Positions 1-64,000 of a DNA stretch of 64,000 bases are shown here, one piece after another. Every line of letters starts with the position of its first letter. Positions within the stretch are counted from its first letter, which is position 1. The notes beneath the pieces are model-generated. The model ran no database searches. It was not told where the DNA came from and worked only from the letters and a program-made list of their open reading frames with translations. This DNA comes from Celeribacter baekdonensis (GTDB taxonomy: Bacteria > Pseudomonadota > Alphaproteobacteria > Rhodobacterales > Rhodobacteraceae): assembly GCF_003047105.1 (NCBI RefSeq), contig NZ_CP028475.1:1488001-1552000 (forward strand), written 5' to 3'. Position numbers and translations under genes: made by a program.

Positions 1-639
1 ATTGCGGGCAGCGAGGTCGGCGACGGGGTCTTTACCACCGACAACAACCTATTTGCCGAAAATGAAATTGCCGCCGCGATTTGTTTGACCCGTGGAACGT
101 TGATTGACACGCCCGAGGGGCCCAAATTTATCGAGACCCTGAGCGAAGGCGACCTCATTCATACGCTCGATGATGGACCGCAACCGATCCGCTGGATTGG
201 GTCCCGCCGGGTCGTGGCCACGGGCAAACTCGCCCCGATCCGCATCAAAGCCGGTGCTTTGGGCAATTTCCGTGACCTCACCGTCTCACCCAATCACCGG
301 ATGATGATCCGTGGTCCAAAAGCCGAAATACTGTTTGGCGAACGCGATGTCTTGGTCGCGGCGAAACATTTGGTCAACGACAACACGATCCGCCACATGT
401 CTGGCGGCACGGTGGAGTATTTTCACATGTTGTTTGACCGTCATCAAATCATCTTTGCCGAGGGCTGTCCGACCGAAAGCCTCTACCCCGGCCAAGAGGC
501 CTTGGGCGCAGTCAACCCAGAGGCGCGGGCCGAGATTTTGACGCTGTTTCCCGAATTCGAACACGGAACACAACAGGCGGAACTGTCACGCTATGAATTG
601 AAAGCCTGGGAGGCGCAGGCGCTCAAACACGCGTCTTAA
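1..639 (+). CDS. Hint-domain protein (5' end missing)
   Basis: The reading frame is open from the first base of the window, so the start lies upstream; about 212 C-terminal residues are visible. The segment starting at the Cys of CLTRGTLIDTP (about base 82) is a Hint (hedgehog/intein-like) module of the Hint_2 type common in secreted proteins of Rhodobacteraceae. It has the initial Cys, the HRM block after TVSPN, and the late FHMLFDRHQIIFAEG block ending in TESLYPGQ. The protein ends in SRYELKAWEAQALKHAS, almost identical to the end of the next gene, so the two are tandem duplicates. The N-terminal part is not visible and the biological role is unknown. Self-cleavage is possible from the fold but nothing here proves it. 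Confidence 0.8.
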   Translation: MAGSEVGDGVFTTDNNLFAENEIAAAICLTRGTLIDTPEGPKFIETLSEGDLIHTLDDGPQPIRWIGSRRVVATGKLAPIRIKAGALGNFRDLTVSPNHRMMIRGPKAEILFGERDVLVAAKHLVNDNTIRHMSGGTVEYFHMLFDRHQIIFAEGCPTESLYPGQEALGAVNPEARAEILTLFPEFEHGTQQAELSRYELKAWEAQALKHAS

Positions 640-795
640 ACAGCCTCACATCTTGACGTCGCGGTATGATGGCTTAGATCGCGATATCAGAACAGAGTCC
701 CAAAATTCAGACCTGCATCAGAGGACCCCAAAGGGGCATCGCAGGTTAAAAAACATTGAAGCAACGGGGCACTTCCCCAAACATAGGCAGAGCAG

Positions 796-1899
796 ATGCC
801 AACCGAAGACATTCTCGTGATGGGGTCCTCCCTCCTCGACAACGCGTCGATTGGGACCAACAGTGGCGGCACCAATGGCGGCAACATGATGATTCACAGC
901 GGCGACATGGTGTTTCAGAGCGACGATGTGATTGTCATCACCGTTGAGAACGTCACTGACGGCGAAGTCACCGGCCAAAGCCGGATCGTCGGCATGGTGG
1001 TCTATGACACCCCTGCCGATTATGTGAACGGCACGCCCCTCTACACGTATCACCCGATGAATCCCGGCCAATACGCCAATATCCAAAGCGACATTTCGGG
1101 GCTGGGCGACACCTATCTGCGCTTTAACGCCAATGTGTTGGTCTCCTCCGATGGCGGGCCGCAGATCAACACCATTTTGATCGCACCCGGTCAGGACCTA
1201 AGCCAACTGCGCCCCGTCATCCAAATTGGCCATGAAACCGACATGGATTATGATGGCGACGGGGTGATCGACACCCAAGGTGACGGCAATTTCAACATCG
1301 ACAACAACCTGATCGCCGAAGAGATCATCCATGGCGCGGTCTGTCTGACCCGTGGCACCTTGATCGACACCCCCAAAGGCCCGCGCTACATCGAAACACT
1401 CACCGAGGGCGATTTGGTCAATACGCTGGACGCCGGGCCACAACCGATCCGTTGGATCGGATCGCGCAAACTTGCGGCCCGTGGCCCCCTCGCCCCGGTG
1501 CTGATCCGGGCGGGCGCTTTGGGCAATCTGCGCGATCTCTGCGTGTCTCAAAACCACCGCATGTTGTTGCGTGGTCCGCAGGCCGAAGTGTTGTTTGGCG
1601 AACGCGATGTCTTGGTTGCGGCCAAACATTTGGTCAATGACACCACCATCCGGCTCAAACCGGGCGGCACGGTGGAGTATTTTCACATGCTGTTTGACCG
1701 TCATCAAATCATCTTTGCCGAAGGCTGCCCGACCGAAAGCCTCTACCCCGGCCAACAGGCGCTCAATTCCGTCACCACAGACTCGCGCGATGAAATTCTA
1801 TCAGTGTTTCCCGAACTCCTGTGCGAAAGCCGTGATCCCCACCTGTCGCGCTACGAATTAAAAGCCTGGGAGGCACAGGCACTCAAACGCGCGAGCTGA
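796..1899 (+). CDS. Hint-domain protein, tandem paralogue
   Basis: A 367-residue protein. Residues 1 to about 180 form a Gly/Asn/Asp-rich region of unknown function with no obvious signal peptide. It contains a calcium-loop-like stretch DYDGDGVIDTQGDGNFN near residue 155. From the Cys of CLTRGTLIDTPKG (about residue 183) to the end it is a Hint_2-type module, with QNHRMLLRG, the FHMLFDRHQIIFAEG block and the shared C-terminus SRYELKAWEAQALKRAS. It closely matches the gene just upstream, indicating tandem duplication, and is more distantly related to the protein at 49192-50355. Alphaproteobacterial Hint_2 proteins are usually extracellular or surface-linked. Export and autoprocessing are inferred, not shown. 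Confidence 0.85.
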   Translation: MPTEDILVMGSSLLDNASIGTNSGGTNGGNMMIHSGDMVFQSDDVIVITVENVTDGEVTGQSRIVGMVVYDTPADYVNGTPLYTYHPMNPGQYANIQSDISGLGDTYLRFNANVLVSSDGGPQINTILIAPGQDLSQLRPVIQIGHETDMDYDGDGVIDTQGDGNFNIDNNLIAEEIIHGAVCLTRGTLIDTPKGPRYIETLTEGDLVNTLDAGPQPIRWIGSRKLAARGPLAPVLIRAGALGNLRDLCVSQNHRMLLRGPQAEVLFGERDVLVAAKHLVNDTTIRLKPGGTVEYFHMLFDRHQIIFAEGCPTESLYPGQQALNSVTTDSRDEILSVFPELLCESRDPHLSRYELKAWEAQALKRAS

Positions 1900-1963
1900 C
1901 ACTTGCCCCTGACTGCGCCTGCGTTTAGAACGCAGGACAACAGGATACGCAGGGAGCCGCGAC

Positions 1964-3478
1964 ATGCTCGATCATCTCGAATTCACCACGCCAAAACCGA
2001 AAGTCATTTCGGGGGCAAAAGACGACTGGGAACTGGTGATCGGGATGGAAATCCACGCTCAGGTTGCCTCTCAATCCAAACTGTTCTCCGGCGCCTCGAC
2101 GAAATTTGGCAATGAGCCGAACTCGAACGTCTCTTTCGTGGATGCGGCCATGCCCGGCATGTTGCCCGTGATCAACGAATTCTGCGTCGAACAGGCGGTG
2201 CGCACGGGGCTGGGCCTCAAGGCCGAGATCAACCTGTTCTCCGCCTTTGACCGCAAAAACTATTTCTACCCGGATCTGCCGCAGGGCTACCAGATTTCGC
2301 AGCTCTATCACCCGATCGTCGGCGAAGGCGAAGTTTTGGTCGATATGGAACCCGGTGTCGCCCGTTTGGTGCGCATCGAGCGCATCCATTTGGAACAAGA
2401 CGCCGGAAAATCCATTCACGACATGGACCCGACCATGTCCTTTGTCGACCTGAACCGCACCGGTGTGGCCCTGATGGAAATCGTGTCCCGCCCGGACATT
2501 CGCGGGCCTGAAGAAGCCGCCGCCTATGTGCTCAAACTGCGTCAAATCCTGCGCTATCTGGGCACCTGCGATGGCAACATGCAAAACGGCAACCTGCGCG
2601 CCGATGTGAACGTCTCCGTCTGTCGTCCGGGTCAGTATGAAAAATACCAAGCGACCCAAGATTTTGGGCATCTCGGCACCCGCTGTGAGATCAAAAACAT
2701 GAACTCGACGCGGTTCATCCAGATGGCAATTGATTACGAAGCCCGCCGTCAAATCGCAATTTTGGAAGACGGAGGCACGGTCGATCAGGAGACCCGTCTC
2801 TATGACGCTGACAAAAACGAAACCCGGTCGATGCGCTCCAAAGAAGAGGCGCATGACTACCGCTATTTCCCCTGCCCGGACCTTCTCCCGCTGGAGATCG
2901 AACAGGGCTGGGTTGATGACATCGCGAAGACCTTGCCCGAGCTGCCCGACGAGAAAAAAGCCCGCTTTGTCAAAGAGTTCGGCCTCTCGGAATATGACGC
3001 AAACGTGTTGACCGCCGACACTGCCAACGCCAGCTATTTCGAAGGCGTGGCCGCGGGCACAGACGGAAAACTGGCCGCAAACTGGGTGATCAACGAACTC
3101 TTTGGTCGTCTGAAAAAGGACGACAAAGACATCGAAACCTCGCCAGTGTCCCCCCAACAATTGGGCGGCATCGTCAAACTGATCAAATCCGGCGACATCT
3201 CTGGCAAGATCGCCAAAGACCTGTTTGAAATCGTCTACACCGAGGGCGGCATCCCGGCCGAGATCGTCGAAGCGCGCGGCATGAAACAGGTCACAGACAC
3301 CGGCGCGATTGAAAAAGCGGTTGACGAAGTGATCGCCGCCAACCCCGGCCAGGTCGAAAAAGCGCAACAAAACCCGAAACTTGCGGGTTGGTTTGTGGGC
3401 CAGGTGATGAAAGCCACGGGTGGCAAGGCCAATCCCGGTGCAGTGGATGCATTGGTAAAGGCCAAACTCGGCCTCTAA
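1964..3478 (+). CDS. gatB: Asp-tRNA(Asn)/Glu-tRNA(Gln) amidotransferase subunit B
   Basis: A 504-residue GatB, the tRNA-binding and kinase subunit of the GatCAB amidotransferase. The complex phosphorylates and then amidates Glu on tRNA-Gln (and Asp on tRNA-Asn). The N-terminal part carries GatB hallmarks: [13 protein letters not shown] near residue 25, a [14 protein letters not shown] stretch, and [10 protein letters not shown]. The C-terminal 150 residues form the GatB/YqeY helical tail ending in [14 protein letters not shown]. The ATG is preceded by an AGGGAG ribosome-binding site. It lies alone between Hint genes and DUF4177-like genes, without gatA or gatC nearby, and is followed by a clear hairpin terminator. 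Confidence 0.98.
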
Positions 3479-3501
3479 ATCACGCCGCCATCAAAGGTAT
3501 A

Positions 3502-3529
3502 AAAGGCGTCCGTCATGGGCGCCTTTTTT
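3502..3529 (+). terminator. Rho-independent terminator after gatB
   Basis: AAGGCG and CGCCTT arms (extended by G-C pairs) enclose a loop and are followed by a run of T, 25 bases after the gatB stop. Confidence 0.8.
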
Positions 3530-3586
3530 CATAAACTCGCCCTTAACTCTCGGCGAGTAACTTGGGACAAATGGAAGGAGCCCATC

Positions 3587-3862
3587 ATGTCCCATTACGA
3601 GTACAAAGCCATCCCTGCCCCGCATGAAAGCGAAGCCACCTCCGCCTCGCAAACTCCTGAGGCACGATTGGCCGATGCGGTCACGGTACGGCTCAACGCG
3701 ATGGCGAAAGAGGGCTGGACCTACCTGCGTTCGGACGCGTTCACCCTCACCGGCGTGGCGGGCAAACAAGCGGTTTTGGTGTTTCGCCGCGAAAGCGATT
3801 TCGGCATGTTTGGGCAGGACAAGCCCGGTTTTGGCACCTTCGGGCCAGAAGCCGCCGACTGA
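3587..3862 (+). CDS. DUF4177-like small protein
   Basis: A 91-residue protein. The ATG at 3587 is chosen because GGAAGGAG lies just upstream; a longer in-frame extension would run into the gatB terminator. The start MSHYEYKAIPAP and the core LNAMAKEGWTYLRSDA...AVLVFRRES follow the DUF4177 pattern (Y-E-Y-K near the start, EGWE(Y)-type middle, LVFRR end). The role of this family is unknown. The next gene is a paralogue with the same architecture. Confidence 0.75.
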   Translation: MSHYEYKAIPAPHESEATSASQTPEARLADAVTVRLNAMAKEGWTYLRSDAFTLTGVAGKQAVLVFRRESDFGMFGQDKPGFGTFGPEAAD

Positions 3863-3970
3863 GGCCAGAGGCCCGCATGACACGCGGGCCATGCCTTGAC
3901 CTCCGATCCCCATCCGCTAAACCTGTGCCGCAACGACGCGCCGCCCAACGCAGTCACCACAGGAGACCCT

Positions 3971-4396
3971 ATGCCCCTTTATGAGTACCTCACCGTGCCC
4001 GCCCCGCGCAAAGGCGAGAAAATCCGCGGCATCAAGACCTCTGAGGGCCGGATCGCGCAAGCGATGCAAAGCGTGCTCAATGAAAAAGGCGCTGAGGGCT
4101 GGGAGTATATCCGCGCCGATCTTTTACCGATGGAAGAGCGTTCTGGGTTGACGTCAAAGGCCGTCACCTATCACACGGTTTTGGTGTTTCGTCGTGAGCG
4201 CGATGCCACTGCCGTGGCGACGGCCGCCACGACGGAACAGGCCGCGGTACAACCGCGCAAATCTCCGGTCGCGGACCGCAACACGCCACCGCCCTCTGTC
4301 CCCTTTCCGTCCCATGCCGAAAAAGGCGCGGGCGCCAACGCCCGCCGCCTCTCGCCCGACGTGGCCGATGAGATTGCCGAAGACCGCGAGTCTTAA
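3971..4396 (+). CDS. DUF4177-like protein with disordered tail
   Basis: A 141-residue protein starting at an ATG preceded by AGGAGA. Residues 1-75 parallel the upstream gene: MPLYEYLTVPAPRKGE, then KGAEGWEYIRADLLP and HTVLVFRRERD. Residues 80-141 are rich in Ala, Pro and charged residues and look disordered, possibly a linker or anchor. The pair probably arose by duplication. No function can be assigned. Confidence 0.75.
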   Translation: MPLYEYLTVPAPRKGEKIRGIKTSEGRIAQAMQSVLNEKGAEGWEYIRADLLPMEERSGLTSKAVTYHTVLVFRRERDATAVATAATTEQAAVQPRKSPVADRNTPPPSVPFPSHAEKGAGANARRLSPDVADEIAEDRES

Positions 4397-4418
4397 TCCC
4401 GCGGCCCCATCATAGCGC

Positions 4419-4676
4419 TCAGGCGTCCAAATCCAGGGCCAGCGCATGAATGCGCGGCACCAAATCGCCGAGCGCTTTGTGCACCATCCGGTGACGCGAC
4501 ACGCGCGATTGTCCGGCAAAGGCGTCTGAGCGGATCATCACATTAAAATGCGTCTCCCCCGCCCCGCCGGGATTTCCGGCATGTCCGGCGTGTGAGGCGC
4601 TATCATCCTCGATCTGCAAGATTTTTGGCGCAAAGGCCGCCTGTAACCTGACGCGCATTTCATCCGCAATTGTCAT
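4419..4676 (-). CDS. BolA family protein
   Basis: An 85-residue BolA-like protein; the start MTIADEMRVRLQAAF at 4676 is preceded by GGGAGAGAG. The class II KH-like fold signature is visible: FNVMIRSDAFAGQSRVSRHRMVHKALGDL, with the conserved His residues that in BolA proteins help bind [2Fe-2S] clusters together with monothiol glutaredoxins. Here it is divergent from the J-domain gene, an arrangement common in Rhodobacteraceae just before cobS. Likely role: iron-sulfur trafficking or an envelope/stress response (family knowledge). Confidence 0.9.
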   Translation of the reverse strand: MTIADEMRVRLQAAFAPKILQIEDDSASHAGHAGNPGGAGETHFNVMIRSDAFAGQSRVSRHRMVHKALGDLVPRIHALALDLDA

Positions 4677-4765
4677 CTCTCTCTCCCAGTTTTCGGCCCC
4701 AAGGCCTTTCCCATTTTGCATTCTTCATCTAAAGTCCTGCGTCCGAGTCGAAAAGGTTGAGGCAC

Positions 4766-5401
4766 ATGGATAAAAACGATCCCTTCGGTTTTGATATGTC
4801 AGTCACGTCATCAAAAAAGAACAAACGTGGTGGCAGACGCGGCATGTCCGGGGCATTTGAGACCTCTAAACGGGTCTGTGAACATGACGGATGTCAGGAA
4901 TCGGGCCAATATCGCGCGCCCCGGTCGCCTGATCATTTGGACGAGTATAAGTGGTTTTGTAAGGACCACGTGCGCGAATATAATTTGAAATGGAATTTTT
5001 TCACCAACGCCACGCCGGAAGAAATGGACGAGCAAATCAAAGCGTCCCAAACCGGCGAACGTCCGACCAAGCCCTTTGGCAAAAAATCGGTCGAACAGAG
5101 GGCGTGGGAACGTCTTGGCATTGATGACGCTCATGAGGTGTTGGGCGAAAACGCGACGCAGAATCCGGGCAAATCTGACCCGGCGGCCTCGACGCGCAAA
5201 TTGCCACCTGTGGAGCGGCAAGCGATTGATATTTTGGAGGCCAAGGATCATTGGACCAAGGCCGAGATCAAAAAACAGTATCGCGCTTTGATCAAAGTGC
5301 TGCACCCGGACGTGAACGGCGGCGATCGCTCGCAAGAGGAGCAATTGCAACAGGTCGTTTGGGCCTGGGATCAGCTCAAAGAGAGCCGTTGGTTTAAATA
5401 G
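4766..5401 (+). CDS. J-domain (DnaJ-like) protein
   Basis: A 211-residue protein; the ATG at 4766 is preferred over a TTG nine bases upstream. The N-terminal half holds a Cys/His set (CEHDGCQESG...WFCKDHVREYN, residues about 32-70) that may bind a metal. The last 60 residues are a J domain with the HPD motif (KVLHPDVNGGD), which would stimulate an Hsp70 partner. The J domain is therefore C-terminal, unlike classical DnaJ, and no Gly/Phe or zinc-finger central region is present. Divergent from the BolA gene and upstream of cobS. Confidence 0.88.
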   Translation: MDKNDPFGFDMSVTSSKKNKRGGRRGMSGAFETSKRVCEHDGCQESGQYRAPRSPDHLDEYKWFCKDHVREYNLKWNFFTNATPEEMDEQIKASQTGERPTKPFGKKSVEQRAWERLGIDDAHEVLGENATQNPGKSDPAASTRKLPPVERQAIDILEAKDHWTKAEIKKQYRALIKVLHPDVNGGDRSQEEQLQQVVWAWDQLKESRWFK

Positions 5402-5430
5402 ATCATAGGGTCAAACAGCCTCAAAATAGA

Positions 5431-5460
5431 AAAAGCCGCCTCACATGGGGCGGCTTTTTT
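5431..5460. terminator. Bidirectional hairpin terminator
   Basis: AAAAGCCGCC and GGGGCGGCTTTTTT arms sit between the convergent J-domain gene and the DUF808 gene, with A and T runs on both sides. Confidence 0.85.
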
Positions 5461-5479
5461 GATGGCGTGAGGCGTGGCT

Positions 5480-6456
5480 TTAATGTGCCGCGTCCGCTTT
5501 CTTACCCGTCACCAAACGGATCAAAGGATTGATGATCCGAGCCACGATGGGGATGAGGATCAGGCCATAGATCAGCCCCAAAATACCATCGAAAAACGCG
5601 GTGACGACCCAGGCGACAAAGCCAGCCGCCCCTCAAAGGCATGGGCGGCCGTTTCGGCAATGTGGTGAATGTCGTCATACGGATGCGGTTGGCCCAGTTC
5701 GGACAGGCCATGGATCACGATCGAGCCGCCGACCCAAATCATCGCGGCGGTGCCGACAATCATCAAAAGGGTCATCAGGATCGGCATGAATTTCACGATC
5801 CCGCGCCCCAAAGCCCGCGTCATCGACAGCCGCCCAACCCGTGCCAACCACAGGCCGACATCATCGGCTTTGACGATCAAGGCAACGCTGCCGTAGACGA
5901 CCACGGTGATGATCACCCCCGCCAGCCCCAAAGTGAAGGCGCGAAAAACAATGCCTGTGGTGGGATCTAGGGCGGCCAAAATGATGGTCATGATTTCGGC
6001 GGAGAGGATGAAATCGGTCTTGACCGCGCCCGCCACTTTGGTCGCTTCGAGATGGGCCGGATCGCCCGTCTCAGACGGCTGACCATCGGCGTGAGGGGCA
6101 TGGGGTTTGAACAGGTGATAGACCTTTTCCGCCCCCTCAAAACACAAATACGACCCGCCGAGCATCAACAAAGGCGTGACCAGCCACGGCGCGAAGGCCG
6201 ACAACAGCAAAGCCAGAGGCAAAAGGATCAGCAATTTGTTGCGGATCGAACCAAGGGCAATTTTGCCCACGATCGGCAATTCGCGCGCGGCGGCAAAACC
6301 ATGGACGTATTTCGGCGTCACGGCAGCGTCATCAATCACCGCCCCCGCCGCCTTGGCCGAGGCTTTCGCCGCCTGGCCCGCCACATCATCGACCGAGGCC
6401 GCCGCCACTTTTGCGATACCCGCCACGTCGTCCAATAGTGCCAAAAGGCCGCTCAT
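5480..6456 (-). CDS. DUF808 family membrane protein, apparent frameshift near C-terminus
   Basis: The protein begins MSGLLALLDDVAGIAKVAA, typical of DUF808 (E. coli YedI-like inner membrane proteins), with several hydrophobic helices (LLILLPLALLLSAFAPWLV, a second pair near residues 165-200). The main frame runs 6456 to 5572 and ends in an atypical tail (LSPGSSPRFSMVFWG). Adding one G to the four-base C/G run at 5629-5632 restores a membrane-helix continuation, AAGFVAWVVTAFFDG then LIYGLILIPIVARIINPL, ending GKKADAAH with a stop at 5480. That is the expected family C-terminus. A single-base deletion, sequencing or real, is therefore inferred. Function unknown. Confidence 0.8.
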
Positions 6457-6541
6457 GCCCGTATCCCCATTTTCATCTTACGTTTGAGGCTATGTAGTCA
6501 CGAATACGCTCACAGGCAAACCCACCAACCAACCCAAGTGC

Positions 6542-6576
6542 AAAAAAGCGGGGCGCCCCAAAGGACGCCCCACCCG
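6542..6576 (-). terminator. Terminator after fasciclin gene
   Basis: On the minus strand a GC-rich hairpin (GGGGCGTCC/GGGGCGCCCC arms with a TTT loop) is followed by TTTTTTG, 40 bases past the fasciclin stop. Confidence 0.75.
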
Positions 6577-6615
6577 CATGATCCCCGAAGGGAGACCTCA
6601 TTCAAAGTACCGACC

Positions 6616-7176
6616 TTACATCGCCGGCAAAAGCACCTTGTCGATCACGTGGATCACGCCGTTCGATTGATCAACATCAGCGATTGTCACAGTGGCCGCG
6701 TTGCCCTGTTCGTCTTCGATCATCACCATACCGTCTTTGACCATGGCTTTGAGCGTACAACCGCCCACGGTCGGCACATCATGCACGCCACCGTCATCTT
6801 CGATCATGCCGACAAGAGCGGCAGACATGACATCAGCGGCAACCACATGGCAGGTCAGGATTTTGGTCAACTGATCTTTGTTTTCCGGCATCAAAAGCGT
6901 TTCAACCGTGCCTTCGGGCAAAGCGGCAAAGGCGTCGTTGGTCGGAGCGAACACGGTGAACGGACCTTCGCCGGAGAGGACATCCACGAGACCGGCGGCC
7001 TGAACGGCGGCGACCAGAGTGGTGTGGTCAGCGGAGTTCACAGCGTTTTCAACGATGTTTTTCTCGGGGAACATTTCAGCGCCGCCGACCATTGGGTTTT
7101 TCATGCCATGATCATCCGCAAAGGCGGTGGTGGCGAGAAGAGCGGCGGTTGCTGCGGCAAAAATTGTGCGTTTCAT
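6616..7176 (-). CDS. Secreted fasciclin (FAS1) domain protein
   Basis: A 186-residue protein with a signal peptide ([20 protein letters not shown], cleavage expected before DDHG) and one FAS1 domain. The two FAS1 conserved blocks are visible: [17 protein letters not shown] near residue 85 and the closing [18 protein letters not shown]1 proteins are extracytoplasmic and usually act in adhesion or as substrate-binding scaffolds. Monocistronic, between two intergenic regions, with its own terminator. Confidence 0.93.
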
Positions 7177-7275
7177 TGTAAGTCTCCCTTAAGAACACTC
7201 CCCGACCCAGTGTCGAGGTTATAAGGGTTACGGGGCGGATCACCGGGTGGATCACAGCCCAGAGATCACGTTCAA

Positions 7276-7289
7276 TCACGCAAGCGTGA
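7276..7289. other. Short dyad upstream of fasciclin gene
   Basis: TCACGC-AA-GCGTGA is a perfect 6-base inverted repeat about 100 bases upstream of the fasciclin start. The spacing is too tight for a stable hairpin, so a protein site is the likelier reading. The rest of the 7177-7468 gap holds promoters not resolvable by eye and the repeat below. Confidence 0.3.
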
Positions 7290-7386
7290 GGTGTTTTTTT
7301 ACGCCACGCTGCATTCTGTGCACGCGCTCACCGCCCCCGCGACGCCTCGCCCCTTGCACCTGACGCGCTGATAGGGCACGAAGTCA

Positions 7387-7440
7387 CCTAAAGCGTTCCA
7401 CCAAAACCTGAGAGACGGGGTTTGAGGCGGGACAGTTTAA
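7387..7440 (+). repeat. Palindromic intergenic repeat, copy A
   Basis: Begins CCTAAAGCGTTCC, has an AAAACC/GGGGTTT stem around TGAGAGAC and a second stem GTTCC/GGGAC. It shares the CTAAAGCGT start and the ACCTGAGA...GGGG core with copies B and C at 49042-49154. It lies 29 bases upstream of cobS. Confidence 0.5.
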
Positions 7441-7468
7441 GTGAACACATAAGAAAACGGGCCGAACC

Positions 7469-8437
7469 ATGGACGCGAACGCAAAACCGACCGAAACCAT
7501 TTCTGTACGCGATGTCTTTGGCATTGATACTGACATGACCGTAAAAGGCTTTGCCGAGCGCCTCGACCGCGTGCCGGACGAAGACCCGACCTATAAATTT
7601 GACCCGGACACGACGCTGGCGATTTTGGCGGGCTTTTCCCACAACCGCCGCGTGATGATCCAAGGCTACCACGGCACCGGCAAATCGACCCATATCGAAC
7701 AGGTCGCCGCCCGCCTGAACTGGCCCTCTGTGCGCGTCAATCTCGACAGCCACATCTCGCGCATTGATTTGATCGGCAAGGACGCGATCAAACTGCGCGA
7801 CGGCAAACAGGTGACCGAATTCCAAGAGGGCATCCTGCCGTGGGCATTGCGCAACCCCTGCGCCATCGTGTTTGACGAATATGACGCCGGCCGCGCCGAT
7901 GTGATGTTCGTGATCCAACGGGTGTTGGAAGCCGATGGGAAGTTGACCTTGATGGACCAAAACGAGGTGATCACCCCGCACCCGTCCTTCCGCCTGTTTG
8001 CCACGGCCAACACCGTCGGCCTTGGCGACACCACCGGGCTGTACCACGGCACGCAACAGATCAACCAAGCGCAAATGGACCGTTGGTCTTTGGTGGCGAC
8101 GTTGAACTATCTGAGCCATGACGCCGAGGCGAATATCGTTTTGGCCAAATGCCCGCATTACAACACCGAGAAAGGCCGCCGCGACATCTCGCAAATGGTG
8201 ACCGTGGCCGATCTGACCCGGACCGCATTTATGAACGGCGATCTCTCGACTGTCATGAGCCCCCGGACTGTGATCACCTGGGCGCAAAACGCCGAGATTT
8301 TCCGCAACATCGGCTATGCGTTCCGCCTCACCTTCCTCAACAAATGTGATGAGCTGGAACGTCAAACCGTGGCGGAATTCTACCAGCGCTGCTTTGACGA
8401 AGAACTGCCGGAATCGGCGGCCTCTGTCGCAAGCTGA
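7469..8437 (+). CDS. cobS: Aerobic cobaltochelatase subunit CobS
   Basis: A 322-residue AAA+ ATPase. With CobT and CobN it inserts cobalt into hydrogenobyrinate a,c-diamide in the aerobic cobalamin pathway. Walker A is GYHGTGKST (residues about 65-73), Walker B is IVFDEYDAG, and the sensor region is [14 protein letters not shown]. The start [20 protein letters not shown] matches the family N-terminus. Unlike the usual cobS-cobT pair, three unrelated genes separate it from cobT here. A strong terminator follows directly. Confidence 0.97.
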
Positions 8438-8463
8438 TAGCGCATCTTTTGAACATGAGACTG

Positions 8464-8490
8464 AAACGGGCCCCTTTTGGGGTCCGTTTT
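8464..8490 (+). terminator. Terminator after cobS
   Basis: AAACGGGCCCC-TTTT-GGGGTCCGTTTT: an 11-pair stem with one G-T pair and a T run, 26 bases after the cobS stop. Confidence 0.88.
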
Positions 8491-8559
8491 CATTTGGCCT
8501 CATAGGATGTCTTGTGTGTGGGCCTCTTGTCCTCAGTCGATATCTCGCCTACATAAAAT

Positions 8560-8574
8560 TGTTACGATATAACA
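8560..8574. promoter_or_regulatory. Likely Zur operator upstream of zinT
   Basis: TGTTA-CGATA-TAACA is an inverted repeat of the Zur type, in an AT-rich patch 42 bases upstream of the zinT start. A wider TTGTTA...TAACAA dyad (8559-8580) overlaps it. zinT is a classical Zur-repressed gene in other proteobacteria, so zinc-dependent repression is expected. Confidence 0.65.
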
Positions 8575-8616
8575 TAACAATTCCATGGTACGACACACAC
8601 AAAGAAAGTCCCGCAA

Positions 8617-9285
8617 ATGCCCCACATAAGCTCGAAGACGGTCACCGCACTGGCCACCACAACACTGTTGATGTTCGCCACACAAACCTTAGCACATGAC
8701 ACCAAATCTCACGATGCAAGCCCGGAACACGCCCACAGCCATGAGGTGGATCAGGACATCTACAAAGGCTACTTTGCGGACTCTCAAATCAAAGATCGCC
8801 CCCTGTCCGATTGGGCCGGTGCGTGGCAATCGGTCTACCCATATTTGCAGAACGGAACGCTCGCCCCTGTGATGCAACATAAGGCTGATCAGGGCGACAA
8901 AACCGCCGACGCCTATCACAGCTATTATGACACAGGCTACAAAACCGACGTGAACCATATCGACATCGACGGCAACACGGTGCGCTTTGTCCGTGACGGG
9001 ACACCCCTTTCGGCCCAGTATGAAAGCGATGGCTACGAAGTTCTCACCTACGCAAAGGGCAACCGGGGCGTCCGCTACATCTTTGAAAAAACGGACGGCG
9101 ATGATGCCGCCCCCGCCTATATCCAGTTTAGCGATCACCGGATTTCGCCCGAGAGCACCGATCACTACCACCTCTATTGGGGCAATGACCGTGCAGCGCT
9201 TCTCAAAGACGTGACCAACTGGCCGACATATTACCCGGCCTCAATGGATGGCGACGCAATCGTTCACGACATGCTCACGCACTGA
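8617..9285 (+). CDS. zinT: Periplasmic zinc-binding protein ZinT
   Basis: A 222-residue protein with a signal peptide (cleavage near ATQTLAHDT) and a His-rich segment (HDTKSHDASPEHAHSHE) followed by a ZinT/YodA domain: PLSDWAGAWQSVYPYL, YKTDVNHIDIDGNTVRF and the metal-site end ISPESTDHYHLYWGND. ZinT binds zinc in the periplasm and hands it to the ZnuABC importer (family knowledge); no znu genes are in the window. Monocistronic, with a Zur-like operator in front and a terminator behind. Sits inside the cobS-cobT interval. Confidence 0.95.
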   Translation: MPHISSKTVTALATTTLLMFATQTLAHDTKSHDASPEHAHSHEVDQDIYKGYFADSQIKDRPLSDWAGAWQSVYPYLQNGTLAPVMQHKADQGDKTADAYHSYYDTGYKTDVNHIDIDGNTVRFVRDGTPLSAQYESDGYEVLTYAKGNRGVRYIFEKTDGDDAAPAYIQFSDHRISPESTDHYHLYWGNDRAALLKDVTNWPTYYPASMDGDAIVHDMLTH

Positions 9286-9311
9286 CGCAGGCCCAAACAT
9301 AAAGCCCGTTG

Positions 9312-9343
9312 GCCCACATCGCGCGCATCGCGGTGTGGGCTTT
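9312..9343 (+). terminator. Terminator after zinT
   Basis: GCCCACATCGCG and CGCGGTGTGGGC arms around a five-base loop, then TTT, 27 bases after zinT. Confidence 0.75.
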
Positions 9344-9471
9344 GAGGAATCGACTGTCTTTCAAATCAGATTGCCCTTCAAACGTATATACGTCCGATAG
9401 GCAAAAATGGCTTGTCACGACTCGCCTGTCGCGCTTACGCTTATGTAACGATTTTACGACATAGTGAGGCC

Positions 9472-9885
9472 ATGACACAGAGAGCCCGCAGAGTTATCCA
9501 CAGGCAAGCCCGCACATCCCTTGCCATCATGAGCGCCCTTTTGAGCGCGCTCAGCCTCTGTACTGCGGCTCATGCCCTGCCTGCGGCCACGTCCCCCCTC
9601 GCCCGCGATTTCGCCTATTGTGCCGGACGGCTGTCCGCCGAGGCGCAACACCGCGAAGACCAAAGCCTCAACGAGCTTAAACACGCCATGCAGGAACTTT
9701 TGGCCGCCGTGATCGCGCCTGATGAGGCCGCCGCCTACGAAGAATTGCGCTTGGCCGGCCATGTGGCGCAAAGCGAACTGTTGGCGCTGTCGCGCTTTTC
9801 CTTTGACCAAGGCGAGGCAGACCGCGCCACTCAGCTTGCCCAAGACAACATCCGCCACTGTCGCGCCATGCTTTTGGGCGCATGA
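9472..9885 (+). CDS. Small secreted protein of unknown function
   Basis: A 137-residue protein; the ATG at 9472 follows GTGAGG. Residues 1-42 look like a signal peptide (twin Arg near the start, hydrophobic SLAIMSALLSALSLCTAAHA). The mature part is helical with one Cys near its start (DFAYCAGRLSAE) and one at the end (NIRHCRAMLLGA), which could form a disulfide. I do not recognise the family. The nearby terminator at 9909-9934 serves both this gene and the convergent FMN reductase. Confidence 0.65.
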   Translation: MTQRARRVIHRQARTSLAIMSALLSALSLCTAAHALPAATSPLARDFAYCAGRLSAEAQHREDQSLNELKHAMQELLAAVIAPDEAAAYEELRLAGHVAQSELLALSRFSFDQGEADRATQLAQDNIRHCRAMLLGA

Positions 9886-9908
9886 CCCAAGACTGAATCC
9901 GGGCATGA

Positions 9909-9934
9909 AAAAGGCCCGCGAAACGCGAGCCTTT
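9909..9934. terminator. Bidirectional terminator
   Basis: AAAGGCCCGCG-AAA-CGCGAGCCTTT hairpin with A and T runs on the two sides, between convergent genes. Confidence 0.8.
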
Positions 9935-9955
9935 CCCACTCTATATAACCTTGGC

Positions 9956-10537
9956 TTAACGCGCGGCTTTGGTCGTATTGGTCCACCAGGCCAAATCGCC
10001 CAACATGGCGGTGACCGACGGCAGGATATTGGCTTCGATTTCCGACATTTCGGCGTTGGCGCCCAGCGGCGAGACTTTGAAGAAATCCGAACCGGAAATG
10101 TAAACAGCGGCGCGCACCGGCACCATTGACAGGTTGATCGTCACGGCGCGCAGGTGCTCAACCGCACGAGCGGCACCAACCGCCCCATAGCCGAAGACGG
10201 CGGCGGGTTTGCGCACCCATTCCTTGCCGGCCTGATCCAACGCGTTTTTCAACGAAGCCGGGATCGAGGAGTTGTATTCCGGGGTGACGAAGACATAGCC
10301 ATCAAATTCGGCCATCTTTTCCTGCCATGCCACGGCTTTTGCGTCCGAGGACGGCATCCACAGGTTGGAGGCCATTTCGTTGAACATCGGCAAGTCATAG
10401 TCTTTCAGATCGACCAGTTCGAAATCGAGATCGGCGCTGAGTTCTTTGGCTTTCTCCAACAGCCAGTTTGCCGGTTTATCAGCAAAACGGGCATCGCGGG
10501 TGGAGCCAATGATGATAGCAATTTTAGGGTTAGACAT
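9956..10537 (-). CDS. NADPH-dependent FMN reductase family protein
   Basis: A 193-residue flavodoxin-like protein. IAIIIGSTRDARFADK is the phosphate-binding loop for FMN, and FVTPEYNSSIPASLKNALD is the second conserved block of the NADPH-dependent FMN reductase family (ArsH/ChrR-like). It likely reduces quinones, azo compounds or flavin using NAD(P)H. The substrate cannot be read from the sequence. Divergent from cobT across a 197-base gap. Confidence 0.9.
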   Translation of the reverse strand: MSNPKIAIIIGSTRDARFADKPANWLLEKAKELSADLDFELVDLKDYDLPMFNEMASNLWMPSSDAKAVAWQEKMAEFDGYVFVTPEYNSSIPASLKNALDQAGKEWVRKPAAVFGYGAVGAARAVEHLRAVTINLSMVPVRAAVYISGSDFFKVSPLGANAEMSEIEANILPSVTAMLGDLAWWTNTTKAAR

Positions 10538-10734
10538 GGGGGTCTCCTGATCTGCACGCGGGGGATAAGGGGGAAGACAGCTCCGCGGCTTTGAGGCCTA
10601 CATAAATTTGCACCCACACACAGTTCAATCCAAATATATGTGCGCCATCGCGCAATTCCTGTGCAAACACATAGGCCCCCTGTGTCGCATGTCTTTCTCT
10701 TGCCCGACCTGCGCGCGCATGATTTAACGAGCGC

Positions 10735-12609
10735 ATGAACAAGCCCTCAGATAACCCTGCCGATCCGTTCAAAAAGGCGCTGGCCGAAGCCACGAAAGTG
10801 CTCGCCAACGATGCGGACCTGACGATCACCTATTCGATGGACCCCTCCGGTCTGTCGGGTGACACCGTGCGTCTGCCACAAGTGTCGCGCCGGATGACCA
10901 AAGACGAAGTGTTGATCGCGCGCGGCACGGCCGATGCGCTCGCATTGCGTCACAAGTTTCACGACCAACCGACATTCCAACGCTACGCGCCGCAGGGTCA
11001 AATGGCGTTTGAGATTTACGACGCCTTGGAAACCGCGCGCTGTGAGGCAGCAGGCGCGCGGCACATGCCCGGCACGGCCAAAAACATCAATGCCAAGATC
11101 GGCAATGAGGCCCTGCGCCGTGGCTACGATGGCATCACCAAACGCGAAGACGCGCCTTTGGCTCAGGCCATGGGCTATTACCTGCGAGAACTGTCGACCG
11201 GGCGCGACCTGCCGAAAGGTGCGGACACGGTCTTGGATCTATGGCGCGATTTCATCGAGGGTCAGACCCAAGGCACATTCGAAGATATTGGCGATCTGTT
11301 GGAAGATCAGCGCGGCTTTGCCCGTCTGGCACGGCGTGTGATCGAAGAGCTGGGCTACGGCGACCAATTGGGCGATGACCCGGACGCGACCGATCCCGAA
11401 GACGATCAATCCGCCGAAACCGACGAGCAAGAAGAAGAGGCCGAGTCCACCGGCGAAGAGCAGGACAGCTCGGACGAGGAAGAGGCCAGCCCCGAGAGCG
11501 CGCAGGACGAACAGCAGGACATGCAAGAGGCCTCGATGTCCTCCGATGACATGGCCGAAGATGAGTTTTCTGATGAGGTCGAGCTGCCGCAAGATGAGGC
11601 CGAGGTTGAGCCTCCGCAACCCGCGCCCTATTCTGATGCCGATCCGAATTACCAAGTGTTTTCCACCGCCAACGACGAAGAGATCGCCGCCGAAGATTTG
11701 GCCGAACCAGCCGAATTGGAGCGTCTGCGCGCCTATTTGGACCAACAGTTGGAGCCGCTCAAAGGCGCTGTGTCGCGCTTGGCCAACAAGCTGCAACGCC
11801 GCCTTCAGGCGCAACAAAACCGGTCATGGGAATTTGACCTCGAAGAAGGGATTTTGGACGCTGGACGTCTGGCCCGTGTGATCTCCAACCCCACCACGCC
11901 GCTGTCTTTCAAGGTCGAAAAAGACACCGAATTCCGCGACACGGTGGTGACCCTTTTGCTCGACAACTCCGGCTCGATGCGCGGTCGCCCAATCTCCATC
12001 GCGGCGATCTGTGCCGATGTGTTGGCGCGCACGCTGGAGCGCTGCAACGTCAAGGTCGAGGTGCTGGGCTTTACCACCCGAGCGTGGAAAGGCGGATTGG
12101 CGCGCGAGGCGTGGTTGGCCGCAGGGCGTCCGGCGCAACCGGGCCGTTTGAACGATCTGCGCCACATCATCTACAAATCTGCCGACGCGCCGATGCGCCG
12201 GACACGGGCCAATTTGGGTCTGATGATGAAAGAGGGCCTTTTGAAAGAAAACATCGACGGCGAGGCGCTTGAATGGGCGCATCGGCGGATGATGGGACGG
12301 CCTGAGGCGCGCAAAATCCTCATGGTGATCTCAGATGGCGCGCCGGTGGATGACAGCACGCTGTCGGTCAACCCGGCCAATTACCTTGAAAAACACCTGC
12401 GCGATGTGATCGGCATGATCGAGAAACGCAAACAGGTTGAACTTTTGGCCATTGGCATCGGCCATGACGTCACGCGCTATTATGATCGCGCCGTGACCAT
12501 CACCGATGTCGAACAATTGGCCGGTGCGATGACCGAACAACTGGCTTCGCTGTTTGACAGCGACCCGCGCGCCCGCGCTCGGGTGATGGGCATCCGCCGC
12601 GCGTCATAA
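10735..12609 (+). CDS. cobT: Aerobic cobaltochelatase subunit CobT
   Basis: A 624-residue partner of CobS in the cobalt-insertion complex. The N-terminal 210 residues are the CobT domain. Residues about 215-320 are an extremely acidic linker (runs of Asp/Glu, Ser and Gln) typical of CobT. The C-terminal part is a von Willebrand A domain with the MIDAS motif [12 protein letters not shown] and a later [10 protein letters not shown]. The large subunit CobN is not in the window. ATG start; no strong ribosome-binding site seen. Confidence 0.97.
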
Positions 12610-12671
12610 GGGCTGCGGCGCGGCTCCGCGCGCACCAAATGAATATGTAAATAGAAAAGGCACATGGCACC

Positions 12672-14465
12672 ATGTTCCAAAGCTTTGACGTGACCTCTCG
12701 CCCCGACCAAGCCGCGCCGCGCGTCACCGCACTGCGCGCCGCAATGGTGGATGCCGGATTGGACGCCTTCATCGTGCCGCGGGGCGACGCTCATCAGGGC
12801 GAATATGTTGCCCCCTGCGACGAACGCTTGGCGTGGTTGACCGGGTTCACCGGGTCGGCGGGCTTTGCCGTGATCCTGCGTGACCGTGCGGTGATGTTCA
12901 CCGATGGCCGCTACACGGTTCAGGTCCGCGCGCAATGTGACCCGGCGGTGTTTGACTTTGTCGCTTGGCCGCAGACCAGCCTTGGCGCGTGGCTCAAAGA
13001 GGCGGGTGCGGAAAAGATCGGCTTTGATCCCTGGCTGCACACGATCCGTGAGATTGACGGGCTGCGCCACACGCTTTCTGACACTTCGAAAGAGATGGTG
13101 GCGACGGTCAATTTGGTCGATAAAATCTGGTCCGACCGGCCCGAACGAAGCGTCACGCCCGTGAGCGTTCAACCCTTTGATCTGGCGGGCAAAACCTCCG
13201 AGGATAAGTTCCGTGAGATCGGCGCATCGGTGGCCAAAGCCGGGGCCGAGGCGGTGGTTTTGACCCTGCCCGACAGCCTGTGTTGGCTGTTGAACATCCG
13301 CGGCACGGATATTGCGCATAATCCGGTGGTGCAGGCCTTTGGGATTTTGACCACCACAGGCGACACGGGTGGCAAGCTGACCCTGTTTGACGCCGAAGAA
13401 AAATACGCCCATCTCGGCCCCGATCCGCGCATCACGATCGAGCCTCGTGATGGCTTTGCCGCAGCCCTTGAGACCCTCACAGGTCCGGTTTTGGTCGATC
13501 CAGGCTCCGCCCCCCATGCGGTCAAAACCATGATGTCCGCGGCAGAGATTATCGCGGGAGATGACCCCTGTATCCTGCCGAAAGCCTGTAAGACCGAGGC
13601 GGAAATCAATGGTATGCGCGAGGCGCATCTGCGCGATGGCGCGGCGATGGTGGAGTTTTTGTGCTGGCTCTCCGAGCAAATGCCCGAAGACCTGACCGAA
13701 ATCGAAGTGGTCAAACGGCTTGAGGCCTGTCGTGCCGCCACAAATCAGCTCAAAGAGATTTCCTTTGATACGATTTGCGGTGCCGGGCCGAATGGTGCGA
13801 TTGTCCATTACCGCGTGACCGAAGACACCAACCGCGCGCTCAAACGCGGTGAATTGCTGCTTGTGGACAGTGGCGGCCAGTATCAGGACGGCACCACCGA
13901 CATCACCCGCACCATCGCGCTTGGCGATGTGGCGGGCGAAGAGCGGGTGAGTTTCACCGCGGTGCTTCAGGGCATGATCGCGATCTCAGCCGCGCGCTTT
14001 CCGCGCGATGTGTCGGGCGGGCATCTGGACGCATTGGCACGCGCGCCCCTATGGCGGATGGGGCGCGATTATGATCACGGCACCGGCCATGGGGTTGGCG
14101 CGTTTCTGTCGGTCCACGAAGGCCCACAACGGATTTCACGCAGCTCGACTTTGGCGCTGCGCGAAGGGATGATCCTCTCGAATGAACCCGGCTATTACCG
14201 CGAAGGTGCCTACGGCATTCGCATCGAAAACCTGATCGCGGTGCGCGCCGCCGCTGAAATTTCGGGCGCAGATGGTCGTGACATGTTGGATTTCGAAACC
14301 CTGACCTTTGTCCCGATTGATCGCTCGCTGATTCTGGTCGATGAATTGGCACCGTGGGAGCGCGACTGGCTCAATGACTATCACGCCGAAGTCTGGGACA
14401 AAATCGCGCCACGCGTTTCAGAGACGGCGCGCGATTGGCTGCGACACGCGGTTGCACCCGTCTGA
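12672..14465 (+). CDS. M24 family aminopeptidase P (Xaa-Pro aminopeptidase)
   Basis: A 597-residue peptidase of the long aminopeptidase P class with two creatinase-like N-terminal domains (residues 1-320) and a C-terminal pita-bread M24 domain. Dinuclear metal ligands are visible: Asp in LLVDSGGQY and in GTTDITRT, His in GTGHGVGAFLSVHEGP, Glu in ILSNEPGYY and in GIRIENL. It would release the N-terminal residue preceding proline from peptides in the cytoplasm. It starts 62 bases after cobT. Confidence 0.95.
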   Translation: MFQSFDVTSRPDQAAPRVTALRAAMVDAGLDAFIVPRGDAHQGEYVAPCDERLAWLTGFTGSAGFAVILRDRAVMFTDGRYTVQVRAQCDPAVFDFVAWPQTSLGAWLKEAGAEKIGFDPWLHTIREIDGLRHTLSDTSKEMVATVNLVDKIWSDRPERSVTPVSVQPFDLAGKTSEDKFREIGASVAKAGAEAVVLTLPDSLCWLLNIRGTDIAHNPVVQAFGILTTTGDTGGKLTLFDAEEKYAHLGPDPRITIEPRDGFAAALETLTGPVLVDPGSAPHAVKTMMSAAEIIAGDDPCILPKACKTEAEINGMREAHLRDGAAMVEFLCWLSEQMPEDLTEIEVVKRLEACRAATNQLKEISFDTICGAGPNGAIVHYRVTEDTNRALKRGELLLVDSGGQYQDGTTDITRTIALGDVAGEERVSFTAVLQGMIAISAARFPRDVSGGHLDALARAPLWRMGRDYDHGTGHGVGAFLSVHEGPQRISRSSTLALREGMILSNEPGYYREGAYGIRIENLIAVRAAAEISGADGRDMLDFETLTFVPIDRSLILVDELAPWERDWLNDYHAEVWDKIAPRVSETARDWLRHAVAPV

Positions 14466-14525
14466 CATATACCTGACGCAAGAAGCCTGATAAGGTCTGC
14501 GAAAATCAACAGAGGGATACGAGAC

Positions 14526-14867
14526 ATGCCAGATCATATCAAGATCCGCACAGCCCCGGGGACCTATGTGGTTCGTGCCGGCGGTGCCGTTTTGGGCGAA
14601 ACATCGCGGGCTTTGGAGCTGAGCGAAGGGGACTATCCGCCGGTGATTTATTTCCCGCGTGAAGACCTTGCGATGGCGTTTTTGGACAAGACCGACACTG
14701 TCTCCGTCTGTCCGTTCAAAGGCGAGGCCACCTATTATGCGATCCACACGAAATCTGTGGTGATTGCGGATGCGGCTTGGTCTTATGAGGACCCGAAACC
14801 GCTTGTCGCTGGGCTCAAAGACTATATCGCCTTTTATCCGCGAAAAGCCGCCGTCGAGCAGCTTTAA
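14526..14867 (+). CDS. DUF427 domain protein
   Basis: A 113-residue protein that is essentially one DUF427 domain: VVRAGGAVLGETSRALEL, YPPVIYFPREDLAMAFL, the signature CPFKGEATYYAI and AAWSYEDPKPLVAGLKDYIAFYP. The small beta-fold domain is widespread with no established function. It starts 60 bases after the peptidase gene and is followed by a terminator. Confidence 0.92.
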   Translation: MPDHIKIRTAPGTYVVRAGGAVLGETSRALELSEGDYPPVIYFPREDLAMAFLDKTDTVSVCPFKGEATYYAIHTKSVVIADAAWSYEDPKPLVAGLKDYIAFYPRKAAVEQL

Positions 14868-14897
14868 CACCAAAGATCACCCCAAATACATCATAGA

Positions 14898-14923
14898 AAC
14901 GCAGGCTCTCGGGCCTGCGTTTT
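14898..14923. terminator. Bidirectional terminator
   Basis: ACGCAGGC-TCTCGG-GCCTGCGTTTT, between the DUF427 gene and the convergent ClC gene. Confidence 0.8.
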
Positions 14924-14927
14924 GCAT

Positions 14928-16613
14928 TCAACTGTGCTCTTCCGCCGCTGTTTCCGCGAGTTTTTTGCTAAACACCCGCAGCGCATCGACCTGAAACAAA
15001 GCACCGTGAAGTTCCGGGCCACTTTCCTCATGGAGCGTCACGACCGGGACAAACACCAAATTATGCGCCTCAAACAAAGGCATCGCCTTTTCCAAAGTCA
15101 TATTTGGCGACACATAAATTCCCTGTTGGATCAGCTCCTTACAGGCCTCATCTGAAGCTGCACGCGGCGCGTCCGGGGCGCGGTAGCATTGGTGCACCCG
15201 TACAGTTGCCAAAAGATAGGCTTGCGGACCCGCCGCCAAATGGACGTCGCGCCGTTCCAAAAGCGTGAGGAAAAAAGACCGATCCACCAAGCGCGAGGCC
15301 AGCGCCGTCGACAGCGACACCGCCACCATCACTGCCAGTCCGGTTTGCCAATCCCCGGTCAGCTCGAACACGATCAAAGTGGTTGAAATCGGCGCGCCCA
15401 ACACGGCCGCCGCCACCGCGCCCATCCCCGCCAAAGCATAAAGCGTGGCCGTGCCGGAGACATTCGGGAACACTGCCGTGGCGATCAGACCAAAGGCCAG
15501 CCCAGTCAAAGCCCCGACCATCAAAGCAGGCGAAAACACGCCCCCGCCCATGCGCCCGGCCATGGTGATGGCAACGGCCACAACTTTGATCACGGCATAG
15601 ACGATGGCCTGCCAAATCAGCAATTGCCCGGTGAGCGCATAGGAGGTGGTTTCATATCCGACCCCGATGATATGCGGAAAAAAGATCGCGATGGCACCGA
15701 GCAATAGCCCCGCCGCCGCGGGTCGCAAAACCGGGGGCAGATGCAGCCGCTCTTGTACCCAAGTGCCAAAATCATCGGCCATAAAGATGGTCCGCATCAT
15801 CACCACGGCAACCACACCGCAGAGCAGCCCCAACAGCAAAAACGCCGGGAGTTCGACGTAAAAGGTCAGCGCGCCCTCGGCGGCCAGGGTGAATTCGGTG
15901 ACATCGCCAAATTCCAAACGGTTGATCACCGTGCCCGCAGCCGATGCAATGACGATCGGGGCAAAAGCATGGACCGCAAAATGGCGCAACACCACTTCGA
16001 GCGCGAACAAGGCCCCGGCAATCGGCGCATTGAAAGACGCCGACACGGCGGCAGCAACAGCACAGCCCAAAAGGTCGCGCCCGGTGATGCCATCGGCGTG
16101 CAATCGGTTTGAGACCCAGCTTGAAATCACCCCCGCCAAGTGGACCACGGGGCCCTCTCGCCCCGACGATCCTCCGGTGGACAGCGTGATCAGAGAGGCG
16201 GCGGCCGACGCCAGACCTGCGCGTTTTTCCACACGTCCCTCATTCAATGCCGCACCTTCGATCACATCCGCCACCGAACGCACCCGCCCGTCCGGCGTGA
16301 ACCAGTTGAGGATCACCCCAACCACCAACCCGCCAAAGACCGGCAGCGCCAACACCCAGTACCACGGCAGACCTCCGGCAAAACTATGCAGGTGGCGCAG
16401 ATCATGCGTGCCGTAGAAAAATCCTTGTAACTGATTGATCCCTTTTCGGAAAAGCAAAGCGGCAAAGCCAGACGCCACACCGATGCACAGCGCGATGAAC
16501 CAAAACTGGATTTGGCTGGGGCCGCGCCTGCGGATCAGGGCCACTGTCTCTGCAAGACCCTCACGGATTTCACCGATGGCACGTTTTGGGTATGAAATTT
16601 TATCGTCAGACAT
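14928..16613 (-). CDS. ClC family chloride channel/transporter with CBS region
   Basis: A 561-residue ClC protein with about ten hydrophobic segments and a C-terminal cytoplasmic part (after residue 450) that resembles a CBS module (IQQGIYVSPNMTLEKAMPLF). The GREGP motif (GGSSGREGPVVHLAG) carries the external gating Glu. The helix holding FNAPIAGALFALEVVLR has Val where E. coli ClC has its proton-pathway Glu203, and the canonical GSGIP anion motif is not evident near RSVADVIEG. Together these hint at a channel-like or unusual subfamily. Divergent from the GlcD-like gene. Confidence 0.93.
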   Translation of the reverse strand: MSDDKISYPKRAIGEIREGLAETVALIRRRGPSQIQFWFIALCIGVASGFAALLFRKGINQLQGFFYGTHDLRHLHSFAGGLPWYWVLALPVFGGLVVGVILNWFTPDGRVRSVADVIEGAALNEGRVEKRAGLASAAASLITLSTGGSSGREGPVVHLAGVISSWVSNRLHADGITGRDLLGCAVAAAVSASFNAPIAGALFALEVVLRHFAVHAFAPIVIASAAGTVINRLEFGDVTEFTLAAEGALTFYVELPAFLLLGLLCGVVAVVMMRTIFMADDFGTWVQERLHLPPVLRPAAAGLLLGAIAIFFPHIIGVGYETTSYALTGQLLIWQAIVYAVIKVVAVAITMAGRMGGGVFSPALMVGALTGLAFGLIATAVFPNVSGTATLYALAGMGAVAAAVLGAPISTTLIVFELTGDWQTGLAVMVAVSLSTALASRLVDRSFFLTLLERRDVHLAAGPQAYLLATVRVHQCYRAPDAPRAASDEACKELIQQGIYVSPNMTLEKAMPLFEAHNLVFVPVVTLHEESGPELHGALFQVDALRVFSKKLAETAAEEHS

Positions 16614-16767
16614 GCCCGACGCTGCCCCCTGCCCTCAATTTTCGACGCTTTTCACGCCCAATCGCCTTTGGTCGGCGGATTTTGTCCTTTGACGCGCGAG
16701 GGCTGCGCTTTCACTACCCCGCCGCATCCTCTAAGGTCTATCAGCCCTAACAGACAGCGATTCCGAT

Positions 16768-18134
16768 ATGATCTCAGATACTCTCTTTGCCGAACTTTCC
16801 TCCGTTCTAGAGGGTCGCCTCAGCCGATCCAAGTCCGATTTGGATCAACATGGCCAGTCAGAGACATGGTTTCCTCTGACCCCGCCCGAGGCTGTGGCCT
16901 ATCCGGAAACCACCGAAGAGGTCGCGGCCCTGATGAAACTGTGCCACGCCCATGACATCCCTGTCACGGGCTTTGGTACGGGCACCTCGCTTGAGGGGCA
17001 AACTTTGGCGATTCATGGCGGGATTGTGGTGGATTTTTCCCGAATGAACCGGGTGTTGCGGATCAATGACGCCGATATGGATGTGGTGGTGCAACCGGGC
17101 GTGACCCGCGAGGCGCTCAACGTCGAATTGCGCACCACCGGGTTGATGTTCCCGGTCGATCCGGGTGCGAATGCCTCGCTGGGCGGCATGGCGATGACCC
17201 GCGCGTCGGGCACCACGGCGGTGAAATACGGCACCATGCGCGACAATGTCATCGGGCTTGAGGTCGTTTTGGCCGATGGCACGATTGTGCGCACTGGATC
17301 GCGGGCGCGTAAATCGGCGGCGGGCTATGACTTGACCGCTTTGATGGTCGGGTCTGAGGGCACATTGGGCTTGGTCACCGAACTGACCCTGCGGTTGCAT
17401 GGCCAACCCGAAGCGGTGTCGGCGGCGGTCTGTGCCTTTGACGAGATGGGACCAGCGGTGGAGGCGGTGATCGCAACGATCCAGATCGGCCTCCCGATGG
17501 CACGGATCGAGTTTTTGGACGCAGATTCCGTGAAGGCCGTGAACCTCTATTCCGGCTCGGAATTTCCGCTCAAACCGCATTTGTTCGTCGAATTCAACGG
17601 TTCAGAACAGGCGGTGTCTGAGCAGGTCGATCTGTTTGGCGAGATCGTCCACGATTTCGGCGGCTCCGATTTCAACTGGGCCACCAAAGCGGAGGACCGC
17701 ACCGCCCTTTGGACCATGCGCCACCACGCCTATTGGGCCTGTTTGGCGCTCAGAAAAGGCGCGAAAGCCGTGGTCACCGACATCTGTGTGCCGATCTCGA
17801 AATTGGCGCAGGCGGTGGAAGAAACGGCAGAAGACATCAAGGCCTCGCCCTTGGATGGTCCGATTTTGGGCCATGTCGGAGACGGCAATTTCCATGCGAT
17901 CTTGTTGGTTGATCCCGACAATGAGGCCGAGATCACAGAGGCCAAACGCCTGGCGCATCTGATGGCCGAACGGGCGCTGAAACTGGGGGAACGATCACCG
18001 GCGAACATGGCATTGGCATGGGCAAAAAGAGCCTGATGACCGAGGAGCACGGCGAGGCTTGGGCGATGATGGGCGCGATCAAGACGGCATTGGACCCGAA
18101 GAATATTCTCAATCCGGGCAAGCTTGTGCCCTAA
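16768..18134 (+). CDS. FAD-binding oxidase (GlcD/D-lactate dehydrogenase type), apparent frameshift
   Basis: An FAD-linked oxidase with the PCMH FAD domain ([14 protein letters not shown], then [20 protein letters not shown] and [20 protein letters not shown]) and a GlcD-type substrate domain. It resembles D-lactate dehydrogenase (cytochrome)/glycolate oxidase subunits. The main frame stops at 18036 after a nonsense tail. One extra G in the five-G run at 17985-17989 restores the conserved ending [19 protein letters not shown]...[14 protein letters not shown], stopping at 18134. The restored length of 455 residues fits the family. I read this as a single-base deletion in a homopolymer. The exact 2-hydroxy acid used is not determinable. 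Confidence 0.88.
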
Positions 18135-18158
18135 AAATTTGAGCATGTGTCACGGTAA

Positions 18159-18191
18159 AGCAGGCGCGGAACGAAAGTCTCGCGCCTTTTC
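18159..18191. terminator. Bidirectional terminator
   Basis: AGGCGCG...CGCGCCTTTT hairpin between the convergent GlcD-like gene and recN. Confidence 0.7.
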
Positions 18192-18192
18192 A

Positions 18193-19845
18193 TTAGCCAA
18201 TCAAAAGCGCGCGCGCAGCCTCGCGGGCAGCCTCAGTGATTGTGTCACCCGCCAACATCCGTGCGAGCTCATCAATCCGCTCCATGTCGCCCAACGGCGT
18301 CACCTCGGATAGCGTCATGCCGTCTTCGACTCGTTTGGCCACGCGCCAATGATGCCCGCCCAAAGCGGCCACTTGCGGACTATGGGTGACGACCAAAACT
18401 TGCCCTTCTGAGGCCAGCGCTTTGAGACGCCGCCCCACCGCATCCGCTGTCGCACCGCCAACACCCCGGTCGATCTCGTCAAAGATCATCGTGACGCCGG
18501 ATTGATCGCGGGTGAGACAGACTTTGAGCGCCAAAAGAAAGCGTGACAATTCCCCGCCAGAGGCGATTTTACCGATCGGACCGGCAGGTGCGCCGGGGTT
18601 GGTGGCGACGGTAAAGGCCACGGCATCGCGGCCCTCTGCGCCCGGTTCGCCCGCTGTGATCTGGGTCGAAAACACCGCACGCTCCATTTTGAGCGGGGCG
18701 AGTTCTTTGGCCATCATCGCGTCCAACTCGGCGGCAGCTTTGGTGCGGGCCTGCGTCAAGGAGCTCGCGACTGTCTCATAGGTGGCTTCGGCTTTTTCGA
18801 CCGCCTTGGCCAGCGCCACAAGATCGCCCGCGCCACTGTCGAGCGCGGTGAGTTTTGCCCGCAGCGCCTCGGCAAACCCACTTAAATCATCGGCCAAAAC
18901 GTTATGTTTGCGCGCCAGTCCGCGGATGGCGAAAAGACGCTCTTCGACCTCTTCCAACTCATGCGGATTAAAGCGCAGAGCCTCAATACAGGCCTCGACG
19001 CCGGACTGGGCATCGGCCAATTCGTTGAGCGCCCGACCCAAGGATTCAATCGCGCCCTCAAGCCGCCCTTCGGCCTTTTCCGCCGCGCCCTCAAGCCAGC
19101 GTAGAGCATCCGCCAACATCCCCTCGCCGCCATCATAGGACAGGGCTTGGTGGGCCTTGGCGACATCAGCGGCGATCTTCTCAGATGATTGCATCAGGCG
19201 ACGCCCGGCATCGAGCTTGGCCTCTTCGCCGGGCTCTGGATTGAGTTTGTCAAATTCGGCCACGGCATGGCGCAGGAATTCTTCTTCGTCCTTGAGCGCG
19301 GCTTGTTCCTTGGTCGCTTTGGCCAAGGCTTTGCGCGCGTCATAAAGCGTTTTCCAAGCCTGACGCACAGAAGCCACCATCGGCTCAAGCCCGCCAAAAC
19401 TGTCCAAAAGTGTCCGGTGGCCGCGCGGGTTCAACAACCCGCGATCATCATGTTGGCCATGCAATTCGACCAAGACATCCGAGAGGCGGCGCAACACATC
19501 GCCCGACACCCGGCGGTCATTCACCCATGCGGTTTTGCGCCCATCGGCGGCATTGACCCGGCGCAGGATCAACTCGCCATCTTCGGCCTCAATGTCCAAT
19601 TCTTTCAACACGTCTTCGGCGTCATGGCCGCGCGGCAAATCGAACACCGCCGTCACTTCACCTTGGGCCGCGCCCGCGCGCACCAAATCCGCACGCCCGC
19701 GCCAGCCCAGCACAAAGCCGAGACTGTCGAGCAGAATGGATTTGCCCGCGCCGGTTTCGCCCGTCAACACATTGAGACCCGGCTGAAACTCAAGCTCCAG
19801 CCGGTCAATGATCAACATGTCCCGGATGTCGAGACTTCTTAACAT
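18193..19845 (-). CDS. recN: DNA repair protein RecN
   Basis: A 550-residue SMC-like ATPase for double-strand break repair. Walker A is LTGETGAGKSILLDSL (residues about 28-43), the central part is helical coiled coil, and the C-terminal signature and Walker B lie in SGGELSRFLLALK and TMIFDEIDRGVGG. It is last in the minus-strand run after bamD with a 19-base gap, so probably co-transcribed with bamD. No SOS box was identifiable by eye. Confidence 0.97.
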   Translation of the reverse strand: MLRSLDIRDMLIIDRLELEFQPGLNVLTGETGAGKSILLDSLGFVLGWRGRADLVRAGAAQGEVTAVFDLPRGHDAEDVLKELDIEAEDGELILRRVNAADGRKTAWVNDRRVSGDVLRRLSDVLVELHGQHDDRGLLNPRGHRTLLDSFGGLEPMVASVRQAWKTLYDARKALAKATKEQAALKDEEEFLRHAVAEFDKLNPEPGEEAKLDAGRRLMQSSEKIAADVAKAHQALSYDGGEGMLADALRWLEGAAEKAEGRLEGAIESLGRALNELADAQSGVEACIEALRFNPHELEEVEERLFAIRGLARKHNVLADDLSGFAEALRAKLTALDSGAGDLVALAKAVEKAEATYETVASSLTQARTKAAAELDAMMAKELAPLKMERAVFSTQITAGEPGAEGRDAVAFTVATNPGAPAGPIGKIASGGELSRFLLALKVCLTRDQSGVTMIFDEIDRGVGGATADAVGRRLKALASEGQVLVVTHSPQVAALGGHHWRVAKRVEDGMTLSEVTPLGDMERIDELARMLAGDTITEAAREAARALLIG

Positions 19846-19864
19846 GAGATGGGCGCTCCGTCCC

Positions 19865-20701
19865 TCAGAGCCATTCGCCGCGGATCATCTGACGATACAC
19901 CGCACCGAGCCAATTGTTCTCAAAGACTTTGGGTTCAAGCCCCTGCCCGGTCAGCAATTTGTAACTGTCCTGATACCACTCGGTCGATTGATAGTTATGA
20001 CCCAAAATCGCCGCCGCAGTTTGCGCCTCTTCGACCAAACCAAGCGACAGGTAGGATTCAACCAACCGATGCAACGCCTCTGGCGTGTGACGGGTGGTTT
20101 GGAATTGCTCGACCACCACACGAAAGCGGTTGGCCGCCGCAGTGTAGTGTTTGTGTTTCAGGTAATAGCGCCCGATTTCCATCTCTTTGCCCGCGAGGTG
20201 GTCAAAGGCGAGATCAAATTTCAGAATCGCCGATCGTGCGTATTCGCTGTCAGGATAGCGTTCGATCACCACGCGCAGCGCCTGAAGCGCTTGGAAGGTC
20301 AGGCCCTGATCGCGTCCGATGTCGTCGATCTGATCATAATAGGACAGTGCGAGCAGGTATTGCGCATAGGCGGCATCCTCATCGGCAGGGTAGAAATCAA
20401 GGAAACGCTGAGCGGAGACGCGCGCATTTTCATAGTCGCGATCCCGGTGATAGGAGAAAGCCTGCATGATCAACGCGCGTTTGGCCCAATCGGAATAGGG
20501 ATAAAGGCGCTCAACCTCGCCAAAATAGAAAGCGGCGTCGCCGAAATCCTTTTGGGTGATCTCATATTCTGCGCGCTTGTAAATCTCTTCTGCCGGGTAG
20601 CCTTCGAGGTCACCTGTGGGTGCGTTGTCTCCACAGGCCACAAGAAAAGCCATGGAAAGTCCAAGCGTTACACCCAATCCGCGTTTGATACGTGCCGTCA
20701 T
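19865..20701 (-). CDS. bamD: Outer membrane assembly lipoprotein BamD
   Basis: A 278-residue lipoprotein. The signal sequence ends in the lipobox FLVACG (Cys near residue 23), followed by repeated TPR-like helices (AEEIYKRAEYEITQKDFGDAAFYFGEVERLYP and further units). BamD is the essential periplasmic TPR partner of BamA in the beta-barrel assembly machine. Its position between lpxC and recN is the usual alphaproteobacterial order. Confidence 0.96.
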   Translation of the reverse strand: MTARIKRGLGVTLGLSMAFLVACGDNAPTGDLEGYPAEEIYKRAEYEITQKDFGDAAFYFGEVERLYPYSDWAKRALIMQAFSYHRDRDYENARVSAQRFLDFYPADEDAAYAQYLLALSYYDQIDDIGRDQGLTFQALQALRVVIERYPDSEYARSAILKFDLAFDHLAGKEMEIGRYYLKHKHYTAAANRFRVVVEQFQTTRHTPEALHRLVESYLSLGLVEEAQTAAAILGHNYQSTEWYQDSYKLLTGQGLEPKVFENNWLGAVYRQMIRGEWL

Positions 20702-20956
20702 GAAAGGTCCTACCTACACCAGTCATCAGCCCCTGAAACATGGGCCGTGACCACACTCCTAACACAGAAAAATCCGGTGCAAAACGTCTTTACGCCGGAA
20801 ATAACGTCACGGTGTAGAGGCTTTTGTGTTTTTCCCTGATCGGGGGATTTTGAAATGCTCCGCCCCTTCCCCACTGAGCGTGATTTCGGCGCAATCTTGT
20901 TCAGATCACCGACATATTGTCAAAGCCGGGAAGGACGTCGAACGCATTGGAAAAGA

Positions 20957-21910
20957 TCAGGCGCAGAACGCCAAATCAGAACGGGACACGCCCGCCCCCG
21001 GAAGACGCGCAGCCGTCGGCGCGTCCACTGTGACATAGGCCCAAGCACCGCGTGTCGCAAAGAGTTCGCGCAGCAAGGCGTTGGTCATCGCGTGACCAGA
21101 TTTTTCACCGACATAGCGACCCAAAATTGGCGCGCCTGCGAGGTACAAATCCCCCAAAGCATCCAACATTTTGTGGCGCACAGGTTCGTCCGCACGGCGT
21201 AAACCGCCCGGGCTCAACACGTCCTGACCATCGACGACGACGGCGTTGTCAAAGGTGCCGCCAAGCGCCAAACCGTTTTGCTGCATATGATCCACATCCG
21301 CCTTACGGCAGAAGGTGCGGCAATTCGACAGTTCACGCACAAAGGCACCATTGGCCATAACCAAACGTTTGTCCTGCACGCCGATGGCTTCGTCCGCGAA
21401 ATCAATGTGGAAATCAATTTCCAAGGTTTCTGCTGGCTCAAGACGCGCTTTGGCGGACCCATTGGTGATTTCGACCGGCTTGAGAATTTTCAGCGCGCGG
21501 GTCGGGCCGTCCTGTGTGACAAGACCCACAGCCAAAAGACCGTCCACGAAAGGCGCCGCGGAACCATCCAGGATCGGCACCTCAGGCCCATCAATGGAGA
21601 CAGTGGCGTTGTTGATGCCACAGCCCGCAAGCGCAGCCATGATATGTTCGATGGTCGACACCTCTGCGCCATCTTCGTTACGGATCAAAGTGCAGAGCTG
21701 CGACGGGACAACATGGTCCCATCGTGCCGGAATGATCGCATCGCGCAGATCAGCCGCGTCTGAGACGATATCTGAGCGCACAAAGGTGATGCCGGTGTTG
21801 GCCGGCGCAGGCGCGACAACCATACACACGGGTGCACCGGAATGGAGACCCACCCCGTCGAACCGAACTTTGCTTGCTACCGTGGTCTGCACCATAGGCC
21901 TCACATCCAT
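20957..21910 (-). CDS. lpxC: UDP-3-O-acyl-N-acetylglucosamine deacetylase LpxC
   Basis: A 317-residue zinc deacetylase, the committed step of lipid A synthesis. It starts with the typical QTTVASKVRFDGVGLHSGAPV. Zinc ligands are visible: His in TIEHIMAALAGCGI, and His and Asp in RHKMLDALGDLYLAG; the late GHAMTNALLREL carries the catalytic His. An internal Met at residue 6, preceded by GTGAGG, is an alternative start. It is downstream of ftsZ, separated by a terminator and a 348-base gap. Confidence 0.97.
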   Translation of the reverse strand: MDVRPMVQTTVASKVRFDGVGLHSGAPVCMVVAPAPANTGITFVRSDIVSDAADLRDAIIPARWDHVVPSQLCTLIRNEDGAEVSTIEHIMAALAGCGINNATVSIDGPEVPILDGSAAPFVDGLLAVGLVTQDGPTRALKILKPVEITNGSAKARLEPAETLEIDFHIDFADEAIGVQDKRLVMANGAFVRELSNCRTFCRKADVDHMQQNGLALGGTFDNAVVVDGQDVLSPGGLRRADEPVRHKMLDALGDLYLAGAPILGRYVGEKSGHAMTNALLRELFATRGAWAYVTVDAPTAARLPGAGVSRSDLAFCA

Positions 21911-22258
21911 TTTCCCACGCAGATTGCGTTTCTCGCGGGTTATATCTTTGCCGATCTTGCACCGCGTTTTGCGGGACGTGCCTCGCTTGGCTGTGCATAT
22001 CGGCCCCTCACGCCACCCCGGCGCTTGGTTTCCCCTGTCCTAACCAAGAACAGGGGCCAGCCTCAACTCAATCTTTGTAACGGATTGAAACATGTTCACG
22101 CCCCATAAGGCAGAATTTCGCGCACCCCCACGCCGCGCCGCAGCAAGCCATTGTTACAAAAAGAAAAAGGCCGCCCAAAGGCGACCTCTCAATGTCGTGA
22201 TTTTTAGAAAATGTGACCCAAATAAACCCGCATCACAGTGCGCAATCACAGATTTATG
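21911..22258. other. ftsZ-lpxC intergenic region
   Basis: A 348-base gap holding the ftsZ terminator (22164-22186) and presumably an lpxC promoter. No gene or further repeat is seen. Confidence 0.5.
22164..22186 (-). terminator. Terminator after ftsZ
   Basis: On the minus strand GGTCGCC-TTTG-GGCGGCC is followed by TTTTTCTTTTT, 73 bases past the ftsZ stop. Confidence 0.85.
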
Positions 22259-23908
22259 TCAGTTTGCCTGACGACGCAGGAAGGCTGGGATCTCGATCTT
22301 TTCCGCTTCCGGGTTCGGATCTTGATCTTCGTCATAGGCCTGATGAACCTGCGGACGAACCTGAGGCTGCGCACCAAAACGGGCTTGCGGCTGGGCTTGA
22401 GGTTGGGGCGCAGGACGCGCCTCGGCCTCTGAACCATGGCCGGTCATGCGACCAATCAAAGAGTTGATGCCAAAGCGACCGGCTTTGGCTGCATTCGGAT
22501 CAGCCTGTGGATGCGGATCAGCCCGCATGTCTGCGCGCGGTTGCTTGGCCACGGCGGCTTGCAACCGGGCCAGAGCTTCGGGCGACGGTGTGCCTGCGGA
22601 CGGTGCACGCGGCGCGACAAACGCGTCGGCTTCCGGTTCATACATCGCCGGTTGCGGCGCGGGTTGCGGACGCGGCTGATAGGCCGGAGCCGGAACATCG
22701 TCTTCCATGGCGCGGAAATCGGCCTGACGCTGCTCATAGCGGGCCTCATGTTGAGCCTCAGAGCGCGCATTCACTTGCGGATCGAACACATCAAGCGTCG
22801 GCTGGGCCGGTTCTTCGACCGGCGCGGCCTGTGCGGCGACCGGTGCTGCGGGCGCGTGTTCGATTTTCTCTTCGACTTCAGCAGGCGCGGCCAGCGGTTC
22901 GGCCAAACGGCGACGCGCCACCGGCATTTCGCCGTAAGATTGGTTGGCGTCGATCCCCGTTGCCACAACAGACACGCGCATCATGCCGTCCAACGTGGAA
23001 TCCATCGTCGAGCCAACGATGATATTGGCCTCCGGGTCCACCTCTTCGCGGATGCGGTTGGCGGCTTCGTCCAATTCGAACAAGGTCAAATCGTGGCCGC
23101 CGGTGATGTTGATCAACACGCCTTTTGCGCCGCGCAGGGAGATCTCGTCCAACAGCGGGTTGGCGATGGCTTTTTCCGCAGCTTCAATGGCGCGGTTTTC
23201 ACCGGACGCTTCGCCCGTGCCCATCATCGCTTTGCCCATCTCGTCCATCACGGCGCGCACGTCGGCAAAGTCGAGGTTGATCAGGCCCGGACGGACCATC
23301 AGGTCGGTCACACCTTTGACGCCCTGATAGAGCACGTCATCGGCCATGGAGAAGGCTTCGGTAAAGGTGGTTTTTTCATTGGCCAGACGGAACAGGTTCT
23401 GGTTCGGAATGATGATCAACGTGTCGACCATCTTTTGCAGCGCCTCAACGCCCTCTTCGGCCTGACGCATGCGTTTCGCGCCTTCGAATTGGAACGGCTT
23501 GGTCACAACACCCACGGTCAAGACGCCCAGTTCACGCGCCGCCTGAGCGATGATCGGAGCGGCGCCTGTGCCCGTGCCACCGCCCATACCGGCGGTGATA
23601 AAGCACATATGCGCGCCAGCGAGGTGATCGACAATCTGTTCGATGCTTTCTTCGGCAGCGGCGGCCCCAACGGAGGGACGTGCGCCCGCCCCTAAACCCT
23701 CGGTGACCTTCACGCCCATCTGGATGCGGGCCGCGGCCTTGGCGTGTTGCAAAGCTTGTGCGTCGGTGTTCGCAACAACGAAATCGACCCCCTCAAGCTC
23801 TTTTTCGATCATGTTGTTGACCGCGTTGCCACCGGCCCCGCCGACACCAAACACTGTGATTTTCGGTTTCAACTCGTCCCGATCGGGCATCGTCAGATTC
23901 AAAGCCAT
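22259..23908 (-). CDS. ftsZ: Cell division protein FtsZ
   Basis: A 549-residue tubulin-like GTPase forming the division ring. The GTP-binding signature [12 protein letters not shown] is near residue 108, and [16 protein letters not shown] near the start. After residue about 320 there is a long Pro/Ala/Gln-rich linker of roughly 215 residues, typical for alphaproteobacteria. The end [14 protein letters not shown] is the conserved C-terminal peptide that binds FtsA and other membrane anchors. It has a 464-base upstream gap with its own likely promoter. Confidence 0.98.
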
Positions 23909-24372
23909 GATCTACCGCCTGCTTTCCAATGCGAGCGCGCGTGCGTCTGCCCGTGCTGCCCGTATAACTGTCCCCGCCCCTGAATCGGGGCAAAATTTAC
24001 CTGTTCATCCTAAATCTTAGGGGGTTTGGCGCGGTTCGTCATCCCAAAAACATGATTTCGCCACAAAATATAGGGTTAACCCCGCTAAACTCGGCGGGAT
24101 TTTGCGCAAAACCCCAGATTTAGGGGGTAACAAAGCAATCATAGCTATGGAACGGACCAAATCCGCTCCATATCCTCTCAAAAGAGGCGAACCTGCGCGT
24201 ATCGCGCTGTCATGTCGGGGCACTGCTCGGTGCCACTTTTGCCGTGTCTCGCCTTATCCGCGCCGATTTGACGGCGTCGTTGACGTCAAAGGGGCGTCTT
24301 TGCCTCTGGCGGACGTTGTCTCATCCGCTCTGCGTTTCGTTTAGCATAGCCCCGGAGGGCACTGCAATCCGT
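23909..24372. other. ftsA-ftsZ intergenic region
   Basis: An unusually long 464-base gap inside the cluster. It contains the large dyad at 24146-24172, an adjacent CCTCT-CAAA-AGAGG hairpin (24174-24187), a GGGTTAACCCC palindrome near 24072, and two similar stretches ending in TTAGGGGGT (about 24016 and 24119). TTAACCCCGCTAAAC resembles a degenerate CtrA site (TTAA-N7-TTAA), but the spacing and second half are poor. It probably carries the ftsZ promoter and leader. Confidence 0.5.
24146..24172. promoter_or_regulatory. 27-base dyad upstream of ftsZ
   Basis: TATGGA-A-CGGA-CCAAA-TCCG-C-TCCATA: ten paired bases with a single mismatch. It may be an operator or, if transcribed, a hairpin in the ftsZ leader; it lies about 240 bases upstream of the start. 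Confidence 0.45.
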
Positions 24373-25704
24373 TTACCAATTGTCTTTGAACCACCGCATC
24401 GCCCGTTTGAGCGAACGCGCCGGATAGCGTTCGGTCGGGATTTCGAAATCCCACCATTCGTCTTGCGGATTGGCCGCAAAGAGACACAGACCAACAGCCG
24501 ACGCAAAGGCCGCCCCGGTCGCCGCCTGCGGCAGGCCCTGAACGCGCAAAGGCCGACCGATGCGCACCTGTTGACCCAGAATTTTTGGCGCCAACGTATC
24601 CAGCCCCGGAATTTGCGAGGCCCCGCCCGTCAACACGATCTGTTGGCTTGGCAGATGCTCAAAACCTGCGGCGTCCAAACACTCGCGCACACCTTCCAGA
24701 ATTTCTTCGACGCGCGGACGGATGATCCCGATCACCTCAGAGCGGCTCACGGTGCGACGATCGCGCTCCCAATCGCCACTGTCGCCCCCGACTTCGATCA
24801 TCTCGCGGTCGTCCATCCCGGTGGCCACAACGCCGCCGTAGAACGTCTTGATCCGCTCCGCCGTCGCCGCCGAGATTTGCAAGCCCATCGCGATGTCGGA
24901 GGTGACATGATCGCCGCCCATCCGCACAGAGTCCGCATAGATCATGTGTTTTTTCATAAAGATCGACACATCGGTCGAACCGCCGCCCATATCGACACAG
25001 GCCGCACCCAGCTCTTGTTCATCTTCAACCAGCGCCGAAATGCCCGACACATAGGCACCGGACGCCACACCCGCGACCTCAAGGTCACAGCGTTTGATGC
25101 AATACAACAGGTTCTGGATCACCGCGCCATCGACGGTGAGCATATGCATATCCACCGCAAGGTTTTGCCCGGCTTGACCGCGCGGATCAGACAGACCCGA
25201 GCGATGATCCAGCGCAAAATTGACCGGCTGGGCATGAAGCACCTCGCGATGAGGACCATAATCGGGCACCTCAGAGGCGGCCAAAACGCGCGCTACATCT
25301 TGTTCGGACACGATATTTTGTTCGACTTCGACCTGACCGTCCAAGCCATATGAACGCGGATGTCCGCCAGAGAAACAGGCGATAACGTGATCGACGCGGG
25401 TCTGGGCCATCTTCTGCGCCGCTTGCACAGCGGTGCGAATGGCGCGTTCGGTTTCGGCCATGGCGTCAATCTCGCCAAAGCGCACACCGCGCGAGCGTGT
25501 GGTCGCAGCACCAATCACCCGAAACGAGGATTGCCCGGCCAAAGCCCCCACGCCCTCGCCGCCGACAAAGCCATCGCCATCAAAGCGCAACACAAGACAG
25601 GCGATTTTGGAGGTGCCCACATCCAAAATGGCGACCACGCCACGTTGCAACGCCGCTTTGCGCATGTTCCGCATGGCCCGCTGGGCTGCATAAAGATCCG
25701 TCAT
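24373..25704 (-). CDS. ftsA: Cell division protein FtsA
   Basis: A 443-residue actin-like ATPase that anchors FtsZ to the membrane. Nucleotide-binding blocks are visible: VAILDVGTSKIACLVL near residue 25, AACVDMGGGSTDVSIF near residue 232, and VLTGGASQIPGLD near residue 359. The C-terminus ARSLKRAMRWFKDNW is the amphipathic membrane-targeting helix. It overlaps the ftsQ stop by four bases (ATGA type), so translation is probably coupled. Confidence 0.98.
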   Translation of the reverse strand: MTDLYAAQRAMRNMRKAALQRGVVAILDVGTSKIACLVLRFDGDGFVGGEGVGALAGQSSFRVIGAATTRSRGVRFGEIDAMAETERAIRTAVQAAQKMAQTRVDHVIACFSGGHPRSYGLDGQVEVEQNIVSEQDVARVLAASEVPDYGPHREVLHAQPVNFALDHRSGLSDPRGQAGQNLAVDMHMLTVDGAVIQNLLYCIKRCDLEVAGVASGAYVSGISALVEDEQELGAACVDMGGGSTDVSIFMKKHMIYADSVRMGGDHVTSDIAMGLQISAATAERIKTFYGGVVATGMDDREMIEVGGDSGDWERDRRTVSRSEVIGIIRPRVEEILEGVRECLDAAGFEHLPSQQIVLTGGASQIPGLDTLAPKILGQQVRIGRPLRVQGLPQAATGAAFASAVGLCLFAANPQDEWWDFEIPTERYPARSLKRAMRWFKDNW

Positions 25705-26687
25705 CTGTACGACACTCCAAGTTCCACGCCCTGAAGCCTGCGCATCTCGTCTTGCGCCGCCTCAGTCAATTGTAACGTTGGCCGATTGGGCCGACGCATA
25801 TCCACCGCTTTGACATCACGGCCCAAAAGGTCTTTGGCCTGATTTAACGCCATCACCTGCGCCAAAGCGCCCAGAGGGTTCTCCTCCGGCAACATGATGA
25901 CTTGATCGCGGTCCAACACCACATTCCAACGCCGCTCGCCAACCCGCACCAGCCCGCGCAAACGCGGCATGATCGGCTTTGCCGCATTCAAAATCGCCAG
26001 TGCTTCGGCCACATCACGTTCGGCTCCAACGCCCGCAATCAGCGGCAGATCGGGCCGATCCACCCGGTGCTCCAAAGCCGCAACCCGGTGGCCATCAACG
26101 TCAAGCATCTCAAGCCCATGCGGACCGCGCCAGACCACAGCAGGCGTGCGTTCGGTGATGTCGATCTGCAAAATCCCGCCCGCGCGGACCCGAAGACCCG
26201 CCTTCGCCACGGCATCCAGACTTTCAATTTGATCCAACATCCCCGGCAGGTCGAGATCAAAGGAGGACAGCGGAAAATCCACCGAAGTGATTTCGCGAAT
26301 GTCCTCGGACAGCTCCCCCGACGCGCCATCAATGGCCATCAGTTTAACCATGAATTCCGGGCGGTTTTGGATGTCGCGTTTGACCTCGGCCACAGTGTCA
26401 TTGAAGGCCATTCGATTGTCGGCATCTACGAACCATAGCCCAACACAGCCCGCAATCGCCAAGACCGGGGCGATGCGCCGCATGAAAAATCGGAAAGACG
26501 GGGTCAGCCACAGCCGGTTGAACCGGTACGCCGCGCGCGAGGGCGCCGGATCACGCGGACGGGCCGGGGCCTGTGCGGAGGTGTCGCCAAGACGCGCACG
26601 CAACGCCCGCGCCACAGCTTCGGACACACGCGCCGATCCGCCCATGGTCGGCGCTTTGGCAAACTCAACCGGGTCTATCGGTCGCAT
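25701..26687 (-). CDS. ftsQ: Cell division protein FtsQ
   Basis: A 328-residue bitopic protein. [11 protein letters not shown] at 26687 is chosen as start because it overlaps the end of ddl as is usual. A cytoplasmic N-terminal region of about 90 residues precedes one membrane segment ([15 protein letters not shown]), then a POTRA domain and the FtsQ beta domain ([20 protein letters not shown], then [19 protein letters not shown]). It recruits FtsB/FtsL to the divisome in the periplasm. Confidence 0.94.
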
Positions 26688-27586
26688 GAGGCGTCCTCCA
26701 CCATCCAGGCCACAAACTGACCGAATGTCATACCGCATTTCTGCGCTTGCTCGGGCGACAGCGAGGTCGGCGTCATCCCCGGCTGAGTGTTGGTCTCCAA
26801 CAAGATCAAGCCCGCAAGGCCCTTGCTTTCATCCCAGCGAAAATCGGTGCGCGACACGCCACGGCAGCCCAAAGCATTATGGGCGCGCAGGGCGTAGTCT
26901 TGACAGGCCTGAGTGATCTCATCGGGGATCTCGGCGGGGCAGACATGGCGCGACCCGCCCTCTTTATATTTCGCGTCGTAATCGTACCACCCATCGGTGA
27001 GGATATCGGTGACGCACAGCGCACGATCGCCCATCACCGAACAGGTCAACTCACGTCCTGGCGCAAACGCTTCGACCATCACAACGGGCGGCATGCCGGC
27101 GGCAAGGCGCGGGGCATTTGCCCCCTCATGCACCAAATAAACACCCACGGAGGAGCCTTCGTTATAGGGTTTCACCACATAGGGCGGCGCGATCACATGA
27201 CCGGCCTCAACCTCTTCGCGGCGCGCCAAAACGGAGGCCACAATGGGGAGGCCCGCACGGACGTAAATCTCTTTGGTCTTTTCTTTGTCCATGGCCAGAG
27301 CCGAGGCCAGAACGCCGGAGTGGGAATAGGGAAGGCGCATCCATTCCAGAATGCCTTGGACACAGCCGTCTTCGCCATAGCGGCCATGCAGCGCGTTGAA
27401 CACGACATCGGGCTGACAGGCGGTCAGTTGCGCGCAGAGGTCTTCGCCTGCGTCAATCTCGATAACCTCATATCCTTCACCCCGAAGTGCTTTGGCGCAT
27501 TCACGCCCGGAGACCAAAGACACCTCGCGCTCAGCCGAGGGTCCGCCTTTGAGTACCGCCACTTTCAGGGACTGCCTGCTCGACAT
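26675..27586 (-). CDS. ddl: D-alanine--D-alanine ligase
   Basis: A 303-residue ATP-grasp enzyme making the D-Ala-D-Ala dipeptide for peptidoglycan. The N-terminus [20 protein letters not shown] is the Ddl signature. [19 protein letters not shown] is the ATP-binding region, and [22 protein letters not shown] holds the Mg-binding and substrate loops. A GTG two codons upstream is an alternative start. It precedes ftsQ with a 13-base overlap. Confidence 0.96.
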
Positions 27587-27717
27587 GCCCACTCGTGCCT
27601 CAAATATCTGGAGCCTTATGGTGGCCCCTTTAGCTGTGAGATCTGTTTCGATCTCTTTTTATAAACGAGCCCTATGTTTGGCCCTGTCTTTCAGGGGTAT
27701 ATGTGACCCCTGCCATG

Positions 27718-27743
27718 AAAGAGCCTGATTTTGCGGCTCTTTT
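27718..27743. terminator. Hairpin between murB and ddl
   Basis: AAAGAGCC...GGCTCTTTT, 29 bases downstream of murB, with A/T runs on both sides. It suggests that ddl to ftsZ have their own promoter in 27593-27717. Confidence 0.7.
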
Positions 27744-27771
27744 CAACTCCCCGTTTGTGGGGAATGCACTT

Positions 27772-28743
27772 TTACGCGTTTTGCTCTGTAGATGATTCGG
27801 ATGCAAGCCCATCTTCGACAGGATCGCCCAAAAATTCACCAACGCGCTTGATTTCCCATTGTAACGCGAGCCCGGCGTTTTGGAATACCCTTTTTCTCAC
27901 CGTCTCTCCCAAAGTTTCAAGATCATGCGCGGTGGCCACACCCGTGTTGATCATGAAATTGGAATGTTTCTCGCTCATCTGCGCGCCGCCAATGGCAAAT
28001 CCGCGCAGGCCCGCGTCATCAATCACTTTCCATGCCTTCAACTCATGGCTGTCATCCGCCTGCCCGGTCGAGGAAAATCCCGCCGGATTGCGAAAGGTCG
28101 AGCCCGCAGAACGCTCTTTAACCGGCTGGCTCGCATCGCGTTTGGCCAATTGATCGGCCATGCGCGCCTCTAACATTTCGGGATCGGCGGCTTCGGCCTC
28201 GAATGTCGCCTCAACGATCACCCAGCCCTCGGGCAGCTCGGTTTGACGGTAGCGGAATTGCAAATCATCGGAGGTCAGCGTGACCAGTTCGCCCGCCCGC
28301 GTCACCGCCTGGGCCGAGACAAAATGATCCGCCACATACGACCCGTAGCAACCCGCATTCATCCGCACCGCGCCGCCAATCGCGCCGGGTATGGTGCGCA
28401 GGAAAGTCAGGTCCAGCCCAGCGGCCGCAGCTTTGCGCGCGACATGGGCATCAAGTGCCGCAACACCTGCGGTGATACGGGTGCCGTCGATGGCGATCTG
28501 ATTGAAGCCGCGCCCCATACGGATCACCACAGCGCGGATGCCGCCATCGCGCACGATCAGATTGGACCCCACACCCATCGGGAACACCGCCACACTGGCG
28601 TCAAGGGCGGCCAAAAAGCTCTGCAAATCCGCCAAATCCGCCGGTTGAAACAGCGCATCCGCAGGCCCGCCAACGCGCAGCCACGTCAGATCGGCCAAAG
28701 CGCGCTGTTCGCTCAAGGTGCCACGCACATCAGGATAGGTCAT
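27772..28743 (-). CDS. murB: UDP-N-acetylenolpyruvoylglucosamine reductase MurB
   Basis: A 323-residue FAD enzyme reducing UDP-GlcNAc-enolpyruvate to UDP-MurNAc. The start [13 protein letters not shown] at 28743 overlaps the preceding stop by four bases. FAD-domain motifs: [32 protein letters not shown] and [22 protein letters not shown] [18 protein letters not shown]. The end SAGSTFRNP carries the catalytic Ser, and [13 protein letters not shown] is the last block. Ends before a hairpin terminator. Confidence 0.97.
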
Positions 28744-29006
28744 TCGGCTGGGCCTTTTGTCATCGCGCCTTTGATCCACCGGCCCAGATAAATCACCGGC
28801 CAGCGCAGGATCGACACCCCCGCCGCAAAGACGATGAGCCCGATCCATGGGCCGTTTTCATAGGTGACATAGCCCAAAAGGGGAACCCCAAGCGCAATCA
28901 GCCCGTAAGCAGCGGGCCAATGGGCACGTTTGGACGGAAACATGGCGATCACATTCGCCAAAATAGCCCAAACACAGGCCAACATCAGGGAGATCGTCAT
29001 CGTCAT
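28740..29006 (-). CDS. DUF2484 membrane protein (copy 1)
   Basis: An 88-residue protein with three hydrophobic segments ([55 protein letters not shown]), matching DUF2484, a Rhodobacteraceae family usually found between murC and murB. The start MTMTISLML at 29006 is the first Met of the hydrophobic part. The stop overlaps the murB start by four bases, suggesting coupled translation. Unknown role, probably linked to cell-wall synthesis by context only. Confidence 0.8.
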
Positions 29007-29023
29007 AGCAAAGCCACTTTCTG

Positions 29024-29299
29024 TCAGCTTTTTCGGAACAATCGCAGGACGCGTTTCGCAACAACGCCCAACGGTTTTCGAAACAAAGACACGGCAGCAG
29101 CACAGGCACACACAACAGGCCAAGGTCCGTAAACCCGACCAGTCCAAATCAACAGCACAGGCAGCACCAGCAGAAGCGCGAATCCCGGACCGATTTGGTG
29201 GCGCAAAGGTAACGGAGCAAGGGCCATGGTGGCAAGGGCCCAAAGGCACAGCGCCACAATTGGCGTCCATGGCAACACGCCAAACAGCATCAACGCCAT
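29024..29299 (-). CDS. DUF2484-like membrane protein (copy 2)
   Basis: A 91-residue protein with the same plan as its downstream neighbour: CLWALATMALAPLPLRHQIGPG, then LLVLPVLLIWTGRVYGPWP and SLFRKPLGVVAKRV, which correspond to [18 protein letters not shown] and [13 protein letters not shown] in copy 1. The ATG at 29299 overlaps the stop of the permease gene (TGATG), so it is likely translated with it. A tandem duplication is inferred. Confidence 0.7.
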   Translation of the reverse strand: MALMLFGVLPWTPIVALCLWALATMALAPLPLRHQIGPGFALLLVLPVLLIWTGRVYGPWPVVCACAAAVSLFRKPLGVVAKRVLRLFRKS

Positions 29300-30486
29300 C
29301 ACACGGCCCCGCCCAAGGCAAAGGCCGCCAGCGCCAAAAGCGCAAAGACCAACCCAACCCATGGCACCCAAGGCGCGATGCAAAACGGCGCTTTGGGGCG
29401 GCTGCGTTTGAGCAAAATCAGACTGGCATTGACCAAGGTGAAGACCAGCAACAGGATGGTTGACGTCACCCCCGCCAAGTTTGACACCGGCAAAGCCAAG
29501 GCCGCGCCGATGACACACCCGCCGATCAGCACCGTGGCCAAAACCGGCGTGCCAAAACGCGGATGGGCATGGCGAAACACCGACAAAACACCGCCGCTTT
29601 TGCCAAGACCAAACAACACCCGCGCGGCCATGACGACCTGCGCCAAAACGCCGTTGAGCGCCGCGATCACCGCAATGGCCGACAACAGCGCAATCGGCCC
29701 GCCCCCGGCCTCAAACACCAGCGCAAGCGGGCGCTCCGAGGCGGCAAGGTCTTCGATCGGAACGGCGCGCACAGCGGTCACGGTGACGCCTGCATATAAG
29801 AGCGTGGTGATGATCAGCGAGGCGATGATGGCAATCGGCAAGCTGCGCTCGGGGCGCTTGACCTCTTCGGCCATATTGACGATGTCCTCAAAACCGATAA
29901 AGGCAAAAAACGCCAGTGTCGCCGCCACACTGATGCCAGGCACATAGGGCGCGGCGGGCATCGACCAGTCGGGCGACACCGGCGCATGCCAGCCGGTCCA
30001 AACGACCAAGGCCAGCCCCGCCACTTCAATCGCCGTAAAAACGGCGGCCAGAGCAAGGCTCTCCAACACGCCAACACAGGCAACAACGACGAGAAACAGC
30101 CCAAGGCCGATGATCGCCCAAATCAACGGAATATCGACAAAGCTGGTCAGATAGCCTGCCCCACCGCGCAAGACGGCGGCGGCGGACACAGCGCCCCCCG
30201 CCACAATCGCCAGCCCGACAATCCGCCCCAACCAACCCGCACGAAACCCGGCCTCGACATAGGCCGCTTCGCCCGCGGCCTCAGGGATGCGGGTGGATAG
30301 TTCGGCATAAGACAGCGCCGAAGGGGCGGCGATGAGACCCGCCAACAAAAACGCCAAAGGCGCGTAAAGCCCGGCCTCGGCGGCCACGGCACCGACCAAA
30401 ACATAGATGCCCGCCCCGACCATGACGCCCACGCCATAGGCCGTGAGCAATCCGGGGCCGATGCGCCGTTTAAGGGTCTCAGCCAT
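29299..30486 (-). CDS. APC superfamily amino acid permease
   Basis: A 395-residue membrane protein with about eleven or twelve hydrophobic helices. The first helix region LLTAYGVGVMVGAGIYVLVGAV has the unwound GXGAGI-type glycine motif of APC transporters, and FFAFIGFEDIVNMAEEVKRPERSLP is the strongly conserved helix 6 block. Substrate unknown, probably an amino acid or amine. It interrupts the usual murC-DUF2484-murB order and is coupled to the DUF2484 gene by overlapping stop and start. Confidence 0.9.
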   Translation of the reverse strand: MAETLKRRIGPGLLTAYGVGVMVGAGIYVLVGAVAAEAGLYAPLAFLLAGLIAAPSALSYAELSTRIPEAAGEAAYVEAGFRAGWLGRIVGLAIVAGGAVSAAAVLRGGAGYLTSFVDIPLIWAIIGLGLFLVVVACVGVLESLALAAVFTAIEVAGLALVVWTGWHAPVSPDWSMPAAPYVPGISVAATLAFFAFIGFEDIVNMAEEVKRPERSLPIAIIASLIITTLLYAGVTVTAVRAVPIEDLAASERPLALVFEAGGGPIALLSAIAVIAALNGVLAQVVMAARVLFGLGKSGGVLSVFRHAHPRFGTPVLATVLIGGCVIGAALALPVSNLAGVTSTILLLVFTLVNASLILLKRSRPKAPFCIAPWVPWVGLVFALLALAAFALGGAV

Positions 30487-30610
30487 AGTGACCTCTTTTC
30501 ATGCGATAGGAATGCTCGCTGTTATCAAGCGCAGGATAACACGGCCCGCGCCACGACACCGTGACATGGCCCCCTGACGCGGATCAAGGCAGCGATCTTT
30601 GGCCTTTGAT

Positions 30611-32014
30611 TTATGCCTTTTCGAGCCGCGCGGGCAAGCCATGTGCCCAGGTCGAAATCGTCCCTGCCCCAAGACAGACAACCATATCGCCGGGCCGGGC
30701 CTGCTCACGCACCAGACGTTCCAGATCCTCCTCAGAGGTCACAGCGCGGGCATGACGATGGCCGTGGCGGATCAGACCTGCGACCAAATCATCGCGGGAC
30801 GCACCGGGGATCGGCTCCTCACCCGCACCATACACTTCGGCGATGCCGACCACATCGGCCTCGTTGAAACAGGTGCAGAAATCATCGAACAGAGTGTGCA
30901 GGCGCGAATAGCGGTGCGGCTGATGCACGGCGATGACGCGACCCTCAGAGGCCTGACGCGCGGCTTTGAGAACGGCGGCGATCTCGACCGGGTGATGGCC
31001 GTAATCGTCGATGATGGTAACGCCGTTGACCTCGCCCACCTTGGTGAAACGACGATTGACCCCGGCAAAATGCGCCAGCGCCGCTTTGATTTCGGCGGCT
31101 TTCATCCCCAAATGCCGCGCCACGGCAACCGCGGACAGCGCGTTTGACACGTTGTGATCGCCCGGCATCGGCAGGGTGCAGCCCTCGATCACCATATCCT
31201 CAGCGGCCAACACCACATCAAAATGCGCGACACCTTTTTTGTAGGTCAGATTGATCGCGCGCACGTCAGCTTGGGCGTTGAACCCATATGTGACAACCCG
31301 GCGGTCGGTGATTTTGCCGACCAAAGACTGCACTTCGGGGTGATCGGTGCAACAGACGGCAAGGCCATAAAACGGGATGCCTGAGACAAAATCATAGAAC
31401 CCTTTGCGCAAGTTCTCGATCGTACCCCAATGTTCCATATGCTCCGGGTCGATGTTGGTGACAATGGCAATGGTCGCGGGCAGACGATTGAACGTCCCGT
31501 CCGACTCATCCGCCTCCACCACCATCCATTCACCGAGCCCGACGCGCGCGTTTGACCCGTAGGCATGAATGATCCCACCGTTGATCACGGTTGGGTCCAA
31601 ACCGCCGGCATCCAACAAGGTCGCGACCATCGTCGTGGTCGTGGTTTTGCCATGGGTTCCGGCGATGGCGACATTGGATTTGAGGCGCATCAATTCGGCC
31701 AACATCTCGGCGCGGCGTACCACGGGCAGGCCTTTGAGGCGGGCGGCGTCCAATTCCGGGTTGCCCGGTTTGATCGCGCTTGAGATCACCACAACCTCGG
31801 CATTGTCCAAATTCTCGGCCCGCTGGCCCTCGTAAATCACCGCACCCAACTCTTTCAAACGGTCGGTGATTTTGCTGGCTTTGAGATCAGAGCCCTGCAC
31901 CTGATAGCCGTGGTTGAGCAAGACTTCGGCGATGCCCGACATGCCGATGCCGCCAATGCCGACAAAATGGATGGCGCCCATTTCAATGGGAAGTTTGGTG
32001 GCACTCGCGTTCAT
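30611..32014 (-). CDS. murC: UDP-N-acetylmuramate--L-alanine ligase
   Basis: A 467-residue Mur ligase adding L-Ala to UDP-MurNAc. The N-terminal Rossmann part has [18 protein letters not shown], the ATP loop is [18 protein letters not shown], and the central block is [42 protein letters not shown] is the C-terminal MurC mark. It starts 53 bases after murG ends. Confidence 0.98.
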
Positions 32015-32067
32015 CTCGGTCCTCGTTTCGTCACGTTTATATGTATGATTTGCGCGTTATTTGCGCC

Positions 32068-33168
32068 TTATTGGCTCTGTGCGGCGAGATGGCCGACCAT
32101 ATCGGCCAAATCATGCGCCGCCTGCGGCTTGGCCACGGACAGCGCCGCCTGCGCCATCATCAAAGCGCCCTCGGGATGGCCCAAAACCATCTCGATCTGT
32201 TCGCTCAATGCCTCTGCCGTCAACTGGCTTTCAGGGATCATGATTGCGGCATCCGCCTCGACCAACCCACGCGCATTCGCCGTTTGGTGATCGCCCGCAG
32301 CGGCAGCATAGGGGATCAGGATCGAAGGCCGTCCAATGATGGAAATATCCGCCACGGTCGAAGCCCCTGCCCGCGAAATCACCAATTGCGCCTCGCTCAT
32401 GCGTTTCGGGATGTCGTCAAAAAACGGTCGCACATCGGCTTGGATGCCTTGGGTTTGATAAAACTCCACAACCCGGTCGAAATCTTCGGGGCGGGCCTGT
32501 TGGCTGATCCGTAAATTGGCCAACATCGCTTCGGGCAGCGCAGCAATCGCAGCAGGCACCACGTCTGAGAGGATGCGTGCGCCCTGTGAGCCGCCAATCA
32601 CCAAAATCTCCATCGGATAATCGCCCGGCACAATATAGGGCGCGGCATATTTGCCCAACACGGTGGCGCGCACCGGATTGCCAACATGGACGCCCTGAAC
32701 CCCTTCGGGCAGATGGGTCGGCCATGTGCCACAGGCGACGCGATCCACCCGTTTGGCAAAGACCTCGTTGACCCGGCCCAAAATACCGTTTTGTTCGTGG
32801 ATCATCCGCGGCAGCTTCATCAAGGTCGCGGCCGCCACCGCCGGGATCGCCGGATAACCGCCAAAGCCGACCACAACGGCGGGTTTATCGCGCAGAAATT
32901 TGGTCATGGCGGCAAACACACCACCAACAAGACGCACAGGCACCATCGCCTTGGCCAACAGGCCGCCGCGCGCAAAGGTGGCCGAGGGCACGGTGTCGAT
33001 TTCGACGTCAGGCGGGAAGGCCCCGGTGTAGCGCGCGCCCCGCGCGTCAGTTGACAATTTGACCCGCCAACCGCGCGCCAACATCACCTCAGAGAGGGCT
33101 TGGGCCGGGAACATATGGCCGCCGGTGCCGCCAGCGGCGATGACGATGAGGGGGGCAGATTGGGTCAT
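32068..33168 (-). CDS. murG: MurG N-acetylglucosaminyltransferase
   Basis: A 366-residue GT28 enzyme converting lipid I to lipid II on the inner membrane face. The start [22 protein letters not shown] at 33168 contains the GGTGGH loop and is 13 bases past the ftsW stop. [12 protein letters not shown] and [18 protein letters not shown] are the second glycine loop and the UDP-binding region. [27 protein letters not shown] completes the donor site. Confidence 0.98.
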
Positions 33169-33181
33169 GGTCTCTCTCTTT

Positions 33182-34378
33182 TCAGCGACCGCGCCGGAGC
33201 AGGAGGTCCCCGATCTCGCCTTGCGGCCGCGTGCGGGTAAAGGCCAAAAGCGCGCCAAGTGCAATGCCAGAGGCGATCACAGATGAGCCACCATAGGACA
33301 CAAATGGGAGTGTCATGCCTTTGGCGGGCAAAAGCCGCACGGCCACACCCATATTGATGAACGCCTGAATGCCAAAGGCACAGGCAAGGCCGGTGCCAGC
33401 CAAGCGAATGAACGGATCGCGTTCGCGCAACAACCGCCACAGCGAGCGCACGGTGATTGTGGCATAAAGCGCAATGATGATCAGCACGAGGATCAGACCG
33501 TATTCTTCGGCGGCCACCGCAATGATGAAATCCGTATGCGCATCGGGCAGCGACCATTTCACCGTCCCCTCGCCCACACCGACGCCAAAAAAACCGCCCT
33601 CGCGAATGGCGTTGGTGGCATAGCCGATCTGGGTGGTGGGGTCGATGGCCGGGTTCAAGAACCCGTCGATGCGTCGCGCAAAGTGTTCGGAATTGTTATA
33701 GGCAAACATGCCGCCCAAGACCACGATCCCAGCAATGCCCGCGAGCAACATCATCGGCGCGCCCGCGACGAAATACATCACCCCCCAGGCAAAGAGGATC
33801 AGTGCGGCTTGACCAAAATCGGGCTGGAGCGCCAGTGCCACAACGATCACGGTCGCCAACATAAAGGAATAGAGCCGCCCCGGAGGGCCACCGATGTCTT
33901 GGGACGCGGCCATCAGCCAGGCGGCGGTGATGACGAAAGCGGGTTTGAGAAACTCAGAGGGCTGCACCGAGGCGAAGCCAAAGGAAAACCACCGGGTCGC
34001 GCCTTTGCCAAAATCCGTTCCGAAAATAGGCAACAACAGCAGCGACACAAAAGCGGCTGCAAACCCCAACACGGCGAAACGACGCACGCGGGCCGGGTCC
34101 ATCATGGTGATCAGGATCATCATGGCCAAGCCGATTGAGCCAAAGAACGCCTGACGTTGAACGTAATAGAACGAGGCAAAATTGTTTTTCTGCGCCAAGG
34201 GCGGTGAGGCCGCTAGCCCAAGCAAAAGCCCGATGCCGAACAAGATGAAGACGCAAGACAGCGTCCATTTGTCGATTGTCCGCCACCAACGCGGAAGAAC
34301 CGGCTCGCCAACCCGATCCGGGATGGAGCCATACACCATTTCTGTCATGGGACCGCCTACTGCCTCGTTTTTGCTCAT
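33182..34378 (-). CDS. ftsW: Peptidoglycan glycosyltransferase FtsW
   Basis: A 398-residue SEDS protein with about ten transmembrane helices. It shows [25 protein letters not shown] (the SEDS ring around the catalytic region), [10 protein letters not shown] with the conserved Asp, and the end [30 protein letters not shown]. It polymerises septal glycan together with FtsI. A second Met (MTEMVYG) eleven codons in is an alternative start. Its upstream neighbour here is a plus-strand ldh gene rather than murD. Confidence 0.97.
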
Positions 34379-34586
34379 CTGCCCGATTTTTCGGGTCTAT
34401 CTGCCTAATCTAGCGTGTTTTGGCGCCCCGCGCTACTACAGATTGCGCGCTTTGGCGGCGTTGTGCGATCCTTCGCTGACGCCAGATGGCACCTTGGCAC
34501 ATATCGCAGACTGCGAATTGATCCCGGTCATTGATCCGATGGCAGAACCGCCCCATGGTGGCGCTAACAGGCATTTACAGCGATGA

Positions 34587-35534
<948 letters not shown>

Positions 35535-35545
35535 AGAAGCGCGGC

Positions 35546-35568
35546 TTAGTCCGGTGACATCGGACTAA
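35546..35568. terminator. Hairpin terminator shared by ldh and the DUF4034-like gene
   Basis: TTAGTCCG-GTGACAT-CGGACTAA, a perfect 8-base stem 12 bases after ldh. It overlaps the last codons and stop of the convergent gene; the flanks are A/T on one side only. Confidence 0.6.
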
Positions 35569-36880
35569 ATACAAGCGCGCTCACCGGCAGGCTCCGCTCT
35601 TTCGCACACACGCCGCGCGCCTTTGTGTCCGCTTCAATCGGCGCGAGCGCGCCGGACAGCTCGGGGAATAGATCACAGTCGATTTGTTTGCGCTGCGCAC
35701 AGACGTCGTCATGCAACCGAGCTGCACGGATCATTGGGCAAAGAAACCCCGCGTCCTCCTCCATGTCCTCAAACAGGGCGAGCGCTTCGGCCGGAAATGT
35801 CCCGTCGAGCACCTTTTTATAGGCGTCATAGTCGTAGAATTTGCTCATCAGGTAGGATTTGAGACTGGCGGCGCTGTGATTGTCATAGACCACTGCATTG
35901 ATCCGGTACGGCTCGGCCCGCGCCAACGCGGTGATCTCCCGCGTACTCATCAAAGAGGTCAAAAGCGGCAGGTCATATTTGAGCGCAAGCCGATCGTAAT
36001 CAAACACATATTGATCATTGAGATAGGCCTCGTCCGACATCACCTGATAGGCCCGGTGCGCCATCTCTCGGCTGGCGGTCTGATCCACCAAAAGCACAAG
36101 CCCAAATGCATCGAGATCTGGATAGGCCCCGGATTCAAGCACCTCCTGCGCCCAGTCCCAACTCTCCTCAAACCCATAGGCTCGTGACAGTTCGCAGCGC
36201 GTCACAGCCTCTTTCGGAGCATTCGGAACACGGTCGGCATAGGTGGCGCAGGTGTCTTTGACCATCGCCCATGTCCCGCCCAACCGGACATGATCAGCCC
36301 GGTCGCGCGCGACAACGTGCCCGCGTTTGAGTCTGCGTTTGGGTCTGCGCGCATAACTGCCCCGACAATCTCTTCGCGGCGGCGGCTTTGGCCGTTTGGA
36401 TTGGACAGCATGATCAGCGCATCAGAGGTCGGGATCAACCGGGGCCGCGCCTTATATGCGGCCTCTGCCAAACCCCAAGCGTGGCTTTGAAGTTCCGAAA
36501 AATCACGCAATGCGGCGGAGTAAACGTCGCGTGCGTCGCGCGGACCACGGACCTGCCAACTCGCGGCATTGAGGCTAAAGGCCTGCGCCGTCTGCGCAAA
36601 GACCGAGGTCGGGTAGGCCGCACGCCAGTCCTCTATAAAGGAAATCGTGGACGGGTGCATTTTCGAATTGCCCAAACAAACAACGCAGATCATCTGCGCT
36701 GCGCCGCCCCGCGTCAAACAGGTCCTGACTGTCATTCAAAATCTGTTCAACGCGCTCAATGTCATGCCCATCAATGGCCTCGCGTGTCTCGGCATAATAA
36801 GGGGCCTTTTCGCAGGCGCTTGCCAGGGTTGGGGCGAGGGCTTGGGTCAGAAAAAGGATCGAGAAAACGAAACGAAGCAT
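35546..36880 (-). pseudogene. DUF4034-like secreted protein, two frameshifts
   Basis: Three minus-strand frames together give one protein of about 440 residues. The first (from 36880) starts MLRFVFSILFLTQALAPTLASA, a signal peptide, and reaches CLFGQFENA. Dropping one base of the run at 36653-36655 (or the nearby T run) leads into STISFIEDWRAAYPTSVFAQ...WQVRGPRDARDVYSAAL. Adding one G at 36279-36281 leads into GGTWAMVKDTCATYADRVPN and on to the stop. The pattern of helical repeats and AWQVRG-type motif resembles DUF4034 proteins. Either a decaying gene or sequencing errors. A possible earlier start, ATG at 36906 after CAGGAGA, hits a stop after three codons. Function unknown. Confidence 0.6.
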
Positions 36881-36983
36881 ATGAATATCCACACTTAATT
36901 TCGCATGTTCTCCTGCGGTTTTATGACCTCAATATGGCATACTGCAGCGTTTAAATTGGGGCGGGCCTGACATCCCGCCCCTT

Positions 36984-38381
36984 TCACATCAGCTTTTCGA
37001 CCTCAGCGGCAAACGCCTCGCCGCGTTTTTCAAAGTTTGGATATTGGTCAAACGAGGCCGCAGCAGGCGCCAGCAAAACCGTATCCCCCGGCTCCGCCTC
37101 GGCGCTCGCTTTTGCCACGGCCACCGCCATGGTTTCGCAAATTTCATAGGGCACATCGCCAATTTGCAGCGCGAAATCACGGGCGGAAAAGCCGATCAGA
37201 TACGCCTTGGCCACTGCGCCCAAATGCGGCTGCAGCGCCGAAATACCGCCCTCTTTGCCCATCCCTCCGGCAATCCAGCGGATGCGGGGGAATGCCTGTA
37301 ACGCCTTGGCCGCCGCGTCGACATTGGTCGCCTTACTGTCATTCACATAGCGCACATTGTTCAACTCACGCACAAGCTGTGAGCGATGCGGCAAGCCCTT
37401 AAAGGAGGCGAGCGCCGCCTCGATGATCTTTGGCGGCAGGTTGAGCGCGCGGGCCGCGGCATAGGCGCAACAGGCATTTTGATGGTTGTGCGCGCCGGGC
37501 AACCCAGGCATCTCGCGCAGGTCAATCGAGACCGCTTGCCGCCCCTTACGCCATTCGGACAAGAACCCTTTGCGGGCAAAAATATTCCACCCCGGCCCAG
37601 CCAGTTTTTGCCCCGACGACACACGGATCAGACGGCTGTCCTCAAACCCTTCGACCAATTGATTGGCCAAATAACGGCCCTCATTCTCATCCACACCAAT
37701 CACCGCGCGGTCCGGCCCGCCCTCGGCAAAGAGCCGACGTTTGGCGGCAAAATAGCCCCCCATCCCGCCGTGACGGTCCAGATGATCCGGCGACAGATTG
37801 GTGAACACCGCCACATCGGGGGTGAGCGATCGGGCAATGTCGGTCTGATAGCTCGACAGCTCCAACACGATCACCTCGCCCTCCTCCGGCGTCTCAATAT
37901 CCAAGACACCGCGACCGATGTTTCCGGCCAATTGCGTCCGGTGGCCTGCGCTCTCGAAAATATGGTGAATGAGCGCGGAGGTGGTGGATTTTCCGTTCGA
38001 CCCGGTCACTGCGATGACGCGCGGCGGCGTGTCATTGTCCATCCAATCTCCCGCCCCGAGAGAGCGGAAAAACAACCCGATGTCATTGTCCACCGGCACG
38101 CCCGCCTCCCAAGCCCGCGCGATGATCTTGTTCGGTTCGGGATAAAGATGTGGGATGCCCGGCGAAACGATGAGGGCAGAAACGCCATCAAACGCATTGG
38201 CTTTGCTCAGGTCATGGATGGTCAAACCCTCAGCCTCTGCCGCCTCACGCGCCTCCACCGAGTCGTCCCAACACAGCGCCTCGGCCTCTCCGGCCTCAAG
38301 CGCGCGCGCCGTGGCAAGACCCGAGCGCCCCAACCCCAAAACCGCCACTTTGCGGCCCTCATATCCGTACACAGGAATCAT
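36984..38381 (-). CDS. murD: UDP-N-acetylmuramoylalanine--D-glutamate ligase
   Basis: A 465-residue Mur ligase adding D-Glu. The start [21 protein letters not shown] at 38381 is chosen since the upstream in-frame part shows no conservation features. ATP loop [19 protein letters not shown]; central [33 protein letters not shown]-terminal [18 protein letters not shown] is the MurD DSKATN mark. Downstream of mraY with a 207-base gap. Confidence 0.97.
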
Positions 38382-38588
38382 GTTTGCACCGTCTCTCTCT
38401 TTGCGTTCGACTATGTCGCGGGCCGACGTAAATGACCAGTGGCGCAAGAGGTCAAAGCCCCGCGCCGCCATGAGAGCCGCCATGAGAAAAGGGCAGAGTT
38501 GCCCCCGCCCTTCTTTTGTCCGAAAATATCCTGGGGTGAATGCGCCCGGCGCAGAGGGGCCGCGCCCCTCCCCTTAAACCAAAGCGAC

Positions 38589-39671
38589 CTACCGCAGTTT
38601 CAGTGTCGCCAACCCGATCAGCGCAAGCACCAAGGAAATGATCCAGAACCGGATCACGATGGTCGGCTCAGACCAGCCTTTTTTCTCATAATGGTGATGG
38701 ATTGGCGCCATCAGGAACACCCGTTTGCCAGTGCGTTTGAAATAGAGGACCTGGATGATCACCGAGAGCGCTTCGACCACAAAAAGGCCGCCGACAATGG
38801 CCAGAACGATCTCGTGTTTTGTGGCCACAGCAATCGCGCCCAAAGCGCCGCCCAAAGCCAAGGAGCCGGTGTCGCCCATGAACACGGCCGCGGGCGGCGC
38901 GTTGAACCACAAAAAGCCCAAGCCCCCGCCGATCAAAGCCGCCGTGAACACAAGGATCTCCCCCGTGCCCGGCACGTAATGCAGGCCGAGGTAGTCGGTG
39001 AAATCGACCCGACCGACGACATAGGCGATCGCGCCCAATGTGCCTGCCGCAATCATCACGGGCATGATCGCCAACCCGTCGAGACCATCGGTGAGGTTCA
39101 CCGCATTGGCCGCGCCAACGATGACGATCATCGCAAAGGGAATGAAGGCGAAGGACATGTTGACCAGTACGTCTTTGAACACCGGCAGCGCCAGTTGATA
39201 GGCCAACTCATCGGGGTGCACCATCGAGGCCCAAATCGCAGCAATTGCCGCGATCAGAAAACCAAGACCCAAGCGCAGCTTGCTTGAAACGCCTTTGGTG
39301 TTGGCTTTGGAGACTTTGGCGTAGTCATCGGCAAAGCCAATCAGACCATAGCCATAGGTCACGAACAGCACGATCCAGACATAGGGAATATCGAGCCGCG
39401 CCCACAAAAGCGTCGAAAGCAACAGCGCCGTGAGGATCAAAAGCCCGCCCATCGTTGGCGTGCCGGCCTTGGCAAAATGCGTTTCGGGACCGTCATCGCG
39501 GATCGGCTGGCCCTTGCCCTGACGGCGGCGCAGCAGGTTGATCAAGGGACGGCCAAACAGCATCGCAAAGATCAAAGAGGTAAAAAACGCGCCGCCCGAC
39601 CGCATGGTGATATAGCGAAAGAGGTTGAAAACATCGCCCCCGTCGGACAGTCCGGTTAACCAATACAGCAT
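38589..39671 (-). CDS. mraY: Phospho-N-acetylmuramoyl-pentapeptide transferase
   Basis: A 360-residue membrane enzyme making lipid I from UDP-MurNAc-pentapeptide and undecaprenyl phosphate. [24 protein letters not shown] and [11 protein letters not shown] contain the catalytic Asp pair. [18 protein letters not shown] and [20 protein letters not shown] are the other two family blocks, and [12 protein letters not shown] is the His motif. About ten membrane helices. Confidence 0.98.
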
Positions 39672-39684
39672 CTGCGTTTACCTC

Positions 39685-41088
39685 TTATGCGTCGTTGGGC
39701 AGGCCGTGCCCCAATTTGCGCAGCGCGTCAACCAGAAGGCTGACTTTTGCGCCTTTTGAGCCTTTGATCAGGACGACATCGCCCGGCCCGACCAAGGTGT
39801 TGAGCGCCTCACGCGCCTCTGTCGCGGTCTCAAACCACGCGCCGCGCCGCGCCTCTGGCAGGGCCTTATAAAGGCCGCGCATCAGTGGCCCGACACAATG
39901 CACGACATCCACCACGGCAAACCACGGCAGGGCCGCCAAGCCTTTGTGGATCGCCGTCTCTTGCGGCCCCAATTCCAACATATCGCCCAAAATGGCCACC
40001 CGCCGGCCACCCGTGTTGGGCGTCGCTTTGGCCAAGACCTCAAGCGCTGCCCCCATCGACGTCGGGTTGGCGTTAAACGCATCGTCAATCAGTTCGATCG
40101 GCGCACCGACAGGCAAGGCCACCGTTTCGCGCGCGCCCCGGCCCGCAGGCGGCGCCCAAAGCGCCAAATCCCGTGCCGCCTGGGCCACATCGGCACCAAG
40201 CGCGTAGACCACGGCCAAACATCCCACCGCATTGGCGGCAAAATGACGACCTGCGGTGGAAAGGCGAAAGTCGATGCTTTGGGTGTCGATCTCAGCATGC
40301 GCCAGCGTTGCCCCGTCCTCAAGATCGACAGACATGAGACGCGCGGCACAGGCCTCGTCTTCGCCAAACCGGATCATGTCGCCGGACCAAGCCGCGGCCA
40401 AAATATCAGTGACGGCCAGATCGCCATTGATCACCGCCACGCCATTCGGTTCCAGCCCCTCAAAAATCGCGGACTTTTCATGGGCGATGCCTTCGATATT
40501 CTCGAACGCCGCCAAATGCGCCGGGGCGACCGTGGTGATCATCGCCACATCAGGGCGCGCCATACGGGCCAAGGGTGCAATCTCGCCGGGGTGATTCATG
40601 CCGATCTCAAGCACGGCAAATTCCGTGTCGCGTGGCATCCGCGCCAAGGTCAAAGGCACGCCCCAATGGTTGTTGTAGCTGGCCTCGGCGGCGTGGGTTT
40701 TGCCCTGTTGGCTGAGAATCGCGCGCAGCATTTCTTTGGTCGAGGTTTTGCCCACCGAGCCGGTGACGCCGATCACCTTGCCCGCCACGCGGGCGCGGGC
40801 GGCAACGCCCAACCGCTCAAGCGCGGGCAAAACGTCATCGACGATCAACAGCGGCGCATCCTCCGTGACCCCTTTTGGCAAGCGCGACACCAAAGCCGCC
40901 GCAGCGCCTTTGGCCAAAGCATGTGCCACAAAGTCGTGACCATCGCGCACATCGGCCAAAGCGACAAACAAATCGCCCGGCTGGATCGTACGGGTGTCAA
41001 TCGAAATGCCCGTGATCTCAAAACCTTGCGTGGCGCGCCCTTGCGTGGCGACGACCGCCTCACCCGAGGTCCATAACGCCCCGCTCAC
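39685..41088 (-). CDS. murF: UDP-MurNAc-tripeptide--D-Ala-D-Ala ligase
   Basis: A 467-residue Mur ligase adding D-Ala-D-Ala. ATP loop GVTGSVGKTSTKEMLRAIL; SYNNHWGVPLTLARMP and EIGMNHPGEIAPLARMARPDVAMIT are typical MurF blocks; DDAFNANPTSMGAAL is the C-terminal mark. The start overlaps the murE stop by four bases, so the two are likely coupled. Confidence 0.97.
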   Translation of the reverse strand: MSGALWTSGEAVVATQGRATQGFEITGISIDTRTIQPGDLFVALADVRDGHDFVAHALAKGAAAALVSRLPKGVTEDAPLLIVDDVLPALERLGVAARARVAGKVIGVTGSVGKTSTKEMLRAILSQQGKTHAAEASYNNHWGVPLTLARMPRDTEFAVLEIGMNHPGEIAPLARMARPDVAMITTVAPAHLAAFENIEGIAHEKSAIFEGLEPNGVAVINGDLAVTDILAAAWSGDMIRFGEDEACAARLMSVDLEDGATLAHAEIDTQSIDFRLSTAGRHFAANAVGCLAVVYALGADVAQAARDLALWAPPAGRGARETVALPVGAPIELIDDAFNANPTSMGAALEVLAKATPNTGGRRVAILGDMLELGPQETAIHKGLAALPWFAVVDVVHCVGPLMRGLYKALPEARRGAWFETATEAREALNTLVGPGDVVLIKGSKGAKVSLLVDALRKLGHGLPNDA

Positions 41089-42557
41089 AGCGCACCATCC
41101 AGCGCAGACACCGCCAGTGAGGCCTGTTCGACGTCATCAAACGGAAAAATATCGTCGCCAATCACCTGCCCGCTCTCGTGCCCCTTACCGCAAATCAACA
41201 GCGCGTCACCGGGCTGCAACGCGTCAACGCCGCGCAGGATCGCCTCGGCCCGATCCGCCACTTCCATCGCATCGGGCGCGCCCGCCATGACCTCGGCACG
41301 GATCGCGGCCGGGTCTTCGGAGCGCGGGTTGTCATCGGTGATGATCACCAGATCGGCGTGCTCTTGCGCCGCGCGGCCCATCAATGGACGTTTGGTTTTA
41401 TCGCGATCGCCGCCCGCGCCAACGATGGCAATGATCCGGCCCATAACATGCGGACGCAGCGCCTGGATCGCGGTGGCCACCGCATCAGGCGTGTGGGCGT
41501 AATCGACAAACACCGCCGAGCCATTGCCACGCGTGGCCGCGTGTTGCATCCGCCCGCGCACACCAGTGAGTTCGGGCAGACAGGAAAACACTTCTTCCGG
41601 GTCGGCGCCAGAGGCCATCACCAACCCAGCGGCGGCCATGACGTTTTCGGCCTGAAATCCGCCAATCAGATCGAGCCGGATTTGGTAGATATTGCCAACA
41701 AAATCGACGCGCAGGTCCTGCCCTGTCGGGTCAAAGCGTTGCCCCATGACGCGCAGATCGGCGGCGTCTGAACGGCCAACCCGCATCACATCAATGCCAC
41801 GCTCGGCGCACAGGCCCTCGACCTCCATCCCGCGCGCATCGTCAATATTGACGACGGCCACGCCGTCTTCCGGTAAAATCCGCGTAAACAGCCCGGCTTT
41901 GGCGGCAAAATAGGCCTCAAACGTGGCGTGGTAATCCAAGTGGTCTTGGGTGAAATTGGTGAATGCCGCCGCCGTCAAACCGACCCCATCCAAGCGGCGC
42001 TGTGCAAGCCCATGGCTCGACGCCTCCATCGCGCCATGGGTGACGCCTGCATTTGCGGCCTCCGACAACATCCGGTGCAAAGTGATCGGTTCGGGCGTGG
42101 TGTGCGGGCTTGGCGCTTGCCAATCGCCCTCAACCCCGGTGGTGCCAATGTTGATCGCACGCATTCCCAAAATCTGCCAAATCTGACGGGTGAAAGTCGC
42201 CACCGAGGTTTTGCCATTGGTGCCGGTGACCGCGACCATGACCTCAGGTTGGCGGCCAAAATAAAGCGCTGCGGCATAGGCCAATGCCTGACGCGGATCT
42301 TCGACCACGACCAAAGCGGGATCGTGATCTTTGATCGCATCCTGCGCGATGCGCGCGCCTTCGGGATCGGTCAAAATCGCCCGCGCGCCCATACGCAAGG
42401 CATATTGAACGAATTCTGCCCCATGCGACCGTGCGCCCGGCAAAGCGGCAAACAAATGCCCCTCCATGGTCTGGCGACTGTCGACAGAAAGGCCCGTGAT
42501 CGTACACTCCCGCCCGCCCTGCGCGGTCAATCCAAGCTCGGATAGCGTTTTCATCAT
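41085..42557 (-). CDS. murE: UDP-MurNAc-tripeptide synthetase (meso-DAP adding)
   Basis: A 490-residue Mur ligase. ATP loop VTGTNGKTSVATFTRQIW; ASSHGLAQRRLDG and FTNFTQDHLDYHATFEAYF follow. IITDDNPRSEDPAAI contains the DNPR motif that marks meso-diaminopimelate as substrate, as expected for a Gram-negative cell wall. It starts 78 bases after ftsI ends. That short gap contains a TTAAAGCGTTTTGC stretch similar to the start of the palindromic repeat elsewhere in the window. Confidence 0.97.
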   Translation of the reverse strand: MMKTLSELGLTAQGGRECTITGLSVDSRQTMEGHLFAALPGARSHGAEFVQYALRMGARAILTDPEGARIAQDAIKDHDPALVVVEDPRQALAYAAALYFGRQPEVMVAVTGTNGKTSVATFTRQIWQILGMRAINIGTTGVEGDWQAPSPHTTPEPITLHRMLSEAANAGVTHGAMEASSHGLAQRRLDGVGLTAAAFTNFTQDHLDYHATFEAYFAAKAGLFTRILPEDGVAVVNIDDARGMEVEGLCAERGIDVMRVGRSDAADLRVMGQRFDPTGQDLRVDFVGNIYQIRLDLIGGFQAENVMAAAGLVMASGADPEEVFSCLPELTGVRGRMQHAATRGNGSAVFVDYAHTPDAVATAIQALRPHVMGRIIAIVGAGGDRDKTKRPLMGRAAQEHADLVIITDDNPRSEDPAAIRAEVMAGAPDAMEVADRAEAILRGVDALQPGDALLICGKGHESGQVIGDDIFPFDDVEQASLAVSALDGAL

Positions 42558-42635
42558 GGCAACACCCGCCCTTTTTGCGACTTTGGTTTCGATTTGATCC
42601 GCATAAAGACCCGCGAGGGATCAAAGCAAAACGCT

Positions 42636-44435
42636 TTAACGTGATGCGGTCAGTGTTAGCGCAGCTTGGGCACTGGATTCAATCTCGGGTCGCAGCCCCA
42701 ACAACGGCGCGGTGCGACGGATCACCTCAGCGGCGACCGGCACAGCGGTCCAGCCGGCGGTGCGGCGCGGTTTTGGTCCTGACGTGTCAGAGGCCTCATC
42801 CATGGTCACGATCAGCACATATTTCGGATTTTCCGCCGGAAAGATCGAGGCAAACGTGTTGATGTTTCTGTCGTCATAATAGCCGCCCGTCGGTTTAGGC
42901 TTGTTGGCTGTGCCGGTTTTGCCACCAACATGATAGCCTGGCACCTCGGCAAAACTGGCCGTGCCTGCCGGATTTGACACCACTTGGCGCAGCATGGAAC
43001 GCGACGCGGTTGAGACCTCTTCACGCACGACACGCGGGCCTTTGGGAGTGAAGCCCGTGCGTTTGATCAAGGTCGGCTCCACCCGCGTGCCGCCATTGAG
43101 CAAAGAGGCATAAGCCGTAGCCAGATGCAGCGGCGAGGCCGACAGACCGTGGCCAAAGCCGATGGTCAGCGTCGAAAGCTCCGACCAATGCGGCGGCAAA
43201 AGCGGCTTGGCCGAGGGGGCCTCGGACAGTTCCACCGGGGTGGCTTCGAAAAAGCCCAGCGATTTGAGAAAGCTCTGTTGCCGCTCCACACCGATTTGTT
43301 GTGCCACATGCGCGGTCGCCACGTTCGAAGATTTGACGATCATGTCATTGAGGCTCAACATTGGCCCGTAATTATGGCCTTCGAATTCGCCAATGGTGTA
43401 TTTGCCCCAACGAAACGGCGGTTTGGCCTCAATCAACGTATCCGGGGTGGCGATGCCGATTTCCATCGCCTGAGCGGCGGCAAAGATTTTAAAGGTCGAA
43501 CCAAGCTCATAGACGCCCTGCACCGCACGGTTGAACCGTGGGTTTTCACCGTCTTTTTGTCCGGCAAACGTCGGGCGCGAGTTCGGATCAAAATCCGGCA
43601 ACGACACCATGGCGACGATCTCACCCGTCTGCGCGTCCATCATCACGGCGGCCGCGCCTTTGGCGTCCAACATCCGCATGCCCCCATAGAGCACTTCACG
43701 CACGGTCGATTGCACCGTCAGATCAATCGACAATTGCAACGGCTTGTCGCCATTCGACGGATCGCTCAGATAGCTGTCACGCGCTTTTTCAATGCCGGAC
43801 TGGCCAACGATCTCGGCGCTCATCACGCCCTCGCGGCCAAATTTGGTGCCGCCCAAAATATGCGCCGCCAATTTTCCGTTGGGATAAAGCCGCTCTTCGC
43901 GCGGGCCAAACAACAGTCCCGGCTCACCGATGTCATGCACGGCTTGTTGTTGTTCTGGGGCGATTTTTTTCTTAATCCAGAGGAACTTACGCTTTCCGGT
44001 AAAATCACGGATCAATCGGTCCTGGTCGAGATCGGGGAAAATGCGCGCCAATTCTTGCGCGGCATGAACCGGGTCGATCATCTCTTGCGGTTGGGCGTAG
44101 AGCGAATTGGTCACCCGGTTGGTGGCCAAAATCCGACCGTTGCGGTCCACAATATCGGCGCGCTGCGCCAAGATCGGCGTGCCGGACGCCTCGGCGCGCG
44201 GCTCTTCGGGCACAGTGGCCGACACCTGTCCCATTTTGAGACCAACGACAACAAAAGCCGAGACGAAACACAGGCCCAACACCAAAAGCCGCCCTTCGGC
44301 GCGCAACCGCGAGCTGTCGCGCATCTCCTCGTGGCGCAAACGCAGGTTTTCGCGCTCAATCGTGTCGGGATTTTCGCCTTTTGAGCGGGCAGACAGAACA
44401 CGGGCCAGAGGGCGCAAAGGGGTCCGTATGCTCAT
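42636..44435 (-). CDS. ftsI: Penicillin-binding protein 3, septal transpeptidase FtsI
   Basis: A 599-residue class B PBP. One membrane segment follows a cytoplasmic start (LLVLGLCFVSAFVVVGLKMG, about residue 50). Transpeptidase motifs are present in order: STFK in YELGSTFKIFAAAQ, SSN in DMIVKSSNVATAHV, and KTG in HVGGKTGTANKPKP. It cross-links septal peptidoglycan. Its start overlaps the ftsL stop by four bases. Confidence 0.98.
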   Translation of the reverse strand: MSIRTPLRPLARVLSARSKGENPDTIERENLRLRHEEMRDSSRLRAEGRLLVLGLCFVSAFVVVGLKMGQVSATVPEEPRAEASGTPILAQRADIVDRNGRILATNRVTNSLYAQPQEMIDPVHAAQELARIFPDLDQDRLIRDFTGKRKFLWIKKKIAPEQQQAVHDIGEPGLLFGPREERLYPNGKLAAHILGGTKFGREGVMSAEIVGQSGIEKARDSYLSDPSNGDKPLQLSIDLTVQSTVREVLYGGMRMLDAKGAAAVMMDAQTGEIVAMVSLPDFDPNSRPTFAGQKDGENPRFNRAVQGVYELGSTFKIFAAAQAMEIGIATPDTLIEAKPPFRWGKYTIGEFEGHNYGPMLSLNDMIVKSSNVATAHVAQQIGVERQQSFLKSLGFFEATPVELSEAPSAKPLLPPHWSELSTLTIGFGHGLSASPLHLATAYASLLNGGTRVEPTLIKRTGFTPKGPRVVREEVSTASRSMLRQVVSNPAGTASFAEVPGYHVGGKTGTANKPKPTGGYYDDRNINTFASIFPAENPKYVLIVTMDEASDTSGPKPRRTAGWTAVPVAAEVIRRTAPLLGLRPEIESSAQAALTLTASR

Positions 44436-44788
44436 GGCTCGATCGCCTCCAAAGAGCCCACCACGTCGACGGGATTGCTCAGTTCAAACAAAAGGTCTTC
44501 TTCAGCCGGAAAGCTGATCTGATCAACACGGCCGAATTGCTCGGGCAAAAACGGCAAAAGCCCCAGCCGATCAAAGTTGATCTCCGCCAGATCGCGCAGC
44601 CGTTCGGGGCGGTTCAGATAGGCCCATTCGGCCTTGAGCACGGCCAGTTCTTCGCGCTGATGACCGATGTCGCGTTGAATTTGGCTAACATTGCGCAGCA
44701 CTTGCTGCGTTGCATAGTTTTCCTGGTAGGCCCAAAAGGCCAACCCCATAACCATCAGAGCAGAAACGATAAAATAAAAGCTACGCAT
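44432..44788 (-). CDS. ftsL: Cell division protein FtsL
   Basis: A 118-residue bitopic protein: a membrane helix right at the N-terminus (FYFIVSALMVMGLAFWAYQE), then a heptad-rich coiled coil (VSQIQRDIGHQREELAVLKAEWAYLNRPERLRDLA) and a short tail. The end of the coil, LNRPERLRDLAE, is the best conserved part. It acts with FtsB and FtsQ. Identified by position and architecture as much as by sequence. Confidence 0.93.
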   Translation of the reverse strand: MRSFYFIVSALMVMGLAFWAYQENYATQQVLRNVSQIQRDIGHQREELAVLKAEWAYLNRPERLRDLAEINFDRLGLLPFLPEQFGRVDQISFPAEEDLLFELSNPVDVVGSLEAIEP

Positions 44789-44801
44789 CTCTCACCGGGC
44801 C

Positions 44802-45812
44802 TCACCTTGAACTGACTACGGATTTTGGCAGACCCAAATCCGACCGATCCACACCGAGGGCCGGCGCATCCGTGCGCCGCGCAACCCGAAGCCGCGCAGA
44901 ACGCGCACGCGGGTTGTCTTCCAACTCGTCATCATCTGGACCGATTGCCTTGGACAACTGCTCAAATCCGGGCGTTTTCGCCTCTTGCACCGGAGCATAG
45001 CGCGACCCGCCCCCGCCCGTCGAGGCCCTCTGTTGCAAAAACCGTTTCACAACACGGTCTTCAAGCGAATGAAAGCTCACAACTGCCAATTGACCGCCCG
45101 GTTTGAGCGCGCGCTCGGCGGCCTCTAACCCTTCGATCAACTCGCCAAACTCGTCATTCACCGCAATACGAATGGCCTGAAACGTGCGCGTCGCCGGGTG
45201 GCTTTGGCCCGGCTTTTTGCGTGGCAAAAGCCGCTCGATCAGCCCCGCCAATTGCAACGTGGTTTCAAACGGCGCTTTTTCCACGCGATCCTTCACGATG
45301 GCACGGGCGATTTTACGCGATTGCTTTTCTTCACCATAGTGAAACAGCACCGCCGCGATTTCGCCCTCATCCGCGGTGTTGACAAACTCAGCCGCCGTCA
45401 TCCCATCCTGCGACATGCGCATATCCAACGGCCCGTCGCGCATGAATGAAAATCCGCGTTCCGCGATGTCGAGCTGCATGGACGAAACACCTAAATCCAA
45501 CACCACGCCGTCAAGCTCTGAGGCGTAGTCATCGAGTTTGGAAAACGTACCAAGCACCAGCTCGATCTTGCCCGCATAGGACGGCTCATTGATCCAGCTT
45601 TGCGCCATCTCATGCGCCAAAGGATCGCGGTCGACGCCGTAAACCAGATCCGCGCCCTCGGCGATCAGACCTTTGGTATAGCCGCCCGCACCAAAAGTGC
45701 CATCCAGCCAACGACCATGAATGGGTGCGCATTCGCGCAACAGCGGACGCAAAAGAACGGGGATATGGGGCTTTTTGTCAGATGCGTCGGCGGGAGGGAT
45801 GTCCGTGGTCAT
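44802..45812 (-). CDS. rsmH: 16S rRNA m4C1402 methyltransferase RsmH
   Basis: A 336-residue SAM-dependent methyltransferase (formerly MraW). [33 protein letters not shown] contains the SAM loop. [22 protein letters not shown] and [15 protein letters not shown], then [15 protein letters not shown], are the typical blocks. One base separates its start from the mraZ stop. Confidence 0.98.
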
Positions 45813-45813
45813 G

Positions 45814-46314
45814 TCAGACCCCCATATCGTCCAAAAGGCTCAGAGGATCAAAATCATCCCCCTGCTCTTCCAGCCATTTGCCCGTCACAACCGCATCAAC
45901 CTCTGCGTGGGTTTCTGGCTTCCAAATCTCAAAGGTCTCCCCCAGCCCGGCAAAATAGGCGGTGCCATCAAGCGAAATCTTATCACGCAACGGCTGCGGC
46001 AGGACCAAACGACCATCGGCGTCCACTTCGGTCGGACGGGCGCGGTTGAGGATCATACGTTCCATGATCTTGCGCTTTTCCGACCCGCGCGGCAGCGCAG
46101 CAATATCGGCGGCAAGACGGCGATAGCCATCATAAGTGTGTACGATGAGTTGCTTTTGTTTGTCATGGCCATAGACGATGACCATACGCGGGCGCCCGGA
46201 TTGCGTGGCAAGGGGATCGCCCTCTTCGAGTTCACGACGAAAATCGGCAGGGATCGACACGCGTCCCTTTCCGTCCACCTTAAAGGTGTGTTCGCCAATG
46301 AACATGCCGGCCAC
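45814..46314 (-). CDS. mraZ: Transcriptional regulator MraZ
   Basis: A 166-residue protein with two AbrB-like domains: [26 protein letters not shown] and, later, [17 protein letters not shown]. MraZ binds the dcw promoter and represses the operon in E. coli. The GTG at 46314 is preferred because AAAGGAG sits seven bases upstream; ATG at 46305 is the alternative. First gene of the dcw cluster. No clear TGGGN repeat operator could be picked out upstream. Confidence 0.95.
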
Positions 46315-46570
46315 GCGGCGCTCCTTTACCTGTCCCACCCCAATGTCGGGGCTTTTGAATGCGAAACGGCGGACCGAGCTGCTGCCACTGCTCGATCCGC
46401 CGCCCTCGTCCCGATTACCGGGCTGTCCGACTGCGCGCGCCATCTGGGGGGATGTCTGCTCGCATGCGCGTCGAATCTCTTTGTTCTGATGAAAGCGGGG
46501 CCTGTATGAAACCTGACTTTGGGGTTTTGTTTGCGGTCTTGAATGCGCCGCTCATTCCCGTCTCATCTGA

Positions 46571-46598
46571 TGAATTCAATTTGGCACGGGAATTCATG
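46571..46598. promoter_or_regulatory. Inverted repeat upstream of mraZ
   Basis: ATGAATTC and GAATTCAT, perfect 8-base arms separated by 12 bases, about 260 bases upstream of the mraZ start. May be an operator; the GAATTC core is itself palindromic, which inflates the symmetry. Confidence 0.4.
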
Positions 46599-46814
46599 GT
46601 AATCAATGGATTTCTTACACACAGCCCCCAGATGTTGCCCACAGGGGCGCGTCACAACCAGATGTTGCGCCACAAGATCACAAAAACCTTACCTTATGTT
46701 GGTTAATTTTGGATCAACTCAACTATATATAGACAAAATGGCAACCAACCCGACACAGATCGAAGGAGTGAAAAAATCCACAGCCCTCCAGTGAAATCAC
46801 AAAACTCCACCGAG

Positions 46815-46823
46815 TTATCCACA
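46815..46823 (+). other. Consensus DnaA box
   Basis: TTATCCACA, followed by GGGAAG. A single perfect site; 9-base matches occur by chance now and then, but it lies in the mraZ upstream gap together with two near matches. Confidence 0.4.
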
Positions 46824-46944
46824 GGGAAGTGATTCGCCGTGAGGACAAACGGAAGTAAAACCCCCGAGAAATGCCATGAAATCCCAAAAGTGCCATGAAA
46901 TCCCACCACACCCACAAAGTCCCAAAAGACGAGCGCACCGCCCA

Positions 46945-46979
46945 AACAAAAACGCGCGGAGCCCTCGCCCCGCGCGTTT
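46945..46979 (-). terminator. Terminator after the Mrp/ApbC gene
   Basis: On the minus strand AAACGCGCGG...CCGCGCGTTTTTG, a 10-base stem with a T run, 24 bases past the stop. Confidence 0.85.
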
Positions 46980-47002
46980 CAAATCCTTCTGGAAAGTGGA
47001 GA

Positions 47003-48103
47003 TCAGGCCATACCACCCGCAACCAAGCGCTGCGCCAGTTGCAGATAGGGCTCGGCCAGAGGACTGTCGGTCGCGGCAATCGGCACGCCTTCATCCCCTG
47101 CGATCCGCGCCTCAAGCGCCAAAGGCAGTTGCGCCAAGAACGGCACGCCGATCTTTTCGGCCTCTTCCGCCACGCCGCCATGGCCAAAAATATGCGCCTC
47201 ATGCCCGCAGTTCGGACAGATATACATCGACATATTTTCGATCAGCCCCAGCACTGGCACGTTCAACTTGTTGAACATCGAAATCCCGCGCCGTGCATCC
47301 ATCAAGGCCACATCCTGTGGCGTCGAGACCACAAGCGCGCCAGTCAGGTCGGTTTTTTGCCCCAACGTGAGCTGCACATCGCCCGTGCCCGGCGGCATGT
47401 CGATCAACAGCACATCCAACTCACCCCAAGCCACCTGCCCCAACATCTGTTGCATCGCGCCCATCAACATCGGCCCGCGCCAAACCACAGCTTCGCCATC
47501 CGGGATCATAAACCCGATCGACATCAAGGTGACGCCATGAGCATGCAGCGGCTCGATGGTTTCCCCATCAGGGCTGGCGGGGCGTTTGTTGACCCCCATC
47601 ATCCGCGGTTGCGACGGGCCATAAATGTCGGCATCCAAAAGCCCGACCTTGCGGCCCATTTTGGCCAAGGCGACGGCGAGATTGGCGGACACGGTGGATT
47701 TGCCCACGCCGCCCTTGCCCGAGGCAATGGCGATGACGTTTTGAACGCCGGCGGGCTTGGTCTTACCCTGCTGCGGCGTTGGATGGCGGCCAATTTTGAG
47801 GCTGGGCGGCTCTTTGCCCCCCGAAGTGGTCGCGGGCGGAGGCGTGGACCCGGCCGGGCCATGGGCGGTCATTACGATGGAAACCTTGCCAACCCCCTCC
47901 AAAGCCTCAAGCCGCGCCTTGGCCTCGGCCTCAACCCCGGACCAGGCGCGTGCGGCCGTGGCATCGGGGGCTTCAATGACGAAACGCACCACATCGCCCT
48001 CAACATTAAGGGCGCGCACGCGGTCGGCGTCCACAAGATTCGTGCCATCCGGCAACGCAACGCCCCGAAGGACCGTCATGATACTGTCGTGTTCTACGGG
48101 CAT
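47003..48103 (-). CDS. Mrp/ApbC family iron-sulfur cluster carrier ATPase
   Basis: A 366-residue protein; start MPVEHDSIMTVLRGVALPDG at 48103 with GGGATAGGA upstream. Residues 1-85 are a MIP18/DUF59-type domain. A Pro-rich linker follows, then the P-loop ATPase with the deviant Walker A ASGKGGVGKSTVSANLA. ENMSMYICPNCGHEAHIFG has the CPxC pair that binds a transferable [4Fe-4S] cluster. It supplies clusters to apo-proteins in the cytoplasm. Monocistronic. Confidence 0.96.
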   Translation of the reverse strand: MPVEHDSIMTVLRGVALPDGTNLVDADRVRALNVEGDVVRFVIEAPDATAARAWSGVEAEAKARLEALEGVGKVSIVMTAHGPAGSTPPPATTSGGKEPPSLKIGRHPTPQQGKTKPAGVQNVIAIASGKGGVGKSTVSANLAVALAKMGRKVGLLDADIYGPSQPRMMGVNKRPASPDGETIEPLHAHGVTLMSIGFMIPDGEAVVWRGPMLMGAMQQMLGQVAWGELDVLLIDMPPGTGDVQLTLGQKTDLTGALVVSTPQDVALMDARRGISMFNKLNVPVLGLIENMSMYICPNCGHEAHIFGHGGVAEEAEKIGVPFLAQLPLALEARIAGDEGVPIAATDSPLAEPYLQLAQRLVAGGMA

Positions 48104-48447
48104 AGATCCTATCCCTCTTTTGCTCTCCCCCCGAAATAGGCCCTTTGTTGACCCAATTCCACCACTCAATCCGACGCATTTTGTCCGTTCGCGGTGTTAC
48201 CGCAACCGCAACGGGAAAATAGGTCAGCATGGGTCATGCATTTTCTGCATGGCAGCATTGACAAGGTGGGGGATTGTGCATTCGCAGCAATTCCCCCAAA
48301 TTGAACTCAAGCAACGAGCGACAGAGCCGAAGCCCAAACCGCTTTAAGTCGCCCCCCACACGGGTGGCGCGCAGAGCGGAACAGGCCAAAGTCAGATCGC
48401 ACTCCCAAAGGGCAAACTGCCCAAACGCATACTAAGGTTAAAGTCAC
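48104..48447. other. Divergent promoter region, mrp and DUF1127 gene
   Basis: A 344-base gap. A small dyad ATGCA-TTTTC-TGCAT lies at 48236-48250. In Rhodobacter sphaeroides the homologous DUF1127-CcsR operon is driven by the heat-shock sigma factors RpoHI/RpoHII; I could not place such a promoter here with confidence. Confidence 0.4.
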
Positions 48448-48663
48448 ATGGCTTACGCAAACGACATTCGCAGCGCCGCACCGGCCTCCTCCGCCTCCTT
48501 CGGCGGTCTGTTCAAATCTTTGGCAGAACGGTTTGCACGCTACAAGGTCTACCGCGAAACAGTGCTCGAGCTGTCCGGTCTGACAGACCGCGATCTGGCC
48601 GACATGGGCATGTCCCGCGCCTCAATCAACGCTGTGGCTTACGAAGCCGCATACAGCAAATAA
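48448..48663 (+). CDS. DUF1127 small protein, CcaF1-like
   Basis: A 71-residue basic protein. The C-terminal half is a DUF1127 domain: YKVYRETVLELSGLTDRDLADMGMSRASINAVAYEAAY, with the L-x-x-L-(T/S)-D-R-x-L-x-D-(I/M)-G motif. The N-terminal MAYANDIRSAAPASSASFGG is Ala/Ser-rich. In R. sphaeroides the homologous gene (RSP_6037, ccaF1) encodes an RNA-binding protein that is co-transcribed with and matures the CcsR small RNAs. Here too an array of CCTCCTCCCT-loop hairpins begins about 14 bases after the stop. Confidence 0.92.
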   Translation: MAYANDIRSAAPASSASFGGLFKSLAERFARYKVYRETVLELSGLTDRDLADMGMSRASINAVAYEAAYSK

Positions 48664-48676
48664 GTTTACGACATCA

Positions 48677-48743
48677 CGGCCCTTCCTCCTCCCTGGGCCC
48701 TGATAAAAGCGGCGGCGTCTCTCCTCCTCCCTGACGTCGCCGC
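48677..48743 (+). ncRNA. CcsR-like (cuckoo) small RNA, unit 1
   Basis: Two hairpins. The first is GGCCC/GGGCC (48678-48699) with loop TTCCTCCTCCCT. The second has GCGGCGTC/GACGTCGCCGC arms (48712-48743, one bulge) with loop TCTCCTCCTCCCT. The linker is CTGATAAAA. The loop motif matches the CUCCUCCC motif of alphaproteobacterial cuckoo RNAs. Ends are approximate. Confidence 0.8.
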
Positions 48744-48758
48744 ACAGATACGGAATTT

Positions 48759-48827
48759 AGGGTTCTTCCTCCTCCCTTGGACCCTGAAGACCAGAGCGGC
48801 GATGCTTCCTCCTCCCTGCATCGTCGC
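48759..48827 (+). ncRNA. CcsR-like (cuckoo) small RNA, unit 2
   Basis: Hairpin AGGGTTC/GGACCCT (48759-48785) with loop TTCCTCCTCCCTT, a linker GAAGACCAGA, and hairpin GCGGCGATGC/GCATCGTCGC (48796-48827) with loop TTCCTCCTCCCT. A separate GGGC-GAAA-GCCC tetraloop hairpin (48837-48848) lies between units 2 and 3. Confidence 0.8.
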
Positions 48828-48856
48828 ACCTATACCGGGCGAAAGCCCTCGATATG

Positions 48857-48929
48857 CGGTCTCTCTTCCTCCTCCCTGAGGGGCCGTTACTGAAGGCGGC
48901 GGTGTCTTCCTCCTCCCTGACACCGCCGC
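48857..48929 (+). ncRNA. CcsR-like (cuckoo) small RNA, unit 3
   Basis: A weaker first hairpin CGGTCTC/GAGGGGCCG (48857-48886, internal loop) with loop TCTTCCTCCTCCCT. The second is a perfect 11-base stem GCGGCGGTGTC/GACACCGCCGC (48896-48929) with loop TTCCTCCTCCCT. Linker TTACTGAAG. Confidence 0.8.
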
Positions 48930-48943
48930 ATTTCTTTCTGATA

Positions 48944-49016
48944 CGGGTCCATCTCCTCCCTCGTGGCCCGCATACTGAGACACCCGCGCCCTCCTCCTCC
49001 CTGGCGCGGGTGTTTT
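48944..49016 (+). ncRNA. CcsR-like (cuckoo) small RNA, unit 4, with terminator
   Basis: The first hairpin CGGGTCCA/TGGCCCG (48944-48970) has the shortened loop TCTCCTCCCTCG. The second is a perfect 11-base stem ACACCCGCGCC/GGCGCGGGTGT (48980-49013) with loop CTCCTCCTCCCT, followed directly by TTT. The last stem therefore doubles as the Rho-independent terminator of the whole operon. Confidence 0.8.
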
Positions 49017-49041
49017 CATATCTAGCCTGTGAAATTTTGAG

Positions 49042-49091
49042 CCCTAAAGCGTGATGCCTTGAACCTGAGACAGGGGAAAGGCATGACGCTG
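49042..49091 (+). repeat. Palindromic intergenic repeat, copy B
   Basis: CCCTAAAGCGT start, then arms AGCGTGATGCCTT (49048-49060) and AAGGCATGACGCT (49078-49090), 12 of 13 pairing, around GAACCTGAGACAGGGGA. The core resembles copy A at 7387-7440. Confidence 0.6.
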
Positions 49092-49110
49092 CCAGACATA
49101 TCAAGGGTGT

Positions 49111-49154
49111 GGGCGTAACTCCGTGATTCACGGTTTACGGCGCTACGCTTTAAG
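49111..49154 (-). repeat. Palindromic intergenic repeat, copy C
   Basis: Read on the minus strand it begins CTTAAAGCGTAGC, then AAACCGTGA-AT-CACGG-AGTT. The centre CCGTGA-T-TCACGG (49121-49133) is a perfect dyad. Opposite orientation to copy B, so the two face each other across about 20 bases. Confidence 0.45.
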
Positions 49155-49191
49155 ATAAGTGCTTTTGCGCTTTGCCGATCTCAAAATGGCT

Positions 49192-50355
49192 TTAGATCTG
49201 GAGCGTTTCCGACTGCGTCACGCTCTCAAATGCGGGCAAACCGCCGCCCGACCATCCCGGCCCTTTCAACAGATCCAAATGATAAGGGCGGCTCTGTTTG
49301 CGCCCCGGCGATAAGAAAAGTTTGGGCTTCTGTTTGCTTTGACCCGAAATTTGCGCCAAAAGCGCATGCCCCTCACGGACCGACAAAAACCGTCGGGCCG
49401 GGGTTTGCGCGTCTGACATGCCCAAAACATCCATCAGAGTTTCAACCGCACCGCTTTCGGGGGCCCCTTTGGGGGCGGCGGACGCTGCAACCATGACCTC
49501 GCGCGCCACACGGCCAAGATAGAGGCTTTCGCAGACCACATCCTGACAGGAAACCAATTCGTGGCGCTCAAACAACAAATGCACATAGGTGATACGGTCC
49601 TGCGGCCGAATCCGAATGTGAGTGCCATCCACAAAGGAAACAGCAGGTAAAAGCACCTGAGAGACGCCGTGTTTTTGCATCACCTCCTCGCCCTGCACCA
49701 ACACCCGATGATGTTGACTGAGACAAACCGGGCCAGAATTGCCAATTGCGCCGGGTTCAAACACCACCGGCGCATGGCGTCCCCATCCACGCACGTCGCG
49801 CGCCGCAACCCAACGCACCACTTGTGGACCGTGATCGTGGGTTAAAACCCGATCGCCGGGGCGAATCCGAACCGCAGGCATTGGCCCAGACGGGGTGTCG
49901 ATCGGCATCGAGGCTTCAAAACACACGGCTTGGTACGTGGTGCCGGGGTCTAAGTCAGTGTTGTGAAATTCGGGCGCCTGTCCGCCAACAAAATTGTTGA
50001 AATACCACGTTTCAAGGTCGAATTCGGGCGTCCAGACCACTTGGACCAATTCGCCATTGCTATCATAGCCCTCAAACACCACCGCATACCCTTCGTCGCC
50101 ACCATAGTTGATATAGTCAGATCGGACGACCGTCGCATTTTCGATGGTATCGCCGCCCTGCCCCGAAAAGGTCAACGTATAGGTGTCGCCAGGGGAAAAG
50201 ATGTAGGGGCTGTCATCACCCAGCTGCGATTCGATGATCAAGTCATGGGTGGACGTGGGCGGGTAGTCAAATTTCGACTGACCCGGCGACGAATTCACAT
50301 TTGACCCGGTTGACGCCGCAAATTGGCTGTCGATTGCATTGATGGTTATCGTCAT
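49192..50355 (-). CDS. Hint-domain protein (third in window)
   Basis: A 387-residue protein. Residues 1-155 are a Ser/Gly/Asp-rich region that may form beta structure (YTLTFSGQGGDTIENATVV). A Hint_2-type module begins at the Cys of VCFEASMPIDTPSGPMPAVRIRPGDRV and includes VCLSQHHRVLVQG and YVHLLFERHELVSCQDVVCESLYLG. A further 100 residues follow, ending in VTQSETLQI. Compared with the pair at the start of the window, the module is diverged (Phe-Glu-Ala after the Cys, extra Cys residues late). No classical signal peptide, so export, if any, is by another route. Confidence 0.85.
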   Translation of the reverse strand: MTITINAIDSQFAASTGSNVNSSPGQSKFDYPPTSTHDLIIESQLGDDSPYIFSPGDTYTLTFSGQGGDTIENATVVRSDYINYGGDEGYAVVFEGYDSNGELVQVVWTPEFDLETWYFNNFVGGQAPEFHNTDLDPGTTYQAVCFEASMPIDTPSGPMPAVRIRPGDRVLTHDHGPQVVRWVAARDVRGWGRHAPVVFEPGAIGNSGPVCLSQHHRVLVQGEEVMQKHGVSQVLLPAVSFVDGTHIRIRPQDRITYVHLLFERHELVSCQDVVCESLYLGRVAREVMVAASAAPKGAPESGAVETLMDVLGMSDAQTPARRFLSVREGHALLAQISGQSKQKPKLFLSPGRKQSRPYHLDLLKGPGWSGGGLPAFESVTQSETLQI

Positions 50356-50442
50356 CGCCTATCACCCACTGAGGATGACGGGACGCTACGTCAGCACGGT
50401 TAAAATCCGGCTAATTTCAATGCATACTGCGGAAAATCTGGT

Positions 50443-52955
50443 TCAAAATGGCACATCAGAGGCCTTTTCAGCCGGCAAAACAAAGCCCGCCACCAGTTTT
50501 TTCAAACCGGAATGATCGAATTCGATGGCGAGCTTGTCGCCCTCGATCTCCATCACCTCGCCATAGCCGAATTTTTTGTGAAACACCCGATCCCCGATGG
50601 CAAAGGCCACGACGGCTTTGGCGTCAATCACGGCGGGATGTTTGCCGATGGAGTGCGCCACGCCACGTTGTCCGGCTTTGGCTTGTTGGCCACGGCTCTG
50701 CATCCGTCGCCAGCCGGGGGAGTCATAAGCATCGGCATTGGACACGCGATCATGGAAGGAGGCACGTGGCAGGTCATCGTCCTGATGCCCGCCCAAAGAG
50801 CCAAAGCCCCCGGCGTCCCCGAAAGCCCCGAAGGCGTCATGATGTCCACATGATCGACCGGCAATTCATCAATAAACCGCGAGGCCAGCTGCGATTGCCA
50901 TTGACCATAGACCCGACGGTTGGCGGCAAAGGTGATGGTACACAGTTCCTCGGCGCGGGTGATGCCGACATAGGCGAGACGGCGCTCTTCCTCCAAGCCC
51001 TTGAGACCACTTTCATCCATCGAGCGCTGTGACGGGAAAAGCCCCTCTTCCCAGCCCGGCAGGAACACGACAGGAAACTCAAGCCCCTTGGCCCCGTGCA
51101 GGGTCATGATGGTGACTTTCTCGCCATCCTTGCCCTTATCATTGTCCATAATCAAAGCGACGTGTTCCAAGAACCCGGCGAGATTGTCGAATTGTTCCAA
51201 GGCCTTGACGAGTTCCTTGAGGTTCTCAAGCCGCCCCGGCGCCTCCGGCGTTTTGTCGTTTTGCCACATGGTGGTGTAGCCGGATTCGTCCAAGATTTTT
51301 TCCGCCAGCTCAATATGGCCGATCTCGGCGGGATCATAGGCGACGTCTTCGACCAGCGCGTCTTCATCGGCCACGCCGGGATAGCGGATTTGTTGCGCGC
51401 ACAGCCCGGACCAGCGATCCAGATCGGCCAAAAGCCCGGCCACGCCGGACTTGGCTTTGCCCTTGAGCAACCCGTCCGCAATCGCGATTCGCGCGCCTTC
51501 GACAAGGTTCACACCATTGGAGCGCGCCGCGATTTGAATCTCTTGCAGCGCCTTATCCCCGACCCCGCGTTTGGGCGTGTTGATGATGCGCTCGAACGCC
51601 AGGTCGTCCTCGGGTGAGATCACCACGCGGAAATAGGCCATCGCATCGCGGATCTCCATCCGCTCATAGAAACGCGGCCCACCAATGACACGATACGGCA
51701 GACCGATGGACAAAAACCGATCCTCAAAGGCGCGCATTTGATGCGAGGCACGCACGAGAATGGCCATCTCATCGAGGGAGAATTGCCGCAACCGGGAGCG
51801 CGATCCGCCATGCATCGCTTCGATCTCTTCCCCAACCCAGCGCGCCTCTTCTTCGCCGTCCCAATGGCCGATGAGGCGGACCTTTTCGCCCTCGGTCTCA
51901 GCGGTCCAAAGCTCTTTGCCAAGCCGCCCGGTGTTGCCGGAAATCACCGAGGAGGCGGCGGCCAGAATATGCGGGGTGGAGCGGTAGTTTTGTTCCAGCC
52001 GCACGACCTTTGCGCCGGGAAAATCCTTTTCAAACCGTAAGATATTGCCCACTTCGGCACCGCGCCAACCATAAATCGACTGATCATCATCGCCGACGCA
52101 ACAGATGTTTTTATGTCCGCCCGCAAGCAGACGCAGCCACAGATATTGGGCGACGTTGGTATCTTGGTACTCGTCCACGAGGATGTATTTGAACCAACGC
52201 TGATATTGCTCCAACAGGTCCGGGTGGGTTTGGAAAATCGTCACCATATGCAAAAGCAGATCGCCGAAATCGACGGCGTTCAGGGTCTGAAGGCGGGCTT
52301 GATATTGGGCGTAAAGGCTTGGCCCGCGATCATTAAACGCCGCCGCTTCTGAGCCCGGCAAAGTCTTTGGCGTCAGCGCGCGGTTTTTCCATCCGTCGAT
52401 GATCCCGGCCAATTGCCGCGCGGGCCAGCGCTTTTCGTCCATGCCCGACGCAACGATCAGTTGCTTCATCAACCGGACCTGATCATCCGTGTCCAAAATC
52501 GTAAAATTCGATTTCAACCCAACCAATTCGGCATGTCGGCGCAGGAGTTTGACACAGACCGAGTGAAAGGTGCCAAGCCACGGCATCCCCTCAATCGTGT
52601 GGCCCATCAGCCCGGCCACGCGTTCTTTCATCTCGCGGGCGGCCTTGTTGGTAAAGGTCACAGCGAGGATTTCGTTCGGACGGGCCCGCCCGGTGTTCAA
52701 AAGATGCGCGATGCGCGCGGTCAGCGCCTTGGTCTTGCCGGTGCCCGCGCCCGCGAGCATCAGGACGGGACCGTCCAAGGCCTCAACAGCGGCGCGTTGG
52801 GCGGGATTGAGACCATCCAGATAATCCAGAGGACGCGCGCCCATAGCCCCCTGCATCGCCAGTTGCGACAGGGATTGGCCCGTATTGGAGCCAGCGGCGG
52901 GGCGGGTGACGGCCGCCTCGAAGGCGTCATCTTCATTGAAACTGCTCATGCGCAT
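50443..52955 (-). CDS. UvrD/PcrA-type ATP-dependent DNA helicase, apparent frameshift
   Basis: A superfamily 1A 3'-5' helicase. GLNPAQRAAVEALDGPVLMLAGAGTGKTKAL (Q motif and Walker A), YILVDEYQDTN (motif II), CCVGDDDQSIYGWRGAE (motif III), LEQNYRST (motif IV), TLHGAKGLEFPVVFLPGWEEGLFP (motif V) and EERRLAYVGITRAE (motif VI) are all visible. The main frame stops at 50628 with an out-of-family tail. Adding one G in a run at 50817-50820 or 50826-50829 restores a Gly-rich linker (GFGSLGGHQDDDLP) and the PcrA tail VGDRVFHKKFGYGEVMEIEG-like GDRVFHKKFGYGEVMEIEGD, stopping at 50443. Restored length is about 837 residues. Likely role: DNA repair or replication-transcription conflict. Confidence 0.9.
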
Positions 52956-53120
52956 GACGATACAGAAGAGCCGCGCCGAGGAAAAGCACGTTCTTTATAT
53001 GTTCTCATCACATCTGGTATCTTTCCTGCGCGCCTCACCGTAGTATCCCCATAACACCCACGCCCGCCCGCTCTGACCTAGGCTGATCGCACGACATCGA
53101 CAGTCACGGGAGGAGAGACG

Positions 53121-53678
53121 ATGGCCAAAATTCTCATGATCACAGGTGATTTCACCGAAGACTACGAAACCATGGTGCCGTTCCAGTGCCTTATGGCCTG
53201 CGGACATACGGTGGATGCGGTGTGCCCCGGCAAAGCGGCGGGAGAAACGGTGAAAACCGCGATCCACGATTTCGAGGGCGACCAGACCTATACCGAAAAG
53301 CCCGGTCACAATTTTGCGCTGACCGCGACCTATGCGGAGATTGACGCGTCCGATTACGATGCTTTGGTCATTCCGGGCGGGCGCGCGCCGGAGTATTTGC
53401 GGCTGGATGCGTCGGTGTTGGACATGGTGCGGCATTTCTTTGAGACCAATAAACCCGTGGCCTCCGTCTGTCACGGAGCACAGCTTTTGGCCGCAGCCGG
53501 GGTGTTGAAAGATCGGACCTGTTCCGCCTATCCCGCCTGTTCCTTTGAGGTCACAGCCGCCGGGGGCACCTATGCCGACATCGCGGTGAGCGCCGCCGTC
53601 ACCGACGGCAATCTGGTCACGGCCCCCGCTTGGCCCGCCCATCCGGACTGGCTCGCGCAGTTTATGAAATTGCTGTAA
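53121..53678 (+). CDS. DJ-1/PfpI family protein
   Basis: A 185-residue protein with the class I glutamine amidotransferase-like fold. [20 protein letters not shown] holds the conserved Glu, [15 protein letters not shown] is the PGG block, and [19 protein letters not shown] is the nucleophile elbow with Cys followed by His. Family members act as proteases, chaperones or deglycases; the role here is open. GGGAGGAGAG precedes the ATG. Divergent from the helicase gene. Confidence 0.93.
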
Positions 53679-53754
53679 GATCACCCCATTGGCGGGGTCA
53701 ATATACCCTGCCAATGAACCAAAAGCGGACACCAAACAGGAGGGAGGACCTGAG

Positions 53755-54189
53755 ATGTGTGAACTTTTTATTGGTGCGGACCCAATGCTTTGGCAAAGCC
53801 GGACCCGGAGCCTGCGCATTGATGGGGTGGCGACCTCCATTCGGATCGAGACGCATTTTTGGGAAACACTCGAAGAGATTGGTGCGCGTGACGGATTGTC
53901 CTTGGCACAGTTGATCACGAAGCTGTGGCATGAGGCGATGGATGCCGATCACGATCTGGGCAATTTCACCTCGTTTTTGCGCGTGTGCTGCTCTCGCTAC
54001 CATGCGTTGATCGCACTGGGGGAGATTTCCTCTGATCTCAGCCGCCCGATTGCCGCCAGCCCGGCACAGGAGATTTTGGCCCGCGAAGCCGCGCGGCGCG
54101 CCCTGTCCGGGTTGAGGCCGCCCTCGTTGAGCCAACCTGAAAACCGGCCCGAAAATCGGCCAGAAAACCGGCCAGAAAAAATCAACTGA
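53755..54189 (+). CDS. Ribbon-helix-helix domain protein with PENR repeats
   Basis: A 144-residue protein; the ATG at 53755 follows AGGAGGGAGG. Residues 20-90 look like an RHH_4-type ribbon-helix-helix DNA-binding or dimerisation domain: VATSIRIETHFWETLEEIGARDGLSLAQLITKLW, then LGNFTSFLRVCCSRYHALI. The C-terminus is a short tandem repeat PENRPENRPENRPEK, encoded by near-identical 12-base units that could expand or contract by slippage. It starts 76 bases after the DJ-1 gene, so the two could be co-transcribed. Target unknown. Confidence 0.78.
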   Translation: MCELFIGADPMLWQSRTRSLRIDGVATSIRIETHFWETLEEIGARDGLSLAQLITKLWHEAMDADHDLGNFTSFLRVCCSRYHALIALGEISSDLSRPIAASPAQEILAREAARRALSGLRPPSLSQPENRPENRPENRPEKIN

Positions 54190-54191
54190 AC

Positions 54192-54860
54192 TTAGGGTTT
54201 GACCGCCTCTGACGGGACATCTTTTGCCTCGGAGACAACCGCCAAAATGCCCGAGACATAGCGTGCGAAGAGGCGTGAAAATGTGGCAATGTCTTCGCCC
54301 TCCCAGCCCGCAAACACCTCGGAGAGAATGCGCCATTTCGATAGGGTAAATTCGCCCAGAAATTTGCGCGACTTCGGCGTGACTGCCAAAACCGAGCGCC
54401 GCGCGTCCTCCTGCGCCGCGCGCCGTTCGACAAAGCCGCGTGACACCAGTTCGGACACGATCCGTGAGGCGCGGGACGGGTCCACCGCCATCACTTCGGC
54501 CACCATGCCGATGGTTGGCTGAACCGGATCGGGGCGACCAATGCCAGCGGAAAGTTGTGCAATCGACAACAGCCCCTGAAGCAGCGCAGGCTCCAATGTC
54601 TCGGTCACGCCCTCTAACACCTTGCCCTTGAATTCGCCCTTTTCGGCCATGCGCCGCCATTGAAACAGCGCCATATCCAATTCCAAAAGCGCCTCAGAGG
54701 CCTCGGGGCTGAACCCTTTGCCTTCAAGAAACTGTGGGATGCCCGCATGAATACGGGGATCAAAGGCGCGGAGTTTGGATACATCTGTCATGGCAGTTTC
54801 GGCAGTCTCGGCAGTCTCGGTTATGCGGGGTGACATTGCATCATTATGTGCGGATGTCAA
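54192..54860 (-). CDS. MarR family transcriptional regulator
   Basis: Up to 222 residues. The winged helix is in residues about 100-170: TIGMVAEVMAVDPSRASRIVSELVSRGFVERRAAQEDARRSVLAVTPKSRKFL, with the typical beta-wing (D-x-R-x). The start is uncertain: the N-terminal region encodes ETAETAETA from a 9-base tandem repeat, and MTDVSKLRAF (54791) or MSPRITE (54836) are plausible starts. It is divergent from an MFS efflux gene with a strong dyad in between, a classical MarR arrangement for autoregulation and drug response. Confidence 0.88.
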   Translation of the reverse strand: MTSAHNDAMSPRITETAETAETAMTDVSKLRAFDPRIHAGIPQFLEGKGFSPEASEALLELDMALFQWRRMAEKGEFKGKVLEGVTETLEPALLQGLLSIAQLSAGIGRPDPVQPTIGMVAEVMAVDPSRASRIVSELVSRGFVERRAAQEDARRSVLAVTPKSRKFLGEFTLSKWRILSEVFAGWEGEDIATFSRLFARYVSGILAVVSEAKDVPSEAVKP

Positions 54861-54875
54861 CTATATGACGGTCGC

Positions 54876-54900
54876 ATTTATGTGATATTGACACATAAAT
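54876..54900. promoter_or_regulatory. Probable MarR operator
   Basis: ATTTATGTG and CACATAAAT, perfect 9-base arms spaced by seven, 92 bases before the MFS start and 15 bases before the longest MarR start. A TTGACA (54888-54893) within it could be the -35 element of the transporter promoter, so binding would block RNA polymerase. Confidence 0.7.
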
Positions 54901-54991
54901 AAATTCGCACTACCTCTTTGACAAAAGCCCGCCCCACCCGAGTCGCCCCACCCGAGCCTCCTGCGTCAAGACGGGCCAATAAGGAGTTCCC

Positions 54992-56515
54992 ATGTCGCAA
55001 TCGCACACCCCTCCCTTGACAGAGCCCGCCCTCAACACGACGGATGAGCACAGTTCCGTCCGCCTCGTCATCGCCTCCGTGGCGGTGCTGTTGCTGCTGG
55101 CGGCCCTCGATCAAACCATTGTGTCCACGGCGCTTCCTACCATCGTTGCCGACCTTGGCGGCCTCGAACACCTCTCATGGGTGGTCACCGCCTATATTCT
55201 CGCCTCCACCATCGTCGCACCGCTTTATGGCAAACTTGGCGACCTTTACGGGCGGCGCAATATGGTCTTTGTCTCGGTGTCGCTCTTCCTCACCGGCTCT
55301 GTGTTATGCGGCCTCTCTGGCTCCATGGGCTTTTTGATCGGCGCTCGTGCGCTTCAGGGCTTAGGCGGTGGCGGTCTGTTCGTGCTGGCCCTCTCGATCA
55401 TTGGTGACGTGATCCCGCCAAAAGATCGCGGCAAAATCCAGGGCGTCTTTGCCGGTGTCTTTGGCATTTCCTCTGTGGCAGGCCCCCTGTTGGGCGGCTG
55501 GTTTGTCGATGCGCTCTCCTGGCACTGGATTTTCTTCATCAACCTGCCCTTCGGCCTTTTGGCGCTCGCAGGCTTTGTCTTTGGCTTCAAAGCCCACCCG
55601 GATCGCGTCAGCCATAAAATCGACTATGCGGGGGCTGCGGCTTTGACGCTATCCCTGTCCTCCATCGTTTTGCTCACCGCCTTGGGCGGAAAAGAGTTCG
55701 ATCTGACCGGCCCGATTGGCCTGAGTTTGATGGCACTGTTTGTCCTTTCTGTGCTCAGCTTCATCGCCATCGAACGGCGTGCCGAAGAACCAATTTTGCC
55801 GCTGCAATTGTTCACGATGAACACCTTCGCCGTCACCTCTGCGATCTCATTCGTCTCTGGCGCGTTGATGTTTGGCGCACTGACCTTCATCCCGGTGTTT
55901 TTGCAAATGGCGCGCGGCGCGACCGCCACAAGCTCCGGGTTGCAGCTGATCCCGATGACCTTTGGCATCCTTATGGCCTCGACAATTTCAGGCCAATACA
56001 TGGGGCGCACCGGGCGTTACCGCATCCTGCCGTTGATCGGTCTGAGCTTCACCACCGTCGCACTTTTGATCCTGACCCGCCTGTCTCCGACCCTGCCCGC
56101 CCCGGTGTTGTGGGCTGCGCTGGTTGGACTTGGCGCGGGCATGGGCTGCATCTTTCCGGTGGTCACAACCGCCGTGCAAAATGCCGTGCCGCGCCAACAG
56201 ATCGGCACCGCCACTGCCGCCGGGTTGATGTTCCGCCAAGTTGGGGCCTCGATCGCTGTGGCACTGTTTGGGGCGCTGTTTGCCACCCGGATGGCGCATT
56301 TGATGGGCGGGACCCCTGTGGATGGGCTGGCCAATGTCGCCGAACTGGGGCCACAGGTGCTCGCAGGTCTTTCTGTGGACGCGCGCGGGGTGGTGGCCGA
56401 TGCGATTTCAACGGCGCTGCATCCGGTCTATTGGATCGCGGCCGGGGTCTCCGCAGGCGGCTTGCTCATCGCCGTTTTGCTCAAAGAAATCCCGCTGACC
56501 TCACGCCAAAGCTAA
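54992..56515 (+). CDS. MFS multidrug efflux transporter (DHA2, 14 helices)
   Basis: A 507-residue membrane protein of the EmrB/QacA type. LAALDQTIVSTALPTIVADLGG is the DHA motif D1 region with the conserved Asp, YGKLGDLYGRRNM is motif A, and IGARALQGLGGGGLFVLA is motif B (Arg in helix 4). VFGISSVAGPLLGGWFVD is motif C, the antiporter mark. Hydrophobicity fits fourteen helices. It would pump out drugs by proton antiport, under the divergent MarR regulator. Confidence 0.94.
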   Translation: MSQSHTPPLTEPALNTTDEHSSVRLVIASVAVLLLLAALDQTIVSTALPTIVADLGGLEHLSWVVTAYILASTIVAPLYGKLGDLYGRRNMVFVSVSLFLTGSVLCGLSGSMGFLIGARALQGLGGGGLFVLALSIIGDVIPPKDRGKIQGVFAGVFGISSVAGPLLGGWFVDALSWHWIFFINLPFGLLALAGFVFGFKAHPDRVSHKIDYAGAAALTLSLSSIVLLTALGGKEFDLTGPIGLSLMALFVLSVLSFIAIERRAEEPILPLQLFTMNTFAVTSAISFVSGALMFGALTFIPVFLQMARGATATSSGLQLIPMTFGILMASTISGQYMGRTGRYRILPLIGLSFTTVALLILTRLSPTLPAPVLWAALVGLGAGMGCIFPVVTTAVQNAVPRQQIGTATAAGLMFRQVGASIAVALFGALFATRMAHLMGGTPVDGLANVAELGPQVLAGLSVDARGVVADAISTALHPVYWIAAGVSAGGLLIAVLLKEIPLTSRQS

Positions 56516-56841
56516 GTCCAATACCCGTGTCAGATGCGGCCCATAAGGGGTGATTTTTTCATCTCTTATGGGCGGCGATTCCCATGATCTGCGGCTCAGA
56601 AATCTGATCAAATGACAGGTTTGCAAAATACGGCACCTTCCAAGGTCTGATTTGCTAATAACCTGAGTTTATTTTGCTAAACTGCAAATTATTGTACCGG
56701 AACGTCCAGTTACCGCCCTTTGTGCAGCTTTTGAACACCTGTTTCCAATGCCTCCACGACCATCCGTTGTTTTGGGGATTTACTGCACCGCAGAAATCCC
56801 TAACCTGATGAAAATTTCAGCGTCACAGGGGAGACTGCGAG
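56516..56841. other. Intergenic region before pyc
   Basis: A 326-base gap. It contains a long hairpin, GCCCATAAG/CTTATGGGC arms (56539-56573) with TGATTTTTTCA in the loop, just after the MFS gene, probably its terminator. The rest is AT-richer than average (56610-56700) and should contain the pyc promoter; nothing else seen. Confidence 0.5.
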
Positions 56842-59800
56842 ATGGCGAACTTCAAAAAAGTCCTGATAGCCAACCGGGGGGAGATCGCGATCCGCGTCAT
56901 GCGCGCCGCCAATGAAATGGGCAAACGCACGGTCGCCATCTACGCCGAAGAGGACAAACTTTCCCTGCACCGTTTCAAGGCCGATGAGGCCTATAAAATC
57001 GGTGAAGGCATGGGGCCCGTTGCGGCCTATCTTTCCATCGAGGAAATCATCCGCGTCGCCAAACTGTCTGGCGCGGATGCGATTCATCCGGGCTATGGCC
57101 TTCTCTCGGAAAACCCCGATTTCGTCGATGCTTGTACCGAAGCGGGCATCACCTTTATCGGCCCCAAAGCCAAAACCATGCGCGAATTGGGCGACAAGGC
57201 CAGCGCGCGCAAAGTTGCGGTCAAGGCAGGCGTGCCAGTGATCCCGGCAACGGATGTGTTGGGCGATGATTGGGACGCGATCCGCAAAGAAGCCAGCGAA
57301 ATCGGCTTTCCCTTGATGCTCAAGGCCTCTTGGGGCGGCGGCGGACGCGGGATGCGTCCGATCATGAATGCCGAAGAGTTGGAAGAAAAAGTCAAAGAGG
57401 GTCGCCGCGAGGCTGTATCGGCCTTTGGCAACGGCGAAGGCTATCTGGAAAAGATGATCATCCGCGCCCGTCACGTTGAGGTGCAAATCCTCGGGGACAG
57501 CCAAGGCAATATCTACCACCTCTATGAACGCGATTGTTCGGTCCAGCGCCGCAACCAAAAGGTCGTCGAACGCGCCCCTGCCCCCTACCTCTCCGAGACC
57601 CAGCGCGAAGAGATTTGTAACCTCGGCAAGCGCATCTGTGAATTTGTGAATTACGAATGCGCTGGCACGGTCGAATTCCTGATGGATATGGACACCGGCA
57701 AATTCTATTTCATCGAGGTCAACCCACGGGTGCAGGTCGAGCATACCGTGACCGAAGAGGTCACCGGCATCGACATCGTGCGGGCGCAAATCCTGATTGC
57801 CGAGGGCAAATCCTTGGTCGAGGCCACAGGGGTTGCGTCACAATATGATGTGAAACTTGACGGGCATGCGCTTCAGTGCCGGGTCACGACCGAAGATCCC
57901 GCCAACAATTTCATCCCCGATTATGGCCGCATCACCACCTATCGCTCAGCCACCGGCATGGGCATCCGTTTGGACGGCGGCACGGCCTATTCCGGCGCGG
58001 TGATCACGCGGTATTACGACAGTTTGCTCACCAAAGTGACCGCTTGGGCGCCGACTCCTGAGGCGGCGATTGCACGGATGGACCGGGCGTTGCGCGAATT
58101 CCGTATTCGCGGAGTCTCCACCAACATTGCCTTTGTTGAAAACCTGCTGAAACACCCGATTTTCCTCGGCAATGAATACACCACGAAATTTATTGATGAG
58201 ACGCCGTCGCTGTTTGATTTCAAACCGCGCCGCGACCGGGCGACGAAAATCCTGACCTATCTTTCGGAGATCACGGTCAACGGCCACCCCGAAACCTTGG
58301 GTCGGGCCAAACCCGCCGCAGATGCCCGCACCCCGACGATCCCGGCCTTGCGGATGGAAACACCCCTGCCCGGCACGCGGCAGCTTTTGGACGCGCAAGG
58401 CCCGCAAGCGGTGGCCGATTGGATGCTGGCGCAAAAGCAGCTTTTGATCACCGACACCACCATGCGTGACGGCCACCAATCGCTGTTGGCCACCCGGATG
58501 CGTTCGATCGACATGATCAACGCCGCCCCCGCCTATGCCGCCAATCTGCCGGGGCTGTTCTCGGTCGAATGTTGGGGCGGCGCGACCTTTGATGTGGCCT
58601 ATCGGTTCTTGCAGGAATGCCCGTGGCAGCGCCTGCGCGACATCCGCGAAAAGATGCCAAACCTGATGACGCAAATGCTTTTGCGCGCCTCAAACGGCGT
58701 AGGTTACACCAACTACCCTGACAATGTGGTACAGAGTTTTGTCAAACAGGCGGCCGAGACCGGCGTCGATGTGTTCCGCGTCTTCGACAGTCTCAACTGG
58801 GTCGAAAACATGCGCGTGGCGATGGATGCGGTGATCGAGTCTGGCAAGGTCTGTGAAGGCACGATCTGTTACACGGGTGATCTGTTTGATCCGGCGCGGG
58901 CCAAATATGACCTGAAATACTATGTCCAGATGGGCAAGGATTTGAAGGCTGCGGGGGCGCATGTTTTGGGTCTCAAAGACATGGCGGGCCTGTTGAAACC
59001 GGCGCAAGCGCGGGTGCTGGTCAAAGCTCTGAAAGAAGAGGTCGGCCTGCCGATCCACTTCCACACCCATGACACCTCTGGGGCCGCCGCCGCAACGATT
59101 TTGGCCGCAGCCGACGCGGGTGTCGATGCGATTGACGCCGCAATGGATGCCTTTTCTGGCGGCACCTCACAGGCGTGTTTGGGCTCCATCGTCGAAGCCA
59201 CGCGATTCACCGAGCGCGACACCGGACTTGATATTTCCGCCATCCGCGAGCTGTCCAACTATTGGGAAGCGGTGCGCGGCCAATATGCGGCGTTTGAAAG
59301 TGGCCTCAAAGCCCCCGCGTCCGAGGTCTACCTACACGAAATGCCCGGCGGACAGTTCACCAACCTCAAAGCCCAGGCCCGCTCGCTGGGCTTGGAGGAA
59401 AAATGGCATGAGGTGGCGCAATGCTACGCCGATGTGAACATGATGTTCGGCGACATCGTCAAGGTCACGCCCTCCTCGAAAGTGGTCGGGGACATGGCGC
59501 TGATGATGGTCTCCCAAGGCCTGACCCGCGCTCAGGTCGAAGACCCGAAACACGACGTCGCCTTCCCGGATTCGGTGATCGACATGATGCGTGGCAATTT
59601 GGGCCAGCCGCCAAATGGCTTCCCCGACACGATCCTCAAAAAGGTTCTTGGCAAAGAAAAACCCAACCTTGAACGCCCCGGCAAACACCTGCCGGCGGTG
59701 GATTTGGAGGCGACGCGCAAAGAGTTGGCCGCTAAATTTGAGGACTGCGCCATTGATGATGAGGATCTCAACGGCTACCTGATGTACCCAAAGGTGTTCA

Positions 59801-60285
59801 CCGATTACATGGACCGCCACGATCAATTCGGCCCGGTTCGGACCTTGCCGACGAAAAACTTTTTCTACGGCATGGAGATGGGCGAAGAGATTTCAGTGTC
59901 GATCGACCCCGGCGTGACCTTGGAAATCCGCTGTCAGGCCTTGGGTGAGCCGGATGAAAAGGGTGAGGTCAAACTGTTTTTCGAACTGAACGGCCAGCCG
60001 CGCACCGTGCGTGTCAAAGACCGCTCTGCGGCGTCCACCACCACCGCGCGGCCCAAAGCCGAACTCGGCAACCCCAAACACATTGGTGCGCCGATGCCCG
60101 GCGTTGTGGCGACAGTGGCAGTGACCGCGGGCCAAAAGGTCAAAAAGGGTGATGTGTTGGTGACCATCGAGGCGATGAAAATGGAAACCTCGATCAACGC
60201 CGACCAAGACGGCGTGATCAAGGCGGTCAATGTCAGCCCCGCCAGTCAGATCGACGCCAAGGATCTCTTGGTCGAGTTCGAATAA
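56842..60285 (+). CDS. pyc: Pyruvate carboxylase
   Basis: A 1147-residue multidomain enzyme that carboxylates pyruvate to oxaloacetate. Residues 1-460 are biotin carboxylase (KVLIANRGEIAIRVMRAANEMG; ATP-grasp loop ASWGGGGRGMR; EVNPRVQVEHTVTEEVTG). Residues about 535-830 are the carboxyltransferase TIM barrel (TDTTMRDGHQSLLATRMR; HFHTHDTSGAAAATILAA metal His pair). A PC tetramerisation region follows. The last 75 residues are the biotin carrier domain with biotinyl Lys in VTIEAMKMETSI. Full family length, single chain. Anaplerotic role. Confidence 0.98.
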   Translation: MANFKKVLIANRGEIAIRVMRAANEMGKRTVAIYAEEDKLSLHRFKADEAYKIGEGMGPVAAYLSIEEIIRVAKLSGADAIHPGYGLLSENPDFVDACTEAGITFIGPKAKTMRELGDKASARKVAVKAGVPVIPATDVLGDDWDAIRKEASEIGFPLMLKASWGGGGRGMRPIMNAEELEEKVKEGRREAVSAFGNGEGYLEKMIIRARHVEVQILGDSQGNIYHLYERDCSVQRRNQKVVERAPAPYLSETQREEICNLGKRICEFVNYECAGTVEFLMDMDTGKFYFIEVNPRVQVEHTVTEEVTGIDIVRAQILIAEGKSLVEATGVASQYDVKLDGHALQCRVTTEDPANNFIPDYGRITTYRSATGMGIRLDGGTAYSGAVITRYYDSLLTKVTAWAPTPEAAIARMDRALREFRIRGVSTNIAFVENLLKHPIFLGNEYTTKFIDETPSLFDFKPRRDRATKILTYLSEITVNGHPETLGRAKPAADARTPTIPALRMETPLPGTRQLLDAQGPQAVADWMLAQKQLLITDTTMRDGHQSLLATRMRSIDMINAAPAYAANLPGLFSVECWGGATFDVAYRFLQECPWQRLRDIREKMPNLMTQMLLRASNGVGYTNYPDNVVQSFVKQAAETGVDVFRVFDSLNWVENMRVAMDAVIESGKVCEGTICYTGDLFDPARAKYDLKYYVQMGKDLKAAGAHVLGLKDMAGLLKPAQARVLVKALKEEVGLPIHFHTHDTSGAAAATILAAADAGVDAIDAAMDAFSGGTSQACLGSIVEATRFTERDTGLDISAIRELSNYWEAVRGQYAAFESGLKAPASEVYLHEMPGGQFTNLKAQARSLGLEEKWHEVAQCYADVNMMFGDIVKVTPSSKVVGDMALMMVSQGLTRAQVEDPKHDVAFPDSVIDMMRGNLGQPPNGFPDTILKKVLGKEKPNLERPGKHLPAVDLEATRKELAAKFEDCAIDDEDLNGYLMYPKVFTDYMDRHDQFGPVRTLPTKNFFYGMEMGEEISVSIDPGVTLEIRCQALGEPDEKGEVKLFFELNGQPRTVRVKDRSAASTTTARPKAELGNPKHIGAPMPGVVATVAVTAGQKVKKGDVLVTIEAMKMETSINADQDGVIKAVNVSPASQIDAKDLLVEFE

Positions 60286-60303
60286 GCCTTTGAAAGACCC
60301 AAT

Positions 60304-60331
60304 AAAAGCCCCGCTCCGGCGGGGCTTTTTT
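60304..60331. terminator. Terminator shared by pyc and benE
   Basis: AAAAGCCCCGC-TCCG-GCGGGGCTTTTTT, convergent genes on both sides. Confidence 0.9.
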
Positions 60332-61496
60332 ATGCGCGCATTTTGCGGTGCGTCAAAGCCAACGACGTCAAAGCCCCAAACACCAACGCCCATACCGGCG
60401 CCCCGATGCTCATGAAACTGATGCCCGATACTGTGGTCATAAAGGTCACCAAAGCGGCATCACGATGCGCGGGCGTGGCCAGAGCCGCACTCAGGCTCGC
60501 GCTGATCGTGTTCAAAAGCGCAAGCCCGGCGATGGTGACAACAAGCGCTTTTGGCGCGATGACAAAAAGGCTGATCACCGCCGCGCCCATCAGACCGACC
60601 ATACAATAGAGCAGGCCGGTGACCATCGCCGCTTTCCAGCGCGTGGCCGGATTGTCGTCCGCCTCAGGCCCGGCGCAAATCGCCGCCGTGATCGCCGCCA
60701 AGTTAAAGGCATAGCCACCAAACGGCGCGAGGATGAGCGTGGTCACCCCGGTCACCGTGATGGCCGAGGACACCGGAAGCGCGTATCCCGCCCCCTTCAT
60801 GGTGACGACGCCCGGCATGTTTTGCGAGGTCATGGTGACGATATAAAGCGGCACGCCAATCCCAATCAGCGCCGAAAGTGAGAAACTCGGCATCGTAAAA
60901 ACAGGCGCGGCGAGGGAAAACTCAAACGCGGTGTCGGTGACAAACGCGCCGGTGAATGCGCAAAAGACGATGCCCGCCAACAGCACCGAAGGGATGGCAA
61001 ACCGGGCGAACCAGCGCCGCCCGGCCAGATAGATCGCACACATCAGCGCCACCAGCGGCAGGTTGTCCTCCATCGACGAAAACACCCCAAGCCCAAAGCG
61101 AAACAGGATGCCCGCCAACATGGCGCTGCCGATGGCCTCGGGGATGAGATGCGCGACTTTTTCGAACCACCCGGTGAGACCTGTCAGGGTCAAAAGCGCG
61201 CCGCAAAACAAAAAGGCACCGATGGCCTCGGACGGGCTCACGCCGTGCAGACTGAGCACCAAAAGCGCGGCCCCCGGAGTGGACCATGCGGTCAGGATCG
61301 GCATCCGGTAGCGCAGGGTGAGGATCAAGGTCGAGAGGCCCATGCCCAGTCCCAGCGCCAACATCCAACTGCTGGCTTGCGCCTGGCTCAGGCCCAGCAC
61401 GTCAATGGCCTGAAAGATGATCGCGACGCTGCTGGTATAGCCCAAAAGCACGGCAATGGCACCAGAGACGAGGTGGGAGAGTTTCAATCCTGACAT
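60330..61496 (-). CDS. BenE-type benzoate/H+ symporter family protein
   Basis: A 388-residue membrane protein with about twelve hydrophobic helices. It shows the BenE family look: HLVSGAIAVLLGYTSSVAIIFQA at the start, TAWSTPGAALLVL, GYAFNLAAITAAICAGPEAD, and an aromatic/Gly-rich C-terminal half. Known members import benzoate; the substrate here is only inferred. Divergent from an XRE-cupin regulator that probably controls it. Confidence 0.9.
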   Translation of the reverse strand: MSGLKLSHLVSGAIAVLLGYTSSVAIIFQAIDVLGLSQAQASSWMLALGLGMGLSTLILTLRYRMPILTAWSTPGAALLVLSLHGVSPSEAIGAFLFCGALLTLTGLTGWFEKVAHLIPEAIGSAMLAGILFRFGLGVFSSMEDNLPLVALMCAIYLAGRRWFARFAIPSVLLAGIVFCAFTGAFVTDTAFEFSLAAPVFTMPSFSLSALIGIGVPLYIVTMTSQNMPGVVTMKGAGYALPVSSAITVTGVTTLILAPFGGYAFNLAAITAAICAGPEADDNPATRWKAAMVTGLLYCMVGLMGAAVISLFVIAPKALVVTIAGLALLNTISASLSAALATPAHRDAALVTFMTTVSGISFMSIGAPVWALVFGALTSLALTHRKMRA

Positions 61497-61564
61497 GGAT
61501 TTGCGCCTTTTGATCGGGAGTTGTGATGCGAACTTGCGTTGGGGCCTGCACCGCCGTAATGTGG

Positions 61565-61592
61565 ACGCTATAGCGTACGAGCGTTATAGCGC
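61565..61592. promoter_or_regulatory. Twin palindromic operator, benE / XRE regulator
   Basis: ACGCTATAGCGT (61565-61576) is a perfect 12-base palindrome. GCGTTATAGCGC (61581-61592) is a near copy, 16 bases centre to centre. Both lie in the 126-base divergent promoter region, as expected for dimer binding by the XRE regulator. Confidence 0.65.
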
Positions 61593-61622
61593 ACAAGCCC
61601 TTTGAAAGCCCTGCCGAGCAAA

Positions 61623-62198
61623 ATGCCAAATCCAGCCCCTGCCCTGCCCATCCAGCTCAACCTCAAATCCATCCGCACCGAGGCAGGTCTCAGCCTGTCG
61701 CAAGCGGCGGAGCTGACCGGGGTGAGCAAGGCGATGTTGGGACAGATCGAGCGCGGCGAATCCTCGCCAACACTGGCGACATTGTGGAAACTGGCCAAGG
61801 GGTTTCACCTACCGCTGACCGCCCTCATTGAGGACCGGGTGACGCCCACAACCGCCCGCACAGGACCGCGCCCCCGGCCTGAGGTGCGGTTTGAGGAGAG
61901 CATCAGCTTTCACCCGATTTTTGCCTTTGACCCGATCTTTGGCTCAGAGACATTCTTGATCCGGTTAGAGCCGGGGCAAACCCATGTGTCTCAGCCGCAT
62001 GACAGCGGTGTGGTTGAGGATATTTTCGTCACCAAAGGCACGATTGAACTTTTGCTGGCAGGGGAATGGACCCGATATAACGAGGGCGACGCGGTGCGAT
62101 TTGCCGCTGACCAACCGCACAGCTATCGCAACCCAACCCGCGCCCCCGCGCAGTTTCACAACACGTTGCACTATCCGCGCACGCCTGCGTCGCTTTAG
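61623..62198 (+). CDS. XRE family regulator with C-terminal cupin domain
   Basis: A 191-residue protein; ATG at 61623 preferred to a TTG 21 bases upstream. The helix-turn-helix lies in residues 10-65 (LKSIRTEAGLSLSQAAELTGVSKAMLGQIERGESSPTLATLWKLAKGF). The second half is a small cupin (LEPGQTHVSQPHDSGVVEDIFVTKGTIELLLAGEWTRYNEGDAVRFAADQPHSYRN), presumably sensing a ligand. Divergent from the BenE gene. The stop overlaps that of the convergent flavoprotein by four bases. Confidence 0.93.
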   Translation: MPNPAPALPIQLNLKSIRTEAGLSLSQAAELTGVSKAMLGQIERGESSPTLATLWKLAKGFHLPLTALIEDRVTPTTARTGPRPRPEVRFEESISFHPIFAFDPIFGSETFLIRLEPGQTHVSQPHDSGVVEDIFVTKGTIELLLAGEWTRYNEGDAVRFAADQPHSYRNPTRAPAQFHNTLHYPRTPASL

Positions 62199-63328
62199 CG
62201 GCGATAGGCGCGCAAATAATGCCATTCAAAATAGCGTTTGGCCCAATGAAGCAGTCGACAGCTTGGCAGGGTGATCGCACGTTTCTCGTTGCGAAACACA
62301 AGGATACCCTTGTTGACAGAATCCACGATGCAGACGAGTTCGGATTTGAATTGATGGCTGGCGTCGCGCCCGGCCAACACGTCACCGATATTGGCCACGG
62401 CGGCCACGGCTTGTAAATCCGCCTGATGCGCCTGTTTCGCCAACCACGACGGCCCCGGATAAGACCCTGTGTCGCCGACCACATAAGTGTTGGGCCACCC
62501 GACCACACGGCATTTCTCATCCGCCTGAACAAACCCGCCCTCGGAGCGCGGCAAATCGGTGTTGTCGAGCCATGTCGGCCCAGTCAGCCCCGACATGAAC
62601 AACACCAGATCGGCGGGGATGTCTTCGCGTTCGGTCACCACCTTGTCCGCCTCGATACGAATAGGTTTCGCGCCGATATGGATCGAGACATCGCGTTTGC
62701 GCATCTCATTCAAAAGACCTTCGACGGCGCGATCTCCAAGCCGTTGCCCGGGGCGCTCGGAGCCATTGAAAAACACCAGTTTGAACCTGTCGCGTCGCCC
62801 CTGTTGTCGCAACATGGTGTCGATGCCAAAGAGGAATTCGAACATCGGCCCGCCGCGCACCGCTTGCGGCTCTTTCGGGTTGGTGCCAAAGCCCAGCGCA
62901 ATGGTGCCGCCGGTCATGTCGCGGATGCGGTCGTGGATGATCTGACCGTTGATCGCCCCCTCGCAGGGGATGATCGCATGCTCGGCCAAACCGGGGAGCT
63001 TTTTGAGATACCGCCCGCCGGTGGCGATGATCAGGTGATCGTTGGTCAAAGTGCCCGTGTCGGTTTCGACCGTGCGCCCGTTGTCCGAAACCGAAACCAC
63101 CCGACCCTCATGCCAATGGACCTTTTCACGGGCGAAAAACCGCGACAGATCGACGTCGATGTCTTTGGCCGAACGAATACCCGAGGGCATCCAGATCAGG
63201 CTCGGCAAATAGGTCAGGTGGGTGTTGGGGGACACGACGGTGATCTGCGCGTCTATCTTGGCCTTGCGAATTTCGCGCACGGCCGTGAGCGCACCAAAGC
63301 CACTGCCAAGGATCATGATATGGGTCAT
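62195..63328 (-). CDS. FAD-dependent oxidoreductase, sulfide:quinone reductase-like
   Basis: A 377-residue flavoprotein. IMILGSGFGALTAVREIRKAK is the FAD dinucleotide loop, LIIATGGRYLKKLPG the ATG block, and NTYVVGDTGSYPGPSWLAKQAHQAD the second FAD block. The overall pattern fits FCSD/SQR-type disulfide oxidoreductases. Cys residues at IIPCEGA and DEKCRVVG could play a redox role, but the exact SQR Cys pair is not clear. I call it SQR-like; another quinone-linked NADH or sulfide dehydrogenase is possible. Confidence 0.85.
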   Translation of the reverse strand: MTHIMILGSGFGALTAVREIRKAKIDAQITVVSPNTHLTYLPSLIWMPSGIRSAKDIDVDLSRFFAREKVHWHEGRVVSVSDNGRTVETDTGTLTNDHLIIATGGRYLKKLPGLAEHAIIPCEGAINGQIIHDRIRDMTGGTIALGFGTNPKEPQAVRGGPMFEFLFGIDTMLRQQGRRDRFKLVFFNGSERPGQRLGDRAVEGLLNEMRKRDVSIHIGAKPIRIEADKVVTEREDIPADLVLFMSGLTGPTWLDNTDLPRSEGGFVQADEKCRVVGWPNTYVVGDTGSYPGPSWLAKQAHQADLQAVAAVANIGDVLAGRDASHQFKSELVCIVDSVNKGILVFRNEKRAITLPSCRLLHWAKRYFEWHYLRAYRR

Positions 63329-63631
63329 TTACGGGCCTCCGGGGGGCCCATCCCCACAAGGCTCTTAGACGGGCCGAGGCGAAAATGGGCGCATAGCTGT
63401 TCAGGTTCATCACTGACATGCGCGGGATCGACCCGAGCTGTCTTTAATCCAAATCAAAGATATATTTAAAAAATACCTAAATGCACTGCGGCGCGATGCC
63501 TCGCAATTGACGCCCCTCTGCCATGCCCCAAACAACCGCAAATCAAAGCAAATCGAAAAAATCCGATCAAAGCTCCATTTTCCTCTTGCAGCTTCGGGCG
63601 GGATTTCATATCTCACGCCTCACCCAAGGAC
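63329..63631. other. Gene-free stretch before the tRNA genes
   Basis: A 303-base gap with an AT-rich patch (63442-63482, TATATTTAAAAAATACC). It should hold the tRNA promoter. No coding signal. Confidence 0.4.
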
Positions 63632-63706
63632 GCGGGCGTAGCTCAGGGGTAGAGCATAACCTTGCCAAGGTTAGGGTCGAGAGTTCGAATCTCTTCGCCC
63701 GCTCCA
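63632..63706 (+). tRNA. tRNA-Gly (GCC), first copy
   Basis: Acceptor arms GCGGGCG/CGCCCGC, D-arm TAGCTCAGGGGTAGAGC, anticodon stem TAACC/GGTTA with loop TTGCCAA (anticodon GCC), T-arm GAGAGTTCGAATCTCTT, and encoded CCA at 63704-63706. Confidence 0.97.
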
Positions 63707-63773
63707 ATTTTCCCTCCGATCCCAGATCGGAACCCCAAGGGAAACGTCAGACCCACGTTACGGGACACGCCGA

Positions 63774-63848
63774 GCGGGCGTAGCTCAGGGGTAGAGCATA
63801 ACCTTGCCAAGGTTAGGGTCGAGAGTTCGAATCTCTTCGCCCGCTCCA
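63774..63848 (+). tRNA. tRNA-Gly (GCC), second copy
   Basis: Identical over all 75 bases to the first copy, including the encoded CCA. Only 67 bases separate the two. A perfect AATTCTCT-CTC-AGAGAATT hairpin (63848-63866) starts at the CCA end. Confidence 0.97.
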
Positions 63849-63881
63849 ATTCTCTCTCAGAGAATTTGAAAAATCGCGTTG

Positions 63882-63901
63882 GCGCTCCTCGGGGCGCTTT
63901 T
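63882..63901 (+). terminator. Terminator after the tRNA-Gly pair
   Basis: GCGCTCC/GGGGCGC stem followed by TTTT, 33 bases after the second tRNA. Confidence 0.6.
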
Positions 63902-64000
63902 CGCGTTTTTGAGCATCATGTTTTGAATGCCTGATTTGACCCGCTCTGCAACCCATGGGAGGGGGGGGCACCACATCACCACATCCGGGGACAAAACCAC

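Follow-up and report, generated by a model that had tools for sequence, protein, structure and literature searches.

The question raised by this locus of Celeribacter baekdonensis is whether the hairpins behind a DUF1127 gene form selected RNA structure of a known family, and what controls them. The window analysed here is the whole 64-kb stretch of contig NZ_CP028475.1, and a sequence-only reading had placed a CcsR/cuckoo RNA operon at 48448..49016 of it. The features are collected in Table 1.

The hairpin array and its DUF1127 gene

The motif CTCCTCCCT occurs in eight copies in the window, all on the plus strand between 48686 and 49002. By chance it is expected far less often; 100 dinucleotide shuffles of the window give a mean of 0.23 copies and a largest count of 3. 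The DUF1127 frame ends at 48663 and the first hairpin begins at 48673 on the same strand. The fold of 48661-49020 places one hairpin at each CTCCTCCCT loop, eight in total, with a minimum free energy of -159.6 versus -109.65 ± 5.1 for 100 shuffles (z -9.79). Motif count, fold and PF06568 match thus bear out the eight stem-loops that the sequence-only reading described after a DUF1127 gene. Its grouping of the hairpins into four two-hairpin units is supported by the fold energies of the units, which are -36.1, -34.2, -40.4 and -35.4 kcal/mol. The loop had been called nearly constant, and it is nearly but not fully so: seven of the eight hairpins hold CCTCCTCCCT, and hairpin seven has CATCTCCTCCCT. 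The arms vary between copies yet pair, as had been claimed. Covariation across the eight copies, aligned with MAFFT with ungapped loops (71.2% of cells pairing), is 0.524 versus 0.222 in shuffled alignments, and none of 500 shuffles is as high. The stem score is 9.0 with the hairpins' own arms and 4.33 with arms swapped between them. The last stem had been taken as a terminator. This is plausible from its 14-bp stem running into TTTT, but a simple terminator scan makes no call; the scan accepts loops of 3-8, and the loop of the last hairpin is 12.

An antisense open frame of 117 aa spans the entire array on the minus strand (48666-49019) and is probably a by-product of the repeated AGGGAGGAGG. 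The flanking genes, both on the minus strand, encode a Hint_2-domain protein (49192-50355) and an Mrp/ApbC-type P-loop ATPase (47003-48169).

Table 1. Features of the operon and its upstream region in window coordinates. RF02791 scores of units 1-3 are from the window scan, that of unit 4 from the whole-genome scan (C4:1536934-1537018).
Feature	Position	Strand	Evidence
LysR-type box TGCA-N6-GCAT, LsrB-like, predicted	48237..48250	+	motif conservation; published LsrB site
PhaR-like box 1, TTTTCTGCATGGCAGCATT	48241..48259		phasin-promoter matrix, rank 1 of window, 24.1 bits
PhaR-like box 2, GATTGTGCATTCGCAGCAAT, 4-base spacer, over -35	48272..48291		phasin-promoter matrix, rank 3 of window, 14.5 bits
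Promoter-like pair TTGTGC ... CCCCAAATT	48274..48302	+	conserved columns; resembles RpoH-type
DUF1127 protein, CcaF1-like, 71 aa	48448..48663	+	PF06568, E 5.7e-11
CcsR-like unit 1	48664..48748	+	hairpins 48673-48704 and 48709-48743; RF02791 52.8 bits, E 4.5e-12; fold
CcsR-like unit 2	48753..48832	+	hairpins 48756-48788 and 48796-48827; RF02791 30.8 bits, E 1.4e-5; fold
CcsR-like unit 3	48851..48934	+	hairpins 48856-48887 and 48896-48929; RF02791 39.6 bits, E 3.8e-8; fold
CcsR-like unit 4	48935..49020	+	hairpins 48944-48970 and 48977-49016 (last terminator-like); RF02791 31.4 bits, E 1.6e-5; fold

Conservation of pairing in relatives

Scanning of genome contigs for three spaced motifs gives at least 120 loci. 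In 69 of the 120 loci listed a DUF1127 hit (HMMER) lies less than 200 nt upstream, and these arrays contain 3 to 16 motifs each. Motif triplets are also found in unrelated bacteria, and 51 of the 120 listed loci are without a DUF1127 hit, as a chance cluster or simple repeat with unselected RNA structure would allow. However, stems are formed at only 88 of 260 motifs in these 51 loci, versus 517 of 577 motifs in the DUF1127-linked ones. The cognate stem score is 8.87 and the swapped score 4.48 over 585 hairpins of the 70 arrays listed (69 relatives and the window), and the direction is the same in all 70. The pairing tests, the motif shuffles and the fold z of -9.79 rule out a chance repeat, and its probability is practically negligible.

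The number of motifs is even in 53 of the 70 arrays. Among the even-numbered arrays listed, stems are stronger in the second hairpin of a pair than in the first (9.9 vs 7.9), as expected if two-hairpin units duplicate. A spaced motif pair is present in 296 of 390 sampled genomes of the order. Separately, Devosia-type loci (L012, L016, L019, L020 and others) carry three-hairpin arrays without a DUF1127 hit, and some of them show two pattern matches several hundred bases apart.

Family assignment

Taken whole, the locus is best explained as a CIN1/CcsR operon, and we hold this assignment with very high confidence. Its layout is that of ccaF1-CcsR1-4 and its four units are matched by RF02791, which supports the CcsR/cuckoo identity proposed from the sequence. 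The ccaF1-CcsR1-4 operon is described as a gene for a 71-aa DUF1127 protein, four co-transcribed CcsR RNAs and a 3' terminator, together termed the 'CIN1 locus', and such loci with a DUF1127 protein and CcsR-like RNAs are frequent among alphaproteobacteria (PMC10253847). As a CIN1/CcsR ("cuckoo") locus of Rhodobacterales the array is unexceptional, and the array finding itself is already explained.

The RNA-family search of the array gives a divided answer. The CcsR1 model (RF02791) matches with E-values from 4.5e-12 to 1.6e-5, but all matches are under its gathering score of 65.3, the best being 52.8 bits. For the ar14 model (RF02344) the scores are 54.0 and 52.2 bits, short of its gathering score, 58.8. 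With a cut-off as loose as E <= 10, hits of the CcsR1 model turn up in 12 of 14 control genomes too; all matches relied on in this analysis reach E <= 1.6e-5. At gathering thresholds, Rfam finds two tRNAs in the whole window and nothing else. Since the best score is under the gathering score, we class the locus as CIN1/CcsR-type without assigning it to RF02791.

Loop complementarity to Shine-Dalgarno sequences

The loops presumably resemble the 3' end of 16S rRNA. In a genome sample of 1356 mechanically called ORFs, false ORFs included, GGGAGGA, which is complementary to the loop, is more frequent than any other 7-mer in the 20 nt preceding ATG (15 occurrences, 21-fold enriched). In the same sample AAAGGAG and AAAAGGA occur 14 times each, and AAGGGAG is more enriched, 30-fold. 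Upstream, AGGGAGGA is found 9 times versus 0.29 expected and AAGGAGGA once versus 0.06 expected. We use the 7-mer count instead of a Shine-Dalgarno count against the reversed pattern (71 vs 0), which is a weak control. The pairing of the loops with G-rich ribosome-binding sites that had been suggested is compatible with these data, and by sequence the 7-mer counts fit loops that are antisense to Shine-Dalgarno sequences. Before ATG, however, 16S-like 7-mers such as AAAGGAG nearly equal GGGAGGA in frequency, which counts against the proposed pairing.

The loops might instead act mainly as decoys that imitate the 16S rRNA 3' end and titrate a protein or G-rich RNAs. The 3 to 16 motifs per transcript in the 69 DUF1127-linked loci listed suit titration, but the stand-alone copies described below carry two hairpins only and the loops match common Shine-Dalgarno 7-mers. 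In addition, flhR is a reported mRNA target of CcsR in R. sphaeroides (PMC8307010), and antisense action on Shine-Dalgarno sequences is proposed for NfeR1 (PMC10746234). We consider a mainly decoy role improbable.

Promoter and LysR-type box

The promoter elements lie about 150-210 bp upstream of the DUF1127 gene, outside 48448..49016. Upstream regions were taken from 70 arrays (69 listed relatives and the window), and two of less than 150 nt were left out. Among the loci listed, TTGTGCANNNGCAGCA is present with at most two mismatches in 66 of 68 regions, with three mismatches in one, and is missing from one. Of 67 listed loci, 62 have TGC[AG]-N6-GCAT at offset -36/-37 relative to TTG, versus 0 of 67 in a control window. 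The spacing from TTG to CCCC is 20 nt, and the -10 element has the loose consensus cc.cat.Tt in the relatives listed, where the window has CCCCAAATT. There is no sigma-70 match at the promoter-like pair. From its sequence, the TTGTGC ... CCCCAAATT pair resembles an RpoH-type (RpoHI/RpoHII) promoter, and RpoHI/RpoHII is the promoter type given for ccaF1-CcsR1-4 (PMC10253847). The operator strings of two congeners of the window's genome (G356 and G157) are identical to those of Celeribacter litoreus (L043) and Pacificibacter maritimus (L090), so these two are probably near relatives of the window.

The LysR-type box has a counterpart in rhizobia. NfeR1, whose three hairpins have the same loops, carries TGCA-N6-GCAT as its LsrB site, a close match to the LsrB site of AbcR1 (PMC10746234). 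Because TGCA-N6-GCAT is found in NfeR1 and in CIN1 loci alike, a LysR-type input seems to be common to the anti-Shine-Dalgarno RNAs of rhizobia and of Rhodobacterales. In 18 hand-picked Devosia-type loci without a DUF1127 hit, GCATRGCNGNCAT, and with it the GCATRGC part, is kept in 16 and the second box described below is found in none.

PhaR-like boxes at the -35 region

We take the PhaR box of R. sphaeroides to have the form CTGCN3-4GCAG. A half-site matrix was built from 30 paired phasin-promoter boxes, contains zero CIN1 sequences and was run over the window with spacers of 3 and 4. These boxes come from 31 phaR loci, 30 fetched and the genome's own. Paired boxes are present in 15 of the 31, 26-30 nt apart, with an RNY centre in 30 of 30 boxes. 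Among the other 16 loci, 10 have boxes that are unpaired or elsewhere and 6 are without any CTGCN3GCAG. The paired boxes precede phasin-like ORFs as judged by eye; at one locus (L191) the script chose another frame. The genome's own phaR neighbourhood holds a phasin gene (PF09361) with boxes CTGCGGTGCAG and CTGCACCGCAG, 29 nt apart.

Sites matching the phasin-promoter boxes are present near the -35 of the CIN1 operon as ranks 1 and 3 of the window, though centre and spacer deviate. Box 1 shares bases with the LysR-type box and has ATG at its centre where phasin boxes have RNY; across relatives the centre of CIN1 box 1 is ATA or ATG. Among the loci listed, box 2 scores at p < 1e-4 with the phasin matrix in 63 of 66 relatives and box 1 in 58 of 66. 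In a 0.8-Mb sample of the genome, picked so as to include the C6, C2, CIN1 and phaP loci, the best six sites are those of the C6 copy (twice), CIN1 box 1, the C2 copy and two phaP boxes, C2 and C6 being contigs described below. The second boxes score lower in this sample, at 15.9, 15.9 and 14.5.

Rank 2 of the window is at 56779 (17.1 bits). This PhaR-type box (56779-56797) has an RNY centre and lies 44 nt before a pyruvate carboxylase gene (ORF 56842-60285). Carbon-metabolism genes are reported PhaR targets in Bradyrhizobium (PMC6201568).

The arrangement of the two boxes is similar to described PhaR operators. In Bradyrhizobium the PhaR consensus is TGCRNYGCASMA, the sites flank or overlap -35, and PHB nearly abolishes PhaR binding (PMC6201568). 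In Sinorhizobium PhaR represses the small RNA MmgR through the site CAATTGTGCACCGCAGCATTA (PMC12542648). A two-box PhaR layout around -35 is described in both papers (PMC6201568, PMC12542648). PhaR control of the operon is a prediction from sequence that we judge likely. Box 1 as a plain PhaR site is weakened, because the overlapping GCATRGC is kept in Devosia-type loci and in phaR-less genomes; it would be at least partly something other than a PhaR site. A literature search for the PhaR box by its sequence returned nothing relevant. No paper linking PhaR with CcsR was found among the best matches, where coverage is thin for subscription papers, including the primary CcsR/cuckoo ones. Of six papers that name PhaR together with another term of this field, five are unrelated; in the sixth, PMC9230146, PhaR and DUF1127 each occur twice. 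The conserved LysR-type box and PhaR-like boxes before the CIN1 operon look new and go beyond the known account.

Genomes without phaR

The phaR gene (TIGR01848) is present in 388 of 390 genomes of the order. The two genomes without it (G081 and G247) belong to one genus and are also without the PHA synthase TIGR01838, which the three other genomes checked have. Since they are congeners, the pair counts as one loss event. What both have lost is the GCAG half of box 2 (scores -23.3 and -17.4), whereas the LysR-type box, TTGTGC and CAAATT are retained. A DUF1127-like ORF is seen by eye in each, with 5 and 6 spaced motif pairs. The overlapping CTCCTCC matches in these two loci (13 and 19) are not hairpin counts and are unused.

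A strict operator pattern is failed by 95 of the 390 genomes. Operator and array are both present in 229 genomes, the array alone in 67, the operator alone in 66 and neither in 28; this tabulation is from zeros read by eye and sums to the tool tallies. The array is present and the strict pattern failed in 65 phaR-carrying genomes. Twelve of these were examined and 11 have TTGTGCNNNNGCAG, hence a preserved box 2; the twelfth (L259) is without TTGTGCNNNNGCAG and without a DUF1127-like ORF. In four genomes of one genus (g12) the first box is decayed and a CTGCNNNGCAG site lies 113-114 nt upstream of the second box, with an RNY centre in three of the four.

These comparisons bear on a simpler account, in which nothing but heat-shock sigma factors and a LysR-type activator controls a plain CcsR operon. 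The PhaR likeness would then be a by-product of a TGC/GCA-rich activator site and promoter, and box 2 would be read by another regulator or by none. The overlap of box 1 with the LysR-type box, its departure from the RNY centre and the retention of the GCATRGC part in phaR-less and Devosia-type loci all agree with this, and RpoHI/RpoHII, not PhaR, are named for R. sphaeroides in the accessible text of PMC10253847. However, a matrix free of CIN1 sequences puts the boxes first and third in 64 kb, the GCAG half of box 2 is lost only without phaR among the loci examined, and the boxes of plasmid copies have an RNY centre. We regard the plain operon as rather unlikely.

Stand-alone copies on plasmids and phage-like contigs

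RF02791 also matches contigs C2 (32.6 bits) and C6 (38.0 bits) of the same genome. The ends of C6 overlap by 14.3 kb at 99.4%, so the two C6 copies are counted as one; C6 is probably circular, a replicon of about 100 kb whose ends are duplicated in the contig. From their size (123 and 114 kb for C2 and C6), overlapping ends and plasmid matches, both contigs look like plasmids. Their copies consist of the palindrome, TTGTGCNNNNGCAG, the -10 element and two hairpins without DUF1127. In the second hairpin the arms GGCGGCATCC and GGATGCCGCC enclose the loop, and T-rich sequence comes next; this plasmid-type hairpin is present in 15 of the 390 genomes. The string CTGCATNGCAGCA has five sites in the genome, namely CIN1, C2, C6 twice and one other. 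The fifth site (G000:C4:2132669, L156) is independent of CTCCTCC and precedes a small ORF without a Pfam-type name in NCBIfam.

In a plasmid collection, 18 of 72,556 records match. All are from Rhodobacterales genera and 15 are typed mobilizable; an example of a carrier is p3SUD7 of Sulfitobacter sp. D7, a rep_cluster_392 plasmid. There are no annotated features under the 18 matches in this collection, which lists no RNA genes. A blast of the array itself against plasmids gives three records with short matches. The neighbourhoods differ among the 10 of the 18 plasmids that were opened. A ParB/DUF3768 backbone is beside the copy in five, in four of them followed by a strawberry-notch gene; the other settings are a place between T4SS genes and a relaxase block (two), a position after pcaF (two) and one beside mexB (one). 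Six plasmid copies were read in sequence, and all six have TTGTGCNNNNGCAG and two CTCCTCC loops, while four have the strict palindrome.

A broad pattern gives at least 120 viral loci, and 13 of the matches listed passed a loose filter. A narrower operator pattern matches 21 IMG/VR contigs, and three of these (L285, L313 and L506) have CTCCTCC 44-45 nt downstream. L285 and L313, two of the 13 filtered matches, carry the full cassette by eye, second hairpin included. Their copies adjoin minor-tail and tail-terminator genes (found by search), and L506 has the same two tail ORFs by eye. A tRNA-Met and a tRNA-Leu follow the copy in L285 and L313 and are absent in L506. Judged from their sequence, the three are apparent phage contigs. 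The phage-contig copy has no match in the phage and plasmid collections. No plasmid-encoded copies were found in the literature by title or abstract start among the best matches, where coverage is thin for subscription papers. The stand-alone two-hairpin copies with related control elements on plasmids and phage-like contigs look new and go beyond the known account; any function of these mobile copies is a prediction.

Proposed mechanism

We propose that one transcript, with a putative start near 48310, encodes the DUF1127 RNA-binding protein and would be processed to four RNAs of about 85 nt, each with two hairpins. In R. sphaeroides, RNase E and CcaF1 mature the CcsR RNAs (PMC8625941). The CCUCCUCCC loops would pair with GGGAGGA-type Shine-Dalgarno sequences and reduce translation or stability of many mRNAs, the targets here being predicted ones, and the main role of the arms would be keeping the loops open. 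A heat-shock-like promoter and a LysR-type (LsrB-like) activator box may drive transcription, the LysR-type control being putative, and PhaR on the -35 would repress the operon. Stored polyhydroxybutyrate might titrate PhaR, or stress might act, and the RNAs would be released; PHB, redox and heat are all candidate release signals.

In its widest form, the proposal is that across Rhodobacterales the PHB sensor PhaR, combined with an LsrB-like activator, acts directly through the CcsR RNAs, linking carbon storage and redox to translation, and that the same cassette has moved to plasmids and prophage-like elements, with mobile elements dosing a host stress RNA. We regard this as an evenly balanced question. 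The locus itself is one more CIN1 operon. CcsR RNAs of R. sphaeroides have reported effects on C1 metabolism and pyruvate dehydrogenase (PMC10253847, PMC8307010, PMC8625941). If the promoter reading is true, it would explain the tie of such small RNAs to carbon storage, and it would provide one testable regulator for a module whose motif pair is so widespread in the order. As for the copies on plasmids and phage-like contigs, they would represent mobile small RNAs whose targets are ribosome-binding sites of the host.

Comparison with known systems

The closest system is ccaF1-CcsR1-4 of R. sphaeroides, which likewise has a 71-aa DUF1127 gene followed by four homologous small-RNA units. The Celeribacter array differs in scoring under the Rfam gathering score, and PhaR or LysR-type boxes are unmentioned for R. 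sphaeroides in the accessible text of PMC10253847. The cuckoo RNA family (Reinkensmeier and Giegerich 2015, as cited in PMC10253847 and PMC10746234) is alike in its adjacent CCUCCUCCC-loop hairpins with variable stems; the window array has eight hairpins. NfeR1 / alpha-r14 (RF02344 ar14) of Sinorhizobium shares the CCUCCUCCC hairpin loops and the upstream TGCA-N6-GCAT LsrB site. However, it is a single 123-nt RNA with three hairpins, and its promoter is of the sigma-70 type and comes with an NtrC site (PMC10746234), whereas in the window a heat-shock-like promoter and DUF1127 precede four two-hairpin units.

For the promoter, the Sinorhizobium MmgR gene is a case of a small-RNA promoter with a PhaR site, and its CAATTGTGCACCGCAGCATTA is close to window box 2, GATTGTGCATTCGCAGCAAT (PMC12542648). 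MmgR, however, is an RNA of its own with a reported role in adjusting PHB and phasins, and window box 2 has one extra spacer base. The phaP promoters of Rhodobacterales are alike in having two TGC/GCA boxes about three turns apart near -35. Their boxes have an RNY centre and a 3-base spacer, whereas CIN1 box 1 has ATA or ATG at its centre and box 2 has a 4-base spacer.
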